DNA from: Nocardia asteroides
GTDB taxonomy: Bacteria > Actinomycetota > Actinomycetes > Mycobacteriales > Mycobacteriaceae
Direction of reading: 5' to 3'
Length of the DNA: 64,000 bases
Assembly (NCBI RefSeq): GCF_900637185.1
Contig: NZ_LR134352.1
Location: 1,984,001-2,048,000, forward strand
Below the pieces are notes generated by a model that was not told the DNA's origin, did not search any database, and was given only the letters and a program-made list of their open reading frames with translations. Positions 1-64,000 of this stretch are shown here, in pieces; the stretch's first letter is position 1; the number at the start of each line of letters is the position of its first letter. The translations under genes were made by a program, and so were the position numbers.

Positions 1-2
1 GC

Positions 3-80
3 CACGAACACAACCACCTCACCAGCGCCGACGCCCTCGCGGTGATCGGCCCCATCCTGGCCAGCCACCTCCGCGGCTAG
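3..80 (+). CDS. 3' end of an unidentified gene (partial)
   Basis: An open frame enters from the left edge and ends at a TAG at 78-80. The 25 visible residues end in PILASHLRG and include HEHNHLTS. This is too little to assign a family; a hydrolase tail is possible but unproven. The gene converges on the leftward gene that ends at 120, and I see no clear terminator hairpin in the 39-bp gap. Confidence 0.45.
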   Translation, partial: HEHNHLTSADALAVIGPILASHLRG

Positions 81-119
81 GCGGAACGCACCGGTACGCG
101 CAGGTCTCGTCCTGGAGCG

Positions 120-896
120 TCAGACGTAATCCGCCGCGGTCAGCAGGTGGGGCCAGAACTCCGACCACACTGTTTCGGCATCGTCGCCACGGGCGACGTG
201 TTCGTAGAGGCGCCCGTACCAGCTGTCGACCGAGTCCGGTGACGTCACGGGTGTGCTCAGATCGGTCACCGGACAGGGCGGGAGGGAATGTCGGCTGCGA
301 TCACCGAGCAAACGGAGCAGGGCCGACTGCGCTGACGAGTTCACGATTCCGGCGGTGAGCATTCCGGTCACCGCGATCCCGTCGAATTCACGAGCACACT
401 CGAGCCCTTCCAGAACCGCTGAAGCCCATTGCAATTGACGCGTTCGCTCATCTCGATTCGGCCCGAACAATGCCTCTTTGTAGGCAACGACAGCGTCAGC
501 GGGGTCGCAGGTGACCACAAGTTCGGGATGTAGGCCGAGCTCGATGGCAGCGGTCATCCACGACCGTAGCAACCACGGCATACGCGCGTCGTACAGGACG
601 ATCGACCGCCCGTGTGGCAATTCCGCCAGGAATCTGGTGCAGCGTTCGCGCGCCGACCGATCGAAGGCCAGCGCCGCGAGAATCGCGAAGGCGGGCAGAT
701 CAGGCCCGCGCCCACCGACATCCGCCAGCGCCTGCCGATTGATATCCACCACCGCTTGTGACTCGAAGAAGCCGTCGGGTGCTCGCGGGTGTCCTGCCGT
801 ACTCGGGTAGGGAATCTCGAATCCGTTGGCTGAGAGGATACGACTCAGCCAGGCGCCGCCGGGGCCGCCGTCCCCGCTGATGATGACTAGTCGCAC
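120..896 (-). CDS. sulfotransferase-like protein of the RiPP-type cluster
   Basis: This 258-residue protein has the layout of the bacterial sulfotransferase-like family. There is an N-terminal P-loop-like turn (SGDGGPGGAW, residues 7-16), then a GFFES..VV..IN segment near residues 42-52, then LYDARMPWLLRSW near residue 100 where relatives carry LKDPR..LLP.W. The usual SGTS/T phosphosulfate-binding loop is degenerate and the KDPR lysine is replaced, so PAPS-dependent sulfation is uncertain. It is the last gene of the leftward cluster and overlaps the glycosyltransferase-like gene upstream by 10 bp, so the two are probably translationally coupled. A role in tailoring the peptide product is inferred from position only. 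Confidence 0.6.
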   Translation of the reverse strand: MRLVIISGDGGPGGAWLSRILSANGFEIPYPSTAGHPRAPDGFFESQAVVDINRQALADVGGRGPDLPAFAILAALAFDRSARERCTRFLAELPHGRSIVLYDARMPWLLRSWMTAAIELGLHPELVVTCDPADAVVAYKEALFGPNRDERTRQLQWASAVLEGLECAREFDGIAVTGMLTAGIVNSSAQSALLRLLGDRSRHSLPPCPVTDLSTPVTSPDSVDSWYGRLYEHVARGDDAETVWSEFWPHLLTAADYV

Positions 897-1948
897 CGGC
901 CGATTTCGCGGTCGATCTCGGACAACACGTCGGACAGGTCCGCGCCCAGCCCGTTCAGCCGATGGGGGTCATGGAACAGTCGGAGCGTGCCGGGAACAAG
1001 TGTCCCCAGAGCCGCGGCGCTGTTGGCGGGGACGCGCATCGACGGGTCCACGGACATGCTCAGAATCGTGAGATAGCGAGCGATCAGGAGGGAGCATGTG
1101 CACGATGGTTCCGTGAACGCCGGGTCCCTCGCCGCCAGTACGCCCTGCAACTGCGGTACGGCCGAGCGGACCGCGCGATCGATCAGCGGGAAATGGTGAG
1201 GACGCATATGCAGCCAGGCCGCGAACCCCCGTTTCCACCAGATGCCATCGACACGTTCCAACACGTGCAGTGCCAGATCCTGATAGCGAATGTAGGGGAC
1301 TTCGGCAACGGAATCCGGCCACGGTCGCGTGGTCATGGGCACGGCGGTGTCGTCACGGAACAGCACCGATCGGCGTAGCCCACGAGTGTCGTTGCCGATC
1401 AGGCTGGGGGAGAGGTCGTGTTCGACCAGGGTTGGTACCACCGAATGCGCCACGATGCGCTCAGCCGCAAGGAATCTGCCCAAGGCGACGTCTTCGGTGA
1501 TGTACTGCCTGCCGCGGTAGGTCTCCGCGAAACGCAGTGCGATCTCGGAGGGCAAAGCCATTCCCAAGGTGGGCACGTAAGGGTCACCGACAGGCACCAG
1601 GTGGCGATCCATCAGGTGCGCGGCACGCGCGATCGCACCGGTTCGCGAACCCCATTCCGCGTAGAGGGAGACCGGCCCGTCGAGCGTCGCGACGAGCTCG
1701 TCGACCTTGGCTGCGAAGTCATGGCACACCTGTGCGTCGTCCATCAAGACCACATGCCACGGACGCCTGCTGGGATCGGCACGGCTCCACGCGGCCACCG
1801 CGGTCGGTAGTGCCGATGTCGGTTCGTCGGGGAAAGGGTCGAAGGCGATGGCGTCTTCGGGCAGCGACAGCCGAGCGCACAGTTCGGCGGCCTGACGTTC
1901 GCGTGACGGGTGTGCCATTACCGACAGTGAGAATTGTTCGCTATCCAT
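887..1948 (-). CDS. GT-A-like glycosyltransferase (GT25/phage-type)
   Basis: The ATG at 1948 gives 353 residues. The segment HVVLMDDAQVC near residues 65-75 matches the VLxDDA metal and sugar-nucleotide site of GT-A-fold enzymes. It is followed by PVSLYAEWG and later by YITEDVALGRFL (a second acidic cluster) and DLSPSLIGN, the order seen in GT25-like and phage-associated glycosyltransferases. The C-terminal 150 residues are not recognised. The gene overlaps the exporter upstream by 8 bp and the sulfotransferase-like gene downstream by 10 bp, so it sits inside the RiPP-type operon. Transfer of a sugar to the modified peptide is a reasonable inference, but the acceptor cannot be read from sequence. 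Confidence 0.6.
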   Translation of the reverse strand: MDSEQFSLSVMAHPSRERQAAELCARLSLPEDAIAFDPFPDEPTSALPTAVAAWSRADPSRRPWHVVLMDDAQVCHDFAAKVDELVATLDGPVSLYAEWGSRTGAIARAAHLMDRHLVPVGDPYVPTLGMALPSEIALRFAETYRGRQYITEDVALGRFLAAERIVAHSVVPTLVEHDLSPSLIGNDTRGLRRSVLFRDDTAVPMTTRPWPDSVAEVPYIRYQDLALHVLERVDGIWWKRGFAAWLHMRPHHFPLIDRAVRSAVPQLQGVLAARDPAFTEPSCTCSLLIARYLTILSMSVDPSMRVPANSAAALGTLVPGTLRLFHDPHRLNGLGADLSDVLSEIDREIGRCD

Positions 1949-3164
1949 CGTTTTCCGATCGTTGTGTGCCCAGTGCGAAACTTGCCAGGGCGCCGCCCGC
2001 CATCGCGACGGCACCGAATACCAGCCAGCCGAGGTCTCCGATGGCGATGCATGCGCTCAGGACCACGGGTGCGATCAGGCGCTGCAACGACCCGGAGAGC
2101 CCGTAGCTGGCCAGCACCCGTTCGCGGTAGCCCTCCTCCGCGATCTCCATGACCCGGTAGTAGCCCGCGAAGGACGCCAAGGCCGCGCCGGCACCGATCG
2201 CCGCGGCGAACAGCAGAATCGTCACGACCCCTGCGTTCCCGGAGACTGGAGCCACTCCTATCAGCACGCACGCCGCACCGACCAGCAGTGTTCCGAGGAC
2301 CAGATAGCGGCGACTGGCTCCAGGTGGCGCGAAGAGTCGGCCGGCGAAGAAGGTCATCCCGGTACCGATCCATGTAGTGACTGCGACCGCCACCCCGACC
2401 CAGCCGATCATCGAGTTGTGGTGGATCGAAAGGTAGATCGGCAGGCCGAGCCCGGTAGCCGAGCCCGCGATGTCGACGATCGCGAGTGCCGCGAGGAAGA
2501 GCGCGATACGTCCGCGCGGCCACCCGTCTGTCCAGGGCAGCTTCTGCGGTCGCAGCGCGGCGTCGGCGGGCAGTCGGGCGAACAGCAGAGCGTTCACGAA
2601 GAAGGAGACACCGTTCAACACGATCAGCCACCCGAACCATGACTCCGGCACCGCCAGCTGGAAAATCGCTGCGACCAACGCGCCTGCGGCGAGCCCGAAC
2701 GTCTGCGTCAGCTGACGCGCGGCGAGCACCGAGGACTGCATCGCCCCGGCGCTGACTCGCTGGACGACGGCTTGACTCGCGGGAAACGCGAGACGGTCCA
2801 GCACCAGCACGCCTAGCAGGACTCCCGCCAGCACGCTCGGCGGCAGCACGAGCGCGAGAACGACGTTGAGGGCGCCGCGGGCCGCGCTCAGCGCGACGGA
2901 CACATTTCGCGCGCCCCACCGCTCGGCCACGACCGCGCCGACCGGCGCCAGGAACAGCGCGAGGAAGGCCCCTGAGCTCAGCACCAGCGTCAGCGTCGAG
3001 ACCGTGACGCCCCCGCGTAGCACCCACAGCACGAAAGTCGCGCTGTACAAACCGGTTCCGAATGTGTTGAGGACCGATGCCGACAGAATCGTCCTGACCT
3101 TCGAGTCGGCCAGGATCGTCCGGTAGTCGGCGAGCTGTTCTGACAGGAAACGAGATTGCGTCAC
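1941..3164 (-). CDS. MFS exporter of the RiPP-type cluster
   Basis: This is a 407-residue major facilitator protein with about twelve hydrophobic segments, for example around FGTGLYSATFVLWVLRG and AFLALFLAPVGAVVAERWGARN. The latter is the typical motif A loop between helices 2 and 3. The GTG at 3164 is preferred because AGGAA lies just upstream and it starts 7 bp after the YcaO stop; an upstream ATG at 3254 would overlap YcaO and add a non-conserved leader. Its place between modifying enzymes suggests export of, or immunity to, the cluster's product. It resembles the MFS_1/EntS branch of drug and siderophore exporters. Confidence 0.75.
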   Translation of the reverse strand: MTQSRFLSEQLADYRTILADSKVRTILSASVLNTFGTGLYSATFVLWVLRGGVTVSTLTLVLSSGAFLALFLAPVGAVVAERWGARNVSVALSAARGALNVVLALVLPPSVLAGVLLGVLVLDRLAFPASQAVVQRVSAGAMQSSVLAARQLTQTFGLAAGALVAAIFQLAVPESWFGWLIVLNGVSFFVNALLFARLPADAALRPQKLPWTDGWPRGRIALFLAALAIVDIAGSATGLGLPIYLSIHHNSMIGWVGVAVAVTTWIGTGMTFFAGRLFAPPGASRRYLVLGTLLVGAACVLIGVAPVSGNAGVVTILLFAAAIGAGAALASFAGYYRVMEIAEEGYRERVLASYGLSGSLQRLIAPVVLSACIAIGDLGWLVFGAVAMAGGALASFALGTQRSENDG

Positions 3165-3171
3165 GTGGTTC

Positions 3172-4113
3172 CTAGCTGAAGGGATGATCCGGGATGCCGT
3201 CGCGCTGCGGCTGAGGTGCGCCGATGCCGATCGGTACGCCGCGTACCAAAACAAGCTCCGGCCACTCGATCAACGCGTACACGACAATGTGCTTCGACAC
3301 CATCTCAGCGAATTCCGCCACGGCTCCGGCTCGTCCGGAACCAGCGATCAACCGCTGGAAATGCCCTCGCCGTGCGCCCGAAGCCGAACCTCGCAGACTG
3401 GCGTAGCGGTGGGTCTTCGCTTCCGAAGAATAGGTCGGCCGACGGTGCGACAGCACGGCATCCAAGAGCATCGTCGCTTCCTCCTGCGCGTGCCGAACTG
3501 CTTCGGCGATCTCGGAGCGCACGGCACTCCCCACGACGAACACCTGTTCGTCCAGCCGTTCGGCCACGTGCCACGCGAGCACGGAGCCGTCGCCGAGCGG
3601 CCACCACACGGAGGTGGACGAGTCGTCGGAGTGGAGTAGGTTCGCCGGCTCCTGCAGATTTCCGTACCACAGCGACTCCGATACGTGCCGCTCCAGGACT
3701 TCGGCGACAGCGTTGTTTCGCGCGGTGTCGGCACAGGTGTGGATAGCTAGGCCCGTTGCGCCCGTGGGGAAGAGTCGCTGTCCGCCAACGTGCCAGGGTC
3801 GGGGCACAACGGTCTCGAAGGTTCGGCTGGTTGCCTGTCTGCCGTCGCGAAAAGTGCCGTGCACCAGCCTGCCTCGGCTGGCGGTCACCTCGGCATTCAT
3901 CAGGAGGCGTTCGAAACACTCCCACCGGGAGACGTTCTCGCTGTCGTCCCGCCGACCCGATGCGGCATGACCGAGGGCGTACCGAGCCTCGGTGTTCGAT
4001 CCCGAACGCCAGCTGATGCCGGTCGAGGCGATCCACACTCGGGGATCGGACGCAGCGGTGTGCGCGATCGTGCGGAACGGCAGCGCGAACAGCTGCTCGG
4101 CGTCAGAGAGCAT
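3172..4113 (-). CDS. YcaO-family peptide-modifying enzyme
   Basis: YcaO proteins use ATP to activate backbone amides, forming azolines, thioamides or amidines. The 313 residues carry the three ATP-site signatures. SRWECFER (residues 62-69) matches the first SxxE..ER motif. GLAIHTCADTARNNAVAEVLERH (about 121-143) matches GLA.G.T..EA...E.IERD. EIAEAVRHAQEEA (201-213) matches the third. The protein is shorter than the usual ~400 residues. Its C-terminus ends PDHPFS, a degenerate form of the proline-rich tail of azoline-forming members. No E1-like/ocin-ThiF partner and no TfuA gene are adjacent, so the chemistry is open. It overlaps the HExxH gene by 11 bp. Confidence 0.8.
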   Translation of the reverse strand: MLSDAEQLFALPFRTIAHTAASDPRVWIASTGISWRSGSNTEARYALGHAASGRRDDSENVSRWECFERLLMNAEVTASRGRLVHGTFRDGRQATSRTFETVVPRPWHVGGQRLFPTGATGLAIHTCADTARNNAVAEVLERHVSESLWYGNLQEPANLLHSDDSSTSVWWPLGDGSVLAWHVAERLDEQVFVVGSAVRSEIAEAVRHAQEEATMLLDAVLSHRRPTYSSEAKTHRYASLRGSASGARRGHFQRLIAGSGRAGAVAEFAEMVSKHIVVYALIEWPELVLVRGVPIGIGAPQPQRDGIPDHPFS

Positions 4114-5104
4114 CCACGGATTCCTTGCAGGTCCGCAGTATTGCCTCTCCTGCTTCGGTCAGCTCGGCGTGTTGGCGAATCGTCTGATAACCCTTGTAGA
4201 AACGGGTGATCGAGCCGTCGCGCCACTGCTCGACGCTCGCGCGACCCTCGACGCGCGCGTAACCGTCGAGGACTTTGGCGATTCGGCTCAGGACGAACAT
4301 CGCATGGAAGATCCCGTACAACGGCCGAGGATCGGGCCGGATCGGGGCTGTGAACCTGGCTCCGTGCCCGTTCGTGATCAGCGGATCGAACGTCATGATG
4401 CTGTGCAACACCGTGTGCGACGTTTCATGGGTGATGTGATCGAGGAAGTACAGCGTCGACTCCTCGGTCTCCAAGCCGCTGTTGGGCACACGGAGCAGGA
4501 TCATGCCCCAGCAGCGCACGCTGGTGATCCCTCTGGCAGCGATTCCGTCGAACAGCCTCACCCCGGCGACGAGCTGGTCGAATTCGGCGAACATACCAGG
4601 GTCGACCTGCCGCAGAACCGGCAGTGACTCCTCGACCCACCGCTTCGCCGTCGCGTAATGCTCCGCGTCGAGCCGTCGAGTGATCGGCAGTCCGCCGTTG
4701 GCTTGCCGAGGCCCTTCGGGTCCGGCCAGGAAATCGTAGACTTCGGAGTCCAGAGTATCCCACTGAAGATTCGATATCGCGAAACTCTTGTTGTACAACA
4801 GTCCGCGGTCTGCGGCGGACTGTATCTCGCCCAGCGCGGACGAGACTCGCCCGAAGTTCTTCGCTGCTATCCCGGTGTGGAGCTTCCAATGCAGGGTATA
4901 GAGAAGTGGGTTGAACTGGCGCGAGGTATCCAACTGCTCGATTTCGTTTGCCGCGTTTTCGGCATGCTTGCCGAATACCCTTCCGGCGGAGTGGCAGTAG
5001 GCGATCAGATCAGTCTTGGCCATATCATTTATGCGCCGTCGCAGAATTTCTGCACGAGATTCGGACGGTTCTGCATGGAATATCTCTGAATGTGTTGCAG
5101 TCAT
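4103..5104 (-). CDS. HExxH-type putative 2-oxoglutarate-dependent peptide beta-hydroxylase
   Basis: The ATG at 5104 gives 333 residues. The motif HETSH at residues 226-230, preceded by YFLDHIT, is the HExxH metal site. About 25 residues later APIRPDPRPLYGIFHAMFVLSRIA gives the xPxRxDPRPxxGxxHxxxVFxR signature of the 'HEXXH motif-containing putative peptide modification' family. Members of that family have been shown to be 2-oxoglutarate-dependent beta-hydroxylases of RiPP precursors. The N-terminal 200 residues are the family's helical region. The gene follows the precursor after a 65-bp gap containing a hairpin and overlaps YcaO downstream. An Asp, Asn or His of the precursor is the expected kind of target, but this cannot be read directly. 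Confidence 0.8.
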   Translation of the reverse strand: MTATHSEIFHAEPSESRAEILRRRINDMAKTDLIAYCHSAGRVFGKHAENAANEIEQLDTSRQFNPLLYTLHWKLHTGIAAKNFGRVSSALGEIQSAADRGLLYNKSFAISNLQWDTLDSEVYDFLAGPEGPRQANGGLPITRRLDAEHYATAKRWVEESLPVLRQVDPGMFAEFDQLVAGVRLFDGIAARGITSVRCWGMILLRVPNSGLETEESTLYFLDHITHETSHTVLHSIMTFDPLITNGHGARFTAPIRPDPRPLYGIFHAMFVLSRIAKVLDGYARVEGRASVEQWRDGSITRFYKGYQTIRQHAELTEAGEAILRTCKESVDAL

Positions 5105-5124
5105 TTTCGGCCTTGTCGTCGGTG

Positions 5125-5163
5125 CTTCGGGGTGCCCGCGCTTTCGGCACGGGCACCCCGAAG
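5125..5163 (-). terminator. 14-bp hairpin between precursor and enzyme genes (attenuator-like)
   Basis: Bases 5125-5138 (CTTCGGGGTGCCCG) are perfectly complementary to 5150-5163 around an 11-base loop. The stem lies wholly in the 65-bp gap between the precursor stop and the HExxH start. No U-run follows, so it may be a partial terminator or an mRNA-stabilising 3' end. Either would leave much more precursor mRNA than enzyme mRNA, as is common in RiPP operons. Confidence 0.65.
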
Positions 5164-5169
5164 GTTGCA

Positions 5170-5292
5170 TCAGCTGATCTGACAGGTGGGCGATGCCACC
5201 ACCAGGTAGCTCGCGTCGACCTCGTCGAAGGTCAGCTCGGCAGGCTGGGTCACATCCCCGGCCTGCTCGGTGAGCTCGGCAGTCGTCTCCAT
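5170..5292 (-). CDS. putative RiPP precursor peptide, 40 residues
   Basis: This short gene begins with ATG at 5292 and ends with TGA at 5170-5172. It is preceded by a near-ideal ribosome binding site, AAAGGAGGTGA, six bases upstream. The peptide starts METTAELTEQAG, is acidic through the middle (TFDEVDA) and ends ASYLVVASPTCQIS. An acidic, Glu/Asp/Thr-rich leader followed by a short tail with one Cys, one Thr, one Pro and Ser residues is typical of RiPP precursors. It sits between the PhyH-like and HExxH genes, which with YcaO are the expected modifying enzymes. The leader-core boundary is not marked; ASYLVVASPTCQIS or SPTCQIS are candidate cores. No protease is obvious in the cluster. Confidence 0.75.
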   Translation of the reverse strand: METTAELTEQAGDVTQPAELTFDEVDASYLVVASPTCQIS

Positions 5293-5297
5293 GTTGT

Positions 5298-6119
5298 TCA
5301 CCTCCTTTCGTGGGTTGTGGGTGAAGCTGTGCGACATAGCCGCAAACTGCGGATGTCGAGTTCTGGAAGGCTGCTACGCACGTCGGCGCGGCAATAGGAG
5401 AATCCGATGCCGCGGCGGGGCTCGGCACTGCTGTTGCGGCCGGACCAGTGGACCGTCGTTCCCAGATGCGCGCTCGCGTCGCCCGGTTCCAGTTCGACCG
5501 GGGTGCCTGCGCCGCTCCATTCGGGGATGATCAGGCCGGCTGCGTCGTCGCGAGTCGATCTGACGTGGCGATGGACGCCGGACCTATGGCTGTCGGGGAC
5601 GAAATAGAGACAGCCGTTGTCGATTCCAGCGCGGTCGATCGAAATCCATACGGTGACGAACTCCAGCGGAGTCATGTGCAGCCAATGGGCGGCATCCTGA
5701 TGAGGAGGCTTCGGCGTGCCGGTTGTCGCTGGCTTCATCCAGGCGGTCACCGCCACGAGGCGGACGTCGGTGGCGAGGCAGCGGGCAGCCAGCTCCGCTG
5801 GGGCACCGTCGGCCGCGAGAGCAGCGATGAGCTCCGAGTTCCTGGCAAGATCCTTAATTTTCCGCACGCTGCGGACGTGGCCGGCCCGGATGGTCTGAAC
5901 TCCCGTTCCGGAGTATTCGGCGATATCCAGCTCGGCCGACAATGTTGCGACCATTTCGGGCGGCAGCATCTGCCGTTTGATTCCGAAACCCCTCGAGGCG
6001 ACGGCATCTGCGCACCGTTGCAGTTTGTCGATCTCGCGATTTCCGCCGGCATCGGACATAAGTGAGTTAGCGATGAAGAATCCCCCCTCGGCCACCCCTC
6101 GAATGGCGCAGATTCGCAT
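5298..6119 (-). CDS. PhyH-like Fe(II)/2-oxoglutarate-dependent oxygenase
   Basis: This is a protein of up to 273 residues of the phytanoyl-CoA dioxygenase (PhyH) family. The metal triad is visible as PHQD (His140, Asp142) and TVHWSGRN (His224), and the 2-oxoglutarate-binding arginine is in EPRRGIGF (Arg235/236). It is the first gene of the leftward cluster. Its TGA lies inside the precursor's Shine-Dalgarno sequence, so the two are tightly coupled. The start is uncertain: ATG at 6119 and ATG at 6059 (MSDAGG) both have weak ribosome sites. PhyH enzymes hydroxylate small molecules and also tailor RiPPs and NRPS products. Modification of the adjacent peptide is inferred from position. Confidence 0.8.
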   Translation of the reverse strand: MRICAIRGVAEGGFFIANSLMSDAGGNREIDKLQRCADAVASRGFGIKRQMLPPEMVATLSAELDIAEYSGTGVQTIRAGHVRSVRKIKDLARNSELIAALAADGAPAELAARCLATDVRLVAVTAWMKPATTGTPKPPHQDAAHWLHMTPLEFVTVWISIDRAGIDNGCLYFVPDSHRSGVHRHVRSTRDDAAGLIIPEWSGAGTPVELEPGDASAHLGTTVHWSGRNSSAEPRRGIGFSYCRADVRSSLPELDIRSLRLCRTASPTTHERR

Positions 6120-6470
6120 TCCGTATGTTCTGAAACGTAACAGCGGGCCGCGGTGCCATCAACGAACCCGGTCGGCCCGGGACGGCTAACAGCAGATCAG
6201 CCGCTGGAAACTTCTGTCCGGTCCGGACACTCGCGCGACTGCCACCCGCTGCTCGAAGCCGGTGCAGCGGAGCTCGGCCGCAGCGGTGGTGCCTACGCGG
6301 CCGGGAGGCCGCGCATGCCAGTGCTGCCGACGAGTCGAGATCTGCGAGAAACCTTGTCCATCAACGGAACCTGACGTACTCGCGGCGCGTCCAAATCGAT
6401 GTAGGCACGTTGCAGGGGTCGGGTGCGTCCGACGGGCCTGGACGGAAACAGCGGTTCGGAGGGGTCTCGA
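6120..6470. promoter_or_regulatory. divergent promoter region of RiPP-type cluster and STAND gene
   Basis: This 351-bp stretch separates the leftward cluster from the rightward STAND-type regulator and must hold both promoters. I see no convincing coding sequence and no long perfect inverted repeat in it. A GGAGGGG ribosome site lies at its right end, immediately before the ATG at 6471. Confidence 0.4.
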
Positions 6471-8030
6471 ATGGCAAGTGGCGGTCCGATTCGGTCGGCG
6501 GTGCAGAGCGCAGGGTCGGCGCGCGAGGAGTTCGCGGAGGAGTTCAACGCCTTGTACGTGGCCTCAGGTTGTCGCTCGCTACGGTCATTGGCGGATTCCG
6601 CGAAGCGCAAGTCCAAGGGCGGACCGGTGCAGGGGTGCGCGGTATCGGCACAGCGGATCAGTGACTGGAAGGCCGGCCGAAACGTACCCGCCCGATTCGA
6701 CGTGCTGCACCCCGTGCTGCTGGTACTCATCGAGTCGGCTCGCCGCCGTGATGCCAAGGTGGGCGTTGTTCTGAGCGTTCCAGCTTGGCGCCAACTGTGG
6801 AACAGAGCCCAGGCAATCCGCGCAGTGTCGGCGCACACGGCAGGGTGGGCATCGTCTGCCGATATGGCGGGTGGGTGCTTCACCGGAAGGGAAGTCGCCA
6901 CACGCGCGCTGGCAGACTTGGTCGACACTGCGGTCGGGGCGCCGGATGGTCGCATCATCGCGGTAACCGGTGCCAGTGGAGTCGGCAAGAGCACGCTGCT
7001 GAACGTGGGGTTGACGGCTCGGCTGAAAGAGACGAAGCCACAGCAGCTCACGGTCCGGACGATCGTTCTCGGTGGGAGTACAGCGCAAACGCTGGCCTCG
7101 ATATCGGAGGAGCTACGTCGAGCACGGGAGGACGGTCGAGGAATGGGAAGGGTGGGTGAGCTGGAGGAGGGAGTTGCTCATGTGGTGGTCGTCGACCAGG
7201 TGGAGATGATGTTCGGTGACCCGGTGCCTGCGGACAGCCGAGAGTGCATCGTCGCACAGCTCGGGCTGCTGACCGAGGTCGCCGTGGTCATTGTCTGCGT
7301 TCGCAGCGATCACATCCCCGACTGCTACGAGTTCCCTCTGCTCGCGGAGGCCCTCGACAGTCGTCACTACGTACTCGAACCCATGAACACCGCCGAACTC
7401 CGCTCGGTGATCCGGACCGGCCTACATCGTCCCGGCGGTGACGCTGATCCCGGGCTGGAGGAAGCCCTGATCGCTACGCTCTGTGGGTTCCGCGGAGATA
7501 CCGGATTCCGAGGTCGTGAACCGGCTGAGCTCCCAATCCTGACCGGCATCCTGCGGTCGATGGCCGAAGGCCGGCACATGGCGTGTCGGCACGTCGACAT
7601 CTACCGGAGGAACGGTGGGGCCGAAGGTATCGTGCAGGTCGTCGCCGACAACCTCTGGAACAGGTTGTCGTCTGAACAACGTGCCGAGGCCGAGCAGATT
7701 CTGCTGGGACTGGTTTCCGTACATACCGATCTCGGGTACGTGCGTCGTCGCCTCCACCATGGGGACGCCGCGCGACTGCGGGATCGACGCGGCGTGCACG
7801 CCGTGGTCCTCCGTGAACTGATAGACGCACGGCTGGTCACTGTGGATCTGAACGAGCTGTATCTGAGCCACGACCTGGTGCTGACCTGGAGTCGTCTCAG
7901 GACATGGCTCGAGGCCGGGATCGGCGCCGGCGAAGGTGGTCAGCACAGGGTGCGGCGGCCTTCGGACCGTCCGTGGTTGGTCAGGGGCACCGACCGCGAA
8001 CTCGTTTCGGTGAACCGTTCGGCGTCGTGA
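6471..8030 (+). CDS. STAND-type (nSTAND1-like) NTPase regulator without WD40 repeats
   Basis: The ATG at 6471 is chosen because GGAGGGG precedes it; the product is 519 residues. The N-terminal ~100 residues (AREEFAEEFNALY..SLADSAKR..VSAQRISDWKAGRNVP) form an XRE/HTH-like module common in actinobacterial nSTAND proteins. A P-loop NTPase follows, with Walker A GASGVGKST near residue 168 and Walker B VVVVDQVEMM near 237. A winged-helix-like region then ends the protein near residue 480. The WD40 or TPR sensor repeats usual in this family are absent. It is divergent from the RiPP-type cluster, and regulation of that cluster is the simplest inference. A defence-type role is an alternative. Confidence 0.65.
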   Translation: MASGGPIRSAVQSAGSAREEFAEEFNALYVASGCRSLRSLADSAKRKSKGGPVQGCAVSAQRISDWKAGRNVPARFDVLHPVLLVLIESARRRDAKVGVVLSVPAWRQLWNRAQAIRAVSAHTAGWASSADMAGGCFTGREVATRALADLVDTAVGAPDGRIIAVTGASGVGKSTLLNVGLTARLKETKPQQLTVRTIVLGGSTAQTLASISEELRRAREDGRGMGRVGELEEGVAHVVVVDQVEMMFGDPVPADSRECIVAQLGLLTEVAVVIVCVRSDHIPDCYEFPLLAEALDSRHYVLEPMNTAELRSVIRTGLHRPGGDADPGLEEALIATLCGFRGDTGFRGREPAELPILTGILRSMAEGRHMACRHVDIYRRNGGAEGIVQVVADNLWNRLSSEQRAEAEQILLGLVSVHTDLGYVRRRLHHGDAARLRDRRGVHAVVLRELIDARLVTVDLNELYLSHDLVLTWSRLRTWLEAGIGAGEGGQHRVRRPSDRPWLVRGTDRELVSVNRSAS

Positions 8031-8052
8031 GTGTCCGAACGGATGCGGACGG

Positions 8053-8337
8053 CTAGGCCACCAGGTCGGCGTACTCGCGGTGCTCGGTGATGTACTTCTC
8101 CACGTACCAGCAGGTGGGGACGACCTGGTAGCCGTTGGCGCGGGAGTCGTCGAGGCCGAACTTCACCACGTCGGCGGCCACCCCGCGGCCCCGGTACTCG
8201 GGAAAGGTCATGGTGTGGTGGAAGTCGCGGACCTTGAGATCTTCGCGTTCGGCGTAGTCGGCGTAGCCCGCGAGGACGTCGTCGTGGTAGATCTCGAATC
8301 GGGTATCGGCGACGTTGTGCTCGAGCCTGGTGGTCAT
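8053..8337 (-). CDS. GNAT-family N-acetyltransferase (YjdJ/NATD1-like)
   Basis: Starting at the ATG at 8337, the 94-residue product is a minimal GNAT domain of the YjdJ/NATD1 type. The acetyl-CoA loop is seen in HTMTFPEYRGRGVAADVV. The conserved C-terminal block VVPTCWYVEKYITEHREY matches the family's VPxCxYVxxYIxxHPEY. These proteins are stand-alone and of mostly unknown substrate. The gene converges on the STAND gene with a 22-bp gap and lies 40 bp downstream of the FAD oxidase gene on the same strand. Confidence 0.85.
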   Translation of the reverse strand: MTTRLEHNVADTRFEIYHDDVLAGYADYAEREDLKVRDFHHTMTFPEYRGRGVAADVVKFGLDDSRANGYQVVPTCWYVEKYITEHREYADLVA

Positions 8338-8377
8338 ACCGGATGTTAACCCGGACATCCGAACGGTTTGTTCCGCG

Positions 8378-9751
8378 CTAGAGCACCGCGCCGGGGTTGA
8401 GGATGCCGGTCGGGTCGAGGGCGTCCTTGATGCGGCGGGTCAGTGCCATCACCTCGGGGCCCACCTGGTCGGGTAGCCAGCCCTTCTTCAGGCGGCCGAC
8501 GCCGTGCTCGCCGGTGATGGTGCCGCCGAGCTCGATCGCCAGGTCCATGATCTCGCCGAAGGCGCGGTGGGCGCGGGCGGTGTTGTCGGGGTCGGTGGGG
8601 TCGTGCACGATCAGCGGGTGGGTATTGCCGTCGCCCGCGTGCGCGATCACCGAGATCAGCACGTCGTTGCGTTCGGCGATGGCGGCGACCCCGGTGATCA
8701 GCTCACCGAGCCGGGGCAGCGGCACCCCGACGTCCTCGAGCAGCAGCGGCCCGATCCGCTCCACCGCCGGGATGGCGAATCGCCGTGCGGCGGTGAAGGC
8801 TTCGCCCTCGTCGGGGTCCTGGGTGTCGAAAACCTCGGTGGCGCCCGCCTTTTCGCACAGCGACAGCATCAGCTGCGCCTCGTGCGCGGCGAACTCGCCC
8901 GGCGCGTCGGACCGGGCGACGAGCAGCGCGGCGGCGGTGCGGTCCAGCCCCATTCGCATCTCGTCCTCCACGGCGTTGATCGCGACCGTGTCCATGAACT
9001 CGAGCATGGCCGGACGCAGCGTCGAGGTGATGGCCAGGATCGCGTCGGTGGCCGCGGTGAGCGTGCCGAAGCTCGCCACCACCGTGGCCTGCGGCGGCTG
9101 CGCGGGCAGCAGCCGCAGGGTGAGTTCGGTGATCACGCCCAGGGTGCCCTCGCTGCCGACGAACAGCTTGGTCAGCGACAGTCCGGCCGAGTCCTTCAGG
9201 CGCGGTCCGCCCAGGCGCACCACGGTGCCGTCGGCCAGCACCACCTCCATGCCGAGCACGTAATCGGTGGTGACGCCGTATTTCACGCAGCACAGCCCGC
9301 CCGCGTTGGTCGCCGCGTTGCCGCCGATCGAGCACATCTCGAACGAGGACGGGTCCGGCGGGTACCACAGTCCCTCGGCGGCGACGGCCCGCTTCACCTC
9401 GGCGTTGAGCAGACCCGGCTGGACGACGGCGGTGCGGGTCATCGCGTGCACGCTGATCTCACGCATGAGTTCGGTGCTGAGCACGATCCCGCCGTCCACC
9501 GCGGTCGCCCCGCCGGACAGTCCCGTACCGGCGCCGCGCGGCACCACCGGTACTCCCCGCGCGTGCGCCCAGGCGAGCGTGGCCGCCACATCGGCGGTGC
9601 CGCGCGCCCGCACCACCGCCACCGGGGTGCCCGCGTCGGGATCGCGCGCCCAGTCGTGCCGGTACCCCGCCAGCAGATCCGGATCGGTGACCACCGCACC
9701 GTCGGACACCACGGAAATCAGTGCACCGAGGTCGATCCTGCTCTCGTCCAC
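8378..9751 (-). CDS. FAD-linked 2-hydroxyacid oxidase/dehydrogenase (GlcD-like)
   Basis: The 457 residues follow the FAD_binding_4 / FAD-oxidase C-terminal layout. The FAD pyrophosphate loop is VVPRGAGTGLSGGA near residue 70, and GGNAATNAGGLCCVKYGVTTDYVLG near residue 150 is typical of glycolate oxidase GlcD and D-lactate dehydrogenases. The C-terminus has VIAHAGDGNTHPLIV and GEHGVGRLKKGWL, the conserved His-containing motifs of the catalytic cap. The usual GlcE and GlcF partners are absent, which favours a stand-alone D-2-hydroxyacid (D-lactate or glycolate) dehydrogenase. The substrate cannot be settled from sequence. Confidence 0.85.
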   Translation of the reverse strand: MDESRIDLGALISVVSDGAVVTDPDLLAGYRHDWARDPDAGTPVAVVRARGTADVAATLAWAHARGVPVVPRGAGTGLSGGATAVDGGIVLSTELMREISVHAMTRTAVVQPGLLNAEVKRAVAAEGLWYPPDPSSFEMCSIGGNAATNAGGLCCVKYGVTTDYVLGMEVVLADGTVVRLGGPRLKDSAGLSLTKLFVGSEGTLGVITELTLRLLPAQPPQATVVASFGTLTAATDAILAITSTLRPAMLEFMDTVAINAVEDEMRMGLDRTAAALLVARSDAPGEFAAHEAQLMLSLCEKAGATEVFDTQDPDEGEAFTAARRFAIPAVERIGPLLLEDVGVPLPRLGELITGVAAIAERNDVLISVIAHAGDGNTHPLIVHDPTDPDNTARAHRAFGEIMDLAIELGGTITGEHGVGRLKKGWLPDQVGPEVMALTRRIKDALDPTGILNPGAVL

Positions 9752-10046
9752 CCGTCCACGCTAACCCGCGCGACCCGCCCCGCGTGGGCACTCGGGCCCG
9801 CCGGATACCTGATGGTCACGCGACCTGATCGGGTCCGGCGGCGATGTGCTGCGAACCAAGTGAATATGTGCATGATTGTGATCCCGCGCGCCCGGTTGGT
9901 GTATACGGCGTCCAACCCGTCACAATGCCTCCAACGGGTTTTCGCGGTGTTCGTCACCGCTCGCCCGGCGTGTTTCGCATTTCGCTCTACGGTGCGCCCG
10001 CGCATCGCACATCGACGCACCGTACTTCGCCGGGAGGGGCCGGGAG

Positions 10047-10376
10047 ATGAAGGAACCGCAGGACCGCGCAGAACTGGTCGGCGCGCTGCTGGCCGCCGAG
10101 TTCGCCGACGCCGGGATCGATCCGGACGCCATGCGCCGGGTGCACTCGGGCGCGCACGAGGAGTGGCTGTCGGCGCTCGAGTCGACCGGCATGTTCGGGG
10201 TCAGGGCACTGGCCGAGATCGCCGCCGAATGGGCCGCCGACCCGCGCCTGCTGCGCGACGCGCTGCTCACCGAGGCCGACGAGTTCACCCGCCGCCGCTG
10301 CCTGACCACCTGGTCGGAGCTCGATCGCCGCCCGGCCGTCGCCGCACCGGCCCAGGTCGTCGCGCTGCCGCACTGA
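10047..10376 (+). CDS. hypothetical 109-residue protein
   Basis: This small, acidic, Ala-rich, probably helical protein starts MKEPQDRAEL after a GGGAG ribosome site. I recognise no domain. There is no signal peptide or membrane segment. The 295-bp gap upstream contains a 7-bp inverted repeat (AACCCGT 9914-9920 / ACGGGTT 9934-9940) followed by TTTT, which could be a weak terminator. It lies 56 bp upstream of the gtrA-like gene on the same strand and may share its transcript. Confidence 0.6.
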   Translation: MKEPQDRAELVGALLAAEFADAGIDPDAMRRVHSGAHEEWLSALESTGMFGVRALAEIAAEWAADPRLLRDALLTEADEFTRRRCLTTWSELDRRPAVAAPAQVVALPH

Positions 10377-10432
10377 GCGGCCGTTTGCCGACTGCTCATC
10401 TGGGCGTCACCTCACGCTGGCAGGCTGACGGC

Positions 10433-10936
10433 GTGGAGCAGCACGCGGGTGTCACCGACTCGATCGCCGACCGGTTCACCCGCTGGTGCGAGGCCGTCGT
10501 CGCCCGGCTGCCGTTCGGGCTGGACCGGATCGTCCCGGCGACGCTGCTCGGCTTCGGCCTGATCAACAGCTTCACCTTCGGCGTCGACCTGCTGTTGCTC
10601 ACCGTGCTGCACACCGGGTTCGGCGTGGCGGTGCCGGTGTCGATCTCGCTGGCCTACGTCGTCGCGTTCGGCCTGGCCTTCGTGCTCAATCGCACCTTCA
10701 ACTTCCACTCGCACGCGCCGATGGGCAGGCAGGCCGTGGTGTACGCGGTGGTCGTGCTGGTGAACTATCTGGCCTTCATCCTCGGCGTCGGTTCCGGGCT
10801 GGTGGCGCTCGGCGTGGAATACCACCTCGCGCGCCTGGTCGCGGGGGCCTGCGAGGCGGTGTACATGTATTCGGCCATGCGCTGGATCGTGTTCCGGCGC
10901 AAGCGTTCAGCCGAGCCGGTCGCCGTCGGGTCCTGA
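10433..10936 (+). CDS. GtrA-family membrane protein
   Basis: The GTG at 10433 gives 167 residues with four hydrophobic segments, at about 36-58, 66-86, 98-120 and 128-148. The segment AFVLNRTFNFHS between helices 2 and 3 is the conserved NRxFxF motif of the GtrA/DPMS family. GtrA proteins act in lipid-linked sugar or teichoic-acid and arabinogalactan decoration, often as flippases, in the plasma membrane. No glycosyltransferase gene is adjacent here. The 3' end overlaps the convergent peptidase E gene by 30 bp. Confidence 0.85.
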   Translation: MEQHAGVTDSIADRFTRWCEAVVARLPFGLDRIVPATLLGFGLINSFTFGVDLLLLTVLHTGFGVAVPVSISLAYVVAFGLAFVLNRTFNFHSHAPMGRQAVVYAVVVLVNYLAFILGVGSGLVALGVEYHLARLVAGACEAVYMYSAMRWIVFRRKRSAEPVAVGS

Positions 10937-11581
10937 CCGCCCGCGCAGCACCTCGGTGCGGTCGCCGTCCACCAGGACGACGTCGTCGTCGGTGAGCGCC
11001 CAGTGCGCGGTGCCGTCGGATCGGTAGCGCGCCAGCAGTTTCACCGACTCGCCGTCCGGATCGGTGGGGGAGTCCAGGTGCACCACGAGGTGCCGGTCCA
11101 CCAGGCCCAGGCCGTCCCAGCGCACGTCGACGCCGGTGGCGGGCCGCACCTCGGCCGGGTCGTCCATGGTCTCCAGCCCGTGCAGATCGGGACCGAGCAG
11201 GCAGGCGCCCGCGCTGTAGCCCGCGTAGACCAGCGCGTCCTCGCGCAGGAGGGCAGGCAGCACGGAATCGGCTCCGCTGCGGGCGAATTGGGCGCGCAGC
11301 ACGAAGGTGTTCCCGCCGCGTACCCAGACCATCGCGAACTCGCGCAGCCGTCGTTCCAGCTGTCCGGGCTGCCCGGCGTAATCGCGCAGGTCGACCACCT
11401 CCGGCGCGTAGCCGTGCTGTCGCAGCGGCAGCAGGTCGCTGGTCACCGCCGACGACCAGGACGCGGGCCACGCGTCGCAGGCGTTGGGGATCACCGCGAC
11501 CCGGCCGCCGGGCGCGCCGGCCAGCTCGGCGAGCCGGTCGGCGAAGGCGCCGAACCGGTAGGACGCCAGGAACAGCCGCAT
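10907..11581 (-). CDS. peptidase E (family S51) homologue
   Basis: The ATG at 11581 gives 224 residues beginning MRLFLASYRFG. The S51 family features are visible: WVRGGNTFVLR (the GGNT loop near residue 90) and YAGYSAGACLLGP (nucleophile Ser in GYSAGA near residue 126), followed by HLVVHLDSPTD with a candidate catalytic His. The family cleaves N-terminal Asp dipeptides (PepE) or cyanophycin. The start overlaps the stop of the mycothiol-dependent enzyme gene upstream (TGATG), indicating coupled translation. Confidence 0.85.
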   Translation of the reverse strand: MRLFLASYRFGAFADRLAELAGAPGGRVAVIPNACDAWPASWSSAVTSDLLPLRQHGYAPEVVDLRDYAGQPGQLERRLREFAMVWVRGGNTFVLRAQFARSGADSVLPALLREDALVYAGYSAGACLLGPDLHGLETMDDPAEVRPATGVDVRWDGLGLVDRHLVVHLDSPTDPDGESVKLLARYRSDGTAHWALTDDDVVLVDGDRTEVLRGRSGPDGDRLG

Positions 11582-12423
11582 CAGATGGTGAAGGCCAGGT
11601 TCCGCACCAGCCGGTCGCCGAGGGCGGTGTCGCCGGCGAGGGTGATCTCGTCGCGGTGCTTGTCGACGCTGGTCCGGCCGCCGCGCAGCCGGGCGAACAG
11701 CCCGGAATCGAGCGTCACCACGGCATCGGCTTCGCGGTCGGGCGCGTCGAGCACCGCGCCGCGGCCGTCCACCACCGCGAGCTGGATCTGCCGGGTGACC
11801 GGGCCGGTGAGGTCGAGGGTGAGCCGCGCGCCGTCCGGCGCCTTGGCGCCCTTCACCACCGCGCGACCCAGCCCGATGGTGAGCTCGGCGAAGGCGGTCT
11901 CGGCGCGCGCGCCGCCCTCCGACACCGTGCGGCCGATCCCGTCGGCGAGGTCGAGTTCGTGCATCCAGCAGTCGAACAGGCGCACGCGCATGAACCGGCC
12001 GTAGGGCACCTGACCGACCGGGGAGACGGTCGGTGCCTGCCACGCCTGCTGATCCAGGGCGACCAGTGCCGCGCGCCTGCGGTCGGTGACCTCGTCGAAC
12101 AGCGCGAGCAGCCGCTTGCCCGAGAGGGGGCGTAGCCGGTCCACCCAGATCTCGTTGAGCACCGCGACCTCGTTGCGCACATGCGGCAGCGTGCGGACAT
12201 CGGTCTTGGGCCGCAGCGGGTCGTGCGGCGGCGGGGTCTCGCCGAGCAGCCACGACTCGGTGCCGATCACATGCGCGACCACGTCGAACAGGGTCCAGCC
12301 GGGCAGCGGGGACGGCAGGCGCCAGGCCTTCTCGTCCAGATCGGCGACCAGCGTGCCGATGGCCTCCCACTGCTCGGCGAGCAGATCGGTGAGCTGCTCG
12401 CGGTCGGGCGTGCGGTCGGTCAT
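11581..12423 (-). CDS. maleylpyruvate isomerase-family mycothiol-dependent enzyme
   Basis: The 280-residue protein has the DinB-like helical N-terminus typical of mycothiol-dependent enzymes: LLAEQWEAIGTLVADLDEKAW, PLPGWTLFDVVAHVIGTE (with the metal-binding H of VVAHVIG) and later MRVRLFDCWMHELDLADGIG, which supplies the remaining metal ligands. The C-terminal third resembles an SCP2-like lobe. Substrates of most paralogues are unknown; they are transferases or isomerases using mycothiol. It lies in a three-gene leftward run (HIT, this gene, peptidase E) with overlapping ends. Confidence 0.85.
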   Translation of the reverse strand: MTDRTPDREQLTDLLAEQWEAIGTLVADLDEKAWRLPSPLPGWTLFDVVAHVIGTESWLLGETPPPHDPLRPKTDVRTLPHVRNEVAVLNEIWVDRLRPLSGKRLLALFDEVTDRRRAALVALDQQAWQAPTVSPVGQVPYGRFMRVRLFDCWMHELDLADGIGRTVSEGGARAETAFAELTIGLGRAVVKGAKAPDGARLTLDLTGPVTRQIQLAVVDGRGAVLDAPDREADAVVTLDSGLFARLRGGRTSVDKHRDEITLAGDTALGDRLVRNLAFTI

Positions 12424-12872
12424 CCCTGTGCTCCTTCTGCTTCGCTGTTGTCCAGCGCGGTGAGACCGGCGCGGATCGCCGCCGCGGTCGACGTCGGTTC
12501 GTGCGGACGGCGCAGCAGGAAGCCCTTGGCGAAGCTGAGCTTGTCGCCGTGCTTGCGGGGGACCACGTGCAGATGCACGTGCCCGACCGTCTGGAAGGCG
12601 GCGGTGCCGTCGTTGAGAATGAGATTGGCGCCGTCGGCGGCCAGGCCACTGCGGCGCAGGGCGCGGGCGAGGCGGTGACCGGTGCGGAACAGCGTCGCGC
12701 CGAGGTCCGGATCGAGGTCGTCGAGCTCGGTGGCGTGCCGCTTGGGGATGATCAGCGTGTGGCCACGGGTGATCGGCCGGATGTCGAGGAACGCGCAGAC
12801 CGCGTCGTCCTCGTAGACCTTGGTCGCCGGTGCGGCACCCGCCACGATCCGACAGAAGACGCAGTCGTTCAC
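12420..12872 (-). CDS. HIT-family nucleotide hydrolase/transferase
   Basis: This 150-residue histidine-triad protein has an N-terminal CVFCRI zinc-type pair, GHTLIIPKRHATEL in the middle and the HIT signature GHVHLHVVPR near residues 96-105. Members hydrolyse nucleoside phosphoramidates or dinucleoside polyphosphates. It is the first gene of the run leading to peptidase E and overlaps the next gene by 4 bp (ATGA). Confidence 0.9.
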   Translation of the reverse strand: MNDCVFCRIVAGAAPATKVYEDDAVCAFLDIRPITRGHTLIIPKRHATELDDLDPDLGATLFRTGHRLARALRRSGLAADGANLILNDGTAAFQTVGHVHLHVVPRKHGDKLSFAKGFLLRRPHEPTSTAAAIRAGLTALDNSEAEGAQG

Positions 12873-13281
12873 AGCGTCGACCCTACGGTGTGGTGTGGGT
12901 CGCGCAACAGTCCGCCGCGGCCGCCGACATGACGCGCGTCACTTCCGGCGGGGGAGCCGGTCGGCTGACCAGGATCCGGACGTCGAGGTGGGTTACGTAC
13001 CCACCGGTGCGGTCTTGTTCGTTTCTACCTGCGGCGACGAAGGTGAACGCGAGCGCCGGGACGGCGCTCACGGGATCGAACGGTCGGCAACTTGGCGAAA
13101 CGAGTCGGCTCTGTCCGGTTTGGGGATGCGTGGTCCAGCAGTCCGGTGTGATCGGCATCTCCGCTAGGCTCACCGCGAGCCGAGTACAGTTGCGAGGATT
13201 TACGCCGAACCTACTCGTAAGTAATATCGGCTGACCCCGTGGTTCCCGGCTCGAAGCCAGCATGAGAAGGAAGTCTGACTA
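12873..13281. promoter_or_regulatory. intergenic region upstream of the transhydrogenase operon, with a palindrome
   Basis: This 409-bp gap separates the leftward HIT gene from the rightward pnt operon. It contains the perfect inverted repeat GGTGGGT-TACGT-ACCCACC at 12987-13005, which could be an operator. AGAAGGAAG at about 13265 is the ribosome site for the GTG start of pntAa. I see no convincing gene; open frames across it have unlikely composition. Confidence 0.4.
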
Positions 13282-14400
13282 GTGGAGACAACGCAAAACG
13301 TGGGCGAGGGTTCGCCGCGCGGCGCGCGTGTCGGAGTCGTTCGCGAGTCCGGCGCGGGAGAGCGGCGGGTCGCCTTGGTGCCCAAGATCATCCCCGCCCT
13401 GACCAAGCAGGGCGTCGAGGTGGTCGTCGAGGCCGGTGCCGGCCTCGGTGCGCTCATCCCCGACGATGCCTTTGTCGAGGCGGGCGCGACCATCGGTGAT
13501 CCGTGGTCGGCCGAGATCGTGGTCAAGGTGGCCCCGCCCAGCGACGCCGAGGTGGGCAAGCTGTCCTCCGGGCAGACCCTGATCGGGTTCCTCGCGCCCC
13601 GCAACGCCGACAACCAGATCGGCGCGCTGAAGTCCGCCGGTGTGCAGGCCTTCGCCGTCGAGGCGATCCCGCGTATCTCGCGCGCGCAGGTGATGGACGC
13701 GCTGTCCTCGCAGGCCAATGTCGCCGGATACAAGGCCGTGCTGCTCGCGGCGTCGGAGTCGACCCGCTTCTTCCCGATGCTGACCACCGCGGCGGGCACC
13801 GTGAAGCCGGCCACCGTGCTGGTGCTCGGTGTGGGTGTCGCCGGTCTGCAGGCGCTGGCCACGGCCAAGCGTCTGGGCGGTCGCACCACCGGTTACGACG
13901 TGCGACCCGAGGTCGCCGACCAGGTGCGCTCGGTCGGTGCCCAGTGGCTCGACCTCGGCATCGACGCCGCCGGTGAAGGCGGCTATGCCCGCGAACTCAC
14001 CGACGACGAGAAGGCCCAGCAGCAGAAGGCCCTCGAAGACGCCATCAAGGGCTTCGACGTGGTCATCACCACCGCGCTGGTGCCGGGCCGTCCCGCGCCG
14101 CGCCTGGTCACCGCCGCCGCCGTCGAGGGCATGAAGCCCGGCAGCGTGATCGTCGACCTGGCCGGGGAGACCGGCGGCAACTGCGAACTCACCGAGCCCG
14201 GCGAGATCGTGGTCAAGCACGAGGTGACCATCGCCTCGCCGCTGAACCTGCCCGCCACCATGCCCGAGCACGCCAGCGAGCTGTACTCCAAGAACATCGC
14301 GGCGCTGCTGGAACTGATGCTGGTCGACGGCAAGCTCGCGCCCGATTTCGACGATCAGGTGCTCGCGGACTCCTGTGTCACTCGTGAGGTGGAAGCCTGA
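13282..14400 (+). CDS. pntAa: NAD(P) transhydrogenase subunit alpha, part 1 (NAD-binding)
   Basis: This 372-residue soluble domain I of the proton-translocating transhydrogenase is homologous to alanine dehydrogenase. Visible signatures are VGVVRESGAGERRVALVPK near the N-terminus, VLVLGVGVAGLQALATAKRLGG (Rossmann loop, about residue 180) and GSVIVDLAGETGGNCELTEPGE, the conserved dI block. The start is GTG with AGAAGGAAG upstream. The subunit transfers hydride from NADH to NADP at the inner face of the membrane. The stop overlaps the pntAb start (TGATG). Confidence 0.95.
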   Translation: METTQNVGEGSPRGARVGVVRESGAGERRVALVPKIIPALTKQGVEVVVEAGAGLGALIPDDAFVEAGATIGDPWSAEIVVKVAPPSDAEVGKLSSGQTLIGFLAPRNADNQIGALKSAGVQAFAVEAIPRISRAQVMDALSSQANVAGYKAVLLAASESTRFFPMLTTAAGTVKPATVLVLGVGVAGLQALATAKRLGGRTTGYDVRPEVADQVRSVGAQWLDLGIDAAGEGGYARELTDDEKAQQQKALEDAIKGFDVVITTALVPGRPAPRLVTAAAVEGMKPGSVIVDLAGETGGNCELTEPGEIVVKHEVTIASPLNLPATMPEHASELYSKNIAALLELMLVDGKLAPDFDDQVLADSCVTREVEA

Positions 14401-14702
14401 TGTACACCGAACTTCTCGCCAATATCGCGATCCTGGTCCTGTCCGGGTTCGTCGGATTCGCCGTCATCTCCAAGGTCCCCAACACCCTGCACACCCCGCT
14501 GATGTCGGGCACCAACGCCATCCACGGCATCGTCGTGCTGGGCGCGCTGGTGACGCTGGGCAACGTGAAGGACCCGTCGCTGCTGGTCCAGATCATCCTG
14601 TTCGTCGCCGTGGTGTTCGGAACGCTGAACGTCATCGGTGGCTTCGTGGTCACCGACCGCATGCTCGGCATGTTCAAGGGTAAGAAGAAGGCGGCCGAGT
14701 GA
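14400..14702 (+). CDS. pntAb: NAD(P) transhydrogenase subunit alpha, part 2 (membrane)
   Basis: The 100-residue membrane part of the alpha subunit has three to four hydrophobic helices. FVGFAVISKVPNTLHTPLMSGTNAIHGIVVLGAL is the conserved block around the second helix. The split of PntA into soluble (Aa) and membrane (Ab) polypeptides is the arrangement usual in actinobacteria. It overlaps pntAa by one base and pntB similarly, so the three are translated as a unit. Confidence 0.95.
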   Translation: MYTELLANIAILVLSGFVGFAVISKVPNTLHTPLMSGTNAIHGIVVLGALVTLGNVKDPSLLVQIILFVAVVFGTLNVIGGFVVTDRMLGMFKGKKKAAE

Positions 14703-16138
14703 TGCACGCAGTCGACAACATGACCTACCTGGTCAACGGCCTCTACATCGTGGCCTTCTCCATGTTCATCTACGGTCTGATGGGCCTGACCGGCCCGAAG
14801 ACCGCGGTGCGCGGTAACCAGATCGCCGCGGTCGGTATGGCCATCGCGGTCATCGCGACGCTGATCTCGATCCGGCACACCGAGCTGCTGAACTGGATCC
14901 TGATCGCCGGCGGCCTGGTCGTCGGTGTGGCACTGGGTGTTCCGCCCGCCGTGCGCACCAAGATGACCGAGATGCCGCAGCTGGTCGCCGCGTTCAACGG
15001 TGTCGGTGGTGGCACGGTCGCGCTCATCGCGTGGGCCGAGTTCATCGACAGCTCGGGCTTCTCCGCGCTGCACGACGAGCCCAACATCCACATCATCATC
15101 GGCTCGCTGTTCGCCGCGGTGATCGGTTCGGTCTCCTTCTGGGGCTCGATCATCGCCTTCGCCAAGCTGCAGGAGATCCTGTCCGGCAAGCCGATCGGCA
15201 TCGGCAAGCTGCAGCAGCCGCTGAACCTGCTGCTGCTCGTCGGCGCGGTGGTCTGCGCCGTGGTGATCGGTCTCGGCGCCGACAACGGCGGTGTCTCGCA
15301 GCTGTGGATGATCGCGCTGCTGGTGCTCGCGGGCATCCTCGGCCTGATGGTCGTGCTGCCGATCGGCGGCGCGGACATGCCCGTCGTCATCTCGCTGCTC
15401 AACGCGCTGACCGGTCTTTCGGCCGCGGCCGCCGGTCTGGCGCTGAACAACACCGCGATGATCGTCGCGGGCATGATCGTCGGCGCGTCCGGCACCATCC
15501 TCACCAACCTCATGGCCAAGGCCATGAACCGGTCCATCCCGGCCATCGTCGCCGGTGGTTTCGGTGGCGGCGGCGGTGCGGCCGCGAGCGGTGGTGGCGA
15601 AGCCAAGTCGGCCAAGGCCACCTCGGCCGCCGACGCCGCGATCCAGATGGCCTACGCCAACCAGGTCATCGTGGTGCCCGGCTACGGTATGGCCGTCGCC
15701 CAGGCCCAGCACGCGGTCAAGGAGATGGCCTCCCTGCTCGAGGGCAAGGGTGTCGAGGTCAAGTACGCGATCCACCCGGTCGCCGGTCGTATGCCCGGTC
15801 ACATGAACGTGCTGCTGGCCGAGGCCGAGGTCTCCTACGACGCCATGAAGGAAATGGACGACATCAACGGTGAGTTCAACCGCACCGATGTGGTCCTGGT
15901 GATCGGCGCCAACGACGTCACCAACCCGGCGGCGCGCGAGGACAAGTCGAGCCCGATCTACGGCATGCCGGTCCTCAATGTCGACCAGGCCAAGAGCGTC
16001 ATCGTGCTCAAGCGCTCGATGAACTCCGGCTTCGCCGGCATCGACAACCCGCTGTTCTACGCCGACCACACCTCCATGCTGTTCGGCGACGCCAAGAAGT
16101 CCGTCGGTGCGGTCACCGAGGAACTGAAGGCGCTGTAA
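14702..16138 (+). CDS. pntB: NAD(P) transhydrogenase subunit beta
   Basis: The 478-residue beta subunit has about nine membrane helices followed by the NADP-binding domain III (about residue 290 onward). VVPGYGMAVAQAQHAVKEM, AIHPVAGRMPGHMNVLLAEA and VLVIGANDVTNPAA are the domain III hallmarks. The ATG at 14702 shares its A with the pntAb stop; a GTG at 14699 is an alternative. Together with PntAa and PntAb it forms the proton-driven pump that makes NADPH. Confidence 0.95.
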   Translation: MHAVDNMTYLVNGLYIVAFSMFIYGLMGLTGPKTAVRGNQIAAVGMAIAVIATLISIRHTELLNWILIAGGLVVGVALGVPPAVRTKMTEMPQLVAAFNGVGGGTVALIAWAEFIDSSGFSALHDEPNIHIIIGSLFAAVIGSVSFWGSIIAFAKLQEILSGKPIGIGKLQQPLNLLLLVGAVVCAVVIGLGADNGGVSQLWMIALLVLAGILGLMVVLPIGGADMPVVISLLNALTGLSAAAAGLALNNTAMIVAGMIVGASGTILTNLMAKAMNRSIPAIVAGGFGGGGGAAASGGGEAKSAKATSAADAAIQMAYANQVIVVPGYGMAVAQAQHAVKEMASLLEGKGVEVKYAIHPVAGRMPGHMNVLLAEAEVSYDAMKEMDDINGEFNRTDVVLVIGANDVTNPAAREDKSSPIYGMPVLNVDQAKSVIVLKRSMNSGFAGIDNPLFYADHTSMLFGDAKKSVGAVTEELKAL

Positions 16139-16155
16139 GTCAGGCGGTCACGCAC

Positions 16156-16192
16156 GCGGGCCCCGCTGTTCTCGAAGAACAGCGGGGCCCGC
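16156..16192 (+). terminator. rho-independent-type terminator after pntB
   Basis: A 17-bp perfect stem (16156-16172 with 16176-16192) closes a 3-base loop 18 bp after the pntB stop, followed by a short T-containing tail (TGCTTTGC). It also lies downstream of the convergent gene ending at 16310, so it may act on both strands. Confidence 0.85.
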
Positions 16193-16309
16193 TGCTTTGC
16201 GGCGGCGGCTTCGTCGCCGTCGACGTCGTCCGGCTCGTGCTCGATGTCGGCGGGCAGGGGGGCGCGGCGGTGCGGGTGGTCGGCAACGCCCCGCGCCGAG
16301 CTCATCGGC

Positions 16310-17053
16310 TCAGAATTGTGGGTTGTATTTGCGGGTGCCGGGCAGGTCCAGGTAGGGGCAGTCGGTGGAGCCGGTGCGCAGGGTTGCGGTGGTGTCGCCG
16401 GGGGCGATCCACAGGAGTTTGCCGCTGTCGAGCCACGGTCGCAGGTCGAAGTCGGGGGTGTTCATGTGCCAGTTGTCGTCCCAGGCGGCATACCGGCGCG
16501 GGGCGGCGGCCACGTCGTAATGCTCACTGCCCCATACCGGTTCGAGTGCGAGGCCGCGCGGTCGATGGACCGAGCAGTGGTAGGTGATCGGCCACCCGGT
16601 GTGTGGACCGACGCGCACCTCGCTGATCACGGCCCGCATCTCGGGATGATCGAGGGCCTCGGCATAGACATAGGGCACATCGGGCCCCACCCAGCGGTCG
16701 AACGGCGCGGGCGCGGGCGGACCGTCGAGCCGCATCGCACCGCCCATCAACAACCAGGTGTGCGGCACCGGGTCGGTGCGGCGCACCGGGTTGCGCGCGT
16801 TCCAGAACCACCCGTCGACATCGACCGTGTCGAGCGGCCAGTACACCAGCTGCGCGGTGAACGGGCAGCGCGAGACCACGATGTCGGGCAGCAGTTCCTG
16901 GTAGCGGGCGTGCAGTGCCGAGAAGCCCCGATAGGCGGCGAAGCCCTCTTCGGTGGCACCCAGCCTCTTGTACTCCGCTGCGAGTCGGTTGCCCTCCGTG
17001 AGCAGACCCGCGCGCTCGGCGAGAAACGGCTCGATTCCGACGATCTTGCGCAT
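16310..17053 (-). CDS. hypothetical protein, family not recognised
   Basis: The ATG at 17053 (MRKIVGIEPF) gives 247 residues. The protein is soluble and rich in Trp, Pro and aromatic residues, for example DGWFWNARNPVRRTDPVPHTWLL and YAAWDDNWHMNTPDFDLRPWL. It has no signal peptide or nucleotide-binding motif that I can see. It lies 153 bp downstream of the siderophore binding lipoprotein on the same strand, but a hairpin at 17141-17174 separates them, so it is probably its own transcription unit. Confidence 0.6.
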   Translation of the reverse strand: MRKIVGIEPFLAERAGLLTEGNRLAAEYKRLGATEEGFAAYRGFSALHARYQELLPDIVVSRCPFTAQLVYWPLDTVDVDGWFWNARNPVRRTDPVPHTWLLMGGAMRLDGPPAPAPFDRWVGPDVPYVYAEALDHPEMRAVISEVRVGPHTGWPITYHCSVHRPRGLALEPVWGSEHYDVAAAPRRYAAWDDNWHMNTPDFDLRPWLDSGKLLWIAPGDTTATLRTGSTDCPYLDLPGTRKYNPQF

Positions 17054-17140
17054 CGCTGACCCCCACTCCGCTGCGACTGTCGCGAAACCGACTGTGCCAC
17101 ACCTGGAAGATCCACACGACAACCGCCTCCGAAACGCGAT

Positions 17141-17174
17141 CACCCCGCCCGCCGAGGCTCCGGCGAACGGGGTG
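17141..17174 (-). terminator. terminator hairpin at end of siderophore biosynthesis operon
   Basis: CACCCCG (17141-17147) pairs with CGGGGTG (17168-17174), and the inner CGCCG (17150-17154) pairs with CGGCG (17161-17165) around a 6-base loop, with a 2x2 internal mismatch. It lies 32 bp beyond the stop of the binding lipoprotein gene and probably ends the operon that starts at dhbA. Confidence 0.6.
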
Positions 17175-17206
17175 CGGGACGGGTTCGGATCACCCGCCGA
17201 AGGACG

Positions 17207-18202
17207 TCACTTGAAGCGCTGCGCCAGCAGGTCGAGTGTTGCCATGGCTTCGCGGTAGTCCGGACGCTTGGCGGTGGCGGGGAGCTCGTAGAGCTGGCCC
17301 TTCTGGAAGGCGGGGAGCATGGCCAGGGCCGGGTCCTGCTTCAGCTGGGCGATGTCGCGGCCGCCGTCGAGCTTGATGACGAACAGCGCGGGGGCGTCGA
17401 CGACGGTGCTCAGCAGCTCGGGGCTGAAGGTGACCCAGTCACCGGCCTGGGCGCGTTCCGGGTTGCCCGCCTTGGCCTCGATCTTGTCGTCGATGGTGAT
17501 GCCGACGTCGGTGAGCAGGTTGGCCAGCGGGGTCTTCGGGGCGAGCAGAATGGGCTTGCCGTCGGCCTGCGACTGGTAGACCGCGGCCGGGCCCTGGGGT
17601 AGCTTCAGCGCGGCTTTCACCTCGGCCACCTTGTCGGTGTAGGTGGTGATCATGCCGTCGACCTTGTCGGGCCGGTTGACATAGTTGGCCACGGTCTTCA
17701 GCTGGTCCTGCCAGTTGGCCAGGTCCGACGGCACCAGGGCGGTGGGGGCGACGGCGGCCAGCTTGTCGTAGTTCTTGATGGTCTGCTGACCGGGCCAGCC
17801 GGGCCCGCCACCGATGATCAGGTCGGGCTTCTGGGCGGCGATGAACTCCAGGTTCAGGTCGTCACCGGAGGGCACGGCCACGGTGCCCTGCTCCTTGGCG
17901 TCCGCGGCCCAGGCGGCCGGGAACTCGCCCGCCTTCAGCGTCACGCCCAGGATGCGCGGATCGGCGGCGGTCACCTTGGCGTCGAGGTCGTAGAGGTATC
18001 CGGCGAGGGCGCCGTTGAGGACCACGATGCGCTGCGGGTCGGCGGGGACGGTGACCTGGCCCTTGGGGGTGTCCACCTGGCGGGTTCCGCCGTCGGCGGC
18101 TTCGGAGGCGGAGTTGCCGCAGCCCGCCGCCGTCGCGGTCACCGCGACGATCAGGAGTGCGACGGCGGCACGCATGCGTGCCGTCATTCGGTGCGCTGAC
18201 AT
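17207..18202 (-). CDS. ferric-siderophore ABC transporter binding lipoprotein (FecB-like), copy 1
   Basis: The 331-residue precursor has a signal peptide (VALLIVAVTATAAGC) with the lipobox Cys at residue 28. The mature part is a periplasmic-binding protein of the FecB/FepB type: PADPQRIVVLNGALAGYLYDL, IAAQKPDLIIGGGPGWPGQQ and the closing RPDYREAMATLDLL. It is the last gene of the DHB/NRPS operon, 36 bp after the NRPS stop, with AAGAAGGAAA as ribosome site. A closely similar paralogue lies in the transport operon at 33933-34946. It should capture the ferric siderophore outside the membrane and hand it to the FecCD permease encoded near 36-38 kb. Confidence 0.9.
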   Translation of the reverse strand: MSAHRMTARMRAAVALLIVAVTATAAGCGNSASEAADGGTRQVDTPKGQVTVPADPQRIVVLNGALAGYLYDLDAKVTAADPRILGVTLKAGEFPAAWAADAKEQGTVAVPSGDDLNLEFIAAQKPDLIIGGGPGWPGQQTIKNYDKLAAVAPTALVPSDLANWQDQLKTVANYVNRPDKVDGMITTYTDKVAEVKAALKLPQGPAAVYQSQADGKPILLAPKTPLANLLTDVGITIDDKIEAKAGNPERAQAGDWVTFSPELLSTVVDAPALFVIKLDGGRDIAQLKQDPALAMLPAFQKGQLYELPATAKRPDYREAMATLDLLAQRFK

Positions 18203-18238
18203 GGGAGTTGTTTCCTTCTTTCTATCCAGGTGGAAAGC

Positions 18239-21200
18239 TCAGGCGCGGATCGCGGGGTCCGCGTCGATGAGTGCGGCGACCTCGATCCAGCCGGTCGGCA
18301 TCGCGATCTCGTTGTGGGTGTAGGGAAGTCGCCGGACCACCAGTTGCGCGCCCGCGGCCTGCCAGCCGGTGAGCTGCGCGCGCACGCGCTCGGGTTCCAG
18401 GCCGTTGTCCGCGCAGTACAGGGCCATCGGGCCGCTGTAGCGCGGTGACTCGGACATGGTGACCATGCGCAGCAGCTCGGTCGCGGCATGGACCACCACG
18501 GCCGCCAATTCGGCTGGGTACTCGCCGATTTCGGGCACGAGTGTTTCCATGCCGGAGGGATCGGCCAGGGTCGCGGCGGCCCGCTCGGTCAGGTTCGACA
18601 GCGGATGCGAGTCGAGCAGGCCCACATAGGCCACCTGCTCGCCCTCGGCTTCCAGGATGGTGGCCATCGCGTGGGCGATATTGCCGCCGAGGGAGTAGCC
18701 GAGCAGGTGGTAGGGGCCGTGCGGCTGGATGCGGCGCACGGCGTCGAGGTAGAACCGGGCCAGGTCGTCGAGGGTGGCGGTCTGCCGGTCCGGCTCGGTG
18801 AGCTGCGGCATCTGCAGGCCGATGATCGGTCGTTCGGCGCGCAGCAGGCGGGCCAGGGGCGCGTATTTCCATGCGGTGCCGCCGATCTGGTGGACACAGA
18901 ACAGCGGGGGCGCCGAGCCCTCGGCGCGCAGTTCCAGCACCGGATCGAGGCGGCGGCCCAAACTCGCCAGGCCGTCGGTCGGCCGGTGCGCGTCGGGGTC
19001 GACCGCGCCGATCCGGGCGGCCAGCGCGCGCGGGGTGGGAGCGGAGAAGACATCGTCGAGGACGACCGGTAGCTCCGCCCGGGTGAGGCGGCCGACCAGG
19101 CGCACCGCGAGCAGTGAGTGTCCGCCCTGGGCGAAGAAGTCGTCGTCGGTGCCGATGGTGTCGATCGACAGTACCGCCGCCATGGCCTGGCGGATTAGGT
19201 CGAGCAGACCGGAAGCCCGGACCGGATCCTCGATCGAGCCCGCAGGTTCCAGGGCGGAGCCGGGAATCGACACGGACGGAGCCGTTTCCGGTGCGGGCAG
19301 CTCCTGGCGGGCGATCTTCTCGGTCGCGGTGCGCGGAATGTGATCCAGCACCAGGAACGCCGACGGAATCATGTACGCGGGCAGTGCCTTCCGGAGCTGT
19401 TCGCGCACCGAGTCGGTGTCGAGCGCGATGCCGGAGCGGGCGATGAGGTAGGCGACCAGGCGCTGGTCACCCGGGGTGTCCTCGCGCAGCAACACCACCG
19501 CCTGGGCCACGCCGGCACAGGTGCGCAGTGCCGATTCGATATCGCCCAGTTCGATCCGCTGGCCGCGCAATTTCACCTGGCTGTCGGTGCGGCCGACGTA
19601 GTCGAGCTCGCCCCGGGGGTTCCGCTTCACCAGATCGCCGGTGCGGTACATGCGTGCGCCCGTGCCCTCCGGGTCGGCGACGAAGGCGGCTGAGCTCTGG
19701 CCGGGACGGGCCAGATAGCCGCGCGCCAGCCGGACGCCGGTCATGTACAGCTCGCCGATGGTGCCGTCGGGCACCGGGCGCAGCTGGTCGTCGAGGATGC
19801 GGACCGGATCGGCGGGGGCGCCGACCGGCACCGACGTGGTGTCGGCGTCGACGGTCTCGTGGAAGGTGAAGCCGATCGCGGCCTCGGTGGGGCCGTAGAA
19901 GTTGTAGACCGCCGTCCCGGTGAGCGCGCGCACGCGGTGCGCGGTGGCGGGCGGCAGGACCTCGCCGCCGGTGAGGACGCAGCGCAGATCCGCGCAGCCG
20001 GACAGGTCGGCCTCCTCGGCGAGCACGGTGAGCATGGAGGTGGTCATCCACATCGCCGTCACCCGCTCGGCGCTCATGAGTTGTGCCTGGTAGTAGGGGT
20101 CGCGGTGGCCGCCGGGCCGGGTCAGCACGATCCGCGCGCCGACCTGCAAGGGCAGGAACATCTCCATGAGCGAGGCGTCGAAGATCGGCGGGGTGCGGTA
20201 GAGCATGGTGTCGCCGGGACCGAACCGGACCTCGCGGTGCAGCCAGGTGAAGGTGGCGACGATCGCGGCGTGCGACAGGCTCACGCCCTTGGGCACGCCG
20301 GTCGAGCCCGAGGTGAACAGCAGGCAGGCGGTATTGGCCGGGCGCAGCGGAGCCAGGCGGTCGGCGTCGGTGAGCACCGTGTCGGCGAAGCCGCTGGTGT
20401 CGGCCTCGTCTAGCGAGCGCAGGACCAGCGCCGGGGCCGCCGTGTCGAGGATCTGGGCCACGCGCTGCGCGGGCTGTTCCGGGTCGATCGGCAGGTAGGC
20501 GCCGCCGGCCCGGCAGATGGCGTGTGCCGCGACGACCGAGTCGATGGTCCTCGGCATGGCCACGGCCACCACGGTTTCGGGGCCGACACCGTGCGAGATG
20601 AGCCAGCGGGCAAGGCGATTCGCGCGGGAGTCGAATTCCCCGAAGTCGATGGTGACGCGTTCTGCCGTGATGGCGGGGGAAGCCGGATCGACGGGGGCAC
20701 CCCAGTCGGCGAGGGTGTCGCCCTGCGGAAGTTGTTCACTGCCGTCGCCCGGGGATGCCGCGCCGGTGCTGGCGGGCGATTGTGCGCCGGGCCCGGTCGC
20801 GGCAGCTGATGCGGCGGCAGTGGTGGCGGACGTGAGGGGTTCCAGGAATGGTGCGGGAGAGGGGTTCTCGGTGGTGGTGAGGGCGTGCAGGATCGCGGTG
20901 ATCCGGTCGGAGATCCGGGCCAGGGTGGTGTCGTGGACGGCCGCGCGGTCGTACCAGATCACCAGGGTGAGCCGGTCGCCCGGCGGGGCGATGAGGGTCA
21001 GTGGGTAGTGCGTGTTGCCGTGGTTGTGGAATGCGCCGCGGCGCAGTGTGTGCGAGTCCGGTTGCCCGGCACCGGCATTCGGGAAGTTCTCGAAGGCCAC
21101 CAGGGTGTCGAAGAGGGTGCCGAGGCCCACGATGCGTTCGATCTCCGCGAGTCCGGCGTAGTCGAACTCCTGCATGGCGAACTGGTGTTCCTGGAGTTCG

Positions 21201-24200
21201 GCCAGCTGCTCGAGCAATGGGCGGGTGGGGTCGAAGTCGCAGCGCGCGGGCACGGTGTTGGCGAACAGGCCGACCATGCCCGCCACACCGGGCAGTTCGG
21301 CGGGGCGGCCGGAGACGGTGGCGCCGAAGACGACATCGGTGCGACCGGTGAGCGCGGCCAGCACCAGCGCCCAGGTGCCCTGTACCAGGGTGTTCGGGGT
21401 CAGACCCCGGCGGCGGCCGAGGTCGGTCAGCGCGGTGGACAGCTCTGCGGGCAGCGGCACCTCCCACTGCCGGAACTCGCGCTCGCGGAAAGTATCAGTG
21501 CGCACCAGTGTCGGCTCGGCGAACCCGGCCAGTCGCCGCGACCAGGCCGCACGGACGGCCGCGCGGTCGCGGGTGCCGAGCCAGGCCAGGTAGTCGCGGT
21601 AGGACGCGGGGGCGGGCAGGTCGTCGCCGTGGTAGGTGGCCAGCACCTCGCGCAGCACGATGGGAGTGGACCAGCCGTCGATCACCAGGTGGTGGGTGTT
21701 GAGCACCAGCCGGTGTGCGTCACCGGGCATGCGGAGAAGGGTGGCGCGCAGCATCGGTGAGCGGTCGACCGGGAAGCGGTGCCTGGTCGCGTCGGCTTCC
21801 AGCCGGTCGGCGGCGGCCTCGGCGATGCGCGACGGCAGCCCGGACAGGTCGACCTCCCGCCACGGCATCCCGACCGCGCGCGGAATCGCCTGCACCGGCT
21901 GGTCCAGGCCCTCGTGGTGGAAGGCCGCGGCCATGGTGGGGTGCCTGCCGACGACGGTGTCGAAGGCGGCCGACAGGCGGGGGCCGTCGAGCGGTCCGTG
22001 CAGGTCGACGCGGGCGCTCAGCGCGTAGACATCCTCGACGCCGTCGCGAATGGCGTGGAACAGCAGGCCTTCTTGCAGGGGCGACAGCGGAAGCAGTTCG
22101 GCCAACGGGCCGTGCACGGCCTCCAATGCGTCGACCGTCTCCTGGGTGACGGGCAGCCCGGCACAGTCCGACGGGGTTAGCCCACCGGGGAACAGGCGCG
22201 CGTGCGCGGCGAACGCCTCGAGCGCGCACGCGAAGTGCCACTGGATCCGCGCGACCTGGTGCGCGCCGAGGATCCGGCTCGCGGCGGTCCACTCGACGGC
22301 GAGCCGGGGCGCCTGTGCGGTGGATTCGTGCACGAAGACGTTGAGCGCGAGTACTTCGGTGAGTGCCTTGTGCGGCGGCTCGGTCACCGCGAACGCGTCG
22401 TGCTCCGGCAGGCTCCAGGCTCCGGCGCTTCCACCGCCGAAGCGGCCGAGGTAGTTGAGCAGCACCTCGGGGGCGCGGCGGTCGGCGAAGCGCGGCGCGG
22501 TCTCCGGATCGAGCCTGCGCAGCACGCCGTAGCCCACACCGTTGCCGGGCACCGCCCGCTTGGCTTCCTTGACCGCCCGCAACAGACGCCCGGCCGCGGC
22601 GCCACCGGCCAGCGCCTCGGCGAGCCCGTCCGGGTCGTCGATGCCGGTCGCGGGGGTCCACACGGGGAATTCGCTGGTGAACCAGCCGATGGTGCCCGCG
22701 AAATCGGTGTCGGCGCGCAGTGCTTCGCGCCCATGTCCTTCGACGGTGACGGGTCTGCCTGTTTCCAGGGTCTCGCCGTTCTCGTGCCGCCAGGCATTGA
22801 GCGCCAGCATCAGCGCCGCGAGCAGGACGTCGTCGGTCTTGGCCCGATAGGCGGCGGGCAGCGTGGTCAGCAGCGCGTCGGAGATCTCCGGGGCCGCGTA
22901 AGTCCGTGTCTGCTCGGCACTCTCGACCAGATCGACCGCGTGGTCGAGGGGCCGGCCGCCGAGAGGAGCGACAGTGCCGTCACCGAGCGCGCGCTCCCAG
23001 TGCGCCAGTTCCGCGCGATGGTCACCCGCCGTGCCCGCCTCGGCGAGCAGCGAGGCATACCGCCGCCACGAACTCCCCTTGGCGGACAGCCGCACCGGGC
23101 GGTCCTCCCGCGCCGCCACGCACGCCTCATACAGCTCGGGCACCAGGATGCGCCACGAAACACCGTCCACCACCAGGTGATTGGCCACCAGCACCAGCAG
23201 ATCGGGCAGTCCGGGACCGGTGCGCACCAGGGCCGCGCGGATCTGGACACCGGCGGCGGGGTCCAGCTCGGCCGCGAGTGCGGTGGCCAGCGATCCGATC
23301 AGGCCGTCGACCGACTCGCCGGATGCCGGTGCCGATTCGGGATGCGGCGCGTCCGTGCGCAGCGGTGTCGGGTCGCCGTCCGTGCCTCGCGATGCCGCGG
23401 CGAGTCCGGTCGGTTCCTGTGCTGCGTCCAGCGAGTCTGTTGCGCCGCTGCCGGTGCCGGCGCCGGCCGGTCGTGCGCCGGGCCGGTCGTGCGTGGCCGA
23501 TGCGGAGGGGACGGCGTGGCTCGCATCGAGCTCGGCGCGACCGATCTCGCGTACCAGGTCGGTGGCACGAACCGTGCCGATGCCCGCGACTTCGAGGCGG
23601 TTCGCATCGTCGAGGATCAGGCGCAGGGCGTCGTGGCGGTCGAGGAGGGTTTGCAGGCCGGTGGTGAGGTGGTCGAGGGTGAGGTTCTCGTGCAGAGTGA
23701 GGGCGGTCCATTGGGCGTAGCCGGCGACTGCCGTGCGGTCCGGGTTCGCGGCGAGGAGGGCGGCGACCATGGGTGGGGTGGGGACGGGGCCGGTCGCCTC
23801 GTCCGGTGCGGGGGTGCCCACCTGCTGGTCGGCCGGTTGGGCGGCGGCGGCGATGGTGGCCAGGTCACGCTGGGCCAGCAGGGTTTTCGGCTGGACCTCC
23901 CAGCCGAGGGCGCGCAGACGGCTGCTCACGCCGATGGCGGTGATGCTGTCGCCGCCGAGGCCGAAGAAGTCGTCGGTGGCGCTGACCTGAGCCACACCCA
24001 GGACGTCGGCGACCACGCCGCACAGCGCCCGTTCCTGCTCGGTGCGGGGCGCCCGCCCGGTGGAGGTGAACTGGGGTGCGGGGAGGGCGGCGCGGTCGAG
24101 CTTGCCGTTCACGGTGGTCGGCAAGGCGTCGAGGATCACCAGTGCCGAGGGCACCAGGTGGTCGGGGACCAGGGTGGTCAGGCGCTGCCGCAGTTGGTCG

Positions 24201-27118
24201 GCGTCGAGGGCGCGGCCCGCCTCGGGGACCAGGTAGCCGACCAGGCGGGTGCTGTCGCCGGACTTGCGGATGGTCGCGGCGGCGGCGGTCACGCCGGGGA
24301 GCGCGCCGAGGGCGGCCTCGACCTCGCCGAGTTCCACGCGGTAGCCGCGCACCTTGATCTGCTGATCGGCGCGGCCCAGGTAGTCGTAGCCTCGGCCGGG
24401 TAGCCAGCGGGCCCGGTCGCCGGTGCGGTACATGCGCTCGCCCGCCGCGAACGGGTCGGCGACGAACCGGTCCGCCGTCACCGCGACGCGGCCGAGATAG
24501 CCGCGCGCCAATTGCGGCCCGGCCAAGTAGAGTTCGCCGATCTCGCCGTCGGGCACCAGTTGCAGCGCGCCGTCGAGGAGGTACGCGCGGGTGCCGTCGA
24601 GGGGACCGCCGACGTGCGGAAGCGCCCCGGTCACCGGCGCGCTGAGCGCGTCGACGGTGGCCTCGGTCGGGCCGTACATATTGCGCGCGGCCACCCCCGA
24701 ACCGACGATGAGCGACCACAGCGCGGGCGGGGTCGCCTCGCCGCCGAGCAGCAGCAGCTCCGGCCGGTGCGCGTCGCCGAGCAGGCCGTTGTCGATCAGC
24801 GCGGTCGCCATCGACGGGGTGGTGTCGACGACATCGATGCGATCGGCGATCAGCGCGGCGATCTGCGCGGCCGCGTCCTTCTGGATGTCGGTGTCGTACA
24901 GGTGGACTCGATGCCCGCACCACAACCACAGCAGCTGATCCAGCGCCGCGTCGAAGGCGAACGAGTAGGTGTGCGCGACATGCAGCTGCCGCCCACCCAC
25001 CCGCTCGGCGGTCTCGGCGTACACGGTCGACCGGTGGTGGTGCAGCAGCTGGGCCATCGCCCCGCAGGAGATCTGCACGCCCTTCGGCTTCCCGGTGGAT
25101 CCGGAGGTGTAGACGACATAGGCCAGATGCTCGACCGAACGCGGCGCCGCGAGGTCGGCGGTGGTCAGCGGACCATCCGCGAGCCCCGTGATCTCCGCGC
25201 GAACGGCATTGTCGGACAGCCGGATCAACACGGGCGCGTCCGCCGGACCGGCAGTTGACGCCTGGTCGGCCGACGCAGTACGCGGCGTGCGGTCCGTCGA
25301 TGAACCGCTGGTCAGCGACCGGTCTGCCGACACTGTGTCCGCGGCCCGGTCGGTGTCCGGGGTCGACCGCTGCGCGTGATCGGCGAACACCGCGTCGGCC
25401 ACGGCATCGTCGGTGAAGATCAGTACCGGTGCGGCGTCGTCGACGATGTCGGCCAAGCGCTGGGCCGGGTGGTTGATGTCGAGGATCAGGTAGGCGGCGC
25501 CCGCGTGGCGGACGGCGAGCAGGGCGACGACCAGGTCCACGGTGCGCGGCAGGGCGATGCCGACGATGTCCTCGGGGCCCGCGCCGCGGCCGCGCAGGTA
25601 GCGGGCCAGGCGGTGCACGCGGGCGCCGAGTTCGGCGGCGGTGAGGCGGTGGGCGCCGTCGACGAGCACGATGTCGTCCGGTCGGGCGGTGACCATGCGG
25701 TCGAAGACCTCGACCGCGTCCTCGGGCGCGCCGGGCAGGGCGGCAGCGGCGCGATCGGCGCCGATCTCGCTGGGATACAGAGTGATCGCGCCGATCGGCC
25801 GATCGGCCTTGTCGACCAGGTCGGTGATCAGCGCGACCAGCGCCGACATCCGCCGCCGCACCGTGGCGGCGTCCAGCGAGCGGGCGTCGACCTCGAAGCC
25901 GAGCTGGATCCGGTCCTCCGCCAGTGGCGTCACGGTCAGGCCCAGGTCTTCCGGTGGCCCGCCGGCGACATTGCGGAGCGTGCCGGTGGCGCCGTCGAAA
26001 TCGAGCGCGAAGTCGAAGGCCTTGAGATTGATGCCGATGCCGTGCAGCAGCGCTCCGGTCTGGGCGCCGCCGAATTCGCGGGCCAGGTCCTCACCGCGGA
26101 ATCGCTGGTGGGCGCGCATCTCCCGCAGCGCGTCGGCCACCCGCTTGCCCAGGTCGCCCAGGCGATCCTGGCTGGAGACCGGAACCCGCAGCGGCAGCAC
26201 GTTGACCGCCATGGACGGGGTGGTGAGCGCGGTCTTGCCCACGCGCGCCATCACCGGCAGCGCGATGACCACATCGGTCTCGCCGAGCAGCCGGTGCACG
26301 AAGCCCACATACCCGGCGACCAGCACATCGGCCCAGGTGATCCCGGCCGCCGTGGCCGCCTCCTTGATCCGGGCCACCTGCTCGGCGTCGAGTACCGCGC
26401 GGACCTCGTGGGTCCGCTCCACTACACCCTCGGGTGCCTTGCCGCGCCCGTCCAGCGGCGGCAGCGGAGTGAGGCGGTCGCGCCAGTAGTCGCGATCGTG
26501 CTGATGTGCCTGGCTCGCACGGTATTCCAGGTCCTCGGTCACCAGCGTCTGGATCGAGCCCCAGCGCAGGCGCGGTACGTCCCCGCCGCGGCGCAGCGCG
26601 GTGTAGTGGGCGGCCACCCGGCGCGAGACCATGGCGGCGCTGTAGCCGTCGATGATCAGGTGGTGGTAGAGCTGGATGCACCACACGTCGCTGTCGGTAA
26701 GGCGCAGCAGCGTGTAGGTGTAGAGCTGCCGGTCGACCATCGCGCGGCAGAACGTGGCCGAACGTTCCCGCTCGGCCGCGACCAGCCGGTGCGCCGCGGC
26801 GACCGGGTCGGCCTCGCCGCGCAGGTCGACCAGCGGGCGCAGGTCGGGTTCGTGGTCGGTGATCCGCTGACGCGGCCCGTCGGCGGAGTCGGTGAAACGC
26901 AACCGCATGGTGTCGGTCTCGGCGATGGTGCGCCGGATCGCGGTGTCCAGCAGAGCCACGTCGATGGGCTCCGGGCCGGAGATCTCGAGCACCTCGCCGA
27001 CCATGTAGCTGAGCGAGTCGGGGTCAAGGCGCTGGGCGTTCCAGATGCCCAGTTGCGCTCCGGTGAGCGGTAATCCGGGATGGCCGGCGCTCACGTCGTC
27101 CCGTTCCACCGAGCTCAC
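18239..27118 (-). CDS. two-module NRPS, C-A-PCP-E-C-A-PCP-TE, catechol siderophore synthetase
   Basis: The GTG at 27118 (GAAGGAG upstream) gives 2,959 residues. The domains in order are C (HHLIIDG near 152), A1 (TSGSTGKPKG near 673, YGPTE near 816), PCP (GGDS near 1054), E (NHLVVDG near 1314, then EGHGRE), C (HHLVIDG near 1811), A2 (TSGSTGVPKG near 2271, YGPTE near 2408), PCP (GGHS near 2666) and TE (GYSLGG near 2809). This is the layout of VabF/CbsF-type synthetases that make DHB-D-Arg-Ser or DHB-D-Lys-Ser. My manual A1 pocket reading is D-A-D-D-L-G-M-V-D-K, whose acids suggest a basic amino acid, epimerised by E. A2 reads D-A-M-W-L-G-F-I-G-K, unlike the serine code. The first C domain should accept DHB from the stand-alone ArCP. 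Confidence 0.93.
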   Translation of the reverse strand: MSSVERDDVSAGHPGLPLTGAQLGIWNAQRLDPDSLSYMVGEVLEISGPEPIDVALLDTAIRRTIAETDTMRLRFTDSADGPRQRITDHEPDLRPLVDLRGEADPVAAAHRLVAAERERSATFCRAMVDRQLYTYTLLRLTDSDVWCIQLYHHLIIDGYSAAMVSRRVAAHYTALRRGGDVPRLRWGSIQTLVTEDLEYRASQAHQHDRDYWRDRLTPLPPLDGRGKAPEGVVERTHEVRAVLDAEQVARIKEAATAAGITWADVLVAGYVGFVHRLLGETDVVIALPVMARVGKTALTTPSMAVNVLPLRVPVSSQDRLGDLGKRVADALREMRAHQRFRGEDLAREFGGAQTGALLHGIGINLKAFDFALDFDGATGTLRNVAGGPPEDLGLTVTPLAEDRIQLGFEVDARSLDAATVRRRMSALVALITDLVDKADRPIGAITLYPSEIGADRAAAALPGAPEDAVEVFDRMVTARPDDIVLVDGAHRLTAAELGARVHRLARYLRGRGAGPEDIVGIALPRTVDLVVALLAVRHAGAAYLILDINHPAQRLADIVDDAAPVLIFTDDAVADAVFADHAQRSTPDTDRAADTVSADRSLTSGSSTDRTPRTASADQASTAGPADAPVLIRLSDNAVRAEITGLADGPLTTADLAAPRSVEHLAYVVYTSGSTGKPKGVQISCGAMAQLLHHHRSTVYAETAERVGGRQLHVAHTYSFAFDAALDQLLWLWCGHRVHLYDTDIQKDAAAQIAALIADRIDVVDTTPSMATALIDNGLLGDAHRPELLLLGGEATPPALWSLIVGSGVAARNMYGPTEATVDALSAPVTGALPHVGGPLDGTRAYLLDGALQLVPDGEIGELYLAGPQLARGYLGRVAVTADRFVADPFAAGERMYRTGDRARWLPGRGYDYLGRADQQIKVRGYRVELGEVEAALGALPGVTAAAATIRKSGDSTRLVGYLVPEAGRALDADQLRQRLTTLVPDHLVPSALVILDALPTTVNGKLDRAALPAPQFTSTGRAPRTEQERALCGVVADVLGVAQVSATDDFFGLGGDSITAIGVSSRLRALGWEVQPKTLLAQRDLATIAAAAQPADQQVGTPAPDEATGPVPTPPMVAALLAANPDRTAVAGYAQWTALTLHENLTLDHLTTGLQTLLDRHDALRLILDDANRLEVAGIGTVRATDLVREIGRAELDASHAVPSASATHDRPGARPAGAGTGSGATDSLDAAQEPTGLAAASRGTDGDPTPLRTDAPHPESAPASGESVDGLIGSLATALAAELDPAAGVQIRAALVRTGPGLPDLLVLVANHLVVDGVSWRILVPELYEACVAAREDRPVRLSAKGSSWRRYASLLAEAGTAGDHRAELAHWERALGDGTVAPLGGRPLDHAVDLVESAEQTRTYAAPEISDALLTTLPAAYRAKTDDVLLAALMLALNAWRHENGETLETGRPVTVEGHGREALRADTDFAGTIGWFTSEFPVWTPATGIDDPDGLAEALAGGAAAGRLLRAVKEAKRAVPGNGVGYGVLRRLDPETAPRFADRRAPEVLLNYLGRFGGGSAGAWSLPEHDAFAVTEPPHKALTEVLALNVFVHESTAQAPRLAVEWTAASRILGAHQVARIQWHFACALEAFAAHARLFPGGLTPSDCAGLPVTQETVDALEAVHGPLAELLPLSPLQEGLLFHAIRDGVEDVYALSARVDLHGPLDGPRLSAAFDTVVGRHPTMAAAFHHEGLDQPVQAIPRAVGMPWREVDLSGLPSRIAEAAADRLEADATRHRFPVDRSPMLRATLLRMPGDAHRLVLNTHHLVIDGWSTPIVLREVLATYHGDDLPAPASYRDYLAWLGTRDRAAVRAAWSRRLAGFAEPTLVRTDTFREREFRQWEVPLPAELSTALTDLGRRRGLTPNTLVQGTWALVLAALTGRTDVVFGATVSGRPAELPGVAGMVGLFANTVPARCDFDPTRPLLEQLAELQEHQFAMQEFDYAGLAEIERIVGLGTLFDTLVAFENFPNAGAGQPDSHTLRRGAFHNHGNTHYPLTLIAPPGDRLTLVIWYDRAAVHDTTLARISDRITAILHALTTTENPSPAPFLEPLTSATTAAASAAATGPGAQSPASTGAASPGDGSEQLPQGDTLADWGAPVDPASPAITAERVTIDFGEFDSRANRLARWLISHGVGPETVVAVAMPRTIDSVVAAHAICRAGGAYLPIDPEQPAQRVAQILDTAAPALVLRSLDEADTSGFADTVLTDADRLAPLRPANTACLLFTSGSTGVPKGVSLSHAAIVATFTWLHREVRFGPGDTMLYRTPPIFDASLMEMFLPLQVGARIVLTRPGGHRDPYYQAQLMSAERVTAMWMTTSMLTVLAEEADLSGCADLRCVLTGGEVLPPATAHRVRALTGTAVYNFYGPTEAAIGFTFHETVDADTTSVPVGAPADPVRILDDQLRPVPDGTIGELYMTGVRLARGYLARPGQSSAAFVADPEGTGARMYRTGDLVKRNPRGELDYVGRTDSQVKLRGQRIELGDIESALRTCAGVAQAVVLLREDTPGDQRLVAYLIARSGIALDTDSVREQLRKALPAYMIPSAFLVLDHIPRTATEKIARQELPAPETAPSVSIPGSALEPAGSIEDPVRASGLLDLIRQAMAAVLSIDTIGTDDDFFAQGGHSLLAVRLVGRLTRAELPVVLDDVFSAPTPRALAARIGAVDPDAHRPTDGLASLGRRLDPVLELRAEGSAPPLFCVHQIGGTAWKYAPLARLLRAERPIIGLQMPQLTEPDRQTATLDDLARFYLDAVRRIQPHGPYHLLGYSLGGNIAHAMATILEAEGEQVAYVGLLDSHPLSNLTERAAATLADPSGMETLVPEIGEYPAELAAVVVHAATELLRMVTMSESPRYSGPMALYCADNGLEPERVRAQLTGWQAAGAQLVVRRLPYTHNEIAMPTGWIEVAALIDADPAIRA

Positions 27119-27156
27119 AGCAACTCCTTCATCAACGTTGGTTCGTGGTAAAGCGG

Positions 27157-27198
27157 CCCGCGTCACCGGATTCCGCCGCGCGGTACCGGTGACGCGGG
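27157..27198 (-). terminator. 13-bp hairpin between dhbB and the NRPS gene
   Basis: CCCGCGTCACCGG (27157-27169) is perfectly complementary to 27186-27198 around a 16-base loop. It lies in the 85-bp gap between the isochorismatase stop and the NRPS start within one operon. It could attenuate read-through into the 8.9-kb NRPS gene or protect the upstream mRNA. There is no U-run. Confidence 0.5.
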
Positions 27199-27203
27199 TC
27201 GGG

Positions 27204-27860
27204 TCAGGCGTCGGCTTCGATCCGGGCCGGAGTCAGCTGACGCAGCAGATCGGCGGTACCGGTGACCGCGCCACAGCGCCGGGCGACGTAGTTCAGCGCC
27301 ATCACGTGCTCCTCGCGGCTGAAGTCCGCGGTCGCGTCGTGCACGAGGAACGGGCGCACATCGCCCATGAACGCCTCGGCGGCGCTGAGCATGCAGCCCA
27401 TGTGCGTGTAGACGCCGGTGACCAGCAGCTGATCGCGCTGGTAGTAGCCGAGCAGCTCACGCAGGTCGGTGCGCTGGAACGCCGAGTAGCGCCACTTGGT
27501 CACCTGGATGTCCTGCGGCTCCGGGGCGATGGCGTTGACGACCTTCGTATCGGCGCCCTCCGACATCCCGCTGCCCCAGAAGTCGGCCAGAATGCCGCGC
27601 CGCGACGGGTGCTGGTTGCCGGGCTGCATGGTGTAGATCACCGGGATGTCGAGCTCGTGGCAGCGGTCGCGCAGCAGGGCGATGTTGGCGATCAGGGTGC
27701 GGGCGGGATCGCGGTGCTGGTCGTAGGCGTCGAGGAAGTACTGCTGCATGTCGTGGATCAGCAGCGCGCAGCGCCCGGGTTCGGCGGTCCAGCCGACCTG
27801 GTCGGCGGTGAACTCGTCGGCGCCGGGCATCGGATAGGGCGCGATCGGGGGGATAGGCAT
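27204..27860 (-). CDS. dhbB: isochorismatase (2,3-dihydro-2,3-dihydroxybenzoate synthase), without carrier domain
   Basis: The 218-residue enzyme hydrolyses the vinyl ether of isochorismate. The catalytic Asp is in LLIHDMQQYF (near residue 37), the Lys in VTKWRYSAF and the Cys position in GVYTHMGCML. The N-terminal IPPIAPYPMP is the usual substrate-gate segment of EntB/DhbB. Classical EntB and DhbB are ~290-310 residues and carry a C-terminal aryl carrier domain. Here the protein ends after the hydrolase domain, and a separate carrier is encoded at 31655-31870. It lies 31 bp downstream of dhbC. Confidence 0.93.
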   Translation of the reverse strand: MPIPPIAPYPMPGADEFTADQVGWTAEPGRCALLIHDMQQYFLDAYDQHRDPARTLIANIALLRDRCHELDIPVIYTMQPGNQHPSRRGILADFWGSGMSEGADTKVVNAIAPEPQDIQVTKWRYSAFQRTDLRELLGYYQRDQLLVTGVYTHMGCMLSAAEAFMGDVRPFLVHDATADFSREEHVMALNYVARRCGAVTGTADLLRQLTPARIEADA

Positions 27861-27891
27861 GACGATCTCTCGTTCCGGTGGAAAGTCGGCG

Positions 27892-29040
27892 TCAGCCGAC
27901 GGTGACGGGCAGGTCCGCGATACCGAGCGGACCGAGGATGCGCTGGAATTTGCCGGTGGTCTCGGCCAGTTCGGCGGCGGGATCGGACGCGGCGACGATG
28001 CCGCCGCCCGCGTGCGCGAGCAGGGCGGTGCCGTTCGCGGACAGTTCGGCGCAGCGGATGCTCACCATCCACTCGCCGTTGCCGTCGGCGTCACACCAGC
28101 CGACCGCGCCCGCGTAGAAGCCGCGCTCGCCCTCGAGCTCGGCGATCAGGCGAGCCGCGGCGCCGGTGGGGGTGCCGCAGATCGCGGGCGTCGGGTGCAG
28201 GGCGATGGCGAGTTCCAGTGCGGACGGGCCCGCCAGTGGCACGGTCGCCGAGATGGGGGTGCCGAGGTGCCACATGGCCGGCGTCGCGGTGAGTTCCGGT
28301 GCGGGGGTGTCGACTTCGGCGCACCGGTCGCTGAGGACGGCGGTCACCTGGTCCACCACATAGCGGTGTTCGGCGTGATCCTTGGCCGAGGTGAGCAGCG
28401 TGTCGGCGGCCAGACGGTCCGCCGCGGGGTCGTCGAGGACGCGGCGGGCCGAACCCGCCAGCGGGTGACTCAGGACTTCGTTGCCGGTGCGGCGCACCAG
28501 GATCTCCGGGCTCGAGCCGACGAGATGTCGCCCGGGATATCGCCCGCCCGCCGCGGCCAGGTCGACCAGGAAGCCGTTGGACAGCGGGTCGGAGGCGACC
28601 ATCAGGTCGAGGATGTCCAGTGCCCGCACCGGCGTGGCCGACACCGCGCGCAGTGCCCTGGCGAGCACCACCTTCCGCACCGGATGGGTGGGGTTGTCGA
28701 GCAGTTCGACGGCGGTGGCGACGCGGCGCAGGTGCTCGGCCGGGGCGGGCACCGCTTCGTCGAGTTCGAAGCGCGGCACCGCGACCCCAGAGCGAGGCAG
28801 GTGCGGCGCTTCGGTGACGGTGATCGAATCGGGCGCCCACAGTGCCGTCGGCGCGCCGGGGGTGAAGGGTAGTGCGCCGACGATGTGGCTGATGCGACCG
28901 CTGCGCAGCGCGGTCACCGCCTCGTGTGCCGATCGGAAGATCGTCCCGCCCGCGCTCGCGGACACGGTCCGCTGCGGACGGGACAGCACGAAAGCGGGGT
29001 CTGAACTGTCGGTACTGATGGTGATCACCCTTTCGGTCAC
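27892..29040 (-). CDS. dhbC: isochorismate synthase
   Basis: This 382-residue enzyme of the EntC/DhbC/MenF family converts chorismate to isochorismate. Family blocks are visible: VRKVVLARAL, LVGSSPEILVRRTGNEVLSHPLAGSARR, HLGTPISATV and the C-terminal GFYAGAVGWCDADGNGEWMVSIRCAEL with the Mg-binding acidic residues. The start is GTG at 29040, overlapping the dhbA stop (GTGA). It supplies the next enzyme, DhbB. Confidence 0.93.
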   Translation of the reverse strand: MTERVITISTDSSDPAFVLSRPQRTVSASAGGTIFRSAHEAVTALRSGRISHIVGALPFTPGAPTALWAPDSITVTEAPHLPRSGVAVPRFELDEAVPAPAEHLRRVATAVELLDNPTHPVRKVVLARALRAVSATPVRALDILDLMVASDPLSNGFLVDLAAAGGRYPGRHLVGSSPEILVRRTGNEVLSHPLAGSARRVLDDPAADRLAADTLLTSAKDHAEHRYVVDQVTAVLSDRCAEVDTPAPELTATPAMWHLGTPISATVPLAGPSALELAIALHPTPAICGTPTGAAARLIAELEGERGFYAGAVGWCDADGNGEWMVSIRCAELSANGTALLAHAGGGIVAASDPAAELAETTGKFQRILGPLGIADLPVTVG

Positions 29041-29870
29041 ATATCTAGCGTTGCGCCACCGTCGACCCGCAGGTCATGCATGGTGATGTGGCGGGCGCCG
29101 TCGGACGCCAGGAAGTGGACGGCCGAGGCGATGTCGGCGGGAGCCGCGATGCGGCGCAACGGGATGCCGAGCCGGTAGACGGCGGGATCGCCGTCCAGCA
29201 GCGCGGTCTCGGCCGCATCGTCGAGGGGGCTGCCGCCGAACATGTCGCGCAGCATCGCGGTGTCGGTGGAGCCGGGCGACACCAGGTTGACGCGCACGCC
29301 GAGCGGGGCCACCTGGAGGGCGAGCGAGCGGGTGAACGCGGTGGCCGCGGCCTTGGCGGCGCCGTAGGCCGCCATCCCGACCCGGGGTGTGGCGGCGGCA
29401 TTGGAGGAGACCACCACGATCGCGCCGTGGCCCGCCGCGACCATGTCGGTCGCGGCGCGCTGGGTGACCAGCATGGTGCCGGTGGCGTTCACGGTGAGAC
29501 AGCGCGTCCAGTCCGCCGGACCTAGCTCGAGCGGGCTGCCGCCGACCATGACGCCCGCGGCGTGCACCAGCACCTCGACGGTGCCGTGCTCGGCGGTGAG
29601 CCGGTCGAACGCGGCGGCCACGGCGGCGGGATCGGTGATGTCGACGACGTCGCTCTGTACGAAAGCCGTTGTGTCACTTACACTTCCGCTTCCAAGGCGG
29701 TCCTGCGCGGCCTTCGTGAGCGCCGCGGCGGTCGCGTGCACCGCGGGATCGAGGTCCCAGAGCGCGACCACGCGGTCCTCGGTCGCGAAACGCGCGGCGA
29801 TCGCGGCTCCGATACCCCCGGCCGCGCCGGTGACGACGACGATCCGCCCACGGGGAACACCATTAGACAT
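29037..29870 (-). CDS. dhbA: 2,3-dihydro-2,3-dihydroxybenzoate dehydrogenase
   Basis: This 277-residue classical short-chain dehydrogenase has the NAD-binding VVTGAAGGIGAAIA at the N-terminus, VLVHAAGVMVGG in place of NNAG, and a catalytic Ser-Tyr-Lys set including VVVSSNAA and MAAYGAAKAA. It oxidises 2,3-dihydro-DHB to DHB (EntA/DhbA role), as judged from its neighbours. It is the first gene of the biosynthetic operon, and its ATG at 29870 abuts an IdeR/DtxR-type iron box. Confidence 0.92.
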   Translation of the reverse strand: MSNGVPRGRIVVVTGAAGGIGAAIAARFATEDRVVALWDLDPAVHATAAALTKAAQDRLGSGSVSDTTAFVQSDVVDITDPAAVAAAFDRLTAEHGTVEVLVHAAGVMVGGSPLELGPADWTRCLTVNATGTMLVTQRAATDMVAAGHGAIVVVSSNAAATPRVGMAAYGAAKAAATAFTRSLALQVAPLGVRVNLVSPGSTDTAMLRDMFGGSPLDDAAETALLDGDPAVYRLGIPLRRIAAPADIASAVHFLASDGARHITMHDLRVDGGATLDM

Positions 29871-29888
29871 GAGGTTAGCCTAACCTGA
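29870..29888. promoter_or_regulatory. IdeR/DmdR-type iron box between dhbA and dhbE
   Basis: TGAGGTTAGCCTAACCTGA is a near-perfect 19-bp palindrome matching the actinobacterial iron-repressor consensus TTAGGTTAGGCTAACCTAA. It lies in the 88-bp gap between the divergent dhbA and DHB-AMP ligase genes, and a single bound repressor could close both promoters when iron is sufficient. It abuts the dhbA start codon, so the dhbA transcript may be near-leaderless. Confidence 0.88.
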
Positions 29889-29958
29889 ATATGCCGCCGA
29901 ATGGTTAGCTTCCCTCAAGACCTTCGGTCGCAACACCGGATCCGCCCGCTGGAAAGAG

Positions 29959-31614
29959 GTGCTCGACTTGCCCGAACCCGTACTCCCCGGCTTCACCCCG
30001 TGGCCCGCTGACCTGGCGCGACGCTACCGAGACCAGAACCTCTGGGCGGGTGAGACATTCGGTGCGGTACTCGCCGCGCGCGCCGCGGCGAACCCGGACC
30101 GGTTCGCGGTCCTCGACACCGCGAACCGCTGGACCTACGCCGAACTCCACCACCGGGCGCGTTCCCTGGCCACCGGCCTGGCCCGCCTCGGCATCGCGCG
30201 CGGCGACCGGGTCCTGGTCCAGCTGCCCAACCGCGCCGAATTCGTGGAAGTGATCTTCGCGCTGTTCGAACTCGGCGCGCTGCCGGTGTTCTGCCTGCCC
30301 GCGCACCGCGCCGCCGAACTGGTGCCGATCGCGCGGGCCGCCGACGCCACCGCGATGATCACCAGCGGCACCCACCAGCGCTTCGACTACGCCGCGCTGG
30401 CGGAATCGGTGCGCGCCGAGGTGCCCGGCCTGCGGCACGTGCTGCTGGTGCTCGACGAGGGGCAGGCCGCGCCGGAGGGCGCCCGCGACATCGCCGAATT
30501 CCGCGACGAGCCCGCGGAACTGCCGGGCCCGCACGCCGCCGACGTCGCCTTCCTGCAGCTGTCCGGCGGCAGCACCGGCATCCCGAAGCTCATCGCCCGC
30601 ACCCACGACGACTACCTCTACAGCGTGCGCCGCAGCGCCGAGATCTGCGAACTCGACAGCGACACGGTCTATCTCGCGACCCTGCCGGTCGCGCACAACT
30701 TCCCGATGAGCTCGCCGGGCATTCTCGGCGCGCTGTGGGCCGGTGGCGCGGTGGCGATGACGCCCGATCCCACGCCGGCGACGGCCTTCCCGCTCATCGA
30801 GCGCTTCGGCGTCACCATCACCGGCCTGGTGCCACCGCTGGCGCGGCTGTGGACCGAGCGGGCCGAAGCGGGCCCGACTCCTGACCTGTCCAGCCTGCGG
30901 GTGCTCCAGGTGGGTGGCGCCCGCTGCCAGGACGAGCTGGCCCGCCGGATCGGCCCGGCGCTGGGTGTCACCCTGCAGCAGGTGTTCGGGATGGCCGAGG
31001 GACTGGTGTGCTACACCCGACTCGACGATCCGATCGACGTGGTGGTGAGCACGCAGGGGCGGCCGATGTCGATGTTCGACCAGATCGCGGTCGTCGACGA
31101 CAACGGCGCCGAGGTGGCGCCGGGAACGCAAGGCAACCTGATCACCCAGGGCCCGTACACGATTCGCGGCTACTACGACAATCCCGAGGCCGATGCCCGC
31201 AGTTTCACCGCCGACGGCTGGTACCGCACCGGCGACATCGTCGCGGTGCGGCCCGACGGCAATCTGGTGGTCGCGGGCCGCGCGGGCGACTGGGTCAACC
31301 GCGGCGGCGAGAAGGTCTCGGCCGAGGAGCTCGAGGCGCACCTGCTCGAACATCCGGACGTGCGCGACGCGGTGATCGTCGGCACCCCCGATCCTGTTCT
31401 CGGCCAGCGTATCTGCGCGTTCGTCCAACCGGTCGACCCGGTCCGGCGGCCCACCCTGACCGCGGTGCGCTCGTTCGTGCGCGGGCGCGGGGTCGCGGCG
31501 TGGAAGATGCCCGACGCGGTGGTCGTGGTCGACGAGTTCCCCGAGACCGGCGTCGGCAAGACCAGCCGCAAGGAACTGCGGCGGTTGCTGGCCGACAGCG
31601 CGCACCAGAACTGA
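29959..31614 (+). CDS. dhbE: 2,3-dihydroxybenzoate-AMP ligase
   Basis: This 551-residue stand-alone adenylation enzyme (EntE/DhbE) activates DHB and loads it on the aryl carrier protein. Visible motifs are PLPVF-like AELVPIARAA, the A3 loop LQLSGGSTGIPKLIARTH (about residue 194), the A5-like QQVFGMAEGLVCYTRLDD, GWYRTGDIV and the C-terminal VGKTSRKELR with the catalytic Lys. The N-terminus WPADLARRYRDQNLW matches EntE homologues. The start is GTG at 29959 with GAAAGAG nearby; a TTG at 29968 is possible. It is divergent from dhbA across the iron box and ends at a convergent terminator. Confidence 0.94.
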   Translation: MLDLPEPVLPGFTPWPADLARRYRDQNLWAGETFGAVLAARAAANPDRFAVLDTANRWTYAELHHRARSLATGLARLGIARGDRVLVQLPNRAEFVEVIFALFELGALPVFCLPAHRAAELVPIARAADATAMITSGTHQRFDYAALAESVRAEVPGLRHVLLVLDEGQAAPEGARDIAEFRDEPAELPGPHAADVAFLQLSGGSTGIPKLIARTHDDYLYSVRRSAEICELDSDTVYLATLPVAHNFPMSSPGILGALWAGGAVAMTPDPTPATAFPLIERFGVTITGLVPPLARLWTERAEAGPTPDLSSLRVLQVGGARCQDELARRIGPALGVTLQQVFGMAEGLVCYTRLDDPIDVVVSTQGRPMSMFDQIAVVDDNGAEVAPGTQGNLITQGPYTIRGYYDNPEADARSFTADGWYRTGDIVAVRPDGNLVVAGRAGDWVNRGGEKVSAEELEAHLLEHPDVRDAVIVGTPDPVLGQRICAFVQPVDPVRRPTLTAVRSFVRGRGVAAWKMPDAVVVVDEFPETGVGKTSRKELRRLLADSAHQN

Positions 31615-31621
31615 ACGTGCC

Positions 31622-31650
31622 CGGGGTGGCGTGCCGGGCACGCCACCCCG
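31622..31650. terminator. bidirectional terminator between dhbE and the transport operon
   Basis: A 13-bp perfect stem (31622-31634 with 31638-31650) closes a 3-base loop between the convergent ends of dhbE (31614) and the aryl carrier gene (31655). Its central position in this 40-bp gap suggests that it serves both transcripts. Confidence 0.8.
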
Positions 31651-31654
31651 TGGC

Positions 31655-31870
31655 TCAGGCCAGCAGCTCGATCCAGGACCCGAGGACGGGATCGCCCGCG
31701 AGCGTGGGGAAGTCGATGTCCGCATGACCGGCCGACCGCCATTTCTCGACAAGGGACATGATGCGCACCGAATCGAGTCCGGCGTCGAGCAGATCGGTCT
31801 GGGCGGTCAGTTCGCCGGGCTCCACGCCCAGCGCGGTGGCCACGTCGCCGATCACCTGTTCGTCGGTCAT
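31655..31870 (-). CDS. stand-alone aryl carrier protein
   Basis: This 71-residue acyl/aryl carrier protein has the phosphopantetheine site in LLDAGLDSVRIMSLVEKW (Ser near residue 33). The residues after the Ser (VR) are those of EntB-type aryl carrier domains. It should be loaded with DHB by the ligase and donate it to the first C domain of the NRPS. It replaces the carrier domain missing from the isochorismatase. It is the last gene of the leftward transport operon, 3 bp after the reductase gene, so production of the starter carrier is tied to uptake-gene expression. Confidence 0.9.
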   Translation of the reverse strand: MTDEQVIGDVATALGVEPGELTAQTDLLDAGLDSVRIMSLVEKWRSAGHADIDFPTLAGDPVLGSWIELLA

Positions 31871-31873
31871 CTG

Positions 31874-32713
31874 TCATTCCTCTCGATCGAAATCGGCGAC
31901 GCCGCGCTTCCAGTAGCCGGCGATGAGCGAGTCCTTGGGCCCGATGCCCAGGTCGTTGCGGATGATCTTGCGGACCCCGCGCAGGCAGCCCGCCTCACCC
32001 GCCACCCACGCGTAAACGCGGTGTCCGGCAGGCACTTCCACCTCGCGCACGGCCTGCTCGAGCACGTCGCTGGTGCCCGGTTCCAGCTCGCCGCGGTGCA
32101 GCCAGCGCACCCGCATCCCGGCGGGCTGATCGAGCGGGATCTCCTCGGCGGGCCCGGCCACCTCGATGAACACCCAGCCGGTGGTGGTGCGCGGCATGCG
32201 CTCGAGCCAGCGGGCGATGGCGGGTACGGCGGTGATGTCACCGGCGAGCAGGTAGTCGTCGTAGGTCTCCGGGATGGCGACGCCGCCGGGGGGACCGGCG
32301 ATGTGCACCTTGGTGCCCGGGGTGACCGAGGCGGCCCAATCCGAGGCCAGTCCACCAGGGTGGATGACGAAATCGATGTCGAGTTCGCCGTCCTCGACGC
32401 TGTGGCGGCGCACGGTGTACTCGCGCGAGACCGGTCGCGGGTTGCCCCAATCCAGCATCGTGCCCTCGAGCTTGGGCAGCCGCAGCACGCCGTCCTCGCC
32501 CGGAAAGATCAGGCGCACATGCTCGTCCGGCACATAGCTGTGGAACTTCGCGATGTCCGGGCCGCCGAAGGTGATCCGCAGCAGCGCCGCGCCGACGGGC
32601 GCGACCCGCAACACCTCCACCTCCTGCAAGCCGATCGGGTACGGCACCTTGGCGTAGTGGTCGCCGGCGAGCACCTCGGCGATGTTCTCGCGATAGGCGG
32701 TGCGATCCTTCAT
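31874..32713 (-). CDS. siderophore-interacting protein (FAD-dependent ferric-siderophore reductase)
   Basis: The ATG at 32713 gives 279 residues of the SIP/ViuB family. SREYTVRRH (near residue 95) is the FAD-binding RxYT-like motif. FVIHPGGLASDWAASVTPG and AGPPGG follow, and the C-terminal WVAGEAGCLRGVRKIIRNDLG is the NAD(P)H-lobe signature. It reduces Fe(III)-siderophore in the cytoplasm to release iron. This fits a locus without an obvious siderophore esterase. It overlaps the exporter gene upstream by 4 bp (ATGA). Confidence 0.93.
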   Translation of the reverse strand: MKDRTAYRENIAEVLAGDHYAKVPYPIGLQEVEVLRVAPVGAALLRITFGGPDIAKFHSYVPDEHVRLIFPGEDGVLRLPKLEGTMLDWGNPRPVSREYTVRRHSVEDGELDIDFVIHPGGLASDWAASVTPGTKVHIAGPPGGVAIPETYDDYLLAGDITAVPAIARWLERMPRTTTGWVFIEVAGPAEEIPLDQPAGMRVRWLHRGELEPGTSDVLEQAVREVEVPAGHRVYAWVAGEAGCLRGVRKIIRNDLGIGPKDSLIAGYWKRGVADFDREE

Positions 32714-33936
32714 CGTTGTTCCTTTCTGTGCAGCGGCCCGGCGCCCAGCGCCATCAGGCCGGTGAGAATCAGGACGGCGACGCCGTAGAGCACCAGCGCG
32801 CGTCCGGGATCGAACAGCTGGCCGACCACACCGGCCACCATGGAGCCGACCGCGGTACCGGCGACCGACTGCACCATCAGCAGGCCCGACATGCGCCCGC
32901 GCATGTGATCGGGCGTGGCCTGCTGGAGCATCGCGTAGCGCAGCACCATGTTCACCGCTCTGGCCAGGCCGAACCCGGCCAGCCCGAGGAACACCAGCGC
33001 CGCGTGCGACCACAGCCCGGCCGCGATCACGCCGATCGGCATCAAGGCCAGCGTGAGCAGCAGCGCCCGGCCGGTGTGCACGCGGCTCATCCAGCCGCTG
33101 GTGAGCGTGCCGAGCACGGCACCGGCGCCGGGCGCCGCGTAGAGCAGCCCGAGCGTGCCCGCGCCCGCGCCGAGTTCGACATCCGCGAAGGCGGGCAGCA
33201 GCACCAGCGGGCCGCTGACGAGCATCCCGATCAGGCCGGTCAGCAGGATGAGCCGGATGGATTCGTGGCGCACCGCGAAACCGATGCCCGCCGCCAGCTC
33301 GCGAATCGGGTTCTCCAGATCGCGTTGCGGCGGCGGCGACGGCCCGATCGCGGTGATCAGCCCGACGGTGGCGGTGGTCGCCAGGGCACAGAGGAAATAG
33401 GCCGTGGCCACTCCGGTCTTCGCGACCAGCAGACCGGCGACGGCGGGGGTGAGCATCGTGCCGAGGTCGGTGGTCAGCGAGACCAGCGCGCCCGCGGCCG
33501 CGACCTTCTCCCGCCCGACCAGTACCGGGACCATGGCCATCAGCGCCGAACCGCTGACCCCGCCCGCGAGGCCGTCGATGACGGCGGCGAGGTAGATCGC
33601 GGGCAGCATCGGGTCCGGCAGCACGGCGTTCACGCCGAGCACCAGGAACCCGAGACCCGCCGCGCTGCGCGACCATTGGATCACCGTGCGGCGGTCGTAG
33701 CGGTCGGCGACGACACCGCCGGCCAGGCTGCCGAAGAACAGGGCCGCCGCGGTGGTGGTGGCGACTCCGGCGACCTGCACGCTCGAACCGGTCAGCTCGT
33801 AGACCTGTAGCGGCAACGCCACCATGAGCAGGCCGATGCCGAGCACCGACACCAGCCGCGCCGCGAACGCGCACCGGAACGGGCGCGAGGCCCGCAGTGG
33901 GCTGAGGTCGAGCAGCAGTCCCCCTGGGGCGGTCAC
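32710..33936 (-). CDS. MFS transporter, EntS-like siderophore exporter
   Basis: The 408 residues have about twelve hydrophobic segments and the MFS motif A loop GGVVADRYDRRTVIQWSR near residue 75. The opening LLLDLSPLRASRPFRCAFAARLVSVLG is typical of EntS-type exporters. It starts with GTG overlapping the stop of the binding-protein gene (GTGA) and is followed by the SIP gene, a context in which EntS homologues secrete the apo-siderophore. Direction and substrate are inferred from family and context. Confidence 0.88.
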   Translation of the reverse strand: MTAPGGLLLDLSPLRASRPFRCAFAARLVSVLGIGLLMVALPLQVYELTGSSVQVAGVATTTAAALFFGSLAGGVVADRYDRRTVIQWSRSAAGLGFLVLGVNAVLPDPMLPAIYLAAVIDGLAGGVSGSALMAMVPVLVGREKVAAAGALVSLTTDLGTMLTPAVAGLLVAKTGVATAYFLCALATTATVGLITAIGPSPPPQRDLENPIRELAAGIGFAVRHESIRLILLTGLIGMLVSGPLVLLPAFADVELGAGAGTLGLLYAAPGAGAVLGTLTSGWMSRVHTGRALLLTLALMPIGVIAAGLWSHAALVFLGLAGFGLARAVNMVLRYAMLQQATPDHMRGRMSGLLMVQSVAGTAVGSMVAGVVGQLFDPGRALVLYGVAVLILTGLMALGAGPLHRKEQR

Positions 33937-34946
33937 TTGAAGCGTTCCACGAGCAGATCGAGGGTGGCCATGACGGTGCGGTAGTCGGGCCGCGAGCTGG
34001 TGGCGGGCAGTTCGAAGACCTTGTTCCCGGCGAACGCGGGCAGCGCCGCGTACATCGGGTCGGCGCGCAGCTCGTCGAGCGAGCGGCCGCCGCTGAGCGG
34101 AATGGTGAACAGCACGGGCGCGTCGATCACGGTGGCGAGCAGTTCGGGGCTGAAGCTGATGAAGTCGGCGCTCTGCTCCTTGGCGGGGTTGCCCGCCTTG
34201 GCCTCCACCGCGGTGTCGAGGGTGAATCCGACCTCGGAGAGCAGGGTGGGCAGCGCGGCGCTCGGCACGAACAGGGTCGGCTTCTGGCTCTTGATCGACT
34301 GCATGACCGCGGTCGCCCCGGCCGGCGGCTTGATCTTGCTCTTGGCCTCGGCCAGCTTGGCCTGGTAGTTGGCGATCAGCGCGTCGACCTTGGCCGGCTT
34401 GTTCACCGTCGCGGCGATGAAGCGCAGCTGGTCCTGCCAGTAGGTGGTCTCGGTCGGCAGCAGTACGGTCGGCGCGATGGCGCTGAGCTGGTCGTAGGCG
34501 TTCACCGACTGCTGGCCGGGGTAACCCTGGCCGCCGCCGATGATCAGGTCGGGACGCTGGGCGGCGATGAACTCGAGATTGATGTTCTCACCCGACGGCA
34601 CGGCCTGGGTGCCTTGACGTTTCGCGTCCTCGGCCCAGCCGGCCGGGAACTCGCCCGGCTTGTTGGGCACCCCGAGCAGGCGCGGATCCGCCGCGACGAC
34701 GGTGGCCTCGAGGTCGTAGAGGTAGCCGGCCAGGTTGCCGTTGAGCACCACGATGCGCTGCGGGTCGGCGGGCACCTTGACCGGGCCCTTCGCCGACGGG
34801 ACCTCGCGCGGGCCGGTCTCGCCGGTGTCGGAGGACGAGTTGCCGCACGCGGTGAGCACCGCGACCAGCGCGAGAACCAGGAGGGCGAGGGCGGCCCGGA
34901 GGCGGCCCGACGATCGGTTGGTGAACATGGACGGGGAATTCCTCAT
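33933..34946 (-). CDS. ferric-siderophore ABC transporter binding lipoprotein (FecB-like), copy 2
   Basis: This precursor of up to 337 residues has a lipoprotein signal (ALLVLALVAVLTAC) with Cys near residue 33. It shares long near-identical blocks with the copy at 17207-18202: PADPQRIVVLNG.LAGYLYDL, NLEFIAAQ.PDLIIGGG and RPDYR..MATLDLL.ERFK. The start may be ATG at 34946 or, more likely, ATG at 34928 (MFTNRSS), for which GAGGAA is available. It precedes the exporter and follows the ATPase gene by 27 bp. Two binding proteins may widen the ligand range or raise binding-protein dosage. Confidence 0.9.
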   Translation of the reverse strand: MRNSPSMFTNRSSGRLRAALALLVLALVAVLTACGNSSSDTGETGPREVPSAKGPVKVPADPQRIVVLNGNLAGYLYDLEATVVAADPRLLGVPNKPGEFPAGWAEDAKRQGTQAVPSGENINLEFIAAQRPDLIIGGGQGYPGQQSVNAYDQLSAIAPTVLLPTETTYWQDQLRFIAATVNKPAKVDALIANYQAKLAEAKSKIKPPAGATAVMQSIKSQKPTLFVPSAALPTLLSEVGFTLDTAVEAKAGNPAKEQSADFISFSPELLATVIDAPVLFTIPLSGGRSLDELRADPMYAALPAFAGNKVFELPATSSRPDYRTVMATLDLLVERFK

Positions 34947-34973
34947 TTCTGACGATGGCGGCGCGATGCCGCC

Positions 34974-35786
34974 TCAGTGCACCTGGGCGGCGTTCTCCGC
35001 CAATGGGATGACCAGTGGGGTACCGGTTTCCGGGTCGTCGACGATCCGGCACCGCAGCGAGAACACCTCGTGGACCAGGTCGGCGGTGACGATCTCGGCC
35101 GGTAGCCCGGAGGCGACGACCCGCCCGTCGCGCATGGCGATCAGGTGGTCGGCGTAGCGGAAGGCGTGGTTGAGGTCGTGCAGGACCGCGACGACGGTGC
35201 GGCCCGACTCGCGCTGGAGCGAGCGGCACAGGTCGAGCAGCTGGATCTGGTAGGCGATGTCGAGATAGGTGGTCGGCTCGTCGAGCAGGATGATGGGCGT
35301 CTGCTGGGCCAGCACCATCGAGATCCACACGCGTTGCCGCTGACCACCCGACAGTTCCTCGACCGGCCGCGCCGACAACTCGGCGACGCCGGTGGCGGCC
35401 ATCGCCGCCGCGACGGCCTCCTCGTCGGCGCGCGACCACTGGCGCAGCAAACTCTGATGCGGATAGCGCCCGCGCGCCACGAGATCCGCGACCCGGATGC
35501 CGTCCGGCGCGGTCGAGGTCTGCGGCAGCAGGCCGACCTGGCGGGCCAGTTCCTTGGCCGGATAGTCGGTCACCGGTTTGTCGTCGAGCAGGACCGTGCC
35601 GGACTCGGGGGCCAGCAGCCGGGCCAGCGCGCGCAGCAGCGTGGACTTGCCGCAGGCGTTCGGGCCGATGATCACGGTGAACTTGCCGTCCGGGATATCC
35701 ACAGAGAGCTGATCACTGATCGTGCGGCCCTTGTAGCCGAGCCGGACCTGGTCGGCGCGCAACCGCGCGGCGTGAGAGTCGTTCAT
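34974..35786 (-). CDS. ferric-siderophore ABC transporter ATP-binding protein (FecE/FepC-like)
   Basis: This 270-residue ATPase has Walker A GPNACGKSTLLRAL (near residue 42), a Q-loop at LLPQTS, the ABC signature LSGGQRQRVWISMVL, Walker B IILLDEPTTYLDI and the switch His in VAVLHDLNHAF. The sequence is typical of Fe-siderophore importers. It lies 10 bp downstream of the second permease gene. Confidence 0.95.
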   Translation of the reverse strand: MNDSHAARLRADQVRLGYKGRTISDQLSVDIPDGKFTVIIGPNACGKSTLLRALARLLAPESGTVLLDDKPVTDYPAKELARQVGLLPQTSTAPDGIRVADLVARGRYPHQSLLRQWSRADEEAVAAAMAATGVAELSARPVEELSGGQRQRVWISMVLAQQTPIILLDEPTTYLDIAYQIQLLDLCRSLQRESGRTVVAVLHDLNHAFRYADHLIAMRDGRVVASGLPAEIVTADLVHEVFSLRCRIVDDPETGTPLVIPLAENAAQVH

Positions 35787-35796
35787 ATCGCTTTCC

Positions 35797-36843
35797 CTAT
35801 TTCCGTCGCGCCTCGGCGACGAGCAGATACGCCAGGTACAGGCCGCCGACCGAGCCGGTGACGATGCCGACCGGGATGGTGGTCGGCGCGAAGGCGTGCT
35901 GGGCGATCCAATCGCAGGTGATCAGCAAGGCCGCGCCCATCGCTGCGGCCGGAACCAGCGCGATCGACGGTGTGCGGGTGAGCTTGCGCGCCAGGTGCGG
36001 CGCGGCCAGCGCGACGAAGGCGATGGGCCCGGCCACCGCCGTCGCCAGCGAGGTGAAACCGACGCTGAGCGCGATCAGCCAGCCGGTCGCCTTGCTCGCG
36101 TCCAGGCCGAGGGCCCGCGCGGTGTCGTCGCCGAGCTCGAGGATCTGCAGCCGGGACGCTGCCGGTATCAGCGCCAGCGCGAGCACGGCCAGGATGATCA
36201 TCGTCGGCGCGACCTGCGGCCACGACAGCCCATTGAGCGAGCCCGCGCCCCAGGCCGCCGCCGACATCGCCGCGTCCAGGTCGGCCCGCATGATCAGCCA
36301 GGTGTTGACCGAGGCGAGCATGGCGCTAACGCCGATGCCGACGATGATGAGCCGGAAGCCGGTCACGTTGTGCCGGAAGGCCAGCAGGTGGATCACCAGG
36401 GCGGCGCCGAGGCCACCGATCATCGCGCCCGCCGCGGTCTGGAAGCTGCCGCCACCGAGGATCAGGATCACCAGCAGGGCGCCGGTGTAGGCGCCGGTGC
36501 TGAACCCGATGATGTCCGGGCTGCCCAGCGGGTTGCGGGTGACCGATTGAAGGATCGCGCCGCTGACGCCGAGCGCGGCGCCGAGAGCCAAGGCCATCAG
36601 GATGCGCGGCAGCCGCCAGTCCCACACCACCAGCCGGTCGAAGCGCTCGTCGCCCACGAACAGCGCGCGCAGCACGCGCGGCGCGGGAATCTGGAAATCG
36701 CCGGTACCCAGCGCGAATACGGCGGTGGCGAGCGCGATCGCGAGCAGGATCGCGCACACCACCACGGTGCGCACGCCGATCCTGGTGGTGAGACCGAGGC
36801 GCGGTACGCGCAGCACGAGCATGGTGCGTCCGAAGTCGATCAT
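35797..36843 (-). CDS. ferric-siderophore ABC transporter permease (FecCD family), second subunit
   Basis: The ATG at 36843 gives 348 residues with about ten hydrophobic segments. Family landmarks are WDWRLPRILMALALGAALGVSGAILQSVTRNPLGSPDIIG and, near the end, AGPIAFVALAAPHLARKLTRTPS, the coupling-helix region of FecD/FepG. The start overlaps the stop of the first permease (ATGA). It pairs with that permease to form the heterodimeric channel. Confidence 0.94.
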   Translation of the reverse strand: MIDFGRTMLVLRVPRLGLTTRIGVRTVVVCAILLAIALATAVFALGTGDFQIPAPRVLRALFVGDERFDRLVVWDWRLPRILMALALGAALGVSGAILQSVTRNPLGSPDIIGFSTGAYTGALLVILILGGGSFQTAAGAMIGGLGAALVIHLLAFRHNVTGFRLIIVGIGVSAMLASVNTWLIMRADLDAAMSAAAWGAGSLNGLSWPQVAPTMIILAVLALALIPAASRLQILELGDDTARALGLDASKATGWLIALSVGFTSLATAVAGPIAFVALAAPHLARKLTRTPSIALVPAAAMGAALLITCDWIAQHAFAPTTIPVGIVTGSVGGLYLAYLLVAEARRK

Positions 36844-37838
36844 GCCGTGGCTCCCACTCGCGAACGTCGCGCCAGCCAGATCAGCATCGGCGCACCGAGG
36901 AACGCCGTCACCAAGCCCGCGGGTACCTCGTCGGGACGGATGATGATGCGGCCCAGGACGTCCGCGGTGAGCACCAGCAGCGGCGCGAGCACCAGCGAGT
37001 ACCCGAAGATCCAGCGCTGATCGGGACCGACCAGCCAGCGGGCGATGTGCGGCACGGCGAGCCCGACGAAGGCGATCGGACCGACCGCCGCGGTCGCGGT
37101 GCCGCACAACAGCACCAGGGCCAGCGCGGTGAGCAGCCGCGTCCGGGTGACATGCACTCCCAGTGACCGGGCCAGCTCGTCGCCGAGGGCGACGGCGTTG
37201 AGTGAACGCGCGCAGATCGCGGCGATCACCAGCCCGGCCACGATGAACGGCGCGGCGCCGGTGATGATGTCGAACCCGCGACCGGTGAGCGAACCGGCGT
37301 CCCAGCGCCGCATCTCGTCGAAGGCCTTGGGGTCGATCAGGATCAGGCCGCGGGTGAGACCGCCGAGCACCGCGGTGGCGGCGACGCCGGCCAGGGTCAG
37401 CCGGATCGGGTCGGTGCCGGTGTGGCCCGCGGTACCGAGCCGGTACACCACCACCGAGACCAGCGCGGCTCCGGCGAACCCGAACCACACGTAGGAGGTG
37501 ATCTCACTCACGCCGAGCAACCCCACCGCGATCGTGATCGCGAAGGCCGCGCCCGCGTTCACGCCCAGCAAACCGGGATCGGCGAGCGGATTGCGGGTCA
37601 GGGCCTGCATCAGGCAGCCCGCGACGCCGAGCGCCAATCCGCACAGCAGCCCGAGAATCGTTCGCGGCAGCCGGTACTCGGTGACGGTGACATGGTCGGG
37701 GGTGCTGACCGGGCCGGTCAGCGCTTGGAAGACCTCGCCGACCGGGATCGATTTCGTGCCGACCAGCAGGCTCAGCAAACAGGCCGCGATCAGCAACGCG
37801 GCCGTCAGCAACCAGCCGCACCAGCGCGGACTTCTCAT
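36840..37838 (-). CDS. ferric-siderophore ABC transporter permease (FecCD family), first subunit
   Basis: This is a FecCD permease of 332 residues from ATG 37838, or 338 from GTG 37856; the ATG is preferred because GAAAGAG lies upstream. TEYRLPRTILGLLCGLALGVAGCLMQALTRNPLADPGLLGVN and VGPIAFVGLAVPHIARWLVGPD are diagnostic. It is the first gene of the leftward transport operon and lies next to the iron boxes at 37900-37973. Confidence 0.94.
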   Translation of the reverse strand: MRSPRWCGWLLTAALLIAACLLSLLVGTKSIPVGEVFQALTGPVSTPDHVTVTEYRLPRTILGLLCGLALGVAGCLMQALTRNPLADPGLLGVNAGAAFAITIAVGLLGVSEITSYVWFGFAGAALVSVVVYRLGTAGHTGTDPIRLTLAGVAATAVLGGLTRGLILIDPKAFDEMRRWDAGSLTGRGFDIITGAAPFIVAGLVIAAICARSLNAVALGDELARSLGVHVTRTRLLTALALVLLCGTATAAVGPIAFVGLAVPHIARWLVGPDQRWIFGYSLVLAPLLVLTADVLGRIIIRPDEVPAGLVTAFLGAPMLIWLARRSRVGATA

Positions 37839-37899
37839 TAGGGGAATCTCTTTCACGTAGAACCAAGTCTCTTGGGAGGTTAGCCTAAGAAACCTTTAG

Positions 37900-37918
37900 A
37901 TAGGTGAGCCTTGCCTGA
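37900..37918. promoter_or_regulatory. IdeR/DmdR-type iron box upstream of the permease operon
   Basis: ATAGGTGAGCCTTGCCTGA matches the iron-repressor consensus in both half sites (AGGTGAG / CTTGCCT). It lies 62 bp upstream of the permease ATG. A partial third box, AGGTTAGCCTAAG (about 37877-37889), lies even closer to the start. Both probably control the leftward transport operon. Confidence 0.8.
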
Positions 37919-37954
37919 CTAATGCACAAAGAGCTTAGACAAGGCAAGGTCTTG

Positions 37955-37973
37955 ATAGGTGAGCCTTACCTAG
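37955..37973. promoter_or_regulatory. IdeR/DmdR-type iron box upstream of the secreted protein gene
   Basis: ATAGGTGAGCCTTACCTAG is a direct near-copy, 55 bp away, of the box at 37900-37918 and a better match to the consensus. It lies 77 bp upstream of the GTG start at 38050 and probably makes that gene iron-repressed, alone or together with the permease operon. Confidence 0.85.
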
Positions 37974-38049
37974 CTATGGTTCCGGTTCGTTCGGTCCGCA
38001 GCCTCTGCGCCGCGCAGTTCACCACGAGGAACACGAAAGGTTCACCCCC

Positions 38050-38769
38050 GTGAAAATCACCAAGTTCGCCCTGCTGGCCTCGACCGTCAGCGTTGCCCTC
38101 GGCATCGCGGCAGGCACCAGTCACGCGGCGCCCGCCGCGGACCCGAGCGCGCCGATCAACTACACCGCCACCACCACCGAGACCAACACCGTGATCGGGA
38201 CCGACTCCGGCTCGCTCGTGGTCGAGGACGGGGTCTTCAAGATCAAGGCCGTCGACGGCACCACTGTCGCGGGCAGCGAACTGTCCTTCCGCGTCGACGA
38301 TTTCGTGTTCCCGATCGCCGCCGACATCGCCGGCCGCACCGCCACCCTGACCCCGCAGTTCGACCTCGCGCACGCCACCTACAAGCCAGTCGCGCTGCCG
38401 TACGAGGACAAGGCGCCGTGGAAGAACGAGTACGACCGTGAGCAGGCGGCGTGGAGCCGCCTGGGCAGCACCATCTCCCTCGGCGCCAGCATCGCGACCC
38501 TGGTCGGCGGCCTCGGCGGCGGCGCGGTGGGCTGCGTGCTCGGCGGCATCGCGGGCGCCACCATCGCCTCGGCCACCATCGTCGGCATGTTCGGCCCGTT
38601 CATTCCGGCCGCGGCCGTCGGCTGCGTCGCGGGCATCATGGCCATCGGCGCGCTGGGCACCCTGGCCGGCCAGATCTTCATCACCGCCCCCGTCGCGATC
38701 ATGGCCGCGGTGCAGTACTTCACCACCATCAACTCGCCGATGCCGAACAACCCGGCGCCCGCCAAGTAG
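38050..38769 (+). CDS. iron-box-controlled secreted/cell-envelope protein of unknown function
   Basis: The GTG at 38050 (GAAAGG upstream) gives 239 residues. The N-terminus KFALLASTVSVALGIAAGTSHAAPA is a clear Sec signal peptide with an AHAA-P type cleavage site. A beta-rich region (about 35-115) follows. The second half is very Gly/Ala-rich and hydrophobic (LGASIATLVGGLGGGAVGCVLGG...), enough for two membrane-like hairpin segments, and it has two cysteines. I do not recognise a characterised family; similar Gly-rich secreted proteins occur in Nocardia. The iron boxes upstream and the divergent transport operon suggest a role at the envelope under iron limitation. Confidence 0.75.
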   Translation: MKITKFALLASTVSVALGIAAGTSHAAPAADPSAPINYTATTTETNTVIGTDSGSLVVEDGVFKIKAVDGTTVAGSELSFRVDDFVFPIAADIAGRTATLTPQFDLAHATYKPVALPYEDKAPWKNEYDREQAAWSRLGSTISLGASIATLVGGLGGGAVGCVLGGIAGATIASATIVGMFGPFIPAAAVGCVAGIMAIGALGTLAGQIFITAPVAIMAAVQYFTTINSPMPNNPAPAK

Positions 38770-38812
38770 GCCGCCACCGGAACACTCGTGGAGGGGGACA
38801 ACTCGACGAGGA

Positions 38813-38846
38813 GAGATCCCGCCCGATCACGATCGGGCGGGATCTC
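38813..38846. terminator. bidirectional terminator after the secreted protein gene
   Basis: A perfect 16-bp stem, GAGATCCCGCCCGATC (38813-38828) with 38831-38846, lies between the convergent ends of the secreted-protein gene (38769) and the DHA2 transporter gene (38855). The innermost pairs probably open to give a normal loop. Confidence 0.82.
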
Positions 38847-38854
38847 GGTCTGTC

Positions 38855-40426
38855 TCAGTGTGATTCGGCGTCGGCGGCCTTCTCGTCCGGCGCCGGGATG
38901 TGCCGCAGCAGGGTCATGACCAGGACGGCGGCGATCCCGGTGAGTCCGATGCCGACGAGTGAATTGACCTGGAGCGCCTGGGTATAGGCCTGCCGGGCGA
39001 CGGTGCTGAGCTCGGCGGACAGCGCTTCGGGCAGCATCGCCGCCACGTGCAGCGCGCCGGCGAGGGTGTCCTCGGCGGCCCGCGCGGCCTCGGCGGGCAG
39101 ACCTGCGGGCAGGGTGTCGGCCATCTGCCCGCGATAGACCGCGGTGCCGATGCTGCCGATCACCGCGACGCCGAGGGCGGCCGAGAGTTCCTGCCCGGTC
39201 TCCGAGATCGCCGAGGCCGCGCCCGCCCTCGCCGGATCGACCGCGCCGACGATCAGGTCGAGGCCGAGGACGAACATCGGGCTGAGACCGAGTGAGAACA
39301 CCACCATGCCGGTGACGATCAGTGCCAGATCGTCGGTGCCCGCGAGCTGGGTGAACAGCGCGTACCCGGCCATCGCGAGCACCAGCCCGCCCGCCATCAG
39401 GTAGGCGGGTCGTACCCGCGGGGCGAGCGCGCTCACCACACCCGCGGCCACCACCATGGCGGCCGCCTGCGGCACCGTCCACAGTCCGGCTTCGAACGCC
39501 GAGAGCCCGAGGACCAGCTGCAGATACTGGGCCAGCAGCAGGAACAGCCCGCCCATCGCGAGCATCGCGACCATCAGCGCGGCCAGCGAACCGCTGAACC
39601 GGACATTGCCGAACAGGTTCAGATCGATGAGGGGATCGGTCAGCCGCCGTTGGCGCAGAACGAACACCACACCGAGGGCGAGACCGGCGACCAGTACCCC
39701 GACCGCCTCGACCGACAATCCGTCCTTGGCCAGTTCCTTGATGCCGTAGATGACACCCATCACCGCCAGCAGCGACAACAGCGCGCTGAGCAGATCCAGC
39801 TTGCCCAGATTCGGGTCCTTGTACTCGGGCAGCAGGATCGGCCCGGTCACCAGCAGCAGCACCATGGCGGGCACCGCGACCAGGAACACCGAACCCCACC
39901 AGAAGTTCTCCAGCATCGCGCCGCCGACCAGCGGCCCGATGACCATGCCGATCATGAAGCTGGTCATCCACACGCTGATCGCGGTGGTGCGCTGGCGGTC
40001 GTCGTGGAACATGTTGCGGATCAGCGCCAGGGTGGAGGGCATCAGCGTCGCGCCCGCGATACCGAGCAGCGCGCGCGTGCCGATGAGCATGCTCGCGCTG
40101 GTCGAGTACGCCGCGACCACCGAGGCGATACCGAAGGCCAGCGCGCCGATCATCAGCAGCTTGCGCCTGCCGATCCGGTCGCCGACCGTGCCCATGGTGA
40201 TGAGGAAGCCCGCGACCAGGAAGCCGTAGATGTCCAGGATCCACAGCAGCTGCGAGCTGCTCGGTTCCAGCGCCTCGCTGATTTTGGGGATGGCCAGGTA
40301 GAGCACGCTCAGATCCATCGAGATCAGCAGCGTGGGCAGGGCGAGCACCGCCAGCCCGATCCACTCTTTGAGGCCGGCCGTTCCGGTCGGTTCGACGGCG
40401 GTCCGCGCACTCTCGGTGGAAGTCAC
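38855..40426 (-). CDS. DHA2-family MFS drug exporter (EmrB/QacA type, 14 TM)
   Basis: The 523 residues have about fourteen hydrophobic segments. MDLSVLYLAIPKISEAL near residue 40 is the DHA2 motif (LDxTVVNVALP-like), and GTVGDRIGRRKLLMIG is motif A. ALLGIAGATLMPSTLALIRNMF and TSFMIGMVIGPLVGGAML are the antiporter motif C region. It is convergent with the secreted protein gene and separated from it by a terminator. There is no obvious regulator next to it. Proton-driven export of a cationic drug or metabolite is the usual role; the substrate is unknown. Confidence 0.9.
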   Translation of the reverse strand: MTSTESARTAVEPTGTAGLKEWIGLAVLALPTLLISMDLSVLYLAIPKISEALEPSSSQLLWILDIYGFLVAGFLITMGTVGDRIGRRKLLMIGALAFGIASVVAAYSTSASMLIGTRALLGIAGATLMPSTLALIRNMFHDDRQRTTAISVWMTSFMIGMVIGPLVGGAMLENFWWGSVFLVAVPAMVLLLVTGPILLPEYKDPNLGKLDLLSALLSLLAVMGVIYGIKELAKDGLSVEAVGVLVAGLALGVVFVLRQRRLTDPLIDLNLFGNVRFSGSLAALMVAMLAMGGLFLLLAQYLQLVLGLSAFEAGLWTVPQAAAMVVAAGVVSALAPRVRPAYLMAGGLVLAMAGYALFTQLAGTDDLALIVTGMVVFSLGLSPMFVLGLDLIVGAVDPARAGAASAISETGQELSAALGVAVIGSIGTAVYRGQMADTLPAGLPAEAARAAEDTLAGALHVAAMLPEALSAELSTVARQAYTQALQVNSLVGIGLTGIAAVLVMTLLRHIPAPDEKAADAESH

Positions 40427-40523
40427 GACCTCGACGTTACCGACGGTTCATGGGCGCGTGCCACGGGTTTTTCCGGCCCGCGCGCCGGGAAGTCGGTGGA
40501 CAGGGTGGGGCGATCCCGTCAGG

Positions 40524-41678
40524 ATGGGCGCGGTGTCCACACGAAACGAACAGCTCAGGCTCGTCGATCCGCAGCGGCAGCCGGAGGATCCGGGCGAGCG
40601 GTTTCCGTGGTCGGCGGCCATCGACTCCACCTATTCCACCCGCGACGCGATCGACGCGCTGGCACTGGCCCCGTTCCTGCGTGGCGATCAGTCCTTCGCC
40701 CGGCAGGCCCACCTGGACCGGGTGCGCCCCGAGGCCTCGCTGCGGCCCGCCGATTCGCGGGTGGTGCGCTCGGTGGCCGACGACGACAGCAGCGCGACGC
40801 TCGTCGCGGGGGAGGGCTGGTCGTTGCGGGCCGTGCGCTGGGCGGGCGGCTCGGCCACCGTCGAGGTGACCGCAGTGAGCGACGAACTCGCCGTCGACGT
40901 GCTGGCCCAGGCGACCGCCGAGGCGGTGCTGCCGCCGGGCGCCGACGCCACGGTGGAGATGGGCTTCTGGCACATGGACGTGCGGCGGCCGCTGCGCAGG
41001 CGCCGCCAGATCGCGGCCCCGGCCTGGTCGGAGATCCGCGGCAACTACGCCGCCGCGGTGTCGGCGAGCATGGATCGGCTGATGGCGCTGCAGGTCGCCG
41101 ACATCAGGGGCAGGCTGGTGCTGCTGCACGGCGAGCCGGGCACCGGCAAGACCACCGCGCTGCGCGCGCTCGCCCGGGCCTGGTCGTCGTGGTGTCAGGT
41201 GGACTGCGTGGTCGACCCCGAGGAACTGTTCAGCAATCCCGGCTACCTGATGGAGGTGGCCGCGGGCGCCGACGGCGACGACGGCAGCCGCTGGCGCCTG
41301 CTGGTGCTGGAGGACTGCGACGAGCTCATCCGCGGCGAGGCGAAAGAGGCCGCGGGGCAGAAACTCTCGCGGCTGCTCAATCTCACCGACGGCATGCTCG
41401 GGCAGGGCCGCAACGTACTGATCGCGGTGACCACCAACGAGGACCTGTCCCGGCTGCATCCGGCGGTGGTCCGGCCCGGCCGCTGCCTGGCCCAGCTCGA
41501 GGTCGGCAGGCTCTCGCCCGCCGAGGCGCGGGACTGGCTGGCCCGGCAGGACTGCCCGCCCGGTGAACCGGTCGAGCAGGGCGGGGCGACGCTGGCCGAG
41601 CTGGTCGCGCGGCGCGACGGCGAGATCCTGATCCAGTCGGTGACCAGGGAACCGGCCGAGGTCGGCATGTATCTGTGA
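40524..41678 (+). CDS. AAA ATPase with DUF5925-like N-terminal domain
   Basis: The ATG at 40524 (MGAVSTRNEQL) gives 384 residues; a GTG at 40533 is possible. The N-terminal ~170 residues match the actinobacterial DUF5925 type. The C-terminal half is an AAA core: LHGEPGTGKTTALRALAR (Walker A, near 200), LLVLEDCDELI (Walker B, near 262), IAVTTNEDLSRLHPAVVRPGR (sensor 1 and arginine finger). The function is unknown. It converges on the TetR gene with a 6-bp gap. Confidence 0.8.
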   Translation: MGAVSTRNEQLRLVDPQRQPEDPGERFPWSAAIDSTYSTRDAIDALALAPFLRGDQSFARQAHLDRVRPEASLRPADSRVVRSVADDDSSATLVAGEGWSLRAVRWAGGSATVEVTAVSDELAVDVLAQATAEAVLPPGADATVEMGFWHMDVRRPLRRRRQIAAPAWSEIRGNYAAAVSASMDRLMALQVADIRGRLVLLHGEPGTGKTTALRALARAWSSWCQVDCVVDPEELFSNPGYLMEVAAGADGDDGSRWRLLVLEDCDELIRGEAKEAAGQKLSRLLNLTDGMLGQGRNVLIAVTTNEDLSRLHPAVVRPGRCLAQLEVGRLSPAEARDWLARQDCPPGEPVEQGGATLAELVARRDGEILIQSVTREPAEVGMYL

Positions 41679-41684
41679 CCGCGC

Positions 41685-42248
41685 TCAGCCGGGAACGTGT
41701 GCCCTGACCAGCTCGGTGAGGTGACGGCCCACCCGGTCCAGCGGCTCGGTGCTGTGCTTGGCCAGCGACATCACCACCGCGCCCTCGATGGTGGCGATGA
41801 CCGTCGTCGCCAGCGAGCGCGCGGTCTCGGGCGCGACGTTCTCCGCGCGCAATCGCGTTTCCAGGGCCCGTTCCCAGTCGTCGAACGCCTCGCCCGCGGC
41901 GTCGGCGGCGGCCGGTGCCTCCGAGCGGCCGAGCGCGGCCGCGACGATCGGGCAGCCGTCGAGGAAGTCGCTCGATTCGACGACCTGTTTCCAGGCGTCG
42001 GTGAAGGAACAGATGGTCGCCTCCGGCTCGGCGCCCTGGCTGAACGTCTCGATCAGCGTCGTCATCGCCCGCCCCGCGACCCGGGTGGCCTCGGTGATCA
42101 GCTCGGATTTGCCGCCGGGGAAGTTCAGGTAGATCGTGCGGCGGGAGAGCCCGCTGTGGTCGAGCAGTTGCGCGACTCCGGTCCCGGTCACACCGTTGCG
42201 GCGGACCAGGTCGATCGCGCTCTGCACGAGTCCGTCGCGTGCGGCCAT
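41685..42248 (-). CDS. TetR-family repressor (LmrA/YxaF-like)
   Basis: The 187-residue protein has an N-terminal helix-turn-helix (GVAQLLDHSGLSRRTIYLNFPGGKSELI, about residues 23-50) of the TetR type. Its C-terminal ligand domain contains the LmrA/YxaF pattern DGCPIVAAALG. It is divergent from the oxidoreductase fusion gene, and two identical-core palindromes occupy the 105-bp gap. It should repress both genes until a ligand, often a xenobiotic or enone-type substrate of the neighbouring reductase, binds. Confidence 0.9.
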   Translation of the reverse strand: MAARDGLVQSAIDLVRRNGVTGTGVAQLLDHSGLSRRTIYLNFPGGKSELITEATRVAGRAMTTLIETFSQGAEPEATICSFTDAWKQVVESSDFLDGCPIVAAALGRSEAPAAADAAGEAFDDWERALETRLRAENVAPETARSLATTVIATIEGAVVMSLAKHSTEPLDRVGRHLTELVRAHVPG

Positions 42249-42276
42249 CGGCGTCCTTTCGGTCGGTCTTGTTGAA

Positions 42277-42326
42277 GTATACCGATCGGTGTACTACCGT
42301 TCGGGCAAGTACACCGATCGGTGTAG
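42277..42326. promoter_or_regulatory. twin TetR operators
   Basis: Two palindromes with the same core lie between the divergent TetR and oxidoreductase genes: GTATACCGATCGGTGTAC at 42277-42294 and GTACACCGATCGGTGTAG at 42309-42326. They are 32 bp centre to centre, about three helical turns. Their symmetry, spacing and position are those of operator sites for the adjacent repressor. Confidence 0.85.
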
Positions 42327-42353
42327 TCGAGGTGACCCGCGGAGGAGCCGACC

Positions 42354-44043
<1,690 letters not shown>

Positions 44044-44054
<11 letters not shown>

Positions 44055-45306
44055 CCACCTCGGCGCGCGCGGCGCAGGCCAGGGTCAGCACCAAGGGCAC
44101 GGCCAGCGCCGCGGTGAGCGGGACGAGCGCGGTCAGCCAGCCGATCACGGCCGGTCCCGCGAGCAGCCCGAGATAGCCGATGGTGAAGACCCGGGACATG
44201 TCGGTGGCGGCCGTGGACCCACCGAGATTGCCCGCGGCGGTGAAGATCTGGGGCACGCCGCCGGCCAGCCCGAATCCGCACATCGCCCAGCCGATCAGGG
44301 TCACCGGCAGCCACGGCGACGCGATGACCACCGCGAACCCGGCCGCCGCGAGCAGGCTGCCGTACCGCACGATCGCGACCGGCCCGAACGCCCCGCTCAC
44401 CCGGTCGGCCAGGAAGCGGCCCAGCGTCATGGTGGCCGAGAACGCGCCGAACGCCAGCGCGGCGTCGGATTCGGAGACGTCGAGGTGCTCGCGGGCCTGC
44501 AGCGCGCTCCAGTCCGCGGCGACCCCCTCGGCTAAGAGCAGGACGAAGGCGATGGTGCCGAGCGCGACGACCTGGGTGGTGCGCCGGTGCCGGTCGCGGG
44601 CCTGCCGGGTGTCGCCGGTGGGTGTGTGCGTCGGTTTCGCGGTGTCGTCCTGATCCCGCACGCGGCCGGTCGACGTCTCGTCCGGGTCGGCGGTGGTGTC
44701 GTAACGCTCCGCACGCGAGCCTGTTTCGGGTTCACCGCTGGGCAGCAGCCGTGGGACGACCAGTGCGGTGACCGCGAGTCCGGCGACACTCGCGCAGGCC
44801 AGCGTGAGCTGCGGTGACCAGCCCATCCGCAGCGTGGCCGCGCCGACGAGCGCGCCGGCGAATCCGCCACCGGAGAACATGGCGTGGAACGCCGACATGA
44901 TCGGCCGGTGGTAGGCCCGCTCGACGTGCACCGCCTGGGTGTTCATCGACACGTCGAGCGCGCCGTTGCCGAGCCCGAAACAGGCCAGCGCGACGGCCAG
45001 CGTGACCGGGCCGGTGGCCAGTGCGGGTCCGAGCACGGTCACCGAGATGCCGGTGGCGGCCAGCGCCACCAGGGTGCGGCTGCCGAACCGGTCGGCGGCC
45101 GGTCCCGCCAGCCGCATCCCGACGATCGCCGCGCTCGCCAGCAGCAATACGAACATGCCGAGCAGTGAGGCCGATACCCCCGTGCGGTCGGTGATCGCCG
45201 GGATGTGCACGACCCACATGGCCAGCAGGAATCCGTTCAGCGTGAACGTGCCGAACACCGCGGCCCTGGCCGCGCGCAACTTGCGGTCGATCGTCGCTGG
45301 GGTCAC
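44044..45306 (-). CDS. MFS transporter
   Basis: From GTG 45306 (VTPATIDRKL) the product is 420 residues; an upstream GTG at 45351 would add 15. About twelve hydrophobic segments are visible, with the motif A loop GPAADRFGSRTLVALAATG near residue 65 and a hydrophilic central loop of about 60 residues (ETGSRAERYDTTADPDETS...). The layout resembles the FucP/YbjJ-like group of MFS proteins. The substrate is unknown. It overlaps the convergent fusion gene by 11 bp. Confidence 0.82.
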
Positions 45307-45423
45307 CGATTCGACGGTACGGGGATCGTCGCGGACTCGCCCGGGCCGCACGTCTCGATCGCGCCACGCTCCAACGGCCCCGGGTCCACCCCGGATGGCC
45401 GTGGGAGCGCGGTGATCAAGGTT

Positions 45424-46269
45424 TCATGCCCGAGGCGCCCAGGCGCCGGTGGCCGCGACCTCCTTCGCGTAGTCGGTGAAATCGCGGGGCGCACGGCCCA
45501 GGGCGCGCCGCACACCGTCGGCGGGGGCGGAATTGCGGCCGTCGAGGACCGTGCCGAAGAGGTAGTCCAGCAGACTGATCACCTCGCCGGGGACCTGGTA
45601 TTCGCTCAGTGCCGCAACGAATTCCGGCCGGGTGACGGGGATGAAAGCGATCTCGCGGCCGGTGGCCGCGGCGATCTCGCCGACCGCCTCGGCGAAGGTC
45701 AGCGCTCGCGGACCGGTGAGCTCGTAGACCTGGCCCGCGTGCCGGGCGTCGGTGAGCGCGGCCGCCGCCACCTCGGCGATGTCGTCGGCGTGCACGAACG
45801 GCTCGGGCACATCGCCGTTGGGCAGGGCGACGGCGCCCGCGAGCACATCGTCGACGAAGGCGCCCTCGCTGAAGTTCTGCGCGAAGAAGCTGCACCGCAC
45901 GACGGTCCAGGTCAGGCCCGAATCCCGCACGATCTCCTCGCATTCCAGTGCCTCGGGCTCGCCCCGGCCCGACAGCAGCACCACCGAGCGCACGCCCGCC
46001 GCCACGGCGGCCGCGGTGAACGCGCGGATGGTGTCGGGGGCGCCCGGCACCGCCAGGTCGGGCTGGAAGGCGAGGTAGACCGAGTCCACCCCGGCCAGGG
46101 CGGGCGCCCAGGTGGCGCGGTCGGCCCAGTCGAACGGGATCGGCGCGGTGCGCGAGCCGGGCCGGACCGGGTGACCCGCCGCGGCGAGCAGGGCGGCGAC
46201 CCGGCTTCCGGTCTTGCCCGTCACGCCGGTGACGAGGGAAAGGTGCTGGTGAGAGGTGGTGTTTGTCAT
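45424..46269 (-). CDS. NmrA-like NAD(P)-binding reductase/sensor
   Basis: The ATG at 46269 gives 281 residues with an N-terminal Rossmann fold of the NmrA/atypical SDR type (LVTGVTGKTGSRVAALLAAAGH). The middle block TWTVVRCSFFAQNFSEG and the later EPFVHADDIAEVAAAALTD.GQVYELTGPRALTF are typical of NmrA/azoreductase-like proteins. Such proteins act as NAD(P)H:quinone reductases or redox sensors. It is divergent from an AraC-type regulator with an 80-bp gap, so that regulator probably controls it. Confidence 0.88.
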   Translation of the reverse strand: MTNTTSHQHLSLVTGVTGKTGSRVAALLAAAGHPVRPGSRTAPIPFDWADRATWAPALAGVDSVYLAFQPDLAVPGAPDTIRAFTAAAVAAGVRSVVLLSGRGEPEALECEEIVRDSGLTWTVVRCSFFAQNFSEGAFVDDVLAGAVALPNGDVPEPFVHADDIAEVAAAALTDARHAGQVYELTGPRALTFAEAVGEIAAATGREIAFIPVTRPEFVAALSEYQVPGEVISLLDYLFGTVLDGRNSAPADGVRRALGRAPRDFTDYAKEVAATGAWAPRA

Positions 46270-46349
46270 GAGACAAGTACATCGGCCCTGGGCTGCGAGC
46301 GACATCGTCGTGCCGCTCGCGAACATACGCCGTCGTCTACTGTGGAGGC

Positions 46350-47300
46350 GTGGATGCGTTAGCCGGTCTGCTCGAGGGGCCACGCGCCCGCGGTGCCTTC
46401 CTGATGTGTTCGTTGCTGAATCCGCCGTGGTCGCTGCGAATCCAGGACGAGGCGCCGTTGACGGTGCTGGCGATGATTCGCGGAAAGGCTTGGATCAGTA
46501 CCGATTCCACGCCGCCGCGACAGCTCGGTGCGGGCGACGTGGCGGTGTTCCGCGGACCGCGGCCCTACACGGTGGCCGACGATCCGGCGACCGAGCCGCA
46601 GATCATCATCCAGCCGGGCCAGGTCACCACCACGCCGGACGGTGAGATCCTGTGTGAGACTTTGAGTCTCGGTGTCCGGCAGTGGGGAACCGACGCCGAC
46701 GGCGAGACGCTCATGGTCACCGGCACCTACGAATCCGCGGGCGCGGTGAGCCGACGGCTGCTGCGGGCGCTGCCGCAGGTGGCGGTGCTGCCGCGCGGTG
46801 AGCTCGACACCCGGCTGCTCGACCTGCTCGTCGACGAGGCCACCAAGGACCTGCCCGCGCAGACCGTGGTGCTCGATCGCCTGCTCGACCTGCTGCTCAT
46901 CGCCGCACTGCGCGCCTGGTTCGCTCGCGACGACGCCCCGGCCTGGTACCACGCCTACAGTGATCCGCTGGTCGGCAAGGCCCTGCGCCTGCTCCAGCAC
47001 AATCCGGCGCACCCGTGGACGGTGGTCGCGCTGGCCGAGGCGGTCGGCATGTCCAGGGCGGCGCTGGCCCGCCGGTTCACCGAACTGGTCGGCGAGCCGC
47101 CGATGACCTTCCTGACCGAGTGGCGGCTGTCGATGGCCGCCGATCTGCTGGCCGAGTCCGATGTCACGGTCGAGGCGGTCGCCCGTCAGGTCGGCTACGG
47201 CAGCGCCTTCGCCTTGAGCACCGCGTTCAAACGGCACTTCGGGGTGAGCCCTCGCGACCACCGGCAGGGGAGTGCGGGCGCGCTGTCGACTTCGGCATGA
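46350..47300 (+). CDS. AraC-family regulator with cupin-type sensor domain
   Basis: The GTG at 46350 gives 316 residues. The N-terminal ~180 residues are the cupin_6 type sensor (MIRGKAWI..TPPRQLGAGDVAVFRGPRPYTVADDP). The C-terminal ~100 residues hold two helix-turn-helix motifs of AraC type (WTVVALAEAVGMSRAALARRFTELVGEPPMTFLTEWRL and VEAVARQVGYGSAFALSTAFKRHFGVSPRDHR). It is divergent from the NmrA-like gene and followed immediately by a thioesterase gene (ATGA overlap). Confidence 0.92.
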   Translation: MDALAGLLEGPRARGAFLMCSLLNPPWSLRIQDEAPLTVLAMIRGKAWISTDSTPPRQLGAGDVAVFRGPRPYTVADDPATEPQIIIQPGQVTTTPDGEILCETLSLGVRQWGTDADGETLMVTGTYESAGAVSRRLLRALPQVAVLPRGELDTRLLDLLVDEATKDLPAQTVVLDRLLDLLLIAALRAWFARDDAPAWYHAYSDPLVGKALRLLQHNPAHPWTVVALAEAVGMSRAALARRFTELVGEPPMTFLTEWRLSMAADLLAESDVTVEAVARQVGYGSAFALSTAFKRHFGVSPRDHRQGSAGALSTSA

Positions 47301-47725
47301 TGACACCCATGGATTACCCCGTGTTGTGGCCGATGCCGACCCGATGGGCCGACAACGACCAGTACGGCCACGTGAACAACGTGACCTACTACTCCTACTT
47401 CGACACCGCGGTCAACGCCTGGCTCATGCGGGCCACCGGCACCGACATCACCGCGCTGCCCGCGCTCGGTGTCGTCGCCCAGACCGCGTGCCGCTTCCAC
47501 GGGTCGGTCAGTTTCCCGGACCAGCTGCGGGTGGGACTGCGCATCGCCCGCCTCGGCACCTCGAGCATCACCTACGATCTGGCGATCTTCAAGGAGACCG
47601 AGGCCGGGCTCGAACTGGCCGCGACCGGCGATTTCGTGCACGTCTACGTCGACACCGAGACCCGCAAGCCGGTGCCGATTCCCGACGTCGTGCGCGCGGC
47701 CGCCGCCGAGCTCGTCACCGGCTGA
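47300..47725 (+). CDS. acyl-CoA thioesterase (4HBT hot-dog fold)
   Basis: The ATG at 47300 gives 141 residues; ATGs at 47297 and 47309 are also in frame. TRWADNDQYGHVNNVTYYSYFDTAVNAWL is the 4-hydroxybenzoyl-CoA thioesterase-type signature with the catalytic Asp (WADND). It overlaps the AraC gene stop, so translation is coupled, and it converges on an SDR gene with a 4-bp gap. The acyl-CoA substrate is unknown. Confidence 0.88.
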   Translation: MTPMDYPVLWPMPTRWADNDQYGHVNNVTYYSYFDTAVNAWLMRATGTDITALPALGVVAQTACRFHGSVSFPDQLRVGLRIARLGTSSITYDLAIFKETEAGLELAATGDFVHVYVDTETRKPVPIPDVVRAAAAELVTG

Positions 47726-47729
47726 GCCC

Positions 47730-48533
47730 TCAGCCGCGCAGCATGCCCTGGAAGCGCTGCATGCCAGTGATCCAGCGGTCGTAGTCGGCGCCCTTGCCCC
47801 GGTACATCTGCAGCACCTCCTGGTGCGGCAGGATCAGGAACTGCTCGGCGGCCATCGCCTCGATCACCGTGTCGGCGACCGATTCGGGCGAGAGCACCGC
47901 GCCCGCCGTCGTCACGGCCTTGATGGCCAGGGCGGCGGCTTCCGGGGCGTCGGGGATCAGGTCGCCGCTGAGCAGCCTGGTGTCGACGCCCATCGGGCAC
48001 AGGCAGCTCACCCGAACGCCCTGCTCGCCGTAGGTCACCGCGAGCCATTCGGCGAAGCCGACGGCCGCGTGCTTGGTCACCGAGTACGGCGCGGAGCCGA
48101 TCTGGGTCAGCAGGCCCGCCGCCGACGCGGTGGACACGAAGTAGCCGCCGCCGCGCTCGACCCAACCCGGGACCAGCAGCTTCGCCGCGCGCACGTGCGC
48201 CATCACATTGACGTCGATGGTGGCCGCCCACTGCGCCTCGGTGCTGTCCAGCCCGGGGCCGCCGCCGATGCCTGCGTTGGCGAAGTACAGATCGACGGGC
48301 CCGAAGCTGCGCTCCGCGGTCGCGATCAGTTCCGCGATCACCTGCTCGTCGGCCACGTCGCCACCGGCCGCGACCGCGCTCTCGCCCAGCTCACCGGCCA
48401 CCTTGGCCGCCGTGTCGGCGTCGATGTCGGCCACCACCACCCGCGCGCCGCCCGCGACCAGGCGATGGGCGAGCGCGGCCCCGATCCCCGCTCCCGCTCC
48501 GGTGACGACGGCGACCTTGTCTGCAATCTCCAT
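47730..48533 (-). CDS. short-chain dehydrogenase/reductase
   Basis: This 267-residue classical SDR has VVTGAGAGIGAALAHRLVAGG (NADP loop) and FANAGIGGGPG (NAG motif, near residue 90). STASAAGLLTQIGSAPYSVTKHAAVGFAEWLA supplies the catalytic Ser and YxxxK. The substrate is unknown. It lies 84 bp downstream of the NCS2 permease start on the same strand, with its own promoter possible. Confidence 0.9.
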   Translation of the reverse strand: MEIADKVAVVTGAGAGIGAALAHRLVAGGARVVVADIDADTAAKVAGELGESAVAAGGDVADEQVIAELIATAERSFGPVDLYFANAGIGGGPGLDSTEAQWAATIDVNVMAHVRAAKLLVPGWVERGGGYFVSTASAAGLLTQIGSAPYSVTKHAAVGFAEWLAVTYGEQGVRVSCLCPMGVDTRLLSGDLIPDAPEAAALAIKAVTTAGAVLSPESVADTVIEAMAAEQFLILPHQEVLQMYRGKGADYDRWITGMQRFQGMLRG

Positions 48534-48617
48534 GCCCGCACCCTAACGATGTTCCGTACCGGTAGGTACCTGATTGCGGTACACCGAGATCGGGCTGTTT
48601 CACACCGATTCGCCCCC

Positions 48618-49982
48618 TCAGGCGGTGACGGTCCCGGCCGGTTCGGTGGTGGGCCGTGCCGGCGGCAGCGCGGCGCGGGCCACCGTCCCGAGCCGAGTGT
48701 GATTGAAGACCAGATTGAGCAGGAAGGCGGCGCCTGCGCCCAGCGTGACGCCGCTGTCGAGCAGGATCTGCGCCGAGGCCGGGAACCTGCTGAACATGCC
48801 GCTGGTCAGTTCCGGCAGCAGCCCGAGACCGATCGCGGTGGCGGCGATCGTGGCGTTCACCCGGTCGAGCAGGTCGGCCCGGCGCAGCGTGTCGATCCCG
48901 ACCACCGCTACCGTCGCGAACAGCACCAGCCCGACCCCGCCGACCACCGGCTTCGGAATGGCCGCGACGACGTCGCCGATCCGTGGCACCAACCCCAGCA
49001 CCACCAGGATCGCGCCGCTGACGGCGGTCACGTACCGGCTGTAGACGCGCGTCGCCGCGACCGCGCCCACGTTCTGGTTGAAGATCGTGTCGACGAACGC
49101 GGTGAACACCCCACCCAGCACACCCGAAAGGCCGTCGCCCACCAGACCACGCGCCAGCTCGCCTCTGCCGATCGGTTTGCCGGTGATCTCGCTGATCGCC
49201 AGCATGCTGGCCGTCGACTCGGCGAACACCACCGCCATCACGATGCTCATCGCCACCACCGCGGTCACCGGGAACTGTGGTGCCCCGAAATGGAACGGCT
49301 GGGGAACGCCGAGCCAGTCCGCCTCGCCCAGGCCCGAGGTGGTCACCAGGCCCATCGGCACCGCGATCGCGATGCCCGCGAGCAGCGCGATCAGCACACC
49401 GAGTTGCGACCACACCCCGCGGCCGAGACACACGAATCCGACCGCGATCAGCACGACCACCGCCGCCAGCCCGATGTTCGAGGGCGCGGCGAAACCCGGC
49501 GCCTTCGGGTCGGTACCGATGATCAGGCCCCCGGCGACCCCGATCAGCGAAACTCCCACCACGGTCAGCACCGTCCCGGTGACCAGCGGTGGGAAGAACC
49601 GGACCACCCGGGCGAACGGCCAGGCCAGCGCGATCCCGACCACACCGCCGATCAGCATCGACCCGTACACGGCGTCGAGCCCGTACTCCTTGGCGATCAA
49701 GATCATCGGATTCAGTCCGACGAAGGTCGCCCCGCACACGATCGGCAGCCGCGCGCCGGCCAGCTTGCCCACCCCGAGACTCTGGACCAGCGTGATGATG
49801 CCGGCGACGAGTAGATCCGCGCTGATCAGCAGGCCGATCGTGGCGCGGTCGAGACCGGCGGCCGCGCCGAATACCAGGGGCACGGTGATGCAACCGGTGT
49901 ACATGATCAGGACGTGCTGGACGCCGAATGCCAGCTGGCGCGCGAACGGCAGTCGGGTGTCGACAGGGTGTGTCTCGCTCAT
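48618..49982 (-). CDS. NCS2-family xanthine/uracil permease
   Basis: The 454 residues have about twelve to fourteen hydrophobic segments. Family motifs are FGVQHVLIMYTGCITVPLVFGAA at the N-terminus, the QHVL region with the conserved His, and FAESTASMLAISEITGKPIGRGELARGLVGDGLSGVLGGVFTA, which contains the NCS2 ExTGKxxxR-like block. It imports a purine or pyrimidine base by proton symport. Purine (xanthine/uric acid) rather than uracil is favoured by similarity to the UacT/PbuX branch, but this is not decisive. Confidence 0.9.
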   Translation of the reverse strand: MSETHPVDTRLPFARQLAFGVQHVLIMYTGCITVPLVFGAAAGLDRATIGLLISADLLVAGIITLVQSLGVGKLAGARLPIVCGATFVGLNPMILIAKEYGLDAVYGSMLIGGVVGIALAWPFARVVRFFPPLVTGTVLTVVGVSLIGVAGGLIIGTDPKAPGFAAPSNIGLAAVVVLIAVGFVCLGRGVWSQLGVLIALLAGIAIAVPMGLVTTSGLGEADWLGVPQPFHFGAPQFPVTAVVAMSIVMAVVFAESTASMLAISEITGKPIGRGELARGLVGDGLSGVLGGVFTAFVDTIFNQNVGAVAATRVYSRYVTAVSGAILVVLGLVPRIGDVVAAIPKPVVGGVGLVLFATVAVVGIDTLRRADLLDRVNATIAATAIGLGLLPELTSGMFSRFPASAQILLDSGVTLGAGAAFLLNLVFNHTRLGTVARAALPPARPTTEPAGTVTA

Positions 49983-50061
49983 GCCCCCTGTTTGTAGCCC
50001 GCCATTTTTACCGCCGATGGGTGCGGTGTTTCGCCGGTGTGACGGGTCGGATATATCCGCT

Positions 50062-51384
50062 TCAGACGCGGCTGAGCAGGGTCAGCGGGTCTTCCAGGAA
50101 GCCGGCGGTGGTGGCGAGGAAGCGGGCGCCGAGTTCGCCGTCGATCAGCCGGTGGTCGAAGCTGAGGCCGAGGGTGGTCACCCAGCGCACGGCGAGTTCG
50201 TCGCGGAAGACCCAGGGGCGCTTGCGAATCGAGCCCAGGCACAGGATCGCCGCCTCGCCGGGGTTCACCAGCGGGACGCCGGTGTCGACGCCGAAGACGC
50301 CGACATTGGTGATGGTGAAGGTGCCGCCGCGCAGGTCCGCCGGCGTGGCGTTGCCCGCGCGGGCGGTCTCGGCCGACCAGCTGATCTCCCGGCACAGCTC
50401 GCGCAGGCTCAGCGTCTGCGCCTCCTTGAGATTGGGCACCAGCAGCCCGCGGTCCGCGGCCACCGCGATCCCCAGGTTCACATAGTGCTTGGTGACGATC
50501 TCCTGGTTCTGCTCGTCCCACGCGGCGTTGATCCCGGGATACTCCGCGATGGCGGCCAGCGCCGCCTTGGCCACCAGCGCCAGCGGCGTGAGGGTGAGGC
50601 CCTCGAACGACTTGGTGGTGCGCAGGTGGTCGAGCAGTTCCATCGACGCCGTGCAGTCGAGCGTGACGAAGGTGCTGGCCTGCGGGATGGTGCGGGCGCT
50701 GGCCAGCATGGCCGCGGCCGTGCGCTTGCGGATACCGGCGACCGGCGTGCGTTCCTCGCGCGCGGCCGGTTCGATCAGCCCGCGGTCGGGATCGGCGTGG
50801 CCGTTCGCCCGCGCGGGCGCGACCGCCCGGGCCTGGGTGCGCGGCGCCGTCACCGGGACCGCCGAGCGCACGTCGTCGACGGTCACCGCGCCTTCCGGGC
50901 CCGACCCCGCGACGAACCACAGATCGATGCCGAGTTCCTTGGCCAGCTTGCGCGCGGCCGGGGTGGCCGCCGCGCGATGGGTGCTCGGCGTATTCGACGC
51001 CATCGCCGCCGACGGGGCGGATTTGCGCCTGCGCGAAGTGGATTCGGCCTCGGGACCGTAGCCGACCAGCACGTCGTTGCGGGCGACGCTGTCGGCGGTG
51101 GGTGGCGCGGTGACCTCGAGATCGTTGCGCACCCGGATCAGCGGCGCCCCGACCGGCACCGTGTCGCCGGGCTGGGCCAGCAGTTCCACCACCACCCCGG
51201 AGAACGGCGACGGCAGCGCCACCACCGCCTTGGCGGTCTCCACCTCGGCGATGGTCTGATTCAGTTCCACCGTGTCGCCCACGGCGACCGACCAGGAGAC
51301 CAGGTCACCGTCGGCGAGGCCCTCGCCCAGGTCGGGCAGGCGGAATTCGAGAACATGACCGTCGTCGGCGGCTCGTTCCGGCAC
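50062..51384 (-). CDS. bkdC: branched-chain 2-oxoacid dehydrogenase E2 (dihydrolipoamide acyltransferase)
   Basis: The start is GTG 51384 (GTG 51393 is possible); AAAGG at the right distance favours the former. The 440 residues carry an N-terminal lipoyl domain (EFRLPDLGEGLADGDL..VETAKAVVALPSPFSG, lipoyl-Lys near residue 50), a peripheral-subunit-binding domain near 120-155 (ATPAARKLAKELGIDL) and the C-terminal acyltransferase core ending with LGLSFDHRLIDGELGARFL, whose HRxxDG is catalytic. It is the last gene of the bkd operon. Confidence 0.93.
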   Translation of the reverse strand: MPERAADDGHVLEFRLPDLGEGLADGDLVSWSVAVGDTVELNQTIAEVETAKAVVALPSPFSGVVVELLAQPGDTVPVGAPLIRVRNDLEVTAPPTADSVARNDVLVGYGPEAESTSRRRKSAPSAAMASNTPSTHRAAATPAARKLAKELGIDLWFVAGSGPEGAVTVDDVRSAVPVTAPRTQARAVAPARANGHADPDRGLIEPAAREERTPVAGIRKRTAAAMLASARTIPQASTFVTLDCTASMELLDHLRTTKSFEGLTLTPLALVAKAALAAIAEYPGINAAWDEQNQEIVTKHYVNLGIAVAADRGLLVPNLKEAQTLSLRELCREISWSAETARAGNATPADLRGGTFTITNVGVFGVDTGVPLVNPGEAAILCLGSIRKRPWVFRDELAVRWVTTLGLSFDHRLIDGELGARFLATTAGFLEDPLTLLSRV

Positions 51385-51399
51385 TGAGGGCACCTTTCA

Positions 51400-52374
51400 T
51401 CACGCGGCGAGAGTCCGGTCGACCGCCGCCAGAATGCGATCGGGGTCGGGCAGGTGGTGCTTTTCGAGCTTAGCCGGGGGGTAGGGGATGTCGTAGCCAC
51501 CGACGCGCAGCACGGGAGCCTCCAGGTGATAGAAGCAGCGTTCGGTGATCCGAGCCGCGATCTCGGCGCCGAGCCCGGCGAACACCGGCGCCTCGTGCAC
51601 GATCACCAGCCTGCCGGTCTTGTCGACCGACTCCGCGATGGTGTCGACGTCGATCGGCGAGAGGCTGCGCAGATCGATCACCTCCAGCGAATGTCCCTCC
51701 TCGGCCGCGATCTTCGCCGCCGTCAGCGCGGTGGCGACGGTGCCGCCGTAGGCCACCACGGTCGCGTCGGCGCCGCGGGTGCACACCCGGGCGCGGTGCA
51801 GCGGCAGGTCCGGATCACCGTCGAAATCGACGTCGGCCTTGTCCCAGTAGCGGCGTTTCGGTTCGAAGAACACCACCGGGTCGTCGAGCGCGATGGCTTG
51901 GCGGATCATCGAATACGCGTCGGCGGGGGTGCTCGGCGAGACCACCCGCAGGCCCGCGGTGTGCGCGAAATACACCTCCGGCGATTCGGAGTGATGCTCC
52001 ACCGCGCCGATGCCGCCGCCGAACGGGATGCGAATCGTCAACGGCGCCTTCACCTTGCCGCCGGTGCGGTAGTGGATCTTGGCGACCTGGGACACGATCT
52101 GGTCGAAGGCCGGATAGACGAAGCCGTCGAACTGGATCTCCACCACCGGGCGGTAGCCGCGCAGCGCCATGCCGAATGCCGTTCCCACGATGCCGGATTC
52201 GGCCAGCGGGGTGTCGATCACCCGGTTGTCGCCGAAGTCCTTCTGCAAGGTGTCGGTCACCCGGAACACGCCGCCGAGCCTGCCGATGTCCTCGCCGAGC
52301 AGCACCACCTTGGCGTCGTCTTCCATGGCGCGGCGCAGGCCGGTGTTGAGGGCGGCGGCGAAGGTGGTGATCAT
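51400..52374 (-). CDS. bkdB: branched-chain 2-oxoacid dehydrogenase E1 beta subunit
   Basis: The ATG at 52374 gives 324 residues. VVLLGEDIGRLGGVFRVTDTLQKDFG, RVIDTPLAESGIVGTAFGMALRGYRPVVEIQF and the C-terminal GYDIPYPPAKLEKHHLPDPDRI are typical of the Bkd/pyruvate E1 beta chain. With E1 alpha it forms the thiamine-diphosphate decarboxylase. It overlaps the E1 alpha stop (ATGA) and is followed by E2. Confidence 0.94.
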   Translation of the reverse strand: MITTFAAALNTGLRRAMEDDAKVVLLGEDIGRLGGVFRVTDTLQKDFGDNRVIDTPLAESGIVGTAFGMALRGYRPVVEIQFDGFVYPAFDQIVSQVAKIHYRTGGKVKAPLTIRIPFGGGIGAVEHHSESPEVYFAHTAGLRVVSPSTPADAYSMIRQAIALDDPVVFFEPKRRYWDKADVDFDGDPDLPLHRARVCTRGADATVVAYGGTVATALTAAKIAAEEGHSLEVIDLRSLSPIDVDTIAESVDKTGRLVIVHEAPVFAGLGAEIAARITERCFYHLEAPVLRVGGYDIPYPPAKLEKHHLPDPDRILAAVDRTLAA

Positions 52375-53453
52375 GACTGCGCTCCTTCGGCGAGGTGGGC
52401 CGCGAACTGCCTGGCCTCCTCGGCCAGCAGGGGGTGCTCGGTGGCGTAGACGTTGTCGAACATGCGCAGGGGATCCGGGTCGGGCATCTCGGTGGTGGCG
52501 GTGCGCACGCGGCGGGCCACGTCGTCGGCGGTCTCGGTGACCCGGCGTTGGAACTCCGGGTCGAGCAGGCCCTCGCGGTCGAGCAGCAGGCGCAGGCGTT
52601 CGGTCGGGTCGCGGTGTTCCCAGTACTCGGTGTCGGCGGCGGTGCGGTAGCGGCTCGGGTCGTCGGCGGTGGTGTGCGGGCCCATCCGGTAGGTCATCGC
52701 CTCGACGAAGGTGGGGCCGCCGCCGGTGCGGGCGCGTTCCACCGCCTGCCGGGTGACGGCGAGCACCGCGAGTACGTCGTTGCCGTCCACCTGTACGCCC
52801 GGGATCCCGTAGCCGTCGGCCCGGCGGACCAGCGGCACGTGACTCTGCACCGCGACCGGTTCGCTGATCGCCCACTGGTTGTTCTGGCAGAAGAACACCA
52901 CCGGCGCGCTCCAGGCCGCCGCGAACCCGAGTGCCTCGGCGATGTCGCCCTGGCTGGTCGCGCCGTCGCCGAAGTAGGCGATGGTGGCCATGTCGGCGCC
53001 GTCCAGATGCGCGGCGTAGGCGTAACCGGTGGCGTGCAGACCCTGCGAGCCGACCACGATGTTGGCGTTGGTCATGTTCACCGAGTCCGGGTCCCAGCAG
53101 TGGTGGGCCACGCCGCGCCACAGGGTGGTGAGCTGTTCGGGCGCGACGCCCCGGCAGTAGGCCACCGCCGTCTCGCGGTAGGAGCAGAACACGTAGTCGT
53201 CGGGGTGCAGGGCGTGCGCCGAGCCCACCTGGGCGGCCTCCTGGCCGAGCAGCGGCGGCCACAGACCGAGCTGGCCCTGACGTTGCAGCGCGGTGGCCTC
53301 GAGATCGATGCGGCGGGTGACGACCATGTCCTGATAGAGCTGCCGCAATCGTTCGGCATCGACATCGGCCACCAGGGCGGCGTGTTCCCGATCGAACACG
53401 CGTCTGCCGTCCGGCTGAACCAGCTGGACCGGGTAGGTCTGCTTCTCCGGCAT
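52371..53453 (-). CDS. bkdA: branched-chain 2-oxoacid dehydrogenase E1 alpha subunit
   Basis: The ATG at 53453 is preferred because GAGGAGG precedes it; the product is 360 residues. The thiamine-diphosphate motif runs from IAYFGDGATSQGDIAEALGFAAAW to NNQWAIS (GDG...NN). VDGNDVLAVLAVTRQAVERAR and TYRMGPHTTADDPSRYR complete the E1 alpha signature. The operon (E1 alpha, E1 beta, E2) oxidises the 2-oxoacids of Val, Leu and Ile to branched acyl-CoAs, which prime branched fatty acids. E3 is not encoded nearby. Confidence 0.94.
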   Translation of the reverse strand: MPEKQTYPVQLVQPDGRRVFDREHAALVADVDAERLRQLYQDMVVTRRIDLEATALQRQGQLGLWPPLLGQEAAQVGSAHALHPDDYVFCSYRETAVAYCRGVAPEQLTTLWRGVAHHCWDPDSVNMTNANIVVGSQGLHATGYAYAAHLDGADMATIAYFGDGATSQGDIAEALGFAAAWSAPVVFFCQNNQWAISEPVAVQSHVPLVRRADGYGIPGVQVDGNDVLAVLAVTRQAVERARTGGGPTFVEAMTYRMGPHTTADDPSRYRTAADTEYWEHRDPTERLRLLLDREGLLDPEFQRRVTETADDVARRVRTATTEMPDPDPLRMFDNVYATEHPLLAEEARQFAAHLAEGAQS

Positions 53454-53506
53454 CGAGATCGCCTCCTCACCACCGTGCCTTGTGGGCTGGTGCAAGTACG
53501 ACAATC

Positions 53507-53532
53507 GCTGAGTGCGATGTGTATCACTCAGC
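53507..53532. promoter_or_regulatory. Lrp-type operator candidate between bkdA and the regulator gene
   Basis: GCTGAGTG (53507-53514) and CACTCAGC (53525-53532) are perfect inverted arms separated by 10 bases. They lie in the 170-bp gap between the divergent bkdA and Lrp-family genes. The size fits a dimer site of an AsnC/Lrp protein and could serve both promoters. Confidence 0.65.
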
Positions 53533-53623
53533 ATCCACGATAAAGCCGTCTGCGCAAGCGACCGACACGGCGGTGCGCAGAATGCGCGGTCTGGACCCGT
53601 CGAGCGCTGTCATACTGCGTTGT

Positions 53624-54115
53624 ATGACCAGTCGCGAACCCGACGTGACCCTCGACGCGACCGACGCCCGATTGCTGCGCGAACTCATCGCCAACCCCCG
53701 GGCCACCGGGGTGGAGCTGGCCGCGCGCCTCGGCTTGTCGCGCAACACCGTGCAGGCGCGGCTGGCGCGCTGGGACAGCGGCGGTGTCCTCGGCAGCTTC
53801 GAGCGCCGGGTGGAACCGCGCGCCCTCGGCTATCCGCTGGCAGCCTTCGTCGCGGTGGTCGTCGACCAGCACCAGCTCGACGCGGTCGTCGACGAGCTGG
53901 CCGACGTCCCCGAGGTCACCGAGGTCTGCGGCATGACCGGCTCCACCGACCTCACCGTCCGCATCGTCGCCCGCGACGCCGACGACCTCTACCGCATCGC
54001 GGGCCAGATCCTCAAGATCCCCGGCGTCGAACGCACCAACATGGCCCTGGTCATGCGCGAACTCGTCGGCCCCCGCACCGCCCCCCTCCTCGACCGCCTG
54101 GCCGGCCCGGGGTGA
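53624..54115 (+). CDS. Lrp/AsnC-family regulator, probable bkd regulator
   Basis: The ATG at 53624 gives 163 residues. The N-terminal winged helix is LDATDARLLRELIANPRATGVELAARLGLSRNTVQARLARWDSGG. The C-terminal ~80 residues are the RAM effector domain (AAFVAVVVDQHQLDAVVDELADVPEVTEVCGMTGSTDLTVRIVARD). Divergent position to bkdABC suggests control by branched-chain amino acids, as with BkdR. Confidence 0.92.
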   Translation: MTSREPDVTLDATDARLLRELIANPRATGVELAARLGLSRNTVQARLARWDSGGVLGSFERRVEPRALGYPLAAFVAVVVDQHQLDAVVDELADVPEVTEVCGMTGSTDLTVRIVARDADDLYRIAGQILKIPGVERTNMALVMRELVGPRTAPLLDRLAGPG

Positions 54116-54122
54116 GTATCCT

Positions 54123-54153
54123 TAACGCGTGGCGTTATTAACGCAATGCGTTA
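54123..54153. promoter_or_regulatory. double operator of the HigBA toxin-antitoxin pair
   Basis: Two inverted repeats with the same arms lie just upstream of the toxin gene: AACGC-GTG-GCGTT at 54124-54136 and AACGC-AAT-GCGTT at 54140-54152, each flanked by T and A to give TTAACGC/GCGTTA. They are 16 bp apart centre to centre. Such paired palindromes are typical autoregulatory sites of the HigA antitoxin. Confidence 0.85.
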
Positions 54154-54163
54154 TCCTGGGTAG

Positions 54164-54445
54164 GTGATCAGGTCATTCGGAGACCGGGACACTGAGCGTT
54201 TGTGGCATCGCGAGCATGTGAAGACGTTCGATTCCCGGATCCTCCGGGTGGCGTTGCGCAAGCTCGCGATTTTGGACGCTGCGGTGTCGCTGGGCGAGCT
54301 TCGTGTTCCGCCGGGCAACCGGCTGGAGGCGTTGAAGGGGAATCGCAAAGGGCAATACAGCCTTCGGATCAACGAGCAGTGGAGAATCTGTTTCGTCTGG
54401 ACCGATGCGGGACCCGAACAGGTGGCGATCGTGGACTACCACTGA
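54164..54445 (+). CDS. higB: HigB/RelE-type toxin
   Basis: The GTG at 54164 gives 93 residues of the RelE/HigB toxin family (ribosome-dependent mRNA interferase). Typical blocks are LRKLAILDAA, LRVPPGNRLEALKGNRKGQYSLRINEQWRICFVW and the final VAIVDYH, with the basic and aromatic active-site residues and the terminal Tyr-His. It precedes its antitoxin, the normal HigBA order, with a 13-bp gap. Confidence 0.92.
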   Translation: MIRSFGDRDTERLWHREHVKTFDSRILRVALRKLAILDAAVSLGELRVPPGNRLEALKGNRKGQYSLRINEQWRICFVWTDAGPEQVAIVDYH

Positions 54446-54458
54446 AGGAGGTGGCGAC

Positions 54459-54752
54459 ATGGGCAAACTGGCTCCGGTGCATCCCGGTGAGGTGCTGAAG
54501 GAAGACTTCATCGAGCCGCTCGGCATCACTCAGCATCGAGTCGCGGTGGCGATCGGTGTGCCCCCGCGCAGGATCAACGAGATCGTGCACGGCAAGCGGC
54601 GCATCACCGCGGACACGGCCCTGCGCCTCGGGCGCTACTTCGGCACCAGCGACATCTTCTGGCTGAACCTCCAGAATCGCTACGACCTCGAGATCGAGCG
54701 CGACGCGATCGGTGCCGCCTTGGCAGCCATTCAGCCGTTGCGCGTGGCGTAG
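54459..54752 (+). CDS. higA: HigA-type antitoxin (XRE family)
   Basis: The ATG at 54459 follows GAAGGAGG and gives 97 residues. HPGEVLKEDFIEPLGITQHRVAVAIGVPPRRINEIVHGKRRITADTALRLGRYFG is the VapI/HigA helix-turn-helix domain. The FWLNLQNRYDLE segment is the usual dimer and toxin-binding end. It neutralises the upstream toxin and should bind the paired palindromes at 54123-54153. Confidence 0.93.
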   Translation: MGKLAPVHPGEVLKEDFIEPLGITQHRVAVAIGVPPRRINEIVHGKRRITADTALRLGRYFGTSDIFWLNLQNRYDLEIERDAIGAALAAIQPLRVA

Positions 54753-54893
54753 CGATCCGAGTCGGGCGGCAGCCGATCGGGGCCGTCGGGCGAATACCGG
54801 CCATGGGCGGCACCTGTCGGTGTGCAGTCGTACTGTTGAAGGCGCAATCACGCTGTAGCGCTTTACTATCGAGTGCGATCTGGAGGGGCGGTT

Positions 54894-56513
54894 GTGGGGT
54901 CGAAACGGGGCTTTTTCCAAGAGCTGGAACACCGGCAGCGATTGGCCGAACAGGCCGAGGCTCGGCAGCAGCGCGCGTTGGAACGGGAACGCAAACAAGC
55001 GGAGCGAGCTGTCGCCGGGTACCAGAGGCAGGCTCGAGCCGACTACATCGAGTCGCGCAAGCACAATGTCGAGAAAGTCAATCGCAGCTTGGCGGAGTGG
55101 GTTGAGACGCTCACGTCGTTGTTGACAGGCGGTCTCGATTACCCGGTAGAGGTTGACCTTGGCAGGCACCGGAGTCGGTTGGTCGCTCCCGTGCTGGACC
55201 TCGGCGTCTACGCCCGGGCTGAACCCGCGCCGCAGTGGGATGAGCCCGAGATCCCGAGCAAGCTGGCACGGATGTTCGGTGGCGCTCAACGTCATCGAAC
55301 GCGAGTGGACGAAGCTCGCGCCCAATTCGAGGCCGAGAGGCGAGCCCACCAGATCAGAGAGGCCGACCGCCGAGCGGCGGCGGCGCGCGAAGCGGCAGAA
55401 CACGACGTGCGGCTCGAGGAATGGGAACGTCAGGTCGCGGCGGAGAACGCGGCTGTCGACGCACGGGCGGCGGGGATCGGCGACCGCCACCCCGATGACG
55501 TCATCTGGCTCGCCGGCGAGGCACTGGCTCAGTTGGCGTTGCCCGCCCAGTTCCCGCGGGCTGTCGAGGTTGCCTTCGATCCGCGTGCGGAGCTGCTCGT
55601 TGTGCGGTTCGAGCTCCCGCCACACACGATCGTCCCTGAGCAGCGTGAATTCCGGTACATCGCTACGAAAGACGAGGAACGCGCGGTTGCGCGTACGAAG
55701 GCCCAGCTCAGCGACCTCTACCGGGAAACCATCGCGCAGACCGCGCTGCTCGCGATTCGCGCATTGTTCGGTGCGGACCAGGCGGTCCAGTCCGTCCATC
55801 TCGATGGCTATGTGCAACGTCGTGACCCGGCGACGGGCGCGCTCGACGCCCCGACGATCATCAGCACCACCGTCGAACGAGAACAGATGCCCTCGGATGA
55901 GAACTTGCGTCATGTCGAACCTCAGGCGTGCCTCCGCAGCTTCGACACGCTGATCTCTGCGCACCCGTACGAGGTCGAACCCATCGCGTCGACCCTGGAT
56001 TTCGATTGGGGCCGATATCGGTTCGCCAAGGAGTTCGATGCCGCCGCGACACTCGACTCACGCCCGGATCTCATGGCCATGTCGCCCACCGAGTTCGAGC
56101 ACCTCGTGCGGCAGCTTTTCCAAGCGCAGGGTGCCGAGGGTTGGACGACGCAGCAATCCAACGACGATGGTGTCGATGCGGTGATCGCGAAAAGGACGCC
56201 GCTGGTCGGTGGATTGTCGATCGTCCAAGCGAAGCAATATCAGCGCGTCATCGGCGTGAATCACCTCCGTGAGCTCGCGGGGACGATCGAGGAGAAGAAG
56301 GCTGCGTGGGGGATCCTGATAACCACGTCCTGGTTCACCAGCGGATGCGCGAAGAAGGCGCGTGAGCACGGGCGCATGGAGTTGATCGATGGCCAGCAGC
56401 TTGTTCCGCTCATCAAAGAACATCTCGGCAAGGATGTCGTGATCGGCATCAGGCGGCCGCGGCCGCCGCGCAACAACCCACCCCCACTCGTCGACCCCAG
56501 CTCGACGCCATAG
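54894..56513 (+). CDS. Mrr-like restriction endonuclease with coiled-coil N-terminus
   Basis: The GTG at 54894 is preferred because GGAGGGG lies 7 bases upstream; the product is 539 residues. Residues 1-75 are a charged coiled coil (QELEHRQRLAEQAEARQQRA..), followed by a Glu/Arg-rich helical region to about 190. The C-terminal ~130 residues are an Mrr_cat domain: MSPTEFEHLVRQLFQ, DDGVDAVIA, LSIVQAKQY (the D...QAK nuclease core) and WGILITTSWFTSGCAKKARE. Mrr enzymes cut modified DNA. The neighbouring HigBA pair makes a small defence-like cluster. No methyltransferase is adjacent. Confidence 0.85.
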   Translation: MGSKRGFFQELEHRQRLAEQAEARQQRALERERKQAERAVAGYQRQARADYIESRKHNVEKVNRSLAEWVETLTSLLTGGLDYPVEVDLGRHRSRLVAPVLDLGVYARAEPAPQWDEPEIPSKLARMFGGAQRHRTRVDEARAQFEAERRAHQIREADRRAAAAREAAEHDVRLEEWERQVAAENAAVDARAAGIGDRHPDDVIWLAGEALAQLALPAQFPRAVEVAFDPRAELLVVRFELPPHTIVPEQREFRYIATKDEERAVARTKAQLSDLYRETIAQTALLAIRALFGADQAVQSVHLDGYVQRRDPATGALDAPTIISTTVEREQMPSDENLRHVEPQACLRSFDTLISAHPYEVEPIASTLDFDWGRYRFAKEFDAAATLDSRPDLMAMSPTEFEHLVRQLFQAQGAEGWTTQQSNDDGVDAVIAKRTPLVGGLSIVQAKQYQRVIGVNHLRELAGTIEEKKAAWGILITTSWFTSGCAKKAREHGRMELIDGQQLVPLIKEHLGKDVVIGIRRPRPPRNNPPPLVDPSSTP

Positions 56514-56657
56514 CCCTGCAATCCTGTCTGCCGGCGAGAGCGATCGTCGAATGACGCCATGCCGTGATCTCTTGCGCAGTATGGGCGGCCGTGCGACGCT
56601 ATGCGGTTGCGCGTGAGCCGATTCGGTGGCTTCGTGCCCTGGAATCAGGTGGGACGC

Positions 56658-57176
56658 ATGATGAAACGGCAGTTGTTCGTGGTGGTCGCGGTGGTGGGCT
56701 CGGTGGTGCTCGCTGGGTGTGAGGGTGGGGGGTCGACGAGTTCGGCCGGCACGTCGTCGAGGTCGACCACGTCGGCGTCGGCGGCGCCCGTCGTGCCGCC
56801 CGCGCCGGTGCTGAACCGGCGCGCGGACAACGGTGAGATCGTGCAGCAGGACGGGTTGTCGGGGGCGGGGACCCTGCGGATCGACAACGGCAACAGCGCC
56901 GACTTCGCCGTGGTGGTGACCAACGGCAATCCCGCCGCGCCGCAGGCGATCATCTACGTGCAGGGCAATTCCGAGGCCACGCTCAGCGGCATCGACGGCA
57001 CCTACTACGTGTATCTGAAGACCGGAACCGACTGGGATCAGGCCACGCTCGGGTTCACCCGGGACCGCAAGTTCCAGAAGTTCGACGACCCCTTCGACGC
57101 CGGCTCGGACTGGGAGATCACCCTGCAGCCCTCGATCGGCGGCAATGCCAGCACCAGCAGCGTGCCCGCGTTCTGA
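56658..57176 (+). CDS. small lipoprotein, function unknown
   Basis: The ATG at 56658 (or 56661) gives 172 residues. FVVVAVVGSVVLAGC is a lipoprotein signal with the Cys near residue 22. A Ser/Thr-rich linker follows (STSSAGTSSRSTTSASAAP), then a compact domain (NGEIVQQDGLSGAGTLRIDNGNSADFAVVV...DWEITLQPSIGG) with a beta-sandwich-like pattern. The family is not recognised. It converges on the BenE gene with a 3-bp gap. It is likely anchored to the outer face of the plasma membrane. Confidence 0.75.
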   Translation: MMKRQLFVVVAVVGSVVLAGCEGGGSTSSAGTSSRSTTSASAAPVVPPAPVLNRRADNGEIVQQDGLSGAGTLRIDNGNSADFAVVVTNGNPAAPQAIIYVQGNSEATLSGIDGTYYVYLKTGTDWDQATLGFTRDRKFQKFDDPFDAGSDWEITLQPSIGGNASTSSVPAF

Positions 57177-57179
57177 GCG

Positions 57180-58376
57180 TCACGGCAGGACCCGCCGGAC
57201 CACGAGTCCGGCGACCAGCGCCCAGAAGGCGCCACCGATGCCGAACAGGGTGGTGCCGGACGCGGCCACCAGGAAGGTGACCAGTCCGGCCATCCGGTGC
57301 TCGGGGTCGCTGAGCGCGCCGGTGAGCGCGGCGGCGAGGGTCGCCAGCAGCGCCAGGCCCGCCACGGTTTCGAGGGTGCCCGCGGGGGCGGCGGCGATCA
57401 GGGTGACCAGGGCGGCGGACGCGAGCCCGAGGATCAGATAGCTGCCGCCCGCGGTGGCGGCGGCGATCCAGCGGCGCTTCGGGTCCGGGCTCGCGCTCGG
57501 CGCCGCCGACAGCGCCGCGCTGATCGCGGCGAGGTTGATCGCGTGCCCGCCCGCCGCGGCGCCCGCGATGGTGCCGACGCCGGTGACCAGCATCGACGCC
57601 CGCCACGGCACCTGATAGTCGAACGAGCGCATCACGGCAACGCCCGGGATGTTCTGCGAGGCCATCGTCACGATGTAGAGCGGCACGGCGATGCCGATGA
57701 TCGCCTGCCAATGCCATTGCGGCACGGTCAATTCCACCGTCGGGACCATGGCGGCCGGCTCCAGGTGCCGATGGCCGACCGCGATGTAGATCCCCGTCCC
57801 GATCGCCGCGGTGGCGAAGGCGACCAGCACCGCCCACTTCGGCGCGAACCGTTGCAGCACCAGCCATACCAGGATGACCGGCACCACCACGGCGGGCGAG
57901 GTGCGCAGCGCCTGCACCGGCGCCAGGCACAGCGGCACGAGGACCCCGGCCAGCATCGCCTGCGCGATCGGCACCGGGATCGCCGCGACCAGCGACCCGA
58001 GTCGCTGCCACAACCCGGTGATCACGATCAGCACGCCCGTCACCCCGAACGCGGCGACCGCGCCCGGCCACCCACCGGCCACCAGCCCGGTGCTCGCCAG
58101 CAGTGCCGCCCCCGGTGTCGACCAGGCCAGCGTGATCGGGATCCGGTACCGGAAACTCAGCAGCAGAATCCCGATGCCCTGGGTGAAACACAGGATCATC
58201 AGGCCCGATGCCGCCTGCGCCGGGCTCGCGCCCACCGCCCGCAGTCCACTGAGCACCACCGCGAACGAACTGGTGAACCCGACCAGCGCGGTGATCGCCC
58301 CCGCCCCGAGCGGCTGACCGATCCCGCTCCGCGCCTCGGCGGCCTCATCGGGTGACGTGGTGGTGACCTGCGACAT
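57180..58376 (-). CDS. BenE/YdcO-family benzoate:proton symporter-like transporter
   Basis: The ATG at 58376 gives 398 residues with about twelve hydrophobic segments. YRIPITLAWSTPGAALLAST near residue 80 and VYxVTMASQNIPGVAVMRSFDYQVPWRASMLVTGVGTIAGAAAGGHAINLAAISAAL are conserved BenE blocks. Members import benzoate or related aromatic acids; no benzoate catabolic gene is next to it. The gene is divergent from the rhodanese gene. Confidence 0.9.
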   Translation of the reverse strand: MSQVTTTSPDEAAEARSGIGQPLGAGAITALVGFTSSFAVVLSGLRAVGASPAQAASGLMILCFTQGIGILLLSFRYRIPITLAWSTPGAALLASTGLVAGGWPGAVAAFGVTGVLIVITGLWQRLGSLVAAIPVPIAQAMLAGVLVPLCLAPVQALRTSPAVVVPVILVWLVLQRFAPKWAVLVAFATAAIGTGIYIAVGHRHLEPAAMVPTVELTVPQWHWQAIIGIAVPLYIVTMASQNIPGVAVMRSFDYQVPWRASMLVTGVGTIAGAAAGGHAINLAAISAALSAAPSASPDPKRRWIAAATAGGSYLILGLASAALVTLIAAAPAGTLETVAGLALLATLAAALTGALSDPEHRMAGLVTFLVAASGTTLFGIGGAFWALVAGLVVRRVLP

Positions 58377-58591
58377 TGTGCCGATGATGCCCGCCGAGCC
58401 CCCGGCTGTCGCCTGCCAGTGCCGCGAAAGTGGCCTGATCGAAGCCTGCCAGTTGCCGATACCAGGGCTGTGTAGCCCGTCGAGGCGAACGCGGGCCCGT
58501 TCGGACCCCGGGGAGAGGCGAGTTCGGACGCGCGACCGGGCGGTCCTCAGTAGGGTGGCGGCAGCGGTTTCGACGGCGATGAGGAGTGGGC

Positions 58592-59410
58592 GTGGGCGCG
58601 GTGTTGATCTCCCCGGAAGGGCTCCGGGAAGAACTGGCGGACAGGAAGATCCATCTGCTCGATGTGCGGTGGGCACTGGGGGATCCGGACGGGCCGCAGC
58701 ACTATCTGGACGGGCATATTCCCGGCGCGGTGTTCGTCGACCTGGAGACCGAACTGGCCGCCGCGCCCTCGCCCGCGCGCGGCAGGCATCCGCTGCCCGA
58801 TCCGGGGACCTTCGAGAAGTGCGCGCGCAGTTGGGGTCTGAGCGCGGGTGAACCGGTGGTCGTCTACGACGCGACCGGGGGCATGGCCGCCGCCAGGGCA
58901 TGGTGGCTGCTCCGCTGGGCCGGGGTCGAGGACGTGCGCATCCTGGACGGCGGCCTGCCCGCCTGGATCGCGTCGGGCGGCGAGCCGGCCACCGGCGCCG
59001 AGGCCGACCCGGAACCCGGCGACCTCGTGGTGCGCCCCGGCGCGCTGCCGGTGATCGACGCCGACGCGGCGGGCAGCTGGTCGGGCGTCCTTCTCGACGC
59101 CAGGGCCGGCGAACGCTACCGCGGCGAAGTGGAACCCGTCGACCCCCAGGCCGGCCACATCCCCGGCGCCGTGAGCGCCCCGACCACCGAGAACCTGGAC
59201 CCCACCGGCCGCTTCCGCACCCCGGACGACCTGCGCGCCCGTTTCGCCGCCTACGGCGACGGCCCGGTCGCCGTCTACTGCGGCTCCGGTGTCACCGCCG
59301 CCCACCAGATCGCGGCCCTCGCCGTCGCAGGCATCCCCGCCGCCCTCTACCCGGGCTCCTGGTCCCAATGGTCCAACGACCCCAAGCGCCGGGTCGCCAC
59401 CGGCGCCTGA
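58592..59410 (+). CDS. thiosulfate/3-mercaptopyruvate sulfurtransferase (tandem rhodanese)
   Basis: The GTG at 58592 (GAGGAG upstream; GTG 58586 is possible) gives 272 residues. There are two rhodanese domains. The first (about 10-120) includes HLLDVRWALGDPDG and GHIPGAVFVDLETELA. The second (about 155-270) has LLDARAGERYRGEVEPVDPQAGHIPGA and the catalytic loop VYCGSGVTA (Cys near residue 230). The CGSGVTA loop is the sequence common in SseA/MST-type enzymes. The protein is cytoplasmic. Confidence 0.93.
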   Translation: MGAVLISPEGLREELADRKIHLLDVRWALGDPDGPQHYLDGHIPGAVFVDLETELAAAPSPARGRHPLPDPGTFEKCARSWGLSAGEPVVVYDATGGMAAARAWWLLRWAGVEDVRILDGGLPAWIASGGEPATGAEADPEPGDLVVRPGALPVIDADAAGSWSGVLLDARAGERYRGEVEPVDPQAGHIPGAVSAPTTENLDPTGRFRTPDDLRARFAAYGDGPVAVYCGSGVTAAHQIAALAVAGIPAALYPGSWSQWSNDPKRRVATGA

Positions 59411-59419
59411 GCTCCCGGG

Positions 59420-59617
59420 CCCCTTCCAGACGGTCACACCCGGGCCACACAGCATCGCGATGTCGTCGGGGTCGGAGGTGAGGATCACCGCCGGGCCCGG
59501 CGCCGCCAACGCGGTGGCGCTCACCATCGCGTCGATCGCGTATTCGTGGCCGTGCGCTCCGGCGGCGCCGAGCAGAAGGTCGCGGCGCCCGATGTCCTCG
59601 GGTGCCGGGTGGTTGGT
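59420..59617 (-). pseudogene. C-terminal relic of a PIN-domain (VapC-like) toxin
   Basis: Reading leftward immediately after the TGA of the nuclease lipoprotein, the frame encodes DLLLGAAGAHGHEYAIDAMVSATA and then AVILTSDPDDIAMLCGPGVTVWKG. This is the C-terminal half of a PIN domain (family pattern DAxVxAxA...VLTSDPxDL..L). There is no start codon or N-terminal acidic active site upstream, and the frame runs into the antisense of the rhodanese gene without its own stop. It is therefore a truncated remnant. No VapB antitoxin is visible. Confidence 0.6.
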
Positions 59618-60304
59618 TCACGGGCAGCCGCGGGCGATGGTGTGCAGGGTGGCGTTGTCGGCGGCGGTGATGGGGAGGTCGTAGTCGAGGGCGACGGTGA
59701 GGTATTTGGCGGCGTAGAAGCAGTGGTTGGCGCGGGCGGGTGGGAGCCAGTCGGCGGGGGTGTCGTCGCCCTTGGACTGGTTGGTGGACGCGCCGGTGGC
59801 GAGCAGGTTGACCGACAGGTCGTTGGCGAAACGCAGGCGCCGGGCGGGTGGCCAGGTGGCGGCGCCCATGTCCCAGGCGGCGGCCAGCGGGTACACGTGG
59901 TCGATCTGGACGCGGCCGCCGTCGGACTTGCGGAACGCGATGTCGCCGCCGGTGTACGGGTCGGTGAGCACGCCCTCCACGACCACGCACCGGCCGCGCA
60001 GGATCACCGCCCGCAGCTGGGCGGCCAGGACGTTGTTACGGGTGTCGCAGCCGTCGTGGCCGCCCGGCGCGTCGGTGTCGTCGGACCAGGCGGTGCCGAA
60101 CACGCAGGCCTGACCGACCTTGCAGCCGCGTTCGTAGCCGCCGGGGCGCGGCCTGGCGTCGATCACCCGCACCCGGTCGAGCAGCGCGGTGACCTCGGCG
60201 CGCGTGGGACTGCCGGGCGCCGGAAGAACCGGCTCGTCCGGGACGAGGACGCCACAGCCCGCGAGCGCGAGCACCAGCACGAGCAGCCACGCCGACTTCG
60301 CCAT
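59618..60304 (-). CDS. secreted HNH-type nuclease lipoprotein (DUF1524-like)
   Basis: The 228-residue protein begins with a lipoprotein signal (WLLVLVLALAGC, Cys at residue 17). The rest matches the secreted HNH/DUF1524 family: GGRVQIDHVYPLAAAWDMGA carries the DHVxPL nuclease core (His near residue 134), and NLLATGASTNQSKGDDTPADWLPP supplies the Asn and metal-binding part. GYERGCKVGQACVFG and DGCDTRNNVL give cysteines likely in disulfides. It should act outside the membrane, perhaps in DNA scavenging or competition; this is inferred. Confidence 0.85.
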   Translation of the reverse strand: MAKSAWLLVLVLALAGCGVLVPDEPVLPAPGSPTRAEVTALLDRVRVIDARPRPGGYERGCKVGQACVFGTAWSDDTDAPGGHDGCDTRNNVLAAQLRAVILRGRCVVVEGVLTDPYTGGDIAFRKSDGGRVQIDHVYPLAAAWDMGAATWPPARRLRFANDLSVNLLATGASTNQSKGDDTPADWLPPARANHCFYAAKYLTVALDYDLPITAADNATLHTIARGCP

Positions 60305-60349
60305 ACCTGGGAGTTGTAGCCGGAGGTACCGACAACAATCGCGGCGGGG

Positions 60350-60712
60350 CTACAGCCAGGCGCGGGCCAGAATGTCGTCGGCGGCGACTTCGCTGGAATT
60401 CGGCGGAAACCGCGTCGCCGCGATCGAGGAGATGTGCTTGCCGTCGTGGCCGACCAGCCACGAGCCGCCCCGATCCTCGCATTCGGCGATCTTGGCGAAG
60501 ACGGTCAGCAGGAAGGTGATCGAATCGCGCGGATCGGCGGTGTGGGCCAGGCGCTGGGACTCGCCCGGCCTGGACAGGTCCAGCCACACGCCGGACTGGC
60601 CGTCGAGCCGCATGCCGACGATCTTGCCTGCGTCGATGAACGTGAATTTGCGCCGTTCCCACGGGGTTGTCGGGGTATAGCTCTGCTCGAGAACCTGGAG
60701 CAGAATCGTCAT
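60350..60712 (-). CDS. hypothetical 120-residue protein
   Basis: The ATG at 60712 gives MTILLQVLEQSYTPTTPW and 120 residues in total. The protein is soluble, with FTFIDAGKIVGMRLDGQSGVWLDL suggesting a beta-rich start and GGSWLVGHDGKHISS later. The family is not recognised. It lies 45 bp upstream of the nuclease lipoprotein on the same strand and could be its operon partner. Confidence 0.55.
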   Translation of the reverse strand: MTILLQVLEQSYTPTTPWERRKFTFIDAGKIVGMRLDGQSGVWLDLSRPGESQRLAHTADPRDSITFLLTVFAKIAECEDRGGSWLVGHDGKHISSIAATRFPPNSSEVAADDILARAWL

Positions 60713-60885
60713 CACTGCCCTCCGCACGAATACAAGGGGTTCATCGGCCGAGCCGGAGCGAGCCCGGTTCGCCTGGGTCGTTATGTAGTTGTCGCCGGTG
60801 GGTGGTCCGGCCCGTGACCAGGGGATATCCCAAGTATGTTCCGGGATCGGCCAGAAATCCAGGGGGTGCGGGCCGGACGCCGGTC

Positions 60886-63714
60886 ATGTCGGTGCCACCT
60901 GCTTGGATGGTGGCCATGCTGCACGGTCTGTGGTCCCCCGGGTCGGGCCTGCTGCTGTGGCACGACGCCGAACCGGTCGCCGTGGGGTCGGTGCTCGGCG
61001 AGCTGCTCGAGCGCGCCCGCTTCCGGCACCGCGCCCAGGTGCTCGTCGTCGACGCCACGGGGCAGACCGACACCGCCGAGGTGCGCGCGCACGCGCTCGC
61101 GCCACCTACGGCGGCTGTCGTGCTGCGCAGCCGGCTGGCGCGCGAGCACATCTCCGGTGACCTGCGCTTCCTCGGCCACGTCGCGCGCGGGGTGGAACGC
61201 TGGGTGCGGGCCGGCCGGGTGGTGCCGCAGGTGGAGCGCGGCGACGGCCAGTGGTGGGTGCGCTGGCGGCTGGTCGGCGGACAGCGGCAGCGCGCGTGGC
61301 TGGCCGAACTGGCCGCAGCCATGCCCGCGGCGCTGCGGGTCGCCGGATCGCCCGCCGCGGTGCTCGACGACCTGGTCACCGAGCTCACCGACCCGATCGC
61401 CCGCGAGTTCCTGGCACACCGCACCCTCACCCATCCGCTGCTGCGATCGCTGGTCGACGACACCCCGCTCGAGGTGGGCTCCTACCGGCTGGCGGAGACG
61501 CTGTCGCAGTGGCGGGCCGGGTACGCCGCCGACGAGCCCGAACTGGTGCTGCGGCTCTGCGAGCCCGACGGCGAGTTCGGCGCCGTCGACGAAACGGTGG
61601 CGCTGTGGCGGTTGCAGGTATGCCTGCGCCCGGTCGACGACGCGCCCAAACCCGTTGCCCTCGATGATGATCCGGTGCTGGTGCGTACCGCCGCCGAGAA
61701 GCTCGGGCAGGCCCGCAAGGCCTATCCGCGACTGCGCGACCTGCCCGTCGACCCGCGCGGCCTCGACCTGCTGCTGCCCACCGAGGTGGTCGCCGACCTG
61801 GTCGCGCACGGCGCGCACGCGCTGCAGGAGGCCGGTATCCGGCTACTGCTGCCGCGCGCCTGGAACATCGTCGAGCCGAGCATGCGGCTGCGGGTGAGCA
61901 GTCCCGCGGCCGCCGAATCCACCGTCGGGTTGAGCGGATTGCTGTCCTACCGTTGGGAATTGGCACTCGGCGACCTGGTGCTCACCAAGGCCGAGATGGA
62001 ACGGCTGATCCGCAGCAAGTCGAATCTGGTCCAGCTGCGCGGGGAATGGGTGCAGGCCGATCATCGCGCGCTCGCCGCGGCGGCCCGCTACGTCGCGCTG
62101 CACGCCGACGACACCCCGATCACCCTGGCCGACATGATCGGCGAGCTCGCCGCCGAACGGGTCGACAATGTGCCGGTCACCGAGGTCACCGCCGACGGCT
62201 GGGCCGCCGAATTGTTCGCCAGGGAGGGCGAACCCGAGCCGGTCCCGGTGCCGATCGGCTTGAAGGCGGAGCTGCGCCCGTACCAGGAACGCGGCCTGAG
62301 CTGGCTGGCCACGATGAGCAAGCTGAACTGCGGTGCGATCCTGGCCGACGACATGGGCCTGGGCAAGACGGTGCAGGTACTGGCTCTGCTCGCGCACGAA
62401 CGCGAGGCCGCCGGCGACGCCGTCGGCCCCACCCTGCTGGTGTGCCCGATGTCGGTGGTGGGCAACTGGCAGCGCGAAGCGCAACGCTTCACCCCCGATC
62501 TGCGAGTGCTCGTCCACCACGGCGCGGGCCGCCTGACCGGCGCGGAATTCGCCGCTGCGGTGGCGGATTCGGACCTGGTCGTGACGACCTACGCCCTGCT
62601 CGCCCGCGACGCGACCCTGCTCAGCGAGCAGCGGTGGGAGCGGATCGTGCTCGACGAGGCGCAGCACATCAAGAACGCCGCCACCCGCCAGTCCCGGGCC
62701 GCGCGCGCCCTGCCCGGCCGGCATCGGCTGGCGCTCACCGGCACCCCGGTGGAGAACCGGCTGGAGGAACTGCGCGCGCTGTTCGACTTCGCCATGCCGA
62801 AACTGCTCGGCAGCCCGCAGTCGTTCCGCGCCAAGTTCGCCGTGCCGATCGAGCGGGAACGCGATCAGCAGGCCGTCGACCGGCTGCGGCTGATCACCGA
62901 CCCGTTCGTGCTGCGCAGGCTCAAGACCGACCCGGCCGTCATCAGCGATCTGCCGGAGAAGCTGGAGATGACGGTCCGGGCCAACCTCACCGTCGAGCAG
63001 GCGGCGCTGTACCAGGCCGTGGTCGACGACATGCTGGCCAAGCTGAAGGACGCGAAAGGCATGGCGCGCAAGGGCGCGGTGCTCGGCGCGCTCACCCGGC
63101 TCAAGCAGGTCTGCAATCATCCGGCGCATTTCCTCGGCGACGGTTCCCCGATCCTGCGGCGCGGCAGCCACCGCTCCGGCAAGCTGGCCCTGATCGAGGA
63201 CGTGCTCGACGCGGTGGTCGCCGACGGCGAGAAGGCCCTGCTGTTCACCCAGTTCCGCGAATTCGGTGAGCTGGTGCTGCCGTATCTCACCGAACGGTTC
63301 GGCACCCCGATCCCGTTCCTGCACGGCGGGGTGTCCAAGAAGGGCCGCGACGAGATGGTCACCGGCTTCCAGACCGAGAACGGCCCGCCGCTGATGCTGC
63401 TCTCGCTCAAGGCGGGCGGCACCGGGCTCAATCTCACCGCCGCCAATCATGTTGTCCACCTGGATCGCTGGTGGAATCCGGCGGTGGAGAACCAGGCCAC
63501 CGACCGCGCGTTCCGGATCGGCCAGCAGCGCGCGGTGCAGGTCCGCAAGCTGGTCTGCGTCGACACCATCGAGGAGCGGATCGACGAGATGATCAGCGGC
63601 AAGAAGCAGCTGGCCGACCTGGCCGTCGGCGCGGGCGAGAACTGGATCACCGAGCTGAGCACCGACGAACTGCGCGACCTGTTCACCCTGGGCGCCGAGG
63701 CGGTGGGGGAGTAG
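60886..63714 (+). CDS. SNF2-family DEAD/DEAH helicase
   Basis: From ATG 60886 the product is 942 residues; ATGs at 60907 and 60916 (MLHGLWSPG) are possible. The N-terminal ~450 residues are the actinobacterial SNF2-associated helical domain. The helicase core has LRPYQERGLSWLATM, ILADDMGLGKTVQVLALL (Walker A), IVLDEAQHIKN (DEAQ box), ALTGTPVENRLEELRALFDF, LLFTQFREF, LLSLKAGGTGLNLTAANHVVHLDRWWNPAVENQATDRAFRIGQ (motifs V and VI). It is a DNA translocase, possibly in repair. It abuts the SWIM-domain gene with no gap. Confidence 0.93.
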   Translation: MSVPPAWMVAMLHGLWSPGSGLLLWHDAEPVAVGSVLGELLERARFRHRAQVLVVDATGQTDTAEVRAHALAPPTAAVVLRSRLAREHISGDLRFLGHVARGVERWVRAGRVVPQVERGDGQWWVRWRLVGGQRQRAWLAELAAAMPAALRVAGSPAAVLDDLVTELTDPIAREFLAHRTLTHPLLRSLVDDTPLEVGSYRLAETLSQWRAGYAADEPELVLRLCEPDGEFGAVDETVALWRLQVCLRPVDDAPKPVALDDDPVLVRTAAEKLGQARKAYPRLRDLPVDPRGLDLLLPTEVVADLVAHGAHALQEAGIRLLLPRAWNIVEPSMRLRVSSPAAAESTVGLSGLLSYRWELALGDLVLTKAEMERLIRSKSNLVQLRGEWVQADHRALAAAARYVALHADDTPITLADMIGELAAERVDNVPVTEVTADGWAAELFAREGEPEPVPVPIGLKAELRPYQERGLSWLATMSKLNCGAILADDMGLGKTVQVLALLAHEREAAGDAVGPTLLVCPMSVVGNWQREAQRFTPDLRVLVHHGAGRLTGAEFAAAVADSDLVVTTYALLARDATLLSEQRWERIVLDEAQHIKNAATRQSRAARALPGRHRLALTGTPVENRLEELRALFDFAMPKLLGSPQSFRAKFAVPIERERDQQAVDRLRLITDPFVLRRLKTDPAVISDLPEKLEMTVRANLTVEQAALYQAVVDDMLAKLKDAKGMARKGAVLGALTRLKQVCNHPAHFLGDGSPILRRGSHRSGKLALIEDVLDAVVADGEKALLFTQFREFGELVLPYLTERFGTPIPFLHGGVSKKGRDEMVTGFQTENGPPLMLLSLKAGGTGLNLTAANHVVHLDRWWNPAVENQATDRAFRIGQQRAVQVRKLVCVDTIEERIDEMISGKKQLADLAVGAGENWITELSTDELRDLFTLGAEAVGE

Positions 63715-64000
63715 ATGGCCGATTTCAGTCAGTTCGGGCCGCGCAGGCCGGTCACCGGCGGTGCGGCGGCCAGGGGCGGGTTCGGCCGCACCTGGTGGGG
63801 CAAGGCGCTGCTCGACGCGGTGGAGAAAGTCGCCGACGCGGGCAGGCTCTCGCGCGGGCGCACCTATGCCAGGGCCGGGCAGGTGGTGAACTACCGGATC
63901 GAGCGCGGCGCCGTCACCGCCGAGGTGCAGGGCAGCCAGCCCAGCCCCTTCACCTCGGTGCTCACCCTGCGCCCGCTGCGCGCGGAGGAGATCGACCTGC
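63715..64000 (+). CDS. SWIM zinc-finger protein, N-terminal part (runs off the window)
   Basis: The ATG at 63715 directly follows the TAG of the SNF2 gene, and the frame is open to the right edge (95 residues). GGFGRTWWGKALLDAVEKVADAGRLSRGRTYARAGQVVNYRIERGAVTAEVQGSQPSPF is the typical start of the SWIM-domain proteins encoded next to SNF2 helicases in actinobacteria. The zinc finger itself would lie beyond the window. Confidence 0.85.
   Translation, partial: MADFSQFGPRRPVTGGAAARGGFGRTWWGKALLDAVEKVADAGRLSRGRTYARAGQVVNYRIERGAVTAEVQGSQPSPFTSVLTLRPLRAEEIDL

Follow-up and report, generated by a model that had tools for sequence, protein, structure and literature searches.

A Nocardia asteroides operon with a short peptide gene, an HExxH hydroxylase gene and a YcaO gene as a candidate for an undescribed RiPP family

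Genes of the operon and their predicted products

The analysed window comprises 64,000 nucleotides of Nocardia asteroides (NZ_LR134352.1, positions 1,984,001 to 2,048,000) and lies in a single 6.98-Mb contig. Leftward from position 6119 it carries genes for a PhyH-type dioxygenase, a 40-residue peptide, an HExxH enzyme, a YcaO protein, an MFS protein, a glycosyltransferase-like (GT-like) protein and a protein called sulfotransferase-like (ST-like), all seven of which are open frames with tight junctions (Table 1). The YcaO gene starts 11 bases within the HExxH gene, the GT-like gene overlaps the MFS gene by 8 bases and the ST-like gene the GT-like gene by 10 bases, whereas the PhyH stop codon sits within the Shine-Dalgarno sequence of the precursor gene; the close packing of seven leftward genes described in the original prediction is thus confirmed. 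A scan for promoters and terminators yielded nothing useful. A giant NRPS frame of 4,725 codons (window positions 1-80 and further leftward, up to contig position 1984080) runs convergently to the operon and ends about 40 bases from it; it comprises five condensation, three AMP-binding and four carrier stretches as well as a thioesterase, and it is probably a separate natural-product cluster. On the other side, an nSTAND1 NTPase gene (6423-8030, plus strand; PF20703, 185.7 bits) is divergent from the operon and is a possible regulator of it; its matches in PADLOC are weak.

Table 1. Position of the operon features within the 64,000-nucleotide window.
Feature	Position	Strand	Basis
Protein of unknown family, named sulfotransferase-like by eye	120..896	-	P-loop-like N-terminus by eye
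Glycosyltransferase-like protein	887..1948	-	PHROG 854 'glucosyltransferase', 1.3e-11
MFS exporter, GTG start at 3164	1941..3164	-	MFS_1, 58.5 bits (frame read from 3197)
Compact stand-alone YcaO, 313 aa, overlaps HExxH gene	3172..4113	-	PF02624 and fold
aKG-HExxH-type peptide hydroxylase, 333 aa; HETSH at 4415-4429 (residues 226-230)	4103..5104	-	TIGR04267
17-bp hairpin between precursor stop and HExxH start	5125..5163	-	Fold calculation
Precursor peptide, 40 aa, METTAELTEQAGDVTQPAELTFDEVDASYLVVASPTCQIS	5170..5292	-	Similar ORFs ahead of HExxH in L006, L007 and L008; similarity test
Shine-Dalgarno sequence AAAGGAGGTGA of precursor, overlaps PhyH stop codon	5298..5308	-	Read in sequence
PhyH-type Fe/aKG dioxygenase	5298..6119 (longest frame)	-	PF05721, 87.0 bits

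The HExxH protein scores 78.4 bits against the NCBIfam model TIGR04267 (cut-off 40), and the PhyH and MFS proteins also exceed their cut-offs by a wide margin. In 5.8 billion proteins, of which the search could reach only those with short words in common, 28 matches were found; 24 of them were aligned with the window protein (P0021, P0026, P0027 and P0030 were left out as partial or weak), and H226, E227 and H230 are invariant in these 25 sequences. The protein shares its fold with the HExxH domain of ChlH (PDB 8s5f) and with SjiH (PDB 22ob), but is only 15% and 14% identical to them, respectively; a paper search on SjiH gave no relevant publication. Very probably, it belongs to the aKG-HExxH peptide beta-hydroxylases, and hydroxylase activity is predicted for it.

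The YcaO protein exceeds the PF02624 cut-off of 25.7 with 28.4 bits, whereby the match covers residues 110-158 only (49 residues). It has the YcaO fold over its length, with matches to McbD, an archaeal YcaO, a heterocyclase and MusD. The alignment of its model with McbD takes in 278 of 313 residues; the protein is short, yet no part of it is visibly missing. E65/E68, E138/E141 and E212 are invariant in six sequences. Ser184 and Arg286, which belong to the ATP/Mg site of E. coli YcaO, correspond to A123 and H208 of the window protein in a hand alignment on motifs; alignment of the two proteins with hhalign was insignificant, and a paper search on the ATP-site residues of YcaO found no relevant publication. 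A profile search of the PDB with the YcaO alignment retrieved no YcaO and one chance match (E 0.6). Among four distant relatives, that of Nocardia camponoti lies above the PF02624 cut-off, those of Pseudarthrobacter sulfonivorans and P0032 lie below it, and that of Streptomyces sp. has no match. Neither an E1/ThiF-type partner nor an azole dehydrogenase, the partners expected in the operon of a LAP/TOMM cluster, was among the profile matches of the operon genes (NCBIfam, Pfam), and the same matches contain no sulfur-delivery gene. TfuA, which would mark a YcaO-TfuA thioamide RiPP, had no match in the whole genome, while the control search matched one of 14 genomes (M. acetivorans). In this respect the original prediction, which had noted that both kinds of partner are missing, holds.

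Recurrence of the peptide, HExxH and YcaO genes

An alignment scan of 84,980 species genomes led to three further loci, in P. sulfonivorans (L006), Streptomyces sp. (L007) and N. camponoti (L008), each of which has a small ORF whose end lies a short way ahead of the HExxH gene. The four precursors (ELTFDEVDASYLVVASPTCQIS, VLEFEPVEESYLAITSPAVQIS, EITFGEIPESYLSHSSQLMQAD and EFEIDSIDDSYIAEVQHTMQSS), which are 23-40 residues long, align gaplessly back from the stop codon and share a Gln three residues from the end. The gapless alignment of their 22 C-terminal residues has a sum-of-pairs BLOSUM62 score of 221, whereas ORF ends drawn at random from these loci never exceeded 64 in 100,000 trials; the N. 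camponoti ORF was chosen by eye among the upstream frames, which biases the score toward similarity, but the margin is nonetheless wide. The pattern SY[LI]-7-Q-2-stop, which was derived from these peptides, occurs solely in the precursors within 330,617 bases of loci (some of which overlap each other, and with five loci excluded); 40 simulated 64-kb sequences did not contain it at all. The precursor-like character that had been proposed for the 40-residue peptide is therefore supported by similar ORFs in three other species and by the score comparison, and in the loci read the frame is neither absent nor disrupted where the enzymes occur.

The order precursor-HExxH-YcaO is thus shared by four species from three genera, whose proteins are divergent, and the relatives' HExxH proteins pass TIGR04267 where examined (both of Streptomyces sp. 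and that of N. camponoti). The hairpin between the precursor and HExxH genes of the window lies in a 76-nt fold of -40.3 kcal/mol (z -6.64), a stability that none of 200 shuffles reached. P. sulfonivorans and Streptomyces sp. have hairpins at the corresponding position whose sequence differs, judged by 100-nt fold energies of -43.5 and -52.7 kcal/mol only. In N. camponoti, where the two genes are only 23 bases apart, no separate hairpin is claimed. The Shine-Dalgarno sequence of the window precursor is strong, and G-rich sites precede the precursors in all three other loci. The hairpin sets the precursor apart from the enzyme genes and probably keeps the enzyme level below the substrate level.

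The remaining genes recur incompletely. The window PhyH protein is 39% identical to a PhyH protein at the same place in P. sulfonivorans, the only one of the three other YcaO loci with this gene. The first 40 residues are largely absent from this relative, so that the window PhyH gene does not certainly start at 6119; the true start may lie downstream, for example at the ATG of residue 22. The MFS protein is 33% identical to that of P. sulfonivorans (8e-40), whose contig ends about 1.4 kb past this gene, so that the locus is incomplete. Streptomyces sp. also has an MFS gene, which tblastn does not link to that of the window, and no MFS relative was found in the N. camponoti locus. Methyltransferase genes are present in the P. 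sulfonivorans and Streptomyces loci and are unrelated to each other (tblastn). The GT-like protein matches PHROG 854, a phage glucosyltransferase family, and to that extent the suggested glycosyltransferase-like gene finds support, though there is no Pfam match. The ST-like protein has no match in NCBIfam, Pfam, PHROGs or PDB sequences, leaving the sulfotransferase-like label unsupported there. Neither of these two proteins matched anything in 70 further genomes of the family, nor, by tblastn, in the three other YcaO loci, of which that of P. sulfonivorans is truncated. As the accessory genes do not all recur, the conserved core, judged by sequence comparison, is precursor, HExxH and YcaO. The original prediction of a new peptide class comprising YcaO, HExxH and PhyH with GT and ST genes thus stands for the RiPP cluster and this core, which co-occurs in three other species, but not for PhyH (one of three) nor for the GT-like and ST-like genes (none of three). 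By the same counts, the doubly hydroxylated, glycosylated and sulfated peptide envisaged there is not borne out, and such decorations would at most be particular to the window species.

Two of the related loci differ in composition. Streptomyces sp. B-S-A12 (L007:9965-12060) has two tandem HExxH genes ahead of YcaO, whose products are 51% identical and both pass TIGR04267; perhaps they serve two hydroxylations. In N. camponoti the precursor (L008:9879-9950) has 23 residues only, and the gene next after YcaO is by eye unrelated to transport; this locus is perhaps a minimal form of the cluster.

YcaO was found in two of 150 Nocardia genomes (the own genome and N. camponoti) and in two of 298 sampled from the order, where the match beside the own genome is weak (1.5e-4); a YcaO profile search returned four relatives, a lower bound given that it missed those of Streptomyces sp. 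and N. camponoti. HExxH relatives at E <= 1e-20 occur in five of 148 Nocardia genomes (own included, one remote), in at least one of 394 genomes of a class sample (own genome only), in at least one of 345 genomes of the family of the Streptomyces strain and in at least one of 121 genomes of the genus of the Pseudarthrobacter strain (in each case only that strain's genome); in the class, family and genus samples the number of preliminary candidates scored per genome was capped. Of 397 genomes sampled from the order, 58 gave an HExxH match at E <= 0.001, whereby nearly the whole model was matched in two only (E below 1e-90). Among plasmids, tblastn gave four records only, with 51-57% coverage and at most 33.9% identity.

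The flanks of seven HExxH loci (the window, L006, L007, L008, L046, L047 and L048) contain YcaO in four cases and none in three (tblastn). Because L046, L047 and L048 have HExxH without YcaO, the pairing is not obligatory for the HExxH enzyme. Equal-sized contigs suggest that two further YcaO relatives are paired with HExxH relatives, P0002 with P0003 (590565) and P0032 with P0007 (1627812). The HExxH protein of L047 is a remote relative. In two other Nocardia (L048:9693-12224 and L046:8381-11030), HExxH and MFS genes accompany a different precursor-like ORF, MGASFNNLPTSPLDSIQNAAQFGVWGVAEDHTA in L048, with the pattern F..LP.[ST]P.D..Q.AAQFG and no YcaO match, which is possibly a second undescribed HExxH peptide family. 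A metagenome-assembled genome named Bacteroidota encodes an HExxH relative that is 35% identical (P0024), so the subfamily may not be limited to actinobacteria.

A proposed pathway and its alternatives

A short precursor gene beside putative modifying enzymes, conserved together with them in three other species, supports the RiPP cluster that had been predicted. The short peptide is very probably modified by the HExxH hydroxylase and YcaO, and we consider the following route, taken as a whole, more likely than not. The conserved F/I..[VI]..SY[LI] segment of the precursor would be the recognition sequence; with no RRE domain in evidence, reading it would fall to the HExxH enzyme itself. The F..L..S.L of the L048 peptide resembles this segment, and from this likeness we infer that the segment is the HExxH recognition site. 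With Fe(II), O2 and 2-oxoglutarate, the HExxH enzyme would hydroxylate a side chain within the last ten residues, most likely the common Gln, whose conservation rests on four precursors. The adjacent YcaO would then use ATP to O-phosphorylate a backbone amide near the hydroxylated residue, and the activated amide would be passed to a nucleophile; the most economical one would be the new beta-hydroxyl, which would give an oxazoline. Formation of an oxazoline out of hydroxylated Gln is without a precedent known to us; further points against the route are the differing equivalents of Ser184 and Arg286 in YcaO, the faint signal of this protein in sequence searches and the HExxH loci that have no YcaO match. 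In the window species PhyH would contribute a second oxidation and the MFS protein would export the product, to which the GT-like protein may attach a sugar through a hydroxyl. Either these enzymes or a protease whose gene lies outside the operon would remove the leader.

The route outlined above has two precedents: the HEXXH enzymes PflC/PosC beta-hydroxylate Gln in a RiPP core (PMC12636437), and the nucleophile that the daptide YcaO employs arises in preceding modification steps (PMC12338566). That the HExxH enzyme makes the nucleophile of YcaO, by beta-hydroxylating the conserved Gln rather than a Ser, Thr or Cys, with the new hydroxyl then cyclised onto the preceding amide, is a tentative proposal that we rate as unlikely; it would yield azolines not directly specified by the genetic code and an undescribed RiPP class. 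It is also rather unlikely that YcaO instead forms a thioamide or amidine in the backbone, taking sulfide or ammonia from outside as nucleophile and acting independently of the hydroxyl. In favour of this, the four cores share no Ser, Thr or Cys at one fixed position after SY[LI], and YcaOs are described to form amidines with ammonia (PMC12338566, in part). Moreover, E. coli YcaO thioamidates Met82 of uL16 beside Arg81, the target of the RoxA hydroxylase, so that the two enzymes act on neighbouring residues (PMC13063428, in part); however, the thioamide variant has against it the lack of a TfuA match and of a sulfur-delivery gene in the searches above.

PflC/PosC also remove a C-terminal tetrapeptide besides hydroxylating Gln (PMC12636437, in part), and all four precursors end exactly two residues after the conserved Gln, so HExxH could cut the backbone oxidatively near the C-terminus and leave a C-terminal amide, with YcaO acting on the new terminus. 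We doubt this reading about as much as the beta-hydroxyl proposal, and the two trailing residues differ among the precursors (IS, IS, AD and SS), which speaks against it. Less likely still is that YcaO acts as an ATP-dependent peptidase or C-terminal trimmer like MusD, removing the leader or the last residues while HExxH only hydroxylates, as MusD is matched no more closely than cyclodehydratases are, and RiPP clusters can lack a protease gene (PMC12636437). The incomplete recurrence of the GT-like, ST-like and PhyH genes might point to chance neighbours, with the small ORF being no substrate and the genes having unrelated metabolic functions; the recurring precursor-HExxH-YcaO order among divergent proteins and a precursor similarity far above random draws make this very improbable.

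Relation to known systems and meaning of the finding

The pfl/pos clusters of Pseudomonas resemble the operon in having a stand-alone aKG-HEXXH enzyme, a RiPP precursor with a core Gln and no nearby protease gene; unlike here, where precursors of 23-40 residues and a YcaO partner occur, they have a nitrile-hydratase-like leader and an MNIO-nitroreductase partner (PMC12636437). ChlBH differs by its radical-SAM fusion (PMC12636437, in part). YcaOs with no E1/ThiF or TfuA partner are likewise found in bottromycin (PMC6511847, in part), klebsazolicin and daptide (DapY) biosynthesis, and the nucleophile of DapY stems from earlier steps, as in the proposed route (PMC12338566, in part). In contrast to these, the YcaOs described here have 312-323 residues and are paired with an HExxH enzyme, and they end in a C-terminal PFx, whereas PxPxP is reported for DapY. 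YcaO-TfuA thioamide RiPPs likewise combine YcaO with an oxygenase, as in the std cluster, which also has an MFS gene (PMC13174530), and in a TfuA cluster with a PhyH gene (PMC8120280), but the operon is without TfuA, and precursor and oxygenase family differ. In the literature searched (HExxH, stand-alone actinobacterial YcaO, PhyH/GT and Nocardia; subscription journals mostly outside its scope, and papers judged mostly by their listing), no description of an HExxH and YcaO pairing in RiPPs was found. Since both enzyme families are known, precursor, HExxH and YcaO together look like an undescribed RiPP family whose novelty lies in the combination and not in the enzyme types.

The pathway would be compact, with two core enzymes acting on substrates of 23-40 residues and two chemistries joined. 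If it is true that the hydroxylase makes the nucleophile of YcaO, ring formation by YcaO would be independent of Ser, Thr and Cys in the sequence. Because the YcaO proteins score near or below profile cut-offs, the precursor motif offers a handle for finding more clusters of this kind.
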